Source: Sipunculus nudus (lineage: Eukaryota; Annelida; Sipuncula; Golfingiida; Sipunculidae). From it: a stretch of 64,000 nt of DNA. The stretch covers positions 53,655,386-53,719,385 of the forward strand of contig CM049322.1 in NCBI GenBank assembly GCA_026874595.1. Reading direction: 5' to 3'. The notes beneath the pieces are model-generated. The model did no database searches. It saw only the letters and a list, made by a program, of their open reading frames with translations, and had not been told where the DNA came from. The translations under genes and the position numbers were made by a program. How positions within the stretch are numbered: the first letter of the stretch is position 1; each line of letters opens with the position of its first letter. Shown here piece after piece: positions 1-64,000 of the stretch.

Positions 1-165
1 TGATGCGATGGTGTGGCATCGTCCGGCGTCCGTTGTCCGTCGTCTGTACGTTAACCCATACTATATTGAAAACGGCAAGAATTAGCATCAAGAAATTTTA
101 TGCATAAAATAAGTCATCGAAAAAACTATCGGATTTTGCTTATTTTTTGGCTAACTGCATTTTTT
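1..165. repeat. partial copy of the composite interspersed repeat
   Basis: The window opens inside a repeat copy: the segment with GATGGTGTGGC, runs of GTCCG and CTGTACGTTAACCCATAC recurs at about 180-245, 1585-1660, 9405-9460 and 10785-10820. A short reading frame crossing this copy into the next has no homologue that I recognise and ends within the repeat. Confidence 0.7.
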
Positions 166-2499
166 AGCAAACCTGTGAGCTTATGCGATGGTGCGGGATC
201 GTACGTCTTGTGTCGTGCGTCGTGTGTCGTCTGTACGTTAACCATAGCTATATCAAAAACGGCAGGAGCTAGCATCACCAAATTTCTTGCAAATAATCAG
301 TCATCCAAAAAACTATTGGATTTTGGTTATTATTTTTCTAGCTGCATTTTCTTAGATTTTATAGGGAAAAAGCTAAAAAAGCTTTAAAAATCTTCTTCTC
401 TGAAACTGTCCAGCCAAATTGTCCAATATTTCACAGAAATGATCCCTGGAACAATCTTTCTCAAGTTTGTTCGAATGGTTCCAGTTCGGAGATTTTTGGC
501 CGAGTTACAGGAGGTTGAACTTTGTTAACTTTGCAAAAAAGCATATTAAAATTTAAATCTCAGAAACGGCTTGAGCTATCATCACCAAATTTTATGCCAA
601 TGTTGGTCACATAGGTCATATCTGAAATTGAGGTATTGGTGGCACCACTAGCATCGGCCTTTTTTGTACGGGGTCATTAGTGCCTGTATCGCACTGAGGG
701 CTACAAAAAACTTATTCTCTGAAACCATATGGCCAAAATGTTTAATATCGCACAGAAATGATCCTAGGGTAGTGCTTTCTGAAGTTTGTTCAAATGGTCT
801 CTTTTCAGTGACTTTTGGCTAAGTTATGGGAAGCTGAATTTAGTCATATGCCATAACAGCCCATGTTAGCTAAGTGGCTACAAAAAATCTTCTTCTCAAA
901 AACCACGGGGCCAAATTCTTAAATCTCACACATTAATTATCCTTAGATGTTGATAATTCAAGTTTGTTCACATGGTTTTGGTTCAATGATTTTTGGCTGA
1001 GTTATGGGAAGCTGAACTTAGCCAGTTTGCTGTATTTTTCCCATATGAGTTATAAACCTACAAAAAGTTTTTTGACTGATGATACTGAGGCCAGTTGATG
1101 TTTAATATTTTGCCAGAATAATTCCCTGAATCATTCTTATAATAATTGTCTTTTATGGTTCCAAAAAAAAAATTTTGGCTGAATTATAAAGATTGAGTCA
1201 TTTTACCATAAAGTTAGCTGTGTGAAGCAGATACATCTAGCCTGGCACCAGTTTATCAGCATCTATTACATCATGCCACTAGACATTTAGATTTCAGGTT
1301 ATCTCTGGTTAATATTGACAAGAAAGTTTTTTTAATAGCTTTTAAAAAATTAGATTTATGATTTAAGTTATTCATCATACCAGGCAATGGGATATTCATG
1401 GATAATCAGCTCTCTGTGGCTATATAAATGCAACTGTACATGGATTATAAATTATTGGTATCCCTACCTAACTTAATTCAAGAATTTGCCATCAATCGAT
1501 ATATCTGTATTTTAATTTTGCATTCAGTGTGCATCTGTAATAATTTTACATGTATTCCTGATTTCTTTTTAGCGAACCTGTGAGCTTATGCCATGGTGTG
1601 GCGTCGTCCCGCGTCTGTCGGCCGTTGGCCGTCGTCTGTACGTTAACCCATACTATCTTGAAAACGGCATGAGTTAGCATTACAAAATTTTATGCAAAAA
1701 ATTAGTCATCTAAAAAACTCTATCGGATTTTGCTTATTTTTTGGCTAACTGCATTTTCTTAGATTTTATAGAGAAAAAGCTTAAAAACCTTTCGAAATCT
1801 TCTTCTCTGAAAATATTCAGCCAAATTGTCCAATATTTTACAGAAATGATCCCTGGAACAATTTCTCTCAAGTTTGTTCAAATGGTTTAAGTTCGGTAAT
1901 TTTTGGCCGAGTTACAAGAAGTTAAACTTAGTCATCTGTCCAAAAAAGCATACTTAAATTACAATCTCAGAAATGGCTGGAGCAATCATCACCAAATTAT
2001 ATGTGAATGTTTGTCACATTAGTCATATCTGAAATTGAGGTATTGGTGGCGCCACCTGCATCAGCCTTTTTTGTATGGGGGTCATCAGTGCCCTTATCAT
2101 ACTGAGGGCTACAAAAAACTTCTTCTCTGAAACCATATGGCCAAATTGTTTAATATTGCACAAAAATGATCTTAGGGTACTGCTTTCTGAAATTTGTTCA
2201 AATGATCTCAGTTCAGTGACTTTTGGCTGAGTTATGGGAAGCTGAATTTAGTCTAATGCCATGACAGCCCATTTTAGCTCAGTGGCTACAAAGATTTTCT
2301 TCTCAAAAACCACCAGGCAGAATTCTTAAATCTCACACATTAATTATCCTTAGATGTTGATAATTCAAGTTGTTCAAATGGTTTTGGTTCAGTGATTTTT
2401 GGCCGAGTTATGGGAAGCTAAACTTAGCCATTTTTCTGTATTTCCTTTATGAGTTATAAACCTGCAAAACATTTTTGACTGACACAACTGAGGCTAATT

Positions 2500-3290
2500 T
2501 GTGGGCGGGTATTTCTTAGATAATCTACAATCACCCATGACAGAACAAAATGCCCGGGAAAAGCGGATCAGATAATAGGATAGGGACATAAGAATACAAT
2601 ATTTAATTTTATTTTCACCACATTTGAGCGTAATTTACTTGTTATGTTGAATTGTCACTGACGATGTGAAAGGCCGACACCGCCGCCGCCAACACTTTGC
2701 TAGACTTGGTTATGATTTCGATGAAACAGTAAAACAAAGGCACATAGTAAGTGCATACGGCCCGTTTAATGAACTTGGATAATTTGTTTTGCTAAAATAA
2801 TTACAGATAGTTTCCTTTCTGATTCACCACCGAAGCTGGACCGCGTTTTGTCAGTCAATGTAAAAAAACAGCGGTGCAACAGTAGCACCAGCGAGGGTCG
2901 GAGGTCAGATTCCGTGTATTCAAATAAAGATGAGGTCAACCAGTAAACGCAAGGGTCAAATGACGTCGAAATAATGTCAACCAATGGGTGTGTGGGTCAG
3001 GTGTCACAGGTGTCAGTAGGATAAGCTTTCCGGGAAAATTATGCAGCAAGCACGTGTATATATATACATCGTTCAATGAAGCTCGCTCACATAAGAATTA
3101 ACCGAACCCCGCGGTCTTTGTCATGCGCTTGCATTTCTGATATGCATGTTTACTGTTCTGTTTAAGCTGCATTTCACCACGCAGGGGTCCCAGAAATCGT
3201 TTTTACCTCAAAAGGCCAGACATGCATTTTTATTGATTCGCAGAAAGAGGGATACGAAAGGGATACCAGTCATTTCGAGTGCTGCAATCT
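2500..3290. other. non-repetitive interruption of composite repeat copy 1
   Basis: Homology to copy 2 stops near 2500, after the phrase AACTGAGGCTAATTTG, and resumes near 3295 at GAGCTATCATCACC. The 0.8 kb between has a higher GC content, including a CCGCCGCCGCC run near 2680, and has no partner in this window. It could be an inserted element or unique DNA. I see no gene in it. Confidence 0.45.
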
Positions 3291-4344
3291 CATAAACAGC
3301 CTGAGCTATCATCACCAAATTTTATGCCAGTGTTGGTCACATGAGTCATATATGAAATTCAGGTATTGGTGGCGCCACTTGCATTGACCTTTTTTTGTAC
3401 TGGGGTCATTGGTCATCTGTATATTAACCCATAATTTCTCAGGAATAGCAGGAGCTTCCATTCCCAGATTTTATGCAATAATTTGTCACATATTATATGT
3501 TTTGGGATTCAGCTTATTTTTTGTTATCTGCATTTACTTTAATTTTTATAGGGAAAAGGCTGAAAAAACTCTAAAAGGCTTCTTCTTGTAAACAGTCCAA
3601 CCAAATTGTTCAATATTTTACAGAAATGATCCCAGAGGCAAGCTTTCTCAAGTTTGTTCAAATGGTTTGCATTTGATGAATATTAGCCGAGTTAGACAAA
3701 TTTGAATTTAGTCATTTGGTCAAGTAAGCATACTGACATAGTAATCTCAGAAATGACAGAACCTAGCATTACCAAGAATTGTGCAAATGTTGGTCACATG
3801 ACTCATATTTGAAGTTGCAGATTTTGTGGTGCCATCTACATTGACCTGTTTTTTATGGCCAAAAATGTCATAACTTTAGCCTCTTTCAGCTTATACTGTT
3901 TAAGATGAAACTGTCAAGTTGAATCATTCAATTTTTCAAAAGAATTATTCTAGGACATGGTTCTTTCAATCATATAATAATAGATTGAATTTGTTGATTT
4001 TTGGTTGAGTCGTGAAAAGCTTAAGTTGGTCTTATGGCCATTATTATGTTTATTTCAAACTGAGGACTGCTGTAGTGTTCTTCTACAAAATTGTTTAGGT
4101 GGCCTTTGTTCAAGCTTATTTGAATGATTTTTTGGCAGAATTATTGGACCTTTAACAATGACAGGACTGCTGCTTTTATTATTATAGATATTTTTTGTAA
4201 AAAGTTTATGAATATGTCAGCTTGAAATAAAAGCATTTTAGCCAAAGTCTTTCAGTATGTGTAAACAGATTTACCAACAGGCAAAGATTGTGTCTGTATC
4301 ATTAAATAGGTTTAAAAACTGCCGACTGTTTCAGATTTTGCAAC

Positions 4345-4575
4345 AGATCAAGAGTTCATTCAGTGCAGCCAGATATAGGTCAAGAGTTCACTCAGTGCAG
4401 CCAGGTATAGGTCAGGAGTTCACTCAATGCAGTAGCTGCATGCTATTTATAGCATTGGCAGACTGCCCACTGTGTCAGATTATACTGTAGGTCAAGAGTT
4501 CACTCAGTGCAGCCAGGTACAGGTCAAAAGTTCACTCAGTCTAGCCAGGTGCCGGTTATGAGTTCACTCAGTGCA
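4345..4575 (+). repeat. 32-bp minisatellite (GTCAAGAGTTCACTCAGTGC family), first array
   Basis: Imperfect tandem units of about 32 bp, each of the form GTCAAGAGTTCACTCAGTGC followed by AGCCAGGTAYAG, are interrupted by a short spacer around 4435-4490. The same unit recurs at 5385-5492, 12163-12207 and 12425-12632. It is a minisatellite inside the composite repeat: units abut without unique spacers, so it is not a CRISPR array. Confidence 0.75.
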
Positions 4576-5384
4576 GTAGCCTGAGCTAGCAATTTGTCAC
4601 AGTTCACTTTGGGCAACTGCCTTTCTCACCTAAGCCTAGTCAGCCTTATGCATCAGACTCAAGGTAAGTTTGATGTAGTGGCCTGATATTTTGGCCTGTC
4701 TATGTGTCTTTGATGGCTTTCTCGTTCACAAGACAGGTGTCGCCACCTACAATGACTTTTGCACAATGTATGTGCCTCCTTATTTCTACAGAGGAATTTG
4801 ATATAATCAGCCTAAAATTGGGCATAGTTATACATATCGAATAGCTTTTTCATATACAAGACTGGTGGTGCCACCAACAATAATTTTTGCACAATGTGTG
4901 TCCCTGCTTGTTTCTCAGGAGGGGTTTGATATATCAGTCTGAAATTGGGCATATGTATATATCTCTGATAGCTTTGTTGTATACAAGACTGGTAATACCA
5001 ACTACAATCATTTTTGTATTGTGTGCACCCATGCCAGAATTTCAGCAGTGATGTTTGTGTAATTGTTTCTTATTCAAAATGTTTAGTACTTACATTGTTC
5101 ATACACATGAAAAGTAATGGGCCAGTATTGAAGCATGATACCTAATGTATTTCCCAATGCACAGGTTCGCATTAGGCCTGTAGGCCTTGTTTTTATAAAA
5201 AGTCAGCTGTAAAGCATTTTGTATTGGGAAAAATTATTTCAAAGTTATTTCAAGTAGGGACCACTTTAGTGTACAGATGGCAGCACTTGGTTTACCATTG
5301 GCAGATTGCAAGGGCCTTGATGTTGGCCATTAGCCAAGATGATGTCAGCTCTATAAATAGTTTTGGCACAGTGCCTGGATTGGA

Positions 5385-5492
5385 AGAAGTGCAGCCAGGT
5401 CAAGGTCAAGAGTTCACTCAGTGCAGCCCAGTACAGGTTAAAAGTTCACTCAGTCTAGCCAGGTGCAGGTCAAGAGTTTACTCAGTGCAGTA
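5385..5492 (+). repeat. 32-bp minisatellite, second array
   Basis: Three degenerate units of the GTCAAGAGTTCACTCAGTGC repeat lie here, just beyond the right end of composite copy 1. A further partial copy of the composite 3' part therefore begins after 5190, and sequence resembling 4600-5000 continues to about 5900. Confidence 0.6.
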
Positions 5493-5499
5493 GCTTGAG

Positions 5500-6235
5500 G
5501 CAGCAATTATTCACAGTTCACTTGTAGGCAACTGCCTTACCTAAGCCTCGTCAGCCCAGTGCATCAAACTATGGGGAAGTTTGATGTATTGGCCTGATAT
5601 TTTGACCTGTCTATGCATCTTTGATGGTATTCTCATTTACAAGACAGTGGTGACACCTACATTGACTTTTGCAGTGTATGCGCCTGCTTATTTCTACAGA
5701 GGAATTTGATACATCAGCGTAAAATTGGGCATGTTTATACATATTGGGTAGCTTAATTTATAGTGTACAAGACTTGTGTGCGCCATCTACAATAATTTTT
5801 GCACAGTGAATGGCCCTGCTTATTTCACCCTAGGGGTTTGACATATCAGTCTGACATTGGGCATATGTATATATCTCTTCGTTGTATACAATACTGGTGG
5901 TGCCAACTACAATCATTGTATCCGCCAAAACAGAGTTTTGTGGATACTGTGTTTTCAGTCTGACGCTGCTGCCACTGCAACTGCCACTGCGGCATAGGTT
6001 TCCTGAGAACCCCTCCGTAACCACTGGGCAGAAATTTTTAAATTCGGAATAATGATTGGTCACATGTGAGCTGCTGCCCCCTCATTTTTGATTGACCCCT
6101 GACCTTTCCTCTCTGCCCAGCGTCCATTTGTGCGTCTGTTTCCAAACATAAACCCACAAATCTCGGGAACCGTTTGACTGATCAGGATATAAATTTTGTA
6201 CAAATGTACCCCTTTGATAGCTTTATAACATACAC
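5500..6235. repeat. degenerate repeat fragments leading into the palindrome array
   Basis: Phrases such as GACATATCAGTCTGACATTG and CAAGACTGGTGGTGCCA resemble 4850-5000 and 12840-12920. They show this stretch to be another decayed copy of the composite 3' segment. Short reading frames here carry no recognisable domain. Confidence 0.45.
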
Positions 6236-7600
6236 TAAAAATGGTGGCACCACCTGCAACCATTTTTGCACAGCGTCCATCTGTTCATCTGCCTTGGGAT
6301 AAAACACTCATATCTCTGCATTGGTTGGACTTATCCACCTGAAATTTTGCATGTGTATACATCCTGGACAGCTTTCTTGATTTAATGACAGGTCGCACCA
6401 CCTATATTCACGTTTAAGCTGCAGACATCAAAGCTCATATCTCAGGAACCATTTGACCGATTGGGCAAAAAATTTGCATGTTTATAGATCCCACATAGCT
6501 CTTTATCATACGCAAAACTGATGGCGCCACCTGCCACAATTTTTTGCACAGGGTCCGTCTGTTTGTCTGCCGTGAGCTAAAATCACTCATATCTCAGTAG
6601 TGGTTTGACTTATCTGCCTAAAATTTTGCAGGTTTATACATCTTGGATAGCTTTTTGGATTTTTTGACAGGTGGCGCCACCTACATTTATGTATATGCTG
6701 CAGAAATTCAGGCTTATATCTCAGGACTGGTTTGACATATCCCCCTGAATTGAAATTTTGCATGTGTATAGATAGATCTCCCATAGCTCTTAATCATACA
6801 CACAACAGGTGGCGCCACCTGCAATCATTTTGCACAGTGTCCATCTGTTCATCTGCCTTTGGATAAAAACACTCATATCTCTGCATTGGTTGGACTTGTC
6901 CACCTGAAATTTTGCATGTGTATACATCCTGGAGAGCTTTCTTGATTTTATGACAGGTGGCGCCACCTACATTCACATTTAAGCTGCAGACACCTACATT
7001 CACATTTAAGCTGCAGACATCCAAGTTCATATCTCGGGGACTGTTTGACTGATTGGGCCAAAATTTTGCTTGTGTATAGATCTTACATAGCTCTTTATCA
7101 TACACAAAACTTGTGGCGCCACCTGCAACCGTTTTTGCACAGTATCCATCTGTTCATCTGCCTTGGGATAAAATCACTCATATCTCTGCATTGGTTTGAC
7201 TTATCCACCTAAAATTTCGCAGGTTTATACATCTTGGATAGCTTTCTCGATTTTGTGGCAGGTGGCGCCACCTATATTTATGTATATGCTGCAGACATTC
7301 AGGCTTATATCTCAGGACTGGTTTGACATATCCCCTTGAAATTTTTCATGTGTATAGGTCTCACATATCTCTTAATCATACACAAAAATGGTGGCGCCAC
7401 CTTCCACCATTTTTTCACAGGGTCCGTCTGTTTGTTTGCCATTGGCTAAAATCATTCATATCTCAGTAGAGGTTTGACTTATCTGCCTAAATTTTTGCAC
7501 GTTTATTCATCTTGGACAGCTTTCTGGATTTTGTGGTAGGTGGCGCAACCTACATACACATTTTGGCTGCAGACATCCAAGCTATTATGCAACAAACCTC
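6236..7600 (+). repeat. tandem array with recurrent AGGTGGCGCCACCT palindrome
   Basis: The palindrome AGGTGGCGCCACCT, or a near copy, occurs about ten times, near 6243, 6391, 6520, 6668, 6808, 6954, 7112, 7258, 7390 and 7538. Two alternating contexts follow it: GCAACCATTTTTGCACAG and TACATTYAYRTWTAWGCTGC. Pairs make a higher-order unit of about 280 bp, repeated roughly five times. Adjacent phrases such as CTCATATCTCTGCATTGGTT repeat with the same period. There is no coding gene. Confidence 0.8.
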
Positions 7601-7689
7601 ACTTTATTTCCCCTTGCCACTCAATCCATGCCTCACTTCACCTTTCCCATACTGATTTTGGTGGATACACGTAGTCACTTGTTGACAAC

Positions 7690-9388
7690 CCATATTCTAG
7701 TTAGCTCGGCTGACTTTAAGTTATCTGAGCTATAGCGATCACCCTTTGTCCCTTGTCCATCTGTCTGTCCGTCCGTCCGTTAACCTGGCACAAATCGTAA
7801 CCGCTGGACCTAGAAACTTGTAACTTGATATTCTGAGAGGTGCATGAAAAATCTTCTTGGAAACCAGAAATTAGGTCTCTGTTATCCATATCCTTTGAGC
7901 TCTGGGGCCCAAATGTACCCCCCAGAATAGTCAAAAATTTCATACAAAAACTTCAGTATCTCATTAACTACATCCCTGATGGTCATGATATTTGGCATAC
8001 ATATTGATCATGAGATGTTCCATCAGTTCCTGCAGACTGGTAGTGCCAACTATATTTTTCGATTTTATACAAATTTTTTTCTCCATTTTTGAGACCTTTA
8101 AAAATATGAACATCTGTTAACAGGGCACGAATTGTAAAGACTGGACCGAGAATCTTCATTCTTGACACAGTGAGAGACCTATGAAAAGTCTCCATGAAAA
8201 CCAGAAATAAACTTAAGGTCTCTGTTTCCCATATCCTTTGAACTGTGAGGCTCCCAATTACCCCCCCCCCCCCCAGAATAATGGAAAATTTGATAAAAAA
8301 AACTGCAACATCTCAATAACTACAACACTGATGGTCATGATTTTTGGCATACTTATTGAACAAGAGGTGTTCCATCAGTTCCTGCAGACTGGTGGTGCCA
8401 CCTGTATTTTTTCAATTTTTTACAATTTTTTTTCCTCTATTTTTGAGACCTTTAAGGATATAGTTATCTGTCAACAGGGTACAAATCCTAACGACTGGAC
8501 CTAGAATCTTCACTCTTGACACACAGGGAGACCCATGTAAAGTCTCCATGGAAACCTGAAATTAGGTCTCTGTTACCCCTATCCTACAGCTATGGCACTC
8601 CAAAGTACAGCTCAGAATGATGGAAAATTTGATACAAAAGCTGAAGTATCAGAACAACTAATGCAGAGATCACCATAATTGTTTGCATGGATATTGATCA
8701 TAGAGTGTTTCATCAGTTTCTGCAGACTGGTGCCACCATCTGTATTTGTTCGGGTGTTTTCACAAATTTTTTTCTCAATTTTTGAGACCTTTAAAGATAT
8801 GAACATCTGTCAACAGGGTAAAAATCGTAACAACTGGACCTAGATTCTTCATTCTTGTAATGCAAGGAGGCCCATGAAAAGTGTCTGTGGAAACCTGAAA
8901 TTAGGTCTCTGTTTCCCTTATCCTTCAAGCTATAGGACTCCGAAGTATCACTCAGAATAATGGAAAATTTGATGCAAAAGATGAAGTATCTGAACAACTA
9001 ATGCAGAGATCACCATGATTCTTTGCATGGATATTGATTATGGAGTGTTTCATCAGTTTCTGCATACTGGTGGTGCCACCTATATTTTATTCAATTTTTC
9101 TAATTTTTTTTTCTCTATTTTTGAGACCTTTAAGGATGCTTTCATCTGTTTAAGTGGCACAAATTGAAACAACTGGACCTAGAATCTTCATTCTTGTCAT
9201 GCAAGGAGACCCATGAAAAGTGTCTGTGGAAACCTGAAATTAGGTCTCTGTCAACCATATCCTTCAAGCTAAAGGACTCAGAAGTATCCCTCAGAATAAT
9301 GGAAAATTTGATACAAAAGCTAAAGTACCTAAACAACTAATGCACAGATCACCATGATTCTTTGCATGGATATTGACCATGTGTTTTT
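7690..9388 (+). repeat. tandem array of about 340-bp units with TTAGCTC-GCTGACT start
   Basis: The block starts with a snapback segment, TTAGCTCGGCTGACTTTAAG then TTATCTGAGCTATAGC. Five units follow, marked by CTGGACCTAGAAWCTTCAT, GAAATTAGGTCTCTGT and TTTTTGAGACCTTTAA. Landmarks near 7828, 8164, 8516, 8855 and 9197 give a period of 336-352 bp. A related copy with the same start lies inside a transposase intron (41550-43400). Reading frames on the minus strand are repetitive shadows. Confidence 0.8.
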
Positions 9389-12300
9389 AGCGAACCTGTG
9401 AGCTTATGCAATTGTGCGGCGTCGTGCGTCATGTGTTGTGCGTTGTCTGTACGTTAACCATAGCTATCTCAAACATTGCAGGAGCTAGCATCACCAAATT
9501 TTTTGCAAATAATCAGTCATCCAAAAAACTATATCTAATTTTGTTTATTTTTTTTCTTACTGCATTTTCTTAGATTTTAAAGGGAAAAGGCTAAAAAAAG
9601 CTTTAAAAATCTTTTTCTCTGAAACTGTCCAACCAAATTGTCCAAAATTTCACAGAAATGATCCCTGGAACAATCTTTTTTCGAATGGTTCCAGTTCGGA
9701 GAATTTTGGCTGAGATACAGGAGGTTGAACTTTGTTAACTGTGCAAAAAAGCATATTAAAATTTAAATCTCAGAAACGGCTGTAGCTATCATCACCAAAT
9801 TTTATGCCAATGTTGGTCACATAGGTCGCATCTGAAATTGAGGTATTGGTGGCGCCACCTGCATCAACCTTTTTTGTACAGGGTCATCGGTGCCTGTATC
9901 ACACTGAGGGCTACAAAAAACTTCTTCTCTAAAACCATATGGCCAAATAGTTTAATATCGCACAGAAATGATCCTAGGGAAGTGCTTTCTGAAGTTTGTT
10001 CAAATGGTCTCAGTTCAGTGACTTTTGGCTGAGTTATGGGAAGCTGAATTTAGTCATATGCTGTAACAGCCCATTTTAGCTCAGTGGCTACAAAGATCTT
10101 CTCTTTAAAAACCACTGGGCCAAATTCTTAAATCTCACACATTAATTATCCATAGATGATGATTATTCAAGTTTGTTCAAATGGTTTTGGTTCAGTGATT
10201 TTTGGCTGAGTTATGGGAAGCTAAACTTAGCCATTTTTCTGTATTTCCTATATGAGTTATAAACCTGTAAAAAATTTTTTGACTGACCCTACTGAGGCCA
10301 ATTTGTTTAATATTTTACAAGAATAATCCCCTGAATAATTCTTATAATAATTGTCTTTTATGGTTCCAAAGAATGAATTTTGGCTGAATTATAAAGATTC
10401 AATTGAGTCATTTTACCATATATGTTAGCTGTGTGAAGCAGATACATCTAGACTGGCACCAGTTTATCAGCATTTATATTACATCATGCCTCTAGACATT
10501 TAGATTTCAGGTTATCTCTGGTTAATATTGACAAGAATGTTTTTGAAAAGCTTTTAAAAATGTAGATTTATGATTTTTAGATATTCCTCATGCCAGGCAA
10601 TGCTTACAATCACAGGTATACAGTTCTCTGTGGGTATATAAAGACAGCTGTATATGGATTATAAATAATTGGTATCCATAGTCAAATTAATTCAAGATTT
10701 TGTCATCAGTGAGATGTATCTGTATTACAATTTTGCATTCAATATGCGTCTGTATTAATTTTTAGTTAACCTGTGAGCTAATGTGATGGTGTGACAGTGT
10801 TGTTTTCTGTACGTTAACCCATACTATTTTGAAAATGATTGGAGCTAGCATCATGAAATTTAATGCAAAAAATTAGCCATCTGAAAATTTTTTTTAATTT
10901 TATAGAGAAAAAGCTAAAAAAAACCTTTAAAAATCTTCTCCTCAGAAACACTCAAGCCTAATTGTTCAATATTTCACAGAAATCTTTTATACCATCTCCC
11001 TCAATTTTGTTCCAATTGTTCAAGTTTGGTGAATTTTGGCCGAGTTAAAGGAATTGAACTTAGTCATCTGTCCAAAAAAGCATACTAAAATGACAGTCTC
11101 AGAAACGGCCAGAGCTATCATCACCAAATTTTTGCCAGTGTTGGTCACATGAGTCATATATGAAATTCAGGTATTGGTGGCGCCACCTGAAATGACCTTT
11201 TTTTGTACGGGGGTCATTGGTCATCTGTACATTAATCCATAATTTCTCAGGAATAACAGGAGCTACCATTCCCAGATTTTATGCAATAATCTGTCACATA
11301 TCAAATTTTGTGGGATTCAGCTTATTTTTTTGCTATCTGCATTTACTTAGATTTTATAGGGAAAAAGCTTCTTGTAGACGGTCCAGCCAAATTGTTCAAT
11401 ATTTTACATAAATGATCCCAGAGGCAAGCCCTCTCAAGTTTGTTCAAATGGTTTGCATTTGATGAATTTTAGTGGAGTTACACAAATTTGAACAGTCATT
11501 TGGCCAAGTAAGCATACTGACATAGTACTCTCAGAAATGACAGAAGCAAGCATTACCAAGTATTGTGCAAATGTTGGTCACATGACTCATATTTGAAATT
11601 GCAGATTTTGTGGTGCCACCTACATTGACCTGTTTTTTATGGGCAAAAAACCTCCTAATATTAGCCTTTTTCAGCTTAATGATGAAACTGTCAAGTTGAA
11701 TTGTTAATTTTTCAAAAGAATTATCCTAGGACATGGTTCTTTCAATCATATCAGAATATACTGAGTTTGTTGAGTTTTGGTTGTGTTGTGAAAAGCATAA
11801 GTTGGTCTTATAGCCATTATTATGTCTTTTTGAAACTGAGGACTGCAGTAGTGTTCTTCTACAAAATTATTATTTCAATTATATCTTCTGTAACATTGCA
11901 CAAAAATTATTCTTAGGTGGCCTTTGTTCAGGTTTACTAGAATGATTTTTGGCAGAACTATTGGACCTTTAACAATGAAAGTACTGCATCTTTTATTATT
12001 CTAGATATTTTGATAAAAAGTTTATGAATATGTCGGCTTGAAAAAAAGTTTTAGCCAAAGTCTTTCAGTATGTGTAAACAGATATACCAACATGCCAAGA
12101 TTGAATCTGTACCTTTAAATAGGTTGAGAAACTGCCAACTGTTTCAGATTTGGGAACAGATGAAGAGTTCATTCAGTGCAGCCAGATATAGGTCAAGAGT
12201 TCAATCAGTGCAGCCAAGCACATGGCATGTGATCACCTCATGGGTGACAGGTGAACACCTCATGGGCACCATGTGATCACTTCATGGGTGTCAAGCCCCT

Positions 12301-13110
12301 CAGGACAGGGCCCCTGCATGAGCTTATGCAATGGTGTGGCTACTATTTCAGATTTGGCAACAGGCTAGAGGTCGGTCTGGATCTATTTATAGCTTTTGCA
12401 GACTGCCAACTGTATCAGATTAAGCAACAGGTCAAGAGTTCAGTCAGTGCAGCCAGGTATGGGTCAGGAGTTTACTCAGTGCAGGAGCTGCATTCTATTT
12501 ATAGCTTGGCAGACTGCCAACTGTGTCAGATTATGCAACAGGTCAAGAGTTCACTCAGTGCAGCCAGGTACAGGTCAAAAGTTCACTCAGTCTAGCCAGG
12601 TGCAGGTCATGAGGTCACTCAGTGCAGTAGCCTGAGCAAGCAATTTGTCACAGTTCACTCGGGGCAACAGCCTTTCTCACCTAAACCTGGTCAGCCCCAT
12701 GCATCAGACTCAAGGTAAGTTTGATGTATTGGCCTAATATTTTGACCTGTCTATGTGTCTTTGATGGCTCTCTTGCTCACAAGAAAGGTGTTGCCACCTA
12801 CCATGACTTTTGCACAGTGTGTCTCCCTGGGTTTTTCTCAGGAGGGGTTTGATATATCAGTCTGAAATTGGGCATATGTATATATCTCTGATAGCTTCAT
12901 TGTATACAAGACTGGTGGTGCCAGCTACAATTTTTTTAGTGTTCTGTGAACCCATGCCAGAATTTCAGCAGAGTTTGTGTAATTGTTTCTTATTCAAATT
13001 GTTTAGTACTTGCATTGTTCATATACATGAAAAGTAATGGTCCAGCATTGAAGCATTATACCTGGTGTATTTCCCAATGCACAGGTTCGCATTAGGCCTG
13101 TAGGCCTTGT
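9389..13110 (+). repeat. composite interspersed repeat, copy 2
   Basis: This is a 3.7-kb copy with GCGAACCTGTG at 9390-9400 and its perfect reverse complement CACAGGTTCGC at 13080-13090, followed by the same ATTAGGCCTGTAGGCCTTGT as in copy 1. A second internal start, AGTTAACCTGTGAGC, lies at 10764. Sequence from 11100 to 13110 parallels 3300-5190. Long frames at 12251-12635 cross the minisatellite and are not genes. Confidence 0.65.
12425..12632 (+). repeat. 32-bp minisatellite in composite copy 2
   Basis: Units of GTCAAGAGTTCACTCAGTGC plus AGCCAGGTAYAG repeat here as in copy 1. Just upstream (about 12220-12290) the short phrase TGATCACCTCATGGG occurs in three diverged tandem forms that are absent from copy 1. 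Confidence 0.65.
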
Positions 13111-13255
13111 TCAGTTACTCAAACCACCCCTTTGACAGATTTCTAGATCTGCTCTTGGATTATCAGTTTTTAGCTCTTTTTCCAAATTGGCCTTTTCGTT
13201 GATATCTTAAGCGTTTATTTTCAACCCACATATATTTTATTACTTTTTTCTCCAG

Positions 13256-13414
13256 GTCAAAGGTCCTCCTATTAATCATGTGACCTTGGAGGACACACAT
13301 CATGTGCTCAGGAAGCTGAGGCAAGGCACTGCAACAGGAAAATTGTTATATCGCACCTCTAAACAGGGAGAGGTTCCCATGATTACAATTGTCATCATCT
13401 CAGGGTATTTTTAA
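13256..13414 (+). CDS. terminal exon of an upstream alcohol dehydrogenase-like gene (partial)
   Basis: A splice acceptor (TTTTTTCTCCAG) is followed by an in-phase frame of 52 codons ending in TAA. Its first part, VKGPPINHVTLEDTHHVLRK, aligns with the last exon of the complete dehydrogenase at 22841 (VKGPPIYHVTLTDVGRVLAE), and both exons start in phase 0. It is therefore the C-terminal exon of a tandem paralogue on the same strand. Its tail after GKLLYR is longer than in the downstream gene. AATAAA signals follow at 13606 and 13895. No matching upstream exon is visible in 1-13255, which is repeat, so the rest is either left of the window beyond a very long intron or lost. Without it I cannot say whether the gene works. 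Confidence 0.75.
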   Translation, partial: VKGPPINHVTLEDTHHVLRKLRQGTATGKLLYRTSKQGEVPMITIVIISGYF

Positions 13415-14590
13415 TTTCGTAATATTAATTATCCATGTCATATTAATATAATCATTATAGCGATCATGAATTCACTACAACAATGCAAACTGATTTATAT
13501 TTTATGTATGAAAGGCATCTTATTTATTCCAACAAATGTACATATGTGCATGCGCTATAACTGTATATATCAATACCTCCCACATTATAACATGATCGTA
13601 AAGTTAATAAAGTTATGTTATTTGACGTTTTCATATATTCATACATAAATTTTCACTTTTGTCCTGTCTCAAATAAGTCTTTCGGGATAAAAGCCCCCGT
13701 ATACATGGGAGTATCTTGTACGGTTTCCTGACTTTTCATGGCTTCATAGTCTTTTTGGAGTGGTGGACCTTCCTTATGGTATTAGTCCCTGGCTGTAAAG
13801 ACAAACCTCACTTTGGAAAATCCTGAGTCTTGCATGAACATGCTAATTATTTAAAAAAAAACTGATAGCGTTATACTTATGTATATTTGATGTGAATAAA
13901 GTATGATCAGAACCCTGAGTCATCTTAACGGTTTTCATAGCATTGTAATTTAAAACACACTATAATAATGTGACAGTGGCAAAGACTAGATCTGAACAAC
14001 TTTTCTGACAACTACTGACGTACTGTTTATTATAATGGTTATATTCCACGTGGTGCAGAAACCAATTGACAAAAAGTTTCGCTCACAACGAGTCTGCATG
14101 TATTATCCAGATTACTTTAGACCATGCCTAAATGTGTTTCTTTTTTTTATATATGCGTCCTTTAAACGTGAACTATTGTTAAAGTAACGTTGAATATTAC
14201 ATTGTTACAAACACACATTAGATTTTAATCATGAAGAGTTTTGGACGCCATAACATTGGTACCACACTGTATATACAGAGTCGGTTTTTTTAATTTTGGT
14301 TATTTTTTATATAAACAAACCTGAAGAGATATATAGAAAACGTTGAGCATTAGTGTGTATACGCAAAAGGGAAGCCCATTGTGAGAATTAGAGAAATTAA
14401 GACAAATAAACCTGACATACTAGGTTTCGATACGGGCGGGATATTCGACACTTAAATCCTCCGAGGACGGCGCCCAGACGGAAATTTGCCTGCTGAGAGA
14501 GTTTGTTGGCAGTGGGATGCGTGTCGGCGAAGTTCTATAGCGAAATAACCTTGTAGGACTACGTCAATATTAGCAAATTATAGTAGCATG

Positions 14591-14643
<53 letters not shown>

Positions 14644-15159
14644 GTGTTAAGTGTAACCAAAGGCTATAGTAAAGCCTAAAGATATATAACCGAGAACTTT
14701 GGCTTATTTCAAACATACTTATTAATCCTGGAAAATGTCTTCTTTAAATCCAGGCGAAAATGGACATTCAATACAAGAACACGCATGTGTCCTAAAGATA
14801 TCTGTAAGTGAATCACCAATCATCTGATCGTGGAATCGCCACGGGTGATACAGTTTACGGTCCCGGTTGTTCTCGTGCTCCCTATGTTTGGTTAACCAAT
14901 GTAGGCCAGTGTACTTAGGTATTGTGCTGTGTATGGCAGATGTCTACCCATACTGGCGGCATACAGTCCGAAAAGCAGTTTGCTCTGACGGCGGGTTATA
15001 TCGGTGCAGACCAATCGGGAACACCCGTGCATATACTATGTAACAAACTGATAGGCCATTTGGAAACCCTTAAACCTCGAGAACACTGTTGGTATCAGCA
15101 TAGCTAGATAGATATTTGGAATAGGTCGTATATATCTATTTGCACGTGCTTGTTCAGAA
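13415..15159. other. intergenic region between the dehydrogenase paralogues
   Basis: It holds the 3' flank of the upstream exon (AATAAA at 13606-13611 and 13895-13900), a (TA)n tract at 14594-14642 and, nearer the downstream gene, a GC-richer stretch from about 14800 with a CCAAT box at 15011-15015, about 145 bp before the start codon. That stretch is the likely promoter or 5' untranslated region of the downstream dehydrogenase. I see no clear TATA box. Confidence 0.4.
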
Positions 15160-15519
15160 ATGATTGCAAACAAGCGACTTGAGCTGGACCGGTTTGGTGA
15201 GCCGTTTGTCCTAAGAGAAGCTCCCATCCCTGATCCACCGAATAATGGAGCCGTTGTCAAGGTAACCACTCCTCTGTTGATATCCATTTCGGTTCTATTT
15301 CGGTTCAGGAACATCTTATGACATTATAACTTGTTCTTTTCCACCAGCTTGCCCTCGTGGCTGTTCTGTTGGTTTATCCATCGATTATCCCCGAGATTCC
15401 TGAAAGCATGCATAGTCTTCAAACTTGGTTCATCTATTATGCATGGCCATAACCGAAGCTTTTTACATTAAAACGTACTGATCTATTTCCCAGATTTTAA
15501 GGCGAAAGGGGCGCCTTTT

Positions 15520-15550
<31 letters not shown>

Positions 15551-18481
15551 AACCTGCTGGGCCGGTGTGCCGACTTTATGACACGACGATACTCATACGT
15601 ATATTATTATAGTCTTATTTGGGGTATAGTCTCTCTTGAATTTATAACTTGTGGGCAAAGTTCCGTCGTTTTTAATTCATATAAATTGATACCCATGCAA
15701 AGGTATAAATATAAGTTTATGAATCCATATACCTTTATTGGGGACCGGTCAAACCTAACGCTACCCAGTGATGTAAATAGTACCGTTATAATTTACAAAA
15801 CTCTGATTAATTGCAAAGCGAAGAAAGTTTAACTTTTTTCGGCTTTCCTTTGTAGCGTTTGCTTGTCCAATTTATTCAACAGCGCAGCTGAGTGTCTGGT
15901 GTAGCCGGACCGTAACGTCGCCAGCTAAGCAGCTAAGAAGCCTTATAATATAAGTATTTTGTCACTACTGATGTGCCAGTTTTACAAACCAATAGGTTGA
16001 TGTATTTTCGTTTATCATATCATCGTAAATACTGTTTTCGCAAAGTATACTTACATACGGGTTAAAGCTATGCTACCGTTTGCTTGGGTATTTACCCAAT
16101 GGCACAATGGAAAAACAGCATAGATCAAGCTTAAATAAGCGCTGGGGAACTATCCGGAGGGGTTCGGTGTGGCGGTCCCGTGCCAGCAGAGATGTTTTCG
16201 CAAAACGGGCAAGGTAATATATTTACTTCATAAAAGAGCTCGAATATGACATAAGCAGCGACAGTGCAACGTGCACTGCATTAAACACAATTCGTTTTGG
16301 CATTTTTCAGACTAAATGCATATTCTATAGAAAATGTATTCACATAAATATAAGACCTCCAGTAGCTGTTAATAGCATAACTGGAACTGGGGATGCATTG
16401 GCCTACGTTATGTAAATTAACCACCAGTCCGTTTGATTTACAGCTCCACTTTACCGGGATCTGTCATACAGATGTACACATGTCTGAGGGGGTGATCGAC
16501 CTGGGCGGAGGAAAAACCTGGGACCTCGGGGACGCCCCTGTAGCAAAGGTGCTGGGTAAGACCTACACACGCACACATACGTAATTTAATCACACACATG
16601 TCCACATATACGTAAGCACACGCACACCTACGTTAGCACACGCACATACATTCGCACACACCCAGTCATACCTGTAAGAAAGTAATCACATACGTGCAGA
16701 TGGTAAAGGAGACTGCAGATTAAAAACTGTCAAACTGGAACGATTTTAATTGTTAAATTATTTAAATCATTTTTTTTCACTCAGTCATGCCTGAACGTTC
16801 TCAAGAACATATAACAGACTACTTCAATAGCATGTGTAGAGGTTGTTTCAGCCTGTTAGTCCCAGGAAACGCATTTATCTGATATGTACCGTTAACATGC
16901 CAATAACTTTAAATCTACAAGTAATCTAGTTACAGATCACAGATGCAGAGTGTTTATAACGATTGACGTGATTCCATTTAGTGACACGTACATGTACATG
17001 GATATGACAGCTGTACAGGTAATTTTCTCTCAGGTCATGAAATGTCGGGAGAGATACACAGCCTGGGAAGCGATGTCAACGAAGGTATGCCTTCTACCAA
17101 CACATTTCAACTGATTACATAATCTGACTTTTTTTTTAACAAATTATCGACAGCTATCGTCCGCGAATGACACTGACAGCGGAAAGTCGGTAAAAGATAT
17201 TATTCAGATATCTCACTTATTAAAAATTAACTATACCTCCTTCCATCTCTTAAAAAGGCCTTTTTACTGAAGCCCTGGACTGTTTCTGTTTGTACCTGTG
17301 CATATTAAAACAATGGTGTATAGATTGTGCATATAATAGTCTGAATAGACGTTAATTAACGTAATAAACTTTAATTATGATGAGAATATACGGTCACTCG
17401 CAATTAAGGCACCAGTGCCGCTTAATCGACGTTTGTGTACAAAGCTCTAGTTCTATGTAGAATAATAGGTAGTCAGCATAAGGGTCACAATTCAACCTTG
17501 CTGAAATATTAAAATTTTGTGGGAAAATAGACATCTTATTTTAAATACTCCACACTTGATATAATGCAGCAAATTAAATATTTATTCGTGAATAACAAAT
17601 GCTCTTTACAAGTTTTTAAGCTAATTATGACTCGGAGTGCAATTTTGATCTGTTTAAGCAAAAGAGTTTAGATTGGATACTGTCATTATAAGGATGAACA
17701 GTTAACGATTCAGCCTTTTGTTTTATTGTTACAAAACAGATGACGTAAACCTGCACGTTGGAGATCACGTGATCGTTTATCCTACTCCTGGCTGTGCTGA
17801 TTGTGGTTTGTGCACCTCTGGAGAAAATCTTATCTGTCCCCAACAAGACTACACTCAGATCGGCTTCCTGCTTGTCGATGGCGGGTAAGTTTCTCATTAG
17901 CCACTTCCCAGCCAATGACATAACAGAGAGTAGGTCATCAGCCAATCAGATTCCACTTAGCGGTTAATTCATTCCAGGGGGTTTAAGTACAGGAAATTAG
18001 TTGCAGTAAATTTAATAACCAGTAGGATAATGACCAATTAAATAACAAGAATTCACAACAACTCTCCGATGACATGATATGCAGTAATTTAAAAAAACCG
18101 CCAATGTTACATTATTGATATATAGTGGAAACAATAAATTCATATTTCGAATGTTGCACTAACATTTTGCAAGAAAAAAAAACTGCTCCGTGACAAACAA
18201 ATGTACATTTCAGATACCAGAGTTACGTGAGTATAGAGAGGGCCACGTGGTTGCACCGAGTGCCCTCTGGTCTGTCGATGGAAATGGCCGCCATTATTCC
18301 TTGTTCCGGTATCACCGCTTACAACGCCGTCTGCTCGGTCAAAGGTCACATCGACAAGTTCATTAAGTGCAGTGGTTAGTGTTTTCGTGTTATCAAATGT
18401 GTGGTATAACAACACATTTATTTACAATCCTTAATTATATTGCTGTCCTTGCAAATGTAATATATTCGAGTCACTACTGAA

Positions 18482-18575
<94 letters not shown>

Positions 18576-20279
18576 CTATCCTAATAGTATCACACACACA
18601 AACACTCAGTTAAATAATGACAAAAGCGCCGCAAACGTGCATATAATACGCCCGTCGTGCATCTGGAGACCTCTGACCTCATTAAATATGCGTGAATTTT
18701 GATGAGAATGTAATTAATTCAGATGAGAAACTATTTGTTAATATGTACAATGAGTTTCATGTAAATCCGTAGGATTTTTGTAAGTCACCAAGATACCTCC
18801 AAAGTGCGGTTACTTCTGACCTCATTTATCATGCGTGAATTATAATGAGAATATAAATAAGGTGAGAAAGTCTATTGGTAAATACGTATGAGTTTCATGA
18901 AAATCCATAGGATTTTTAGCAAGTCACCAAGGTGCCTCCAAAGTGCGGTGACCACTGACCTCATTAAATTTGCATGGATTTCGCTGGAATTGAAACTTAG
19001 ACGAGATATTTTATTGATTAACATTTCTGATGATTTTTTTCAAAATCCTTCTTATTCTTCGTAAGTTATCGCGGCGACACCACAAAGTAGCCGAGTGACC
19101 CGTGACCTTATTAAATATGCGAGCACGCTGCCCATAATCAAACTTGAGCGAGATAATCTGTTGGTAAGTCTTATGCTGAGTTTCGCGAAAATCCATCAAA
19201 GCCCTGGTAAGTTATCGCAGCGACACTAAAAGTTGACGGACGGACGGACGGTGGGTACACCATAATACTTCCCGTCATAAGACGGGCGTATAATAATATT
19301 AATAATAATAATAATATTAATAATAACAATAACAACAACTAGAAATCTGCATTCTAATATACGACTCCGCCATTCACTTTTTCGGATCATGTGTATATAT
19401 ATGTGGCTGTAAATTTGTGAATATTTCTGGATGACATTCTTGGATCTGGATCATGTGCCGGATCCACGTCAAAATCTTTTCGATTCTTCAAAGGCCCATT
19501 CCCGAAATGCCCAGAAAATTCCATGAGATTCCGTTTATGGTAGCGAGAGTTATGTTGTGAACAAACACACATATACGCACACACACGAACGGCAATGGAC
19601 GCACACAGTGCTTTCGGAGCCAGTAATAACAATAAAAAGTGGAAGAAGATTAAGATAAGGGAAAAACCATGGATGTGAAATGATATCTTAATTCTTCCGT
19701 CATTCATCCTAATTCCTATACAAACTGGAATGAATTCAGTATAATTCCAGTCTCAAATGAACAAATAATTAAAATGATGATTAGAATGTTCGCCTTTTTA
19801 TCTCTTCCTTGTAGTATATATCGGTATCTTTTGATGTAACCGTTACAGGCTCGGCCACCTTGCTGATCGTCGGAGCGGGAGGCCTCGGTCTGTGGGGAAT
19901 AGAAATAGCTAAAGCCATCATGCCAGAGGGAACAACTATAGCAGTAGCCGAAATATCGGTTGGTAAAATCTGAAAAGAATATATAGGAGATATATCGTTG
20001 ATACAGACTTAAAAGAACAGGATAATCTTCAATAATTGCTTTGTGCATTTGCAAGTGTACACCGAATTTGTGATAGATGGATTTACTTTCTAAAAAAAGG
20101 ATAATATAATAAATGGTTTAATGACAGGACCGTATTATCACTTTTTTTCTTGCTGCATTTTGCATTGACTTATAAATTGATCATATATGTAGACATAGAT
20201 TTTAGAAGTTAAGAAATGTTATATTTATCTAAAAAGATGTTTTTACGCCAAATAAGGTGATAGGAAAATATAAACGTGT

Positions 20280-20327
<48 letters not shown>

Positions 20328-22951
20328 CCTTTTTGGTTGCTAGGAGACAAAGTTCCCCGCCGCTCGAGAGGCCGGGGCAGACAAAACAGTTCTCTGGAAC
20401 GCGAAAGGTAAGCTCTTAGATATTAATTTTTGTTTTTTTTTCCCATTATGCATATTTTTGTTTTTAAAAGGATATCATGGAACATTTCTGCATCGTCACA
20501 TTGACTGAAAATATACAATTATTTTTACGAAAATTACACGACTTCTTAGTGTATCTCTCTTTTTACCAACGTCTTGCTGCGTCTTTGGCATGTAAATTAT
20601 AGAGAAAGTTTGAATTATATATAGGTGACGCGAGTTAGGTCTTCAATAGAAATAACTTGTTTCCCTGAAGCTGATATACCTATTAACAGTCATATGCTAT
20701 CGTAATAACAAGTCCAGTGCTCCGGATAAAAAATATCGAAATAATATATATATGTGACAGTAAGTATATAATGAGGAGTGATCACTATTACAAGAGTTAT
20801 AATTAGATATTCGATATGGCGTTGCAAAGAACAGATACAGCAGAATAGCCAAATTACGGACACTGACGGGACCGGGCATTTTGCCCGCAATAGAAAGGTG
20901 CCCTAATAGTAGGGAGGCTATTTATAAATTTTTAGGGCCTACTTTCAAGGAACTGCCTGTGAGTGCCCGTAAACAGAAAGTACCCTCAGTACAGAAGTGA
21001 CTGCAAGGAGAGGGTCCACTATACAAGCTTAAAGGCTAAGCCTTTGTTCTAATCTTACAGGAAATTATTAGGCAGTGAATGTTTGTTTAAAAGACAAATA
21101 TCATCATTTATTATCCCGTGATATGGTAATTAAACCAAGACATCGGAATACAGATTCTTCGTTCATATAAATAACTTTAATGATTGAATTTGGTCAGTCG
21201 ATGAAGTGAACAAAACACAAATTGCAGCAAGTCCGGAAGAAAACACAGAAACTACGATACAGGCGCTAGGTGGCGTGCATGCCGCGGTGGATTTTGTCGG
21301 GGCCGGGTCCACCTCTACTGCCCTGTTTGGATGCCTGGTTTCGGTAGGTCCCTGCTGGACAGGTCAGATCTTCAGAATATCATATCTGTAACGGTAGTTT
21401 GCTTGCTTAGCATAATCCTTTCTCACCATAGGGCCACATGCATGTAGTTTTGATTTCCGTTAAAGAGGCCTATTCACCTACCTTTAAAAAAAAGATTTAT
21501 GTAATTTCTGGTTTCCTCTGTGTATATATTAAAGATTTAAGGGTAATTTTGATTGTGCAAAGTTCTTATAAGGCTTTCGTGAAGTGTATGAACTTGTTTA
21601 TCACCAACATGTTTGTAAACACAGCAATGTTGAAAAACAAGAAAAACATTTAACCTAAGGTGATAGGTTGCATATATGCGGAGGTAGAAATGTCACTTGT
21701 TGCAAAACGCCATTTGCAAAGCTCTGGCTTATCTGGTTTGCCGTCAAATGCCCTTATTGAATTTGTTTTATTATAACCATGTTGATACAAACTAAACAAG
21801 CAGTCTGTGTACGGTGATATTGACCAATCCTGGCCTATTTGTTTATAATAGCTCCAAGGAAAACCTGAAGTTTGCAAAGGTCAGGTGACTGGGTCCCTTT
21901 AATAAATAAGAGGTAAACGTACCCTACCGAGATCACATATTGATGGTTAAACATGCAAAATATATTTATGGGTGCTGTGAGTATTAATTTTGCCAGTAAC
22001 GAGGACCAATGGTTATAAAATCCGTTAAATCAACGATCACACGCGTCGGCTTGTTTTGGAAACACCGGCATGTAGGCCTATTTGAAAAATCCTCATCCAG
22101 TCGATCATACGACAATACATGTGATCATTTTTAAGTCTTATAGGCCAGCATAAGAAATGTAATCCGGCTTCAGCATAATTGATAACTCATATTGTTGCAT
22201 AGATAGGGTTGTATCTATATTTGTTGGAAGTCATATGGTTTCCTGAAAATGACAATCCTGGTATAGCTTGCAATACATATCTGTGACGGTATCGACGTTG
22301 CATAATGATTTGTATCTATATATCAGTGTATTTACACAGCCCTATAATATACCCATATAAACTGATCATCCAACAGGGAGGGAAGCTGACGGTCGTGGGA
22401 CTGGCTGGAGGGACACTGAGTGTTCCAACTGCTGTGCTGGCTAACTCGACAATTACCATAGCAGGGTCCTTGGTCGGTACCCAGCGCCATCTTGAGGAAC
22501 TAGCTGACCTAGTGGCTGAACGAAAGGTACTGCAAGTCAAATGGTGATACATGTATTAGTTTAGCTTATGCCTTGCTGGTACGCTAAATTGATTGAACCA
22601 ATACGTATATGCTTTGTATAAGCCTCGTATATTACATAGAGCATTATATAAGATAATTATATACAATAAAACAAATTTATAATTACTCATTTTTTATTTA
22701 TACCATCAGTCATAAACATTAAAATCGATTCGGGTTACATCTTATTTTGTACGATATTTCAATACTTTTGATATATCAAAGAGTATATATACTATTAAAT
22801 GGTTTGTTCGGTATTTCTATTTTGTACTATTGTGTTTTAGGTGAAGGGACCTCCTATATATCACGTCACATTAACAGACGTCGGGCGAGTGCTTGCCGAG
22901 TTAAAACAAGGAAAGAGGTCGGGGAAAACGGTCGTTTCTCACATCCCGTAG
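15160..22951 (+). CDS. zinc-dependent alcohol dehydrogenase-like protein (MDR family), ten exons
   Basis: Ten exons join into 383 codons: 15160-15261, 16444-16555, 17034-17084, 17740-17884, 18214-18374, 19849-19958, 20344-20407, 21198-21343, 22377-22526 and 22841-22951. All junctions are GT-AG and keep frame. The protein has the medium-chain dehydrogenase plan. Catalytic zinc ligands are C41 (in GICHTDVH), H73 with E74 (GHE) and C167 (PCSG). The structural-zinc lobe is C107, C110, C113 and C121 (Cx2Cx2Cx7C), and the Rossmann motif is GAGGLG (199-204) with acidic E225 ending the next strand, which favours NAD(H). Length is normal for the family, and it should interconvert alcohols and aldehydes or ketones. 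The substrate cannot be read from sequence. There is no signal peptide, so it is probably cytosolic. Similarity to the exon at 13256 points to a tandem family. The start is the first ATG before the conserved N-terminus. Confidence 0.9.
16561..16680. repeat. degenerate ACACAC/CACGCA low-complexity tract in intron 2
   Basis: Irregular ACAC, CACGCA and ATACGT repeats directly follow the exon 2 donor. A purer (CA)n run lies in intron 1 at about 15519-15541. Confidence 0.6.
18484..18574. repeat. (TA)n microsatellite
   Basis: About 90 bp of uninterrupted TA dinucleotides lie in dehydrogenase intron 5. Similar tracts occur at 14594-14642, 20282-20326, 26824-26876, 33952-33990, 41137-41191, 46184-46230, 49985-50019 and 60499-60567. 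Confidence 0.95.
18643..19294 (+). repeat. TIR-bounded element with about 140-bp tandem core, in dehydrogenase intron 5
   Basis: The ends are inverted repeats: ATAATACGCCCGTC at 18643-18656 and GACGGGCGTATAAT at 19281-19294. The right end also forms a snapback, CCCGTC-ATAA-GACGGG. Between them are four diverged units starting TGACCTCATT at 18674, 18817, 18956 and 19103 (period 139-147 bp), each with a GTTTCRYG-AAATCCRTMRG block. The related phrase GACCTCTGACCTCATTAAAT also forms the arms of the foldback element at 27297. It is probably a non-autonomous DNA transposon. Confidence 0.7.
20282..20326. repeat. (TA)n microsatellite abutting exon 7 of the dehydrogenase
   Basis: A TA tract of about 45 bp ends 17 bp before the exon that starts at 20344. 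The acceptor TTGCTAG lies between them, so the tract replaces part of the usual polypyrimidine region. Confidence 0.9.
21460..21902. mobile_element. 443-bp MITE with TTAA ends (piggyBac-like)
   Basis: The left end TTAAAGAGGCCTATTCACCT and the right end, read on the other strand as TTAAAGGGACCCAGTCACCT, are imperfect inverted repeats of about 27 bp, both starting at TTAA. A TTAA target is typical of piggyBac-type elements. There is no transposase frame. It lies in dehydrogenase intron 8. The superfamily assignment rests only on the ends. Confidence 0.6.
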
Positions 22952-23486
22952 CAGAGAGTGTCGTTTCATTCTTAAGCGTAAAAAGAGACGGAAAGACAGA
23001 GACAGAAAGTGGGTTGGTGTGAGCATAAATGGAAATAGACGTTTCTTTCCTCCAGTAAATGAGAGAGTGAGGGAAACGTTTTTCCTACCTCCAGACAAGA
23101 GATTAAACAAGCTCTTCATTACTCCATCAATACAGCGGCGTTATCCTACCTTACATGAACGGGAGCCTTCTTTTCAGAATTTCAGAAGAAGAGAATGCAG
23201 TCGTTTCATAATTACAATAGACGGAAAAGCATCTGTTTCAAGAATACAGAAGAACACTTTTCATATTTCAATAACTGTGTAGCGTTAATAAAAACAAGAA
23301 TTTATGATGCCACATTTTTCTTTTATATCCGATAATGGGAAACACATTCAGCATGATCACGTGGCCAATTAAGGGAATTGGACTTTTTAATGCTCCGTCA
23401 GCAACAAAGGAGGCTTGTTATGAAATATTGGTTGATGGTGCAGGGATATTCATCACGAGGCGCATTGTCATATAATATTCTTTAAC
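22952..23486 (+). other. 3' untranslated region and downstream flank of the dehydrogenase gene
   Basis: After the TAG at 22949-22951, a purine-rich stretch with short frames on both strands leads to a polyadenylation signal AATAAA at 23287-23292, giving a 3' UTR of about 360 bases. The small frames here show no family features, so I treat them as untranslated. Confidence 0.55.
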
Positions 23487-23489
23487 TAG

Positions 23490-24800
23490 TCAGGTGGCTT
23501 AGCGTCAAATTTTGGCAATATCGTTACAGACCGGATAAAAGCACCAAAGTTTGTATATGGATCGAGTACACCAAAACGGACGATTTCAGCGGGGGTGACC
23601 TCATGGAGTACCTTCGAGATAAGTTTCAGAGCCTCAAAACCATCTGCGCCTTGCGCATAACAGTACCCCATTTTCGCATGAAAATGGAGAGGGGTACGGA
23701 AGGAAAAAATAACCTTAGATCCACTACGGTTTAATGAAATATAGTAAATTATATACCAAAAGAAAGCCAAAGAAGTGATCTTTCTATCATTAACATTTAC
23801 ATTGTTATATTATACACATGAAGCCGAAAAAATGTAGAATGGTCCTGTGTCCATTCCTTTTCTCAAATTCCGGACTGGGAAAGCTACATGCAAACATTAA
23901 ACCAAGATATTAAGTGTATAAACGAAAAAAATGTGCAAATATTTTTCATGTTTACTAGTGTTGAGTTTGTAATTTAGTTTCTGGTATTAATGTTTATAAT
24001 AACGGATAGATGCCTTAGCGGCTACTGGTGTATGAACTAAATAAGACCGATAAACCATATTTCCGATAAAGATCAACCTGACGTTCATATTTTTATTTGT
24101 TCTTGTTATTCATTGTAACTGATCTCTGTAAATCGTTGCAAATTCAAAATGTAAACTTCTGGGCCAGCACAATGAATTTTTATTAGAATTATTTTATTTA
24201 CTATCATAGTCACCATTTTACAAGAGTGTGAGCACATTCTGATAATATGTCGACAAATTACCACATACATACCTGTTTCAAAATTCTGTTTTACTAAAAA
24301 AATGAAATATTATACATAGAAATAAAATCCTTCCGACTGCTTTATCAAATAAACCGGTCATTTTATTTAAAGCCAAAAGGTTACAATGCGATATATTAGT
24401 TTTACTGGCACATTCTGGAACATAACTTGGGCAGTTAAATTTGCAAAGGGGTGTACAATCAAGATTTGCTTTTAGTCAGATGGCCTAGCGTCAAATTTGG
24501 ACCATATCGTTACAGATCGGATAAAAGCACCAAACTTTGTATAGGTAGATAGAGTACATTCGGGGGTTGATTTTAGTAGAGGTCTCCAGGTGAAGTAAAT
24601 AAACGTTTCGTTTTAGCGCCTAAAACCCTTGCTCACCGAAATAACAAAATTAAGCATAAAATATGAAGGGAAAGGGAAAGGAAAAATCACTTTAGATCCG
24701 CTTTATCTGGATAAAATATTGCAAAAGATATACCAAATTAATGACAAAGAAAAATACGTTCCAGTCTATAATATGAATATTTTTCTTAATGTGTACAAAA
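23490..24800 (+). repeat. pair of diverged direct repeats (about 300 bp each)
   Basis: CAGGTGGCTTAGCGTCAAAT at about 23492 and CAGATGGCCTAGCGTCAAAT at about 24478 begin two related segments sharing TATCGTTACAGA and CGGATAAAAGCACCAAA. Both run into a purine-rich GAAAAATMACCTTAGATCC-type end. Between them lies AT-rich DNA with nothing recognisable. Confidence 0.55.
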
Positions 24801-25740
24801 AGCCAGTTTAACACCAAATGTCACGTGTTCATGACAGATCACAACAATGGTGGTCATCAACCATGATGAAAATGTGACTCAAAATGTTTTTGTTAAGGGG
24901 AACATTTATTAACATAGTATTTGTTTAATAATTCCTGATAACTTTTGTCTGAGTTTGAGAGTTTTGTCTGTTACGAATTATTGATAACTGTCTTTGCAGT
25001 CATTGTAGTTGACTTAAATTTGGGATCTAGACTTCGCATATAGTCATGTTATACACTTACATGCCATAGCAAAATATAAATGTTATTAGTCTACAATTAT
25101 CCTGTCATGTTCTTTATGAGCCGGAAAATATGCGTTCTAAGTTTCCATGATTTAATTGCAGATGATTCAATATATCCTGTCTGCTAGTCTTCTTGGTATA
25201 TTGTAGTACTTTTTACAATAAATCTGTTTTTGCATTTTTTTTATGTAGCAAACTGTTTTGTTTATAGAGTGGCTTTCTACAACGGCTTAAAAGATATGGT
25301 GTGACTTAGTTATTCATTATTTCATCTAGAAACTATGTCCTGTAGAATATTAGCCTACATTTCTTATTCCTGCGTCCCATTACTCTTTTAATTTCAGACC
25401 TGTTTTCTTTTTTATTTCGGAAATTTAAAAATTAATGCCACAGATACGTGATTCATTTTCTAAATTATATACAAGCCTTCGGTTTAATCAGTTTCACAGG
25501 CCATTCTATTTCCCATATTAGGTATCAAATATCTTTATGAAATGATTTAATCACTAAAAAAGATGTTTTTAAATAAAATAAAGCTTGAAAGTATATATCC
25601 GAATAACAAAAGCGACCAATTATATTCCTATTCCAATATATGTGTTATCTTTATCTCAAAACACTCTCTGAAATTTGTCATTTCAGTTAAATATTATTTA
25701 GGATGTTGTTACAGATGTCTGCTTTATTGTAGGGTGATTA
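24800..25740. other. AT-rich intergenic DNA, no gene seen
   Basis: There are only short frames without recognisable motifs and no clear repeat partner within this window. Confidence 0.5.
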
Positions 25741-25744
25741 ATGA

Positions 25745-26425
25745 GTTTTGACATATGGTTCGTGTGGCACGCATAGCTCGTTGCTATGGCAGCATCGCCT
25801 GGCAGGGCCGGCCCACGTGGGGGGTTTTACGTGTTGAAACACAGCGGTCATGCTGATCTGGCTGATCGCTCTATGAGCGCATCTTATAATGTTCTTTGGG
25901 CGTGTGTATTATGTATTGTTGGGTTCTTTCGATTGTTCGTGAAATAGAAGTTTCTAGAATTTTCCGTTTTAAAGTTATAGATAGGGGCTGTGTTTTAGAG
26001 CCGGAGAGAGAAATATTCCAGCGAACACGGAAGAGTGTGAGTCCGTGTCGGACCTATCCGATAATTGCAGTAGTGTCAGGGATTCTACGAATTCTATGCA
26101 GTGCGGCCTGTCTCCAGTCTGCTTTTCAAGAACTTCACTTTTGAGTTACAACAGATTGACTTTGTGATTGAATTGGACTATTATTCTCTGAGAAGATTTA
26201 TGTTAACTGTTCATCTGCCATGGATTATACATTTTAAAGGACTTGTTGTGGCTGTGACCAGGTGGTAACCAGGTACTGTACACTTTATATATTATACTTG
26301 TAATTGTATTGTTTTGCTGTTGTATTGTTGTTATGCTGTGAAATTGTATTGATTTAGTGTATTGTAATGTTAGGGTTGTTTTAAGAATAAATTATAATTA
26401 TTTGTTAACAAAAAACACTGACTTC
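25745..26425 (+). other. GC-richer block, possible solo LTR or old transcript end
   Basis: From about 25750 the base composition rises (GGCAGGGCCGGCCCACGTGG). The block ends in a T/G-rich stretch with AATAAATTATAATTATTTG near 26388. A promoter-like start followed by a polyadenylation signal fits a solo LTR, but I cannot define matching ends or a target duplication. An 82-codon frame (25896-26144) has no recognisable domain. Confidence 0.25.
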
Positions 26426-26821
26426 TTTATACAATTGAGAAATGTCACACTTGCCTGCATACGTATCATTTATCGTGACTGAGATGCATTAATGCACAGT
26501 CCCTCAATGATCAAATATTTAAGCAGCTCAACAAATTGTTTCATGAACCTGTCTCCTTTGTAACAACGTTTTCAGACACAGCATTTAACATGCTATTCTT
26601 GGTGGAATAGACGAGTGTATGATATGATACACATTAAATTCTTATTGAAAATGTGCGGCCGCCAAAATTACTATCTATTCAGGTGTTGTTCAGTAAAAAT
26701 AATGGTCCATTCAATGTAGACTGCGAATATACACTTCAATCATACACCGAGCTGCCCAGACCGCACCTATACTAGTGTGACCTTTACCATCCAAACAATT
26801 ATGCAGTATTGATTTATATTC

Positions 26822-26823
<2 letters not shown>

Positions 26824-26876
<53 letters not shown>
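26824..26876. repeat. (TA)n microsatellite
   Basis: An uninterrupted TA tract of about 53 bp. It encodes an artefactual Tyr-Ile run on the minus strand. Confidence 0.95.
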
Positions 26877-26879
<3 letters not shown>

Positions 26880-27296
26880 TTCTTAAAAGCTGAGCTCCAA
26901 TATTTTACCTTTAAAACGTGGGGCAAATTAAAGGATGAACGGATGACGTGACCTTTTGACCTTATTGCTGGCTACATTTAACTTTTAAACTGGTGTTGGT
27001 CATATTTACTGCAACAGATGTTTGATATATTTAGGTGCTTTTAATATGAATATTGACTAAATGAAAATGAAATATAGATACAACTGACTTTACCGTGTTC
27101 CATGCATTGATGTAAAGGTTTGATAACGTTTTGTAGGACTGACCTGAAGATACTTTTTACAAAATTTGGTGTTTTTGTTCGATATGTAACGATATAATTC
27201 CGTTAAGTTAGCTGACTTTTTGGACATTTGAAAATATTATGTTTTACCTACAAAACTTTAGACTCACGCTTATATGGCGGTCTCATCAACATAATA

Positions 27297-27495
27297 CAAG
27301 AAAACCGCATACGTGCATAATGCGCCCCTCTTAAGTTTTGTGACCTCTGACCTCATTAAATATGCGCGAAATTTGCCTTGTTGCTTTACTAAAAATCTGA
27401 TGTTGATTCTCGGCAAATTTCACGCATATTTAATGAGGTCAGAGGTCAAAAGACTTAAGAAGACGTGCGCATTATGCACGTATGCGGTTTTCTTG
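27297..27495. mobile_element. 199-bp foldback MITE
   Basis: CAAGAAAACCGCATACGTGC at 27297 is exactly repeated, inverted, at 27476-27495. The arms (27297-27377 and about 27411-27495) remain complementary over nearly their whole length apart from a small insertion, leaving a loop of about 33 bp. Each arm contains GACCTCTGACCTCATTAAAT, shared with the element in dehydrogenase intron 5. No TSD longer than 2-3 bases is evident. Confidence 0.8.
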
Positions 27496-27499
27496 TTTA

Positions 27500-30400
27500 A
27501 ATATTGAAGAAAAAAATATTTAAAGTGCAAGGTGAAGTGACATTACCATAGTGAAACCGTGTGAAACAGGCTATGCAGTAATTTCTGTCTTGTTTTGCAG
27601 TTGTTAAAAGAAATAACATGATATATACTAGTCTAGACAATAGGGGGATGGATTTAGTGTCCGTCTCAAATATATGACGTCACTCGTGATTTTATTGTTT
27701 TTTAAGAAGCCAAACTCTGTATAAAAATGTTAACTTAACATTTTTTGTCCCCAAAATCCCCTACCAAACCTAAAATTAGATCATTAGGACTTCGTTCCTT
27801 CGAGATATTAAGGAAAAACCTCCGTTTTCCATAAAAAAACCATTGTTACACTGCAAGGCTGCCTAATATCAAAACCACTGTTTTTTTTTTTTTTTTTATC
27901 ATATTTAGTATTCACATTCTTTCATACATTTTCTATGAACATACCAAAAATTAGGTCAGTATTAGGTATTATTTTGAAGTTATGGGCCAAAATATAATGC
28001 AATTTTTAAAAAAATCAGGAAATTTATTTATCACCTAACATGAGAATTGCTGAACCTAGAGACTTTTTTTCATAAATATAACTTTATTTAATCAAGATTC
28101 AATCGTTCAACCAAAATTAGATATGAATTTTGCAAATTTTTCAAGTTATTTGCATAAATAAAAAATCAATACCTTAAAATTTGTCCAACTTTGGCACTGT
28201 TGATTTAATTTTCACAGCATATATACATAAGGATTTAAGCTTTTAAAATCTGAAATTTCAAAGAAATTGATTGGAAAGAATAGCTTTTATTCACGTTTTC
28301 ATACACCATGTCAAGTGTTGTTTACATCTAGCCCACCTAGTAGTACAGCCTTCACTTGCATTATGTAACACACCCCAGGCAGCTTGCCTTGGCTAAGCTT
28401 GGCCACTACCAGCAGGCTTCCCCTCTGCCCTGCACTCCCCCCCCCCGATGGTGTTATTATTTTCTGTATTTGATTCATTCTTATTCTAGGCTATGCTACA
28501 TTTTAGATTTTGTATTATACCACCAGGGTTACAATGATTAAAGTGTACATTTAATTGTGTCCACAAAGTGGTGTATTGCTATGAAAGTGTGGATGTTCAT
28601 CAGAACCAGGTGTGACATTGACTATTAATTCCAGTAATGAATTAAAACTGGGATAGTAATTAGCACAATGATATTGTTTGTCCCTCATTCAACCAACAGT
28701 GTGTATACTTTATTTGAAAAGATGTTTTATTTTATCAAATTTACTGAATCTTTTATTTTATTTTGGTGAATAAAATTAAGCATTTACTGAAAACTCCAGT
28801 GTACAAAACTTTTTGATAGTGATTCAAGGAATATTCTTGTAGATGCCATGTTGTGGCATTATTTTCTTTCAAATTCAGTTTAAACATTTATGATTTAAAA
28901 ATAATAAAATATATGTGTATGCATAATATGACCCAATATGAGCTACACTCTGGATATATGATGATTGCAACTTTTGCAACAATTCTAATATTTAAACTTA
29001 TAGTTTCAGTTTTTTACTCTGTATATATAAGGATTGCAACTTTTGCAACAATTTTAATATTTTAACTTATATTTTCATTTTTTTTATTAAAAATTTATAA
29101 AACATGTAAATAAAAAAATGATTCAGATAAAAACTTTTTGATGAAAAAAAGTGGATATGCTTAAAAAATAGGCTTATATATAAACTTAAATGCATTATTC
29201 CCTTGAAAGTGAAATAAAGGTATTAGTCCATTCTGTCCACTTGCTTGTCCATCTGTAAATTTTCATATGCATCACAGTATCTCAAAACTTTACTGTCTTT
29301 CTTCATGACAGTCTTGTCAGAGTATTAGTTTGCAATCATATATTTAGAACTTTACTATAACCAAGTGGGAGGGCCCCTTTCCTCTTAGCTTTTCATATTC
29401 TTATATAAACGAAAAACATTACAATAGAATATTTCTACATCCACCTTCGTGCTGCCCTCACTTTTCCCTTCTCCGAACCCCATCCCAAAGTCAGCCTCGG
29501 TAAGCAAGAACAAGATGAATCAGATATATTCATACTTTAATATTTTGTATAACTATTCTTCCATAGGTACCTATGTACATGCCAGAAATTATGCCAATAT
29601 TGTGTAATATGTAGACATAGTGGGCATCACAATAATGTACCTTGTCAAGACTAAAGAGATATTGTGTCATACAGTCACAAATTCATAAATCACTTCATCA
29701 GCATAGTTAATCATAACATCATATCTGTCAAATTGAAAGCTTGCAGACTACCATACACTTTAGATCCTTCAACAAATAGCCTTATCATCATTCTACTACT
29801 GCTTATTACTGCTGTCATTGCATTCATATTTGCTAAAATATATCACAATTTTCAACCCCTCCTAAATAAATAAAAATAAACCACTATATTTTACTCTATT
29901 AACCATCAGTCAGGTAATTTCATTTATCATTTACTCACATATTACATTACATTCCTTTATAATAGCCCAACATGTCCATGATATTCATAAGCTTTCTCGA
30001 CTCAATATAGTATCACAGTGGAGAAACATTTATAGTCCAATCACGATCAGCTGAGCGCCGTGACCCATGGGTCCCTTGTTTGAATAACCACGTGTTTATA
30101 TAATTTGGGGGACCCGCAAAATAATCTTAACACATTCAACAAGGACATCTGGCGGCAAGTCAGACAAACCAGAATTTGGCAATTAAGGGGCGTTTGCAGT
30201 ACTTACTTACACAAATTTCACATAGACAACCTCTTAAATTGAAAAAATTAATGACATCTCACTTCGTATTTTGTTTCATAATTAATCCCTAGAACGATCG
30301 ATTTTTTTAAATTTTATACATTGTATTATGACATTAATTCTTATATAATGTATTATTTGTGACTATATTTTTTTATTCAAATCCCAAATGAATTATATCA

Positions 30401-31360
30401 GTTTGGACTTTATCAATAATTCCATTATTTGGAAAAAAATCAAGTTGAAACTTCCAATATAAACTGGAAAAAAAGAATAGGCGCGTTTATACATTTAATC
30501 ATCTAGTACGATGAAAAATTAGGAAACATAAATTGCAGATTTATCTAGGTCAGCACCAAACTAAGAAAAATGTACTTAAATTCATCTTTGATGTTCGGCT
30601 GAAATTTTGCTTATGCGGAGGATTTATCCTTCCGAATTGGTCACAAAACCTATCGTTTCTAACAGAAATGGCCTTCAGTTAACAACGCCATATTATTAAA
30701 AGGATGAGGTAAGTGCTGCATGCTGTAGTTGTTACGGTTTATTTATATTTTGAGATCGGCTTGTAATAAAGAATATTCCGTAACTCGGAGGTTTCCTGGA
30801 GTAGTAGGGCTTGATTGTTCCAGTTAAATTATTAATGTTTATCTTTTTTAGATATCCTGAAACCCTTGTTAATTAGAAAAGACATACTAAGGAGTTTTTT
30901 TGGTTGGTTCTATACCAAATGGAGCAAGCTTATTTAATGGTATAAAATTTATAAATGAAGCCAATTAATTGTTAATTTCTGCTGCAATATTATTATATTT
31001 AAATTAAAGAACGCTTCGGAGGTCTATAAGGCAAAAAAATTTACATTGTGTTATCATAATAAAATATTTATTATCACGATGTGAAAAAAAATGTGATTTA
31101 AATCGGGATTTAACCTTAAGTCGGATTAGATTATACATATGTATATATTACATTTTAATAAATTAAAACAAGCAATTCAAACCATATATAGTTTGGCATT
31201 AATGTTTGTGAGTTCTGAATCTTTTTCATAAAACAGCATGCAAATAAATATCTTGAATAAACAAACTCAATTGACTCAAATATGATGTGCCAGTTCATTC
31301 TAAACAGCGTGTATACCAAATGTTCTCCAGGAATTATCCAAAGAGCGCATGAAATCGCTG
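27500..31360. other. AT-rich intergenic DNA left of the MULE insertion
   Basis: No gene is recognised. It includes a T-run near 27882-27897, a C-run near 28438-28446, and a short direct duplication of GATTGCAACTTTTGCAACAA at about 28963 and 29032 (period 68-69 bp). A GC-richer patch near 30030-30120 has CCAAT, CCATGGGTCCC and CACGTG. The string GGATGAGGTAAGTG near 30703 looks like a splice donor and could be an upstream non-coding exon of ETFB, but nothing confirms this. Confidence 0.4.
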
Positions 31361-31369
31361 ATAACTTTT

Positions 31370-31386
31370 TTGACCTTGACCTTTGG
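31370..31386 (-). promoter_or_regulatory. ERR/nuclear-receptor-like element in the former ETFB upstream region
   Basis: TTGACCTTGACCTTTGG read on the minus strand is CCAAAGGTCAAGGTCAA. It contains the estrogen-related-receptor half-site TCAAGGTCA and an overlapping AGGTCA. Removing the transposon and one target copy would put it about 30 bp before the ETFB start codon. ERR control of mitochondrial oxidation genes is known in vertebrates. Function here is inference, and related motifs also occur in repeats at 43.6-44.4 kb. Confidence 0.4.
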
Positions 31387-31397
31387 TTTGGCCGAGT

Positions 31398-31406
31398 GAC
31401 AGAAGA
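31398..31406. repeat. left 9-bp target-site duplication of the MULE (GACAGAAGA)
   Basis: GACAGAAGA directly abuts the left terminal inverted repeat and is repeated exactly at 50706-50714 beyond the right one. Nine bases is the classic duplication length of Mutator/MULE transposons. Confidence 0.95.
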
Positions 31407-31449
31407 GCTCGTGGCAGTTTACTGCCCTCAAGTGGGTCCTTAGGACACC
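31407..31449 (+). repeat. left terminal inverted repeat of the MULE
   Basis: It begins GCTCGTGGCAGTTTACTGCC and ends GGTCCTTAGGACACC. It matches the reverse complement of 50663-50705 with one difference at position 35, the centre of the odd palindrome GTCCTTAGGAC. It contains two palindromic modules, GGCAGT-TT-ACTGCC and GTCCT-T-AGGAC. Confidence 0.95.
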
Positions 31450-31597
31450 GCGGAACTATATTGTTAGTCGGAATGTTATAACAAATGGTTGAACGTTCTA
31501 GCAGGTTGACCCTGCTCATAAACTGTTATAGGTGTTACTGGGTGACATCTGGTCAGCATGGTAAACATAATTATTATTTAATTTAAACAATATAAAA

Positions 31598-32570
31598 GAA
31601 GAGAGGTAACGCGATTTACATAGAACGCCATATATATTCATTAATTACTGAATGATATGTTTTAAAACTAAAAAATAAGCAGTGTGCAAGTCCACAAATT
31701 TAAAACTGGCGTCTCCCTGTCTGCCAAAATAGCGCCATGCTGTCTGGGATTATATTTTTACTCCAAGCCGTTAGGCCAAACAAACACAGAGTTGTTTAAT
31801 GTAATCACCGTTCCTGTTCTACGTAATGTTCTTGCTTGCATACGAGGCACAGTAAATATGTAATTCGGCTGATATAATGGAAATTATGTCTATTTTAATA
31901 TATACACCATAAGCGGCGAGACGAAATATTCATGGTGTGTGTGTGTGTGTGGGGGGGGGGATAGTAGAAATACATGCACATGTTTATACACACACATGTA
32001 CTTATGTGGTTGAAAACTTGATATGGAGTAGTCTATTACTGTTCTATACTGGAGAAAATAATTAACTTTACCGAGAAATACTGGTACTATATGCATGTTT
32101 ACCATTATATTATGGGGGGGGGGGGGGGTGCTCAGTTTCAGCGCTTGTTCACACACACTTCACTATTCCACTATTATAAACTAAAGTGCATCTGAGACCC
32201 CTAGTCACATATTATAAACCAAGGTGTGTCTGTGAGACCCCTATTCCAATGTATATATAGAGAGTGAAAGCCTGGTCTTATTTATATTAAATTGGAAGGT
32301 GCATCTGTGAAACACCCAGTCAGCATTTTCAATATATTAATTTTATGTTTAAAAAAAGAGGTAGAGATTTTACATAGAAACTCACGTGCATGCATACGAC
32401 TTGATTACTGAATGTGATGGTGAAAACATTAAATATCAGCAGTGTGGAGGTCCACAATTATATAACTGGCGTCTCTCCGTCTGTTATAATAGCGACAAGC
32501 TGATTGGGGGTTATATTGTAATAACAGCCATCAGGCAACACAAACAAAATAAGTAGTTAAATGGAATTAA
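31598..32570 (+). repeat. two diverged direct repeats (about 205 bp) in the left subterminal region of the MULE
   Basis: Segments at about 31598-31805 and 32356-32570 share ordered blocks: AGAGGTA, TTTACATAGAA, GATTACTGAATG, GCAGTGTG followed by GTCCACAA, and ACTGGCGTCTC with CGTCTG/TGTCTG. Between them, GTGCATCTGTGAGACCCC-type phrases recur at about 32186, 32222 and 32298. Subterminal repeats of this kind may be transposase-binding or promoter DNA. No equivalent is seen at the right end. Confidence 0.6.
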
Positions 32571-32574
32571 TTTT

Positions 32575-32857
32575 TTTTTTAATTTTTGCATATTGAGGAA
32601 AAGGACATCTTTTTCTTATTCCTCGAATGAAGTGCCTAATGGGTAAGATACTGATGTTAATGTTAGGTTTATAAAATATTTAAAACCATTATATAAATAA
32701 ATATTTAATACCATACATAATAACCTGTACATATATATATTTATGTAAAAATACATATATTATAAGAATGGGAAAGATAATAATGGTAAGGTTATAAAAC
32801 ATTTTAATAACATAATATATAAATATTTATCATACATTAGAAATAAATTCACACATA

Positions 32858-32897
<40 letters not shown>

Positions 32898-33948
32898 GTA
32901 TTTAATATGAAAGAAATATTTAATAATAAGATTGTAGAATATATTTTACAAGTGTATATTATAACATATTTTTAAAAAAATTTTTTATTTGATATAATAA
33001 GTGTATACATTGTAACAATAAAATGAATTTATATTGACAAAAAAAAGCACATAAGCACATACATACATGTACAATTAACTATAATAAAATATTGAGATTG
33101 ATATATTAATACTAGAAAAATTTGAAAAATATTTTAAAATATAATATATCAAATATATATAATTAAAAGGAAATTGCGGTTATGGTAAATATGCCAATCG
33201 AAATATACTATAATAATACATAAGATCATGTATAATAATAAATAAGATATTAAACTGGAAAATACAGTACATTATAAATAAAATGAAACCTATGAATATA
33301 TACATATATATGTGTGTGAAATACTAAATTTGTGCATTCTATAATATGACTCTTTTTTATTTAATGAAACAGGTTGTACAGTGTTAAAATAATATTTTTT
33401 ATAAACTGAACAAGAAAAAAAAATAAGTACTTCTAAACATGAAGATATATAATGTAAAAAATGTTATACTTAGATATATAAGATAAATTAGAAAATATAT
33501 AACAGATACATTACATATACATATATATTTATATAAATGTAAATGAAATTGTGGAAGTTATAAATGTGCAGAATAATATAGGTAATACATAAAATATATA
33601 ATAAAAATATAAAAATAAACAATGTACATTATAAAGACAAATGATGAAACCTATGAATAAAAAAAAATATTTATTTATATATACATAAATATATAAATTT
33701 ATTAAATATATATTGTGCAATTCTAAATTTACACACCATATAATAAAATGTACATTCAATAACAAATCAGTTAAATATTTGTTATTTTAAGAAAATAGTT
33801 GTAAAGTGTTAAAATGATAATTTATATAAAAATAAATCACAATACACACTTCCAAACATGTACATAAACATTTAATGTAAAATTATATGCAATACTGACA
33901 TATACAAGATACATGAAAAATATGACACATATATAACATTTAATGTAT

Positions 33949-33994
<46 letters not shown>

Positions 33995-34110
33995 GAGTAT
34001 CTTAATTATAAATATGCATTTTTTAAATATATAATATAAAAATAAAATATAAAAAGTAAATGTACATAATAGAACAAGTTAAACATTTATATAGGTTTTT
34101 TATATAAAAA
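32575..34110. other. very AT-rich leader of the MULE with simple repeats
   Basis: It holds (TAA)n at about 32867-32895, (TA)n at 33952-33990, and many ATATAT, AATAAT and AAATAT runs. Poly-G runs sit further left, at 31951-31960 and 32114-32128. No coding exon is recognised before 34115, so a 5' untranslated exon of the transposase gene could be hidden here. Confidence 0.6.
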
Positions 34111-34114
34111 TGTA

Positions 34115-37100
34115 ATGAATTTTAACATCCATGATAGATATGTTTTATTAAACTTATCTTTAAAGGACAGTGAAGAAGACGACAGTGCAATAATACAGTA
34201 TGTACAGTCAAATGAAAAGAAAGGGAGGAACGCAAATGTTGTGACAACATATGAAGTGTTAAGGTAAGGTTTCATGCAAACATAAAATTATTTGTGTAAA
34301 AAATTATTACTTAAAATATAAGTTGTGCATGTTATTTATATACTATGATGTTTTTGTATATAGGTTACATGCTCTGTTTCTTTTTATAGGTAAATAATTA
34401 TTAACATATACCAGTATAATGCATGATCTATTCTATCCAAAGCAAAAATTTTTTATTGAGACCTGTGTGATTAAAATGCAGTTTCAATTAAATAAATGTT
34501 AGAACAGTTAAGAAAACCAAGCATTTATCATTTTTCTTACTGCTGAAAATACATCCCATAAGTATGCTATTGTGCATTTTACAGCTGAGGTTTATGTTAA
34601 ATTTAAGCTATCATTAAAACATTTAATGAAATTTCAATAGGCATTTCCATGTTGAAAAATCTTAATTATACATAAATAACATATATGTGACCATCACTAA
34701 CCATCCTTATTAACTGTCTGTATTTATATTTAAGACTGCAAAGTCAAGATGAGTTCATGGCAGATGTACTGAAAAGAGAAGCTGCATCTGGAAAATTCTG
34801 CTGCAGAGTAAATAAGAAAAACACAACTATGTTCTACTGTGAAAGGTAAGTAGCTGAACACTTTTTAACATGGAACCTCAATAAAAGTGTTTATAATTTA
34901 TATGTGAAACTTTTTATCAAACACATGTTGGGGATGCCATGCCCGCCCCCCCCCCCCCACTTCCCCCCCCCCCCCCCCCACCCTCCCCCACCCACCCCTT
35001 TTTTTTCACACTTTAAAGGGTTTGGATGAAATGTTATGGCCTAGATCATCCTTTTTCTGGACCATGAGATTTTTTTAAGTTTTGTCATCAACCCTTTATT
35101 GAGTTGGACCCCCCTTTTGATAGATCAGGGATCTGCCCCTGTATAGGAACCCATCTCTTTTGTCCACCTTCTGATTTGGATGAGGATGCACATGAGAGTT
35201 TGTCCTGCAAATGAGAATCATTCCACTGTGTCAGGTTACATGAATAGGTAACTTTTGTTTGAAGTAATACTCATCTTTACAACTGTACAACTGTGTTAAA
35301 ACCTTGATTACATTGTATACATAACTTCACAGATTTAACCTTGTGTGCAAAAATGAAAAATATAAAGTTAAAATTAATTAAGCATAAAAAATTAAAAATT
35401 ATTTCACCATCCTTTTAACAGCTTAATTCATTGTACTCTTCCTGAGTAATAAGTATGTTAATATTAAGTAAAAAATTGGACATTTGCCGTTCATTTTAGT
35501 CTGTTCTTGTAATGAACAAATATTTTCCAGACATTCCAAATCCCGTAGAAAAGGTGATGCAGACCCCACAAAAACAAGAGCCAATGGGTGTGCAGCATAT
35601 ATATCGTTCAGTTTCAAACACATTGAAACAAGGAATATATATGTTGCAATAATAAGAAAAATGGCTGTTCACAATGGACATGATCCTTGTAACCAGAGAG
35701 AAAAGCGAGTCAACAGAATTGATCAACATTTGGTCAATTATATCGAGTGCCTTACTGAACAGGTAACAAGAAAAACTGAGCTAACCAAAATGTGGAATAT
35801 TGCTACTAGTTAAGCATTATAAACATGCATTATAGACAACTATATTAAAAAACAAGGGAACCATGGGTCATGACTTCAGCTGACCAAGAAGGCATTCAAA
35901 AATGAATCTAATCATCTGAATATCAAATTTGGTAATAGCCATTTACAGTTCTTGTATTCTATGTAATTTAAAGGAAATTTTGGTAATTGTAAATATGCTA
36001 ATTGAAATAAATAATAATACATAAAATTATATATAATAATAAATAAGATATTAAACTGGAAAAAATAGTAGTTTATAAGTAAAAATGAAACCATTATGTC
36101 CCCAGTATATAAAATTTGTATGCCTACAATGTTCCTACTGCTTTTGTACATATTGACAGATATGTACTTTTAGTAAACTAATCTTTGTTACATATGTTTA
36201 TCTACATTAAACGTAAGCTCTCATAAAGAATATATGAAATTTAAGATTTTGGTTTACAGTATACCCAAACCCATCACCTATCACTGGTAACAGCAGATAT
36301 GCTAAGCACAGTGAATTATTTTTCAGGGAAAGAAGTGTATGGAAATCCTTGTGTTGTGCAGTGGGTGGGCTTTGGCCAGGAACTACAATGATGTCAATGA
36401 CAGGCAATTCTACCCAACTCCTCAGGATGTAAAATATATAATGGAAACTGTCAAAGCTCGGAAGAGGTAAATAATTTTATAAACAAAATGATAAAGTTTT
36501 TGAGATGATGAGAAATCTTTTTAAGATAGACAATATAAAATCAATCACAACCGAGGTATGCATTAGAGCAATAACTGACCTAAATTTGAATTAGATAAAA
36601 TATAGGATATTTATTGCATGGAAACAAACCTGACGGAAAGACAGGAGGACAGACAGACAAGCCCAAATCAATATCCCCCGTTCAGAGGAAGTGGGGGACA
36701 ATATATTTACTTATATAGAGTATGAATTATATTATTTTCCTCTGGTGTTACCCAAAAATTGAGTCTTAAATTACTGTATAGTGTTACTGCTTTGTGAAAA
36801 AAAGTGTACTTTATTAAGTATGGACCTACTTCAAAAACAAATTTATGTGTTACTGTACATATAAATGTTTACCATATTTTTGTTGAAAGAGTACACAGAG
36901 ATGATGCCATGGCCGTGGACTACCTTTGCACTGAAACTCTGAAAGACAGCATTGTACTTTACCAGCCAATGACAAAGTAAGTTTATCATTTTCATTTTAC
37001 TTACACACTTCCTAACACACTTACCACAGGACTCTTCCATTATTTATAGTTTGTCAAATTTAGAGGTAACTTGTTTATAAATAGAATAACTTATAAACGT

Positions 37101-40100
37101 TATAAATGCAGATAAAGTGTAAGAGGAAGAGGTAATAAAGGCTATGGTTGGTTTATATGATTGGTTTGTATTGATGAGCAATATAATTTTGCAAATAATA
37201 TTTTGTGACCTGACCATGTGTTTCCTAATGTTGAAACTGAAGCATGTGAGCAGTTTGTGAATAAATGATATGTACTATTACCATGATCATTAGTTGGCTT
37301 TTGGATTAACTGTTGACATTTCAGTAGTTTACACATTTGTTCAATTGAATATATTTTTGTATAATATATATTATAAAATATATATGTATTTTTTGGTGAA
37401 ATATATACAGTTGAAATATAACTAATTCACAACATTAAACAGGGCAAACAAAGCCTGATCTCAAATTCTGCTGAGTCCGGAAAATAATGAACAAATGTTT
37501 GTATTAAATCCTAATTTAATCACATCAATTTTTTTTAAATTTAAGTTTATATTTCTATACATTTCCAATATAACATATATATCTGAATATAAAAATTGAT
37601 TCTAATTCTCAATTGCATCATCATAAATCTCAATCTGGTCAGATAACACCACATCATGCATACGAATGTTTTTATTTTTTACCACAAACATATATCTTTA
37701 AAATCTGCAAAACAATAAATATAAAAAAATAATACACAATTTTTAATTATGTCTTTATTTATCCATAATGTGCTTCATATTTTATAAATTAAAGCATACT
37801 GAAGGGTTCAATTATATTTTTTAAAATCACTTAAAAGAAAATTAATTTCTTTAAAAATGCTACATTACACAACATTGCCTCTTCTGCATTACACCTTGAA
37901 TTACTTGAATTACAAGGAAAGTTTTATATCAGAGTGGAAACAGCATTACAATTAAGGAGATACAGTGAAAGTAATAACACTTAACTGAATTTTTGGCATG
38001 TATATAGGAAATATATAAGAGAATATTTAGGGTGAATATTAAGAAAACAAGATAACTGTTTTTTATATTAGGCAGTTCTGAAGTGTAATAATAGGTTTTT
38101 AATGGAATTTTGAGGTTATTCCTAAATATCTTGTAGGAAACGAAGTTATATTGAACAAGTATTCTGTATGGTAGGATAATTTTATGTCATAATAAGAATG
38201 TGGCATGATAATGAAAGGTGCAATATAAGAGTTTTAAAATAATATAATCCACACCTGCTTACAACCAAGTTGTTTTATTTTAGTGAACAGCCTCTGGTAA
38301 TTGTTTACCAAAATAGAAAACAAATGGACCGCATGGGCAAATATGGCAAAAACATGGTATTCTTGGATGCCAGCTATAAAGGTGTAGTATTAAACAATTT
38401 ATTCTTAGCATATCTGATGTTAATCTTTGACTGAATTTAATACATTTATATAAATACCATTAAACAAAAAACGATTTAAAAATTATATTTTCCCTGGTAA
38501 AAAATTTCTTTATAAAGTAGAAGTGTTATATTAAATTTGAAATGTTACAGAAAATAAAACGCATATTTTTGATAGCTATGGAAAGTGAAGTTTTCCCCTT
38601 TTTATGACTGCAAGTGCAAAGAAAATTATGATCCAATCGGACCCAAATATATTAATATTATTTTAAATAAACATTTGTTTCATATATGACTAAATTGTTA
38701 AAAAATCTACTTAAATAAGTATTTATATTTATATATTTTAAATTATTATTACTGACAGGTTTAACTGCTTACGGATATGCAGTATACTGCTTACAAGCAA
38801 GGGATTCTCGTGGCCATGGAACACCACTAGCCTTTTTTGTAATATCAAGTGACACCACCGAGATCATCACTTTGTGCCTTAGATCATTGCGGGACAATGC
38901 TGTCAAGAGAAGTGTGGTTTTTGAACCAAGGTTAGTCAAACAATGTTTTCTTTAATTATATGCTGGCCTCTATTTGTGTGTTTATAAGAAAAATAAAGTA
39001 ATCTGTGCTAGCGATTAAGCTTTGTCCATCCATTAATATGACAAAAATTAAAATGCAAATGATTTAATTAAGGAGACTTTTCAAGTACCTACCTGGATTT
39101 AAAGTTAGAAGATTCCAGGCAATATATATGATAAATTAATTCATTTTGACAATCTGATGTTTTCATGCAGGGCTGTCATGGTGGACAAGGACGCTAAAGA
39201 GATAGCAGCAATAAAGAATGTGTTTCCACACACAGTAATTCTCTTGTGTTGGTTCCATGTCCTGCAGGTGAATATTTATATGTATATATAGCACACAAAA
39301 AATTGTTTTGCGAAAAAATGCTATTTTTATTGTACTTGTATGTTTTTATATTATTTATTATGTAATTACATGCAGGGCTTTCAAGAATGCCGAATCTTCA
39401 AATTTTCTTTTTAATGAAATCCATGAACATGTGTATGTGGGTGGCATAAGTTAATTCTATTCATTTATTTTCAGACAACCAGTGCAGTCAAATGCCTTTT
39501 ATGTAGATTGTTTGGACAGAGGCATTTTTTTATTATAATTTTTTATGTTATGTTTTTTATTCATTGGGTATATTAACTTAATAATATGCAATGTTACACA
39601 CCTTTCATGTAATGTAAATTATTGTTAAAATTTTTATATAATTTTATATAATGATAACTCCTGCACAGCTCCATTGAAAGGTTACAAATTTACAGATAAA
39701 TTAAGATTTTTGTATAATTCAGGCTATATATAGATGGTTGAACCAGAGGGATTCTGGAGTTTCTGGGGCCACAAATGCACCAATTCGGAAGTCCATCATA
39801 CAAACACTGAGAAACATGAAGTATTCCACCACAGTAAGAACACAAAATTGATTATGTAATAAACATAAAAGGTATGGTCGGCTTTGTCAACTTTCAGTCA
39901 ACAACAGTTTTGTGGCCTAATTATGCAGCCTTCTACATTTGTTCTGTTAACAATAATTATACAACCACACAAAGTGACCTCATTTACAACCATACTGTGT
40001 AAATAAAAGCTAATCAAGAACTGATATGTCCAGGGTCAACTATTAACTGTGAGTGTGATAAAAGGTGGACACTTAACTGGCACATAAACAGTATGTGAAG

Positions 40101-41131
40101 CAGATTTTATGTATAGTAAAATATCATTAAATTTGTTCTGTGTAATGTTTTTAATATTAACTTAAAGTTCCTGAGGTACATAATGGTAAAATATAAACAG
40201 TGATATCCTCTTTCTTGTTACATGTAGGAAGAAGATTTTATGGCAAAAGCTGGTCACTTACCTGAACTATGGCAGAAGTACCCAGCAGTACTGAACTACA
40301 TCAAAGGGAACTGGATTGGGCAGGGTGCCATGTGGGCCAATTATGGTAGAAGATTCTTTCACGAGGACCACGAAACCAACAATCTGGTAGAAAGGTGAAT
40401 TGCTTTATCAAGGCCTTTTAGAATCATAATACTTTTCATTACATGGAAATCTTAAGCATTATGCTGTACTGTTTATATCTAAATTTATTTTTTAACTTTT
40501 ACTACTTATTAAGAAACTTGGAAAATCCAGGAGCTATTTAAAGAAATGCAATTTTTTTAAAGGTAAGAGAGAACACATTTTTATATCAAAATATCAACCA
40601 ATCAATGTCTTAATTAAGCATATTTGGAAATTGACCATAAAAATCCTTAGTCTGACAAATGCTTTAAAGATCTCAGACTTATATAACACCTCTAGTGATG
40701 CAAAATAAGTTCATGATACTAAATGATTTTGTATACTCTGATATATATATAGCTGTCATAAGATAATTCTGTCCTCTCTGAGATACCTTAGGTTTTGTTC
40801 CATTTCATTCAAGGTTCTTCCTTACCCTAAAATACAACTTCTTGGGAGGATACAGTAACAGACGAGTCGACGAACTTCTTCTTTTACTTGATGGGGATGT
40901 GTCACAGTATCATGAGTATGTTTTTCCTAAATTCAAAATGAATTATTAAAACGAATAATAAGAACACCTTCCTTCATACAACTTCAATAATCTTTTATGA
41001 TGCATGCTTTCTTTCCATGAAAATATACATTAAATGTTATGTTCAAGTCCGAAGAGACTTTAATTATTTTGTTTAAATCAATAATTTATAGTAATTAATC
41101 ACTTAATATTCAATGGAACAGAACTTAAATC

Positions 41132-41193
<62 letters not shown>

Positions 41194-44100
41194 TTAAAAA
41201 AAAACATGTGTTTAGCTACCTGGATGAACTCGAAAAGGTTGGACGCCTGGAATCCAACCGGGTAACAGAGAAGGGGAAACTACAGGCAGAAAAGCTGCTG
41301 CTCCAGGGATGGGCCCAGAAATGTCTCTGGATAGACGATTCTCAGTGCCTGTGCCAGGTCCCTTCACAAACCATCCCCGACTCATATCTGGATGTGGACC
41401 TGGTACGAGCTACTTGCACCTGCAAAACCGCATCACAAGAAGGTAAAATAATAATTATAAAAAAAACTAGATATTTCTTGGCACCGCAGGTGCCAGAGTA
41501 TCCCCAGACATAATACGACCCCCTCTTTAAGAATAGGCCCCCATTTTTAGCTCAGCTGACTGTAAGTCATCTGAGCTATAGCAATCACTCTTTGTCCATC
41601 GTCCATCCGGCCATCAGGCCGTCTGTCTGTTAACAAGGATGTAGTTATCTGTCAACAGGGTTCAAAATGTAACGACTGGACCTAGAATCTTCCTTCTTGA
41701 CACAAAGGGTGACCCATGAAAAGTCTCCAGGGAAACCTGAAATTAGGTCTCTGTTACCTGACTTATAAATGTTAACTAGAAATGATGAACGAGAACAAAA
41801 ATTGCTGGATTAAGGGAATAAAAATTGTGTTAGATAAATATAATATGATTAATTTTTTCAGACATCCAGAATATTTTAATGCAAATCTGCTGAGAGAAAA
41901 ATTACAAGCCGAAAACATTACAGTGTGGAAAAATAATATGTGGCAGGATAATGGAAATGGAGGAGGAAATAAACTGAGAACTTACAGGGAATTCAAAACA
42001 GAATTTAAATTTGAGAGATATTTAGAAATATTCAATAATAGAGAACAGAGAAGTAAATTTACACAATTAAGAATTAGTGCACATGAACTTAATATTGAAA
42101 AGGGTAGATATATCAGACCAAACATTCCATCAGAACATAGAATTTGTACAAAATGTAATGAAGACATAGTAGAAGATGAATACCATTTGTTTAAATGTAA
42201 TTATTATGAAGACATAAGGGAAAGATTTGAAATTAGTATATGTAACAGAAATGAGTTTATAGATAAAATGATAGCCAATATTGATGAAAGTAATACTGGT
42301 ATTACAAAATTTGTATACTATGCACTAAAAAAGAGAAAACATGGGAATAACTCATATAATACACAAAACTAAAATTATTAGTAAATAGAACCAAAATGAA
42401 ATTTAGCCAATACAGAATTACTGTCACAAAATCTAAAATGTAAATATGTTATATTCTAAACAAAGAGTTGAAAGATAGAGGTCAGTTCTTTACTTTTAAA
42501 TTCCGTCCACATATATACAGATATCTGTATGTATAAGCATAAAGATATGGGTTAATGTCGATTTGTATATATTTATATACGTGTATATATATATATATGT
42601 GTACTGTAGTATGTGCATGTGTATATATATATACGTGTATATATGTGTGTATGCACATGCATGTGTGTGCATATATATGTATATATATATTTATATATAT
42701 ATATATATATATATTTATTCACTAAGGTTTAGTGATACATGTTTAATAGATCTTTTATATGGTTTAATTATAGCACAATTAGTTTGCACCCATATCCTTT
42801 GAGCTGTGGCACTCCAAAGTACAGCTCAGAATAATGGAAAATTTGATACAAAAGCTGAAGTATCTGAACAACTTATGCGGAGATCACCATAATTGTTTGT
42901 ATGGATATTGATCATGAGATGTTTCATCAGTTTCTGCAGACTGGTGGCACCACATGTATTTGTTCGGGCTTTTTTTCGAATTTTTTTCTCTATTTTTGAG
43001 ACCTAAAGATAGGAACATCTGTTAACATGGCACAAATCATAACAACTGGACCTAGAATCTTCATTCTTTACACACAGGGAGACCCATAAAATCCATGGAA
43101 ACCTGAAATTAGGTCTCTGTTACCCATATCCATTAAGCTGTATGGCTCCAAAATCCCCCCCCCCCCAAATAATGAAAATTTGATACAAAAACTCCAGTAT
43201 CTGAGTAACTACAACACTGATGCTCATGAATTTTGGCATACATATTGATCATGACATGTTCCATCAGTTTCAGCAGAACAAGTTATCCAGAGCCCACCAT
43301 GCTTCTTTATTATATGGATATTGACCATTAAGTGTTTTTATTAGTTTCTGCAGACTGGTGGAGCCACCTGTATTTTTTTTAAAGTTTACACACTTTTTCT
43401 CTATTTTTGAGATATATTAATACATACACAATCTAAGTTTGTTGGTTAATCTGTTTGATGCTTCATTTGAAAGGTTATATACTACCATTCAGATGATAAA
43501 ATTTCCTTTTGCAAATCTCTTCCCAGTCAGCTTAGCGTCATGACCCTTGTTAGCAGCATATACTGACACTTGGCAAGCAATTATTGTTTCTTCCATCTAT
43601 CAATCCACAATCTTTTTGAAGATGTTGGTCCTGTGACCTTGACCTTTGACCTCATGACCCCGAAATCAATTGGGGTCTTGCTTTTTCAATGGGACATATA
43701 TAAGTCAAGTTTGAAATCTATACATCAATAAAAGCAGGAATTATCATCCAGAAACTAATTTTTTGACAGATGGCTCCTGTGGCCTTGACCTTTGACCCCA
43801 AAATTGATATTGATTATCCACTTTTATATATATATCAATAGAGGTCTAGATTTATTGATGGGTCATATATAAGTCAGGTTTGAAATCCATATCTTAATCC
43901 AAGCTTGAATTATTATATCAGGAACTAATTTTTGGACAGATGGCTCCTGTGACCTTCACCTTTGACCTTGTGACATCAAAATTGATAGGGGTCTTCCTCT
44001 ATTGGCAGATGAAATATATGTGCAAGATGAAAGGTCTGAGATGAAATGTTTGGCTGAAAATGCATCCACAATCTTTTTAAAGATGTGTCTTGTGACCTTG

Positions 44101-45472
44101 ACCTTTGACCTCATGATCCCAAAATCAATTGGAGTATTGCTTATTCAATGGGTCATATATAAGTCAAGTTTGAAATCTATACATTAATAAAAGCAGGAAT
44201 TATCATCCAGAAACTAATTTTTTGACAGATGGCTCATGTGGCCTTGACCTTTGACCTTGCGGCCCCAAAATTGATATGGATCATCCACTATTGGCAAGTG
44301 AGCTATATATTCAAGATGGAAGACCTGGGATGAAAGTTTGGCTTAAAATGCACCCACAGTGTCTTTTAAGATGCAAGTCCAGTAACCTTGACCTTTGACC
44401 TCATGACCCTAGAACCTATAGGGTTCTTACTTTAGTGGTTGGCCATACATAAGTCACGTTTGAAATCCATATGACTATCAACACTGGAGATTTCATAAGA
44501 GATGTGTGATTTTCACCAAATATGGACACATTAAAGGTCAAGGCCACTCTCATGGTAAAGGTCATGACCCAAATGTAAATAGACCATCTCTCTACATGTG
44601 CGTAATATGAAAGAAATCTGTCCATTAGTTTTGAACATGAGAGATTAAGTGCCCATCCTGATCACATACCCCTCCCTGATCACATACTCACATTTTATGA
44701 GTGGACATTCTAGCTATAAATATTGACAAATGTGATCACTACACAAGTTTTATTATATATGTATATAAATAATACCATTACATGTTTTTATATCTCTGCA
44801 GGAATGTGCAAGCACGTTCATGTAGCTCTTAACGTGGCCAGTATGAGGAATATCAATGTTGAATTGGCAAGAGCTGCAGCTGCTCAGAAGCTTGTTGATG
44901 GGAATAATTTTCAAATTGATGGAAAAGATGTAATGGTATTTGATAACAACAATATTTCCACTGTTATAAAAGGTGAAGTATGCACATGTGTGGCAGCTTC
45001 ACATGGATTACAATGTGTATGTAAACAAGTCTGTGACATGGTTAAGGCATATGAAATGTCAGTTTTACCTGAGCCAGGCTCATCTGGTGATGACAGTGAG
45101 GATGTGGACATTTCACATGAAGTGACACCTATCTCAAAAGTCCAAATCGCCAAGCAACAGGTTAATGAGATTTTAACATTTCTTGAAAGTGAAAATTTTG
45201 TTCCAGAAGACAATCTTGATACAATGCAAAATATCCAAAAGTTGCACAGTGAAATATTCAAGAAGAAATTCAAAAGAATCAGTATGAAAAGAAAGATTGG
45301 TGTTAATTCTAAAACCAGACAGGCAATAGAAAATGCCAAAAGAAAGAGAAAACCCCTTGATCATTGTTACATCCCCAATTCATATTGCAAAAAGCATTCT
45401 CAAAAAAATTTGGATGGAAGTCTTAAGAAGTATTCCTGTAGCAAGGGGAGCCAGAGAAGTACTTTCTTGTAA
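34115..45472 (+). CDS. MULE transposase with FAR1/WRKY-GCM1-like N-terminus and SWIM zinc finger, 13 exons
   Basis: Exons are 34115-34263, 34735-34845, 35531-35762, 36327-36466, 36890-36976, 38284-38381, 38759-38930, 39171-39267, 39723-39833, 40228-40394, 40814-40915, 41216-41442 and 44802-45472, giving 787 residues with GT-AG junctions all in frame. An N-terminal Cys/His set (C85, C107, H134, H137) resembles FAR1/WRKY-GCM1 DNA-binding fingers. The MULE catalytic core follows: D268 (FLDASYKG), D335 (VMVDKD), C356-x2-H359 (LCWFHV) and E454 (TNNLVERFFLTLK). A SWIM finger C556-x-C558-x8-C567-x-H569 is split by the 3.4-kb last intron. A second motif with the same spacing, C625-C627-C636-C638, has Cys for His. 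Basic segments near the C-terminus (such as KRKRK 744-748) suggest nuclear import. It should cut and join transposon ends. The start is uncertain: an acceptor at 34165 could instead begin this exon at 34166, in frame. Confidence 0.88.
34945..34992. repeat. poly-C tract in a transposase intron
   Basis: Runs of C are broken by single A, T or G bases in intron 2 of the transposase. This kind of tract is prone to assembly or sequencing error. Confidence 0.9.
41137..41191. repeat. (TA)n microsatellite just upstream of transposase exon 12
   Basis: A TA tract of about 55 bp ends 24 bp before the exon at 41216. Confidence 0.95.
41759..42787 (+). mobile_element. 5'-truncated non-LTR retrotransposon fragment nested in the repeat
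   Basis: The roughly 1.03-kb insertion carries the 196-codon open frame at 41782-42372 and a TA/TG-rich tail (42560-42715). Its boundaries are set by the interruption of the 340-bp-unit repeat. Only 1-3 bases of shared sequence are seen at the junction, so no clear target duplication remains. Confidence 0.6.
41782..42372 (+). pseudogene. C-terminal part of a LINE-type reverse transcriptase protein
   Basis: The 196-residue frame ends with a Cys/His cluster, C122-x2-C125-x9-H135-x3-C139, in the context [20 protein letters not shown]. That is the usual end of many invertebrate non-LTR retrotransposon ORF2 proteins (zf-RVT-like). No polymerase or endonuclease domain is present, so this is a dead fragment. 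It lies on the sense strand of the last transposase intron and is flanked by non-coding repeat. It is not an exon of the transposase, because the SWIM finger is completed only by joining 41442 to 44802. Confidence 0.65.
43600..44640 (+). repeat. diverged tandem repeat with GACCTTGACCTTTGACCT cores in the last transposase intron
   Basis: About six copies of TGACCTTGACCTTTGACCTC or close variants lie near 43635, 43775, 43950, 44095, 44235 and 44385, roughly every 150 bp. Flanking phrases such as CAATGGGWCATATATAAGTC and TTTTTGACAGATGGCTC repeat too. Each core contains TGACCTTTGACCT, the complement of a DR1 nuclear-receptor element. A 61-codon frame at 44002-44187 is part of the repeat. Confidence 0.75.
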
Positions 45473-46027
45473 CTGAAATTGTGTATTTCAAGTTTATTCA
45501 TGGTAACTAGCAGCCAAAATTACAAGTTCCTAAGCAATTTCTGTAAAGATTTCAAGAAAGGTTGCTATTTAGTATTAAGGTATGGAATATACTCCTGTCA
45601 TGCAGAGATAATCATAAATGTTTGCATACACTACTCTTACTGACAACGAAGGTTTAGGATGACTAATCTTACATACTTCATGTCTTAGCATACCCAGATA
45701 AGCTATAACGATTAAACACGTGTGTTATTCCGAGGGTTAAATTTGATCTTTAACCCTCAACTGCCTTAGCATTGATCTCACATACTCGGCCATATTGGCC
45801 CGAAATTTACCAACTTGAAAACATGAAATAAGCTTTGACAACTTTTTTACAAAATGAAGTTTATACATTTATCTTTACAAGAACTATAAATGACAATATA
45901 ATGCTAGCTAATTTCAAATCTTGCAACATATTTTGTATATATGGTAATTGTCATGAATAACACAACAACCATACCTGTTTTATTTCATATTTATTCAAAC
46001 AAATCAACATCCATCATCTAAGTTAGT
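45473..46027. terminator. intergenic 3' ends of the two convergent MULE genes, with central hairpin
   Basis: A perfect 10-bp stem, GAGGGTTAAA / TTTAACCCTC (45732-45741 and 45749-45758, 7-nt loop), sits almost midway between the two stop codons (260 and 270 bp). Possible polyadenylation signals are ATTAAA at 45711 for the plus gene and two AATAAA on the minus strand (plus positions 45979-45984 and 45990-45995). Confidence 0.5.
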
Positions 46028-46177
46028 TTAAATATTATTATGGATCACAGTTTTAATGATTTCTTTCACAGATTTTATAATTTCGACCCCCCCATGAGTG
46101 ATTTGGTCCATAGGCGAATGCTTCTCTATAGCTTCAACTGCACTGTCGATCAGTTTGCTGTAATAAATAGAATAATG

Positions 46178-46219
<42 letters not shown>

Positions 46220-49200
46220 TATATATATATAATGGCAGTAAATTATCCCACCAGTGCCAGATTAATGCAACTGGAGGCATGTGCTGGGCAAGCTAGTCTT
46301 CATTTAATAACTTTTATTTACAAATATCTGTATGATAAATATTGCTAAATTTAAGCATACGTGAAGCATGATCATTGGATATTATTCTTCATGTATTAAC
46401 TTTTTTTAGAGCTATTTTGATAAAAAAAATTAGCGGCATATTTTCAGTACTGTTGGCTTTCCAATGTACATAAAACTCATATCTATTATCAGTATGTGTT
46501 GTTGTCCATTATGACAGTTGTCAATAGATAATGAATGGTAAGCTATGTATATATTATAGATGTCATAATAGTTAATCTGATGTATGACATGTTTTTTGAT
46601 AACATTTTCATGATATGTAATACAGCATGTGATGGAAAATACAACTTTCAGAATTTGATATGCAGTGGAGTTCTAGGTCCTGAAAGGTTCATTCTTATGA
46701 CTATCAGTAGTGTTTATTAAAAAATTTGTCTACAACATGTCTACCAAAACAGATGGTAGTAATTGCAGCTAAAATTTAGTTTTTGTATGTTTAGCATCTG
46801 ATATTACAATTTCTCAACTACACTTGAATATAATTTTAGATGCACCTGAAATGCAATTTTGATATCTTCAAGTTAACTTTTCATCTGTTGTTGTTACAAT
46901 ACAAGATGTATAAAGTATATTATTCTTAAATTTAAAGGTGATTTATTATGCATGTTTAGATGCATTGGTTTTGACTTATGCCTTCTGTATTATGTTCATA
47001 ACATTATGAATTGTAAGTAATAAAATTAATATCATATGCTTACACTGTCTTCTCAATGTTCAGTTTTTTCTCAACTTGACTTTCCCCAGGCACATCAAGA
47101 GGCACCTTGGGCACAACCTTGGTGCATGTATGGGTCAGAGACTGTGCTAGTCCCTTTACATCGGCTGAAATATTTTAAGTTACATATACTGTAAGTTTTT
47201 TAATTTTTATTTGTTTTAAATTATTTGTTAATCAAGTTACCTGGTCACATTCATGACTTTACCAGCAAATGTTGTGTTCTATATGTGCACTATTTAGAGA
47301 AGTATTTATTTATTTATACAAACAAATAAGTGCCACATATTAATCATAAATGACACTTGTGACATAAATGACATGAAACTTGCATTTTATTTTTAAATTC
47401 TTTATTTATCCAAATCATTATATATTCATAAACAACCATTTATTAAACCTGCACACCTGGATGAAGCTTTGAGAAGAAGGTAAGGCCATCATTAGACACA
47501 TCTCCTGTCTGCCCCTCCACAGCCAGCTGGTACAGCTTCTGTAGGTCCTTCATGTGTGGACTGCTATGTCCTATTCTGAGGGCCTCTGACAGTGCCAGAA
47601 ATGACATATGCTCAGGAGGCCCTACCCACTGGCATATCATTTCCCCAGACACTGCCAGCTGAGGCACTGGGGTCCTCCTACTTCTGCGAGGAGCAAGTCT
47701 AGACTCCACATGAGTCACACCTAGATGTTGAATAATTTTATATTTAATATCCATGGTAAAAGTGTATCAGCAAGGTGTAGTTTGAAATTCTGCAAAATAT
47801 GCTAAAAAAGTGAAGACATCAGGGAAAATGATACAATTGTAATGGGATTCAGGGGGTATATAAATTTTTATCAACAGAGACAATTTAATTTTCAATAAAC
47901 CATTCAGAAAATATTATTTATACATCAGAAAAACAATATATTATAAATATGAATGATATATAGACTTTGGTTCAATTTCTGCCATATGGACAAGAATTAA
48001 CAGATGGGATATGAATAATTATAAATAACTTCAGCCTTGCTTCTATTTTATACATACCATTTTTAAAGGGGCTGGTAATATCAAACCATGCAGTCCATAT
48101 AGTTTCCTCTAGGAACGCCTGTTTTCACTTATTTTACCAGGAAAGTGGTCAGATATATTACTATACTGATATGAAAATGATGCCTTACATATGTCTTTTC
48201 TGACCAATTTATTAAAAAGTTCAAGGGTTAATGTTTAATTCATAAAAATTATGTACAATATAAAAATAGGTTCCTTCGAGTAAAATGAAATTATATTGAT
48301 TTGCATACATCAAATATAGGATATATCATAACATATAACATAACATATGAACTAGGATGTACAAACGATATAATCTTAATATATTTCATGGTGCTTACTT
48401 TGTATATATAACTTTTATGTAGGTAATGATCAAGACAACTGTATACCTAACTTACATGCTGGGATGAAACTTGTAAAAAGAGCTAATATTTTACCATTAT
48501 ATGTATTTTATCATTATATATATCATTATATTCACACACACCATTAAACACCACCCTTGAAGATAAACTGATGCAATATACCTACATTCTACTTTTTTCA
48601 GCTGCTCCACTGTCTCAGTTTTAACAGCATCTGGGGCAATTTCTGTAAATTTACAAACAATGATTACATAATTGGAAATAATATAATTTAAATTACTAAA
48701 AATATATATATATATATATATATAGATGATACTTTGAAATAATGGTTACATAAGTCATTAATATATACTTAAAATACAGAGTTTATGTATTTAGTTTAAT
48801 TTATTAATTAAATACATGTATATACAAAACAACTCTTATAATACAAATTATTATATTGAATGTGATATCAATCAATTATTATTTTAAATCAAAACATTAT
48901 GTGTTACTCTCTTGCTTTCACCAGTAATGCTTGCAGATGTAAACTTACTTCCACATTTTTGCTTCTTGTGCTCATTGTGAGAGCCTGGTGGACACTCTGA
49001 CTCATTTGGACCTTAATTTGCAACAACAGAATAAATTTTTCACTTACATTTGTAACAATATTACTTATGATATAAAAAAATAAACAAAAAAAAAAATAAA
49101 TATAATTTTCAAAAATATTTATTGTAAATCTTAGTAGTTATAGTAAATTTACTGTAAAATATAAATAAAATACTGCAGTAAATGATAGAACAAGAAAATA

Positions 49201-49550
49201 TATTTATAGCTTCTAAACACACTTGCGGTTATGATGCTCTTATTGGATATGCTCATTTATTACAATATATGAGATATGTCACGTTATCTTGTATAAATGA
49301 TGAACCTGCCTTACATTTCAAAATATTCAAATCATTTCTTCAAAACATCAAGAAATGATTATATAGCAAATCAATCATTCAGCCCATTTCATAATTTAAA
49401 ATATATTTACCATTTATATTGTTATTTATTTCATTAATTTTAAACATATATTGAAGCAAGTTATAGTTTGACTATAATAAATTAATTATACATACCAGTA
49501 CCTGGACCCTTCCTTTTTTCACCTTGTTGCTGGATCTTGTGTTCTTCCAT
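46028..49550 (-). CDS. second MULE gene, unknown function, six exons, 229 residues
   Basis: Reading on the minus strand, exons 49496-49550, 48949-49011, 48586-48642, 47457-47720, 47044-47164 and 46028-46157 join in frame with GT-AG junctions into 229 codons plus TAA. The first ATG has a clean upstream context. I recognise no family. Visible features are a symmetric Cys/His set C25-x4-H30-x2-H33-x4-C38 that could bind a metal, a basic patch RLAPRRSRR at 66-74 that could be a nuclear signal or bind nucleic acid, a mainly helical middle and a helix-rich C-terminal tail. It is convergent with the transposase and ends 555 bp from it, so it is probably an accessory transposition protein by position only. 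Six independent in-phase splices make it a real gene rather than chance. Confidence 0.75.
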
Positions 49551-49982
49551 ATTTGACTACATTTAAATTAATATTAATATTTATTATCATAAGTTATATC
49601 CTAGGCCCCATTTTTAAATTTAAATTACTTATATATAATGGTAACCTATCTTGTATAATTTTATAAAATGTCAAATAATATATCTTTTACCATAATAAAT
49701 ATAATAATACATGTATAACCTTTAAATCACTTAAGAAAAATATTTTAATATTTGTTATTTATTTATTTTAAATTTATATTATACATCAATTCACATTATT
49801 TACTAAAATTTCTGTATATAGATCAGTATATTAAAGATATACATTAACATATCAGTTTTCAATATGTTTATAAGTATTACTCTTAAATATACATGTATCT
49901 TAAACTTATTTAATTAAATAATTATATATATATATATTTAACAAATAACACCTGCTGAATAAATTTAATGTAATTAATATTT

Positions 49983-50020
<38 letters not shown>

Positions 50021-50662
50021 TATACATATATATATATTCAAAAAATTAATTGCCAATTTTGTTCACAAAAGTCAATTTTAATTCAACACTTACAACAGTC
50101 AACATAACATTTCAAACATCATTTATATATAAATTATAATATTTTTAATATTTATATATAGGCCTATATATACATTTATAATACAAGTTTAAAATTATTC
50201 CATGCATATAAATGTGCAGGACATAGTATCATTTATGTTATGTAATATATAACACATGTATATAAATATTTTACATGTGCATTCAATAATTTTATCCACC
50301 AGACAGTTTGGCGCCTACTAACCTGGTAAACAGACACACAGACGCTTGTTTTAAATTTAGACTTGTTAACAACTTTCATCATATATTTTACTGAAGTGTA
50401 TTTCATAAGGTTATTTTGCATATATATATTTATAGTTATTGTAATCAGACTCTGTTATAAATAACCATTTTATAAGGCAATTGTTTTCATGATTATTGTT
50501 GTACATTTATATGCACTTGTTTTTTATTTTTTTTAAATGTAATCATTATAAAAGATTGTCCAGTCTACACATGCGTCAACAGAAATGTCGCCATTAATAC
50601 CCAAAATGCTTTGCGCGACTTCACAAAAGCTTACGCGTAAGTAGTCCGACCGTCACTTGACT
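49551..50662. other. right subterminal region of the MULE
   Basis: AT-rich DNA with (TA)n at 49985-50019. The last 100 bp before the right inverted repeat are GC-richer (TTGCGCGACTTCAC, TTACGCGTAAG). This should hold the promoter of the minus-strand gene and, after the insertion, may drive ETFB. There is no gene in it. Confidence 0.45.
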
Positions 50663-50705
50663 GGTGTCCTTAGGACCCACTTGAGGGCAGTAAACTGCCA
50701 CGAGC
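50663..50705 (-). repeat. right terminal inverted repeat of the MULE
   Basis: It is the reverse complement of 31407-31449, ending CAGTAAACTGCCACGAGC, with one mismatch. It is followed immediately by the target duplication. Confidence 0.95.
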
Positions 50706-50714
50706 GACAGAAGA
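50706..50714. repeat. right 9-bp target-site duplication of the MULE (GACAGAAGA)
   Basis: An exact copy of 31398-31406. It lies 12 bp upstream of the ETFB start codon at 50727. Confidence 0.95.
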
Positions 50715-50726
50715 CGCAAACGAATC

Positions 50727-64000
<13,274 letters not shown>

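Follow-up and report, generated by a model that had tools for sequence, protein, structure and literature searches.

The window, the whole 64-kb stretch of DNA that we analyzed (G000:C17:53655386-53719385, in a 1.43-Gb assembly of 153 contigs), holds a 19.3-kb Mutator-like element (MULE) with two convergent genes, inserted directly upstream of the gene for electron transfer flavoprotein beta (ETFB) (Table 1). The original prediction described a complete 19.3-kb MULE, and this was borne out by its ends, its target-site duplication, a spliced frame and a Pfam MULE match. The 9-bp duplication, GACAGAAGA, proved exact on both sides, and the terminal repeats (TIRs) agree at the predicted 42 of 43 positions. 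Target-site duplications of MULEs are 8-11 bp long, usually 9 bp. The sole TIR mismatch is also present between the ends of three young copies of the element (C1, C5a and C5b, see below), and it is therefore a family trait that reflects no decay since insertion and carries no age information. Rfam and tRNA scans of the 64-kb window found nothing.

Table 1. Features of the element and its right flank, in window positions.
Feature	Position	Strand	Remarks
Left target-site duplication, GACAGAAGA	31398-31406	.	exact match to 50706-50714
Left TIR, 43 bp	31407-31449	+	42/43 vs right end
Subterminal direct repeat, copy 1	31641-31786	+	146 nt, 73% identity to copy 2
Subterminal direct repeat, copy 2	32401-32546	+	760 bp from copy 1
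Transposase gene, 13 exons	34166-45472	+	770-codon open frame to stop; start codon position not found
Transposase exons 1-7	34166-34263, 34735-34845, 35531-35762, 36327-36466, 36890-36976, 38284-38381, 38759-38930	+	
Transposase exons 8-13	39171-39267, 39723-39833, 40228-40394, 40814-40915, 41216-41442, 44802-45472	+	
Transposase intron 12, 3359 bp	41443-44801	+	largely common to C1 copy
Second gene, 229 aa, six exons	46028-49550	-	ATG to stop, convergent with transposase
Second-gene exons	49550-49496, 49011-48949, 48642-48586, 47720-47457, 47164-47044, 46157-46028	-	
Right TIR, 43 bp	50663-50705	-	42/43 vs left end
Right target-site duplication, GACAGAAGA	50706-50714	.	exact match to left copy
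ETFB exon 1	50727-50780	+	start codon 12 bp past right duplication
ETFB further exons	near 55658, 61236, 62243, 63925		

The in-frame, 13-exon transposase that had been proposed holds up over 770 codons with GT-AG borders at 12 of 12 introns, and in 20000 trials the random joining of same-length non-coding segments never gave an open frame. Its translation matches the MULE family (PF10551) at 49.1 bits, against a cut-off of 27.6. By motif and position the catalytic residues are D251, D318 and E437, with a CxxH motif (CWFH) at 339-342; 66 residues separate the two aspartates and 118 the second aspartate and the glutamate. Thus the DDE and CxxH motifs named by the original prediction are present, as is CxCx8CxH (at 539), but the Pfam SWIM match of 14.1 bits falls below its cut-off of 19.6. 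A C-terminal SWIM zinc finger is common in MULEs, not universal. The only match among solved structures was to a Mutator-family transposase over the DDE region and was weak (E 0.48), and the 338-aa transposase core found no relatives in viral contigs or phage records. Intron 12 contains a stray open frame of 198 codons (41776-42372) that has no Pfam match. It also contains, at about 43600-44470, imperfect direct repeats rich in GACCTTGACCTTTGACC with copies a few hundred bp apart; Tandem Repeats Finder called no array among them, and stretches similar to them occur at the C1 and C6 loci.

Other loci in the assembly carry the same ends, as the original prediction required of a mobile element. 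A 29-bp core of the TIR, searched with up to 3 mismatches, gave 19 matches at 13 loci, and the reversed control gave 0; a locus on C4 contains one more end, which is more degenerate. Both ends are kept at six of the 13 loci: the window (19.3 kb), C1 (17.9 kb), C5a (at C5:24.3 Mb, 6.2 kb), C14 (2.2 kb), C5b (at C5:56.8 Mb, 1.7 kb) and C8 (0.68 kb). Single ends occur at the remaining seven (C2, C5c, C6, C7 twice, C9 and C13). Perfect 9-bp duplications flank three of the six two-ended copies and differ in sequence, with TGGCCAACT at C5a and GGTTAATTC at C5b beside that of the window; the C8 duplication is imperfect, and we found none flanking the C1 and C14 copies. C1 aligns with the window copy nearly throughout, apart from a gap at 40149-41383 that takes out exons 10 and 11, most of exon 12 and thereby the catalytic E; exon 13 of C1 is also short of one base. 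Among the loci fetched, where the single-ended ones were covered for roughly 20 kb or more (about 5 kb for C6), we found no second complete copy, and the window copy alone is complete; rows lying wholly inside 43590-44650, in repeat-rich intron 12, were set aside in this comparison of loci. A search of the assembly with the joined flanks for an empty site matched only the two window flanks.

Distances between copies, computed from aligned pieces of at least 150 bp with each stretch counted once, separate an old layer of the family from a young one. K2P distance to the window copy is 0.0073 for C5a, 0.0079 for C1 and 0.0113 for C5b, all three of which are internally deleted and 0.7-1.1% divergent, while substitution distances are 0.038 for C8, 0.054 for C13, 0.063 for C9 and 0.067 for C14. 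The low divergence of the three young copies supports recent activity of the family, in line with the recency that had been proposed. The element that made them need not be the one in the window: the window copy might be a dead or silenced relic that looks intact, with the source elsewhere in the population. C1 and C5a lie closer to each other (K2P 0.0034) than either does to the window copy, as such a source would predict, and our search did not identify a transposase start: exon 1 lacks an ATG, the frame reaches its first Met at residue 41, and the one upstream first-exon candidate, six codons at 32768-32785, was weak and was not accepted. Against the relic reading stand the 13 transposase exons found and six second-gene exons, all of them open with GT-AG introns, and a perfect target duplication, and we consider it unlikely. 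From its sequence, autonomy of the window copy is plausible.

More distant relatives bear on the history of the transposase. In alignment pieces, a relative on C6 has exon breaks at the same residues for introns 6, 7, 8, 9, 10 and 12, and one on C9 for introns 11 and 12; exons 11 and 12 of the C6 relative form a single aligned piece, interrupted by a small gap and a stop codon, and intron 11 was not seen there. These common breaks indicate that the intron-rich form predates the family of the window element. Uncorrected pN/pS was 0.15 against the C6 relative (126 of 770 codons aligned) and 0.12 against the C9 relative (48 codons), values that come from the better-conserved, alignable codons and from synonymous sites near saturation (0.74 and 0.80, respectively). 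The ratio was 0.48 against a copy on C3 (176 codons, one stop), 0.34 on seven changes against C1, and 1.71 against C13, a dead copy with 2 stops, from 3 synonymous and 21 other changes. Single-frame relatives of the transposase, 31-33% identical, are also present at C4:78491794 (710 codons) and C4:39287426 (656 codons), both free of stops, and at C12:38781518 (572 codons, one stop inside the match); these are either intronless MULEs or domesticated genes.

The second gene, which the original prediction did not mention, reads from ATG to stop on the opposite strand, and its five introns are all GT-AG. It matched no Pfam or NCBIfam family and nothing significant in the PDB (best E 1.2, to a parvalbumin), and an AlphaFold model of exon 4 built from three sequences was poor (pLDDT 54, pTM 0.36). 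All 229 codons align in C1 with no stop and no gap (pN/pS 0.87 on four changes, too few to be informative), and 225 codons align in C13 with 8 gapped positions (pN/pS 0.41; 14.5 synonymous and 20.5 other changes). The single comparison with C13 suggests that the gene may have been under purifying selection. A genome search with the second gene, giving 40 matches at E up to 1, found a homologue on the minus strand at C6:30842438-30842686, about 5.4 kb past the C6 transposase relative, which is on the plus strand. The pair has the same gene order and the same convergence as in the window element, so that the MuDR-type layout of a second gene convergent with the transposase is repeated on C6. Exon 4 of the homologue was 43% identical in the genome search and 38.6% identical by local alignment (E 3.6e-16 against a 3-kb stretch), with one in-frame stop; the homologue is decayed and the neighboring transposase divergent.

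The second gene might instead be a passenger, a host gene captured as in Pack-MULEs and with no role in transposition. Host-gene capture is described for MULEs (PMC6446971), and the lack of matches to protein families and structures given above would suit such an origin. Outside C17, C1, C13 and C6 there are 21 second-gene matches; 12 have stops, which suggests decayed repeats, though a match that overruns an exon end can mimic this, as it does in two rows of the window's own gene, and nine are free of stops, in keeping with capture. Among the latter, two adjoining matches at C14:47124555-47124847, 62-71% identical, may represent an intact second-gene relative outside the known copies. The homologue in the same layout on C6 makes it more likely, on the basis of one divergent locus, that the second gene is ancestral to the element than that it was captured recently, and we regard the passenger explanation as rather improbable. 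A third possibility, a domesticated host transposase-like gene of the ZSWIM or FHY3 type lying between chance repeats, or an assembly error, can draw on a Pfam ZSWIM1-3 RNaseH-like match (44.5 bits, cut-off 27.2) but is already contradicted by the multi-locus data, namely ends at 13 loci with none in the control, the same arrangement over 17.9 kb at the independent C1 locus and three differing perfect duplications, and is very improbable.

The ETFB gene, which encodes a mitochondrial enzyme, was called by tblastn with human ETFB, and 145 residues joined from its exons match the ETF domain (PF01012) at 2.7e-29. We take the host to be an animal from this similarity to the human protein, from the genome size and from the introns. 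There were three ETFB matches in the assembly, all inside the window and none elsewhere. The original prediction did not include the proximity of this gene. The insertion, 12 bp ahead of the start codon of the one ETFB gene that we detected in the assembly, provides a clear allele to genotype. Similarly, a lysine methyltransferase gene (Methyltransf_16, PF10294, 8e-16) has its ATG 257 bp downstream of the young C5a copy. Start codons thus closely follow two of the three copies with perfect duplications, those in the window and at C5a. At the third, C5b, none of the 14 flank frames of 45 aa or longer (about 0.76 kb on the left, 1 kb on the right) had a Pfam match over the cut-off. The same was true of 7 of 7 such frames flanking C1, and the flank frames given to Pfam at other copies numbered two for C14, one for C8 and one for C5a. 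In the right flank of the 0.68-kb C8 copy, an open frame with a NADAR domain (PF08719, 6.6e-16) lies about 0.7 kb away. The ETFB and methyltransferase insertions are as Mu-type targeting of 5' ends predicts, maize Mu being reported to prefer regions 5' of start codons (PMC2774946), and 41 of 60 reinsertions of Muta1 in yeast are reported to fall in genes or within 1 kb of them (PMC5225508). From three sites, which are few, a preference for 5' gene regions is a suggestion.

Two other features were seen near the insertion. TTTGACCTTGACCTTTGG lies at 31369-31386, 11-28 bp to the left of the left duplication, and resembles nuclear-receptor sites of the ERR or DR1 type. If TTTGACCTTGACCTTTGG is part of the ETFB promoter, a distance of 19 kb now separates it from the start codon. 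ETFB intron 1 has, at 50930-51100, several near-copies of TTATTGACACACGG in direct and inverted orientation; read by eye, they look like a small inverted-repeat element.

A genome-wide Pfam MULE scan returned at least 131 places (150 of 252 candidates scored), and the interval C17:53.686-53.706 Mb has no entry among the places listed, an absence that is suggestive at this coverage. The longest transposase exon encodes 223 residues and the MULE domain is split across exons 6 to 8. Two animal surveys call DNA transposons of this kind complete only when they have an ORF of more than 300 aa (PMC10294476, PMC13359780). Counts of intron-rich elements in animals may therefore be too low. Animal MULEs, those of molluscs among them, are already well known, with 39 curated MULEs reported from bivalves (PMC10294476) and arthropod MULEs from 222 species (PMC13359780); no comparable animal element appeared among the open-licence papers that our searches listed. 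The same scan also contained a MULE family with an uninterrupted 607-aa frame at 43 of the at least 131 places (for example C10:17575435-17575728); 34 of the 43 matches share a bit score of 47.6, which looks like a recent burst.

We conclude with high confidence that the window contains a complete, probably autonomous cut-and-paste MULE with a second gene that is most likely accessory. On this model, the left half of the element would be transcribed and spliced to give a DDE transposase. This enzyme would bind to the 43-bp ends, excise the element and reinsert it with a 9-bp stagger, perhaps favoring the 5' ends of genes. The convergent gene in the right half would encode a second protein, most likely an accessory transposition factor and in that role an analogue of maize MURB. 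Internal deletion would give rise to the non-autonomous derivatives of 17.9, 6.2, 2.2, 1.7 and 0.68 kb, and these shorter forms retain both ends and could be mobilized in trans. A wider reading is possible, and we offer it tentatively: the element may belong to a lineage of animal MULEs whose intron-rich transposase is inherited together with a dedicated second protein as a two-gene transposition system. Such a system, MuDR-like but of independent origin, would target promoters and would have been missed by surveys for lack of one ORF that contains the whole catalytic domain.

The MURA protein of maize MuDR has DDE and SWIM features. Like the element described here, MuDR (mudrA/mudrB) is described as having a transposase gene and a second gene that are transcribed convergently (PMC3440606), and the 9-bp duplications and 5'-end insertion preference of maize Mutator (PMC2774946) resemble what we see. 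In contrast, MuDR is given as 4.9 kb (PMC2725143), against 19.3 kb here, with TIRs of about 215 bp (PMC3440606) against TIRs of 43 bp and 13 transposase exons. The likeness of the second gene to mudrB is one of layout. The function of mudrB is stated to be unknown (PMC3440606), and the gene reportedly occurs in Zea alone (PMC2725143); the second gene makes the use of accessory proteins by animal MULEs testable, a question that mudrB leaves open.

The fungal element Mutyl also has TIRs, makes duplications of 9-10 bp and carries a second ORF, MutB, in antisense orientation; it differs in its 22-bp TIR and ascomycete host, a comparison drawn from its description (PMC6446971). Among animal MULEs, Phantom, Spectre, Ghost, MULE-Mollusca and Muta1 share the DDE MULE transposase, with duplications of 8-10 bp where given (PMC6446971), and Muta1 is reported to be an active animal MULE with duplications of 8-9 bp (PMC5225508). 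The distance of 66 residues between the first two catalytic aspartates is inside the 60-76 reported for most arthropod MULE clades, and the 118 residues from the second aspartate to the glutamate are just under their 120-135 (PMC13359780). Arthropod MULEs are described as 1.4-10 kb long with ORFs of more than 300 aa (PMC13359780), whereas the element described here spans 19.3 kb and has a split frame.
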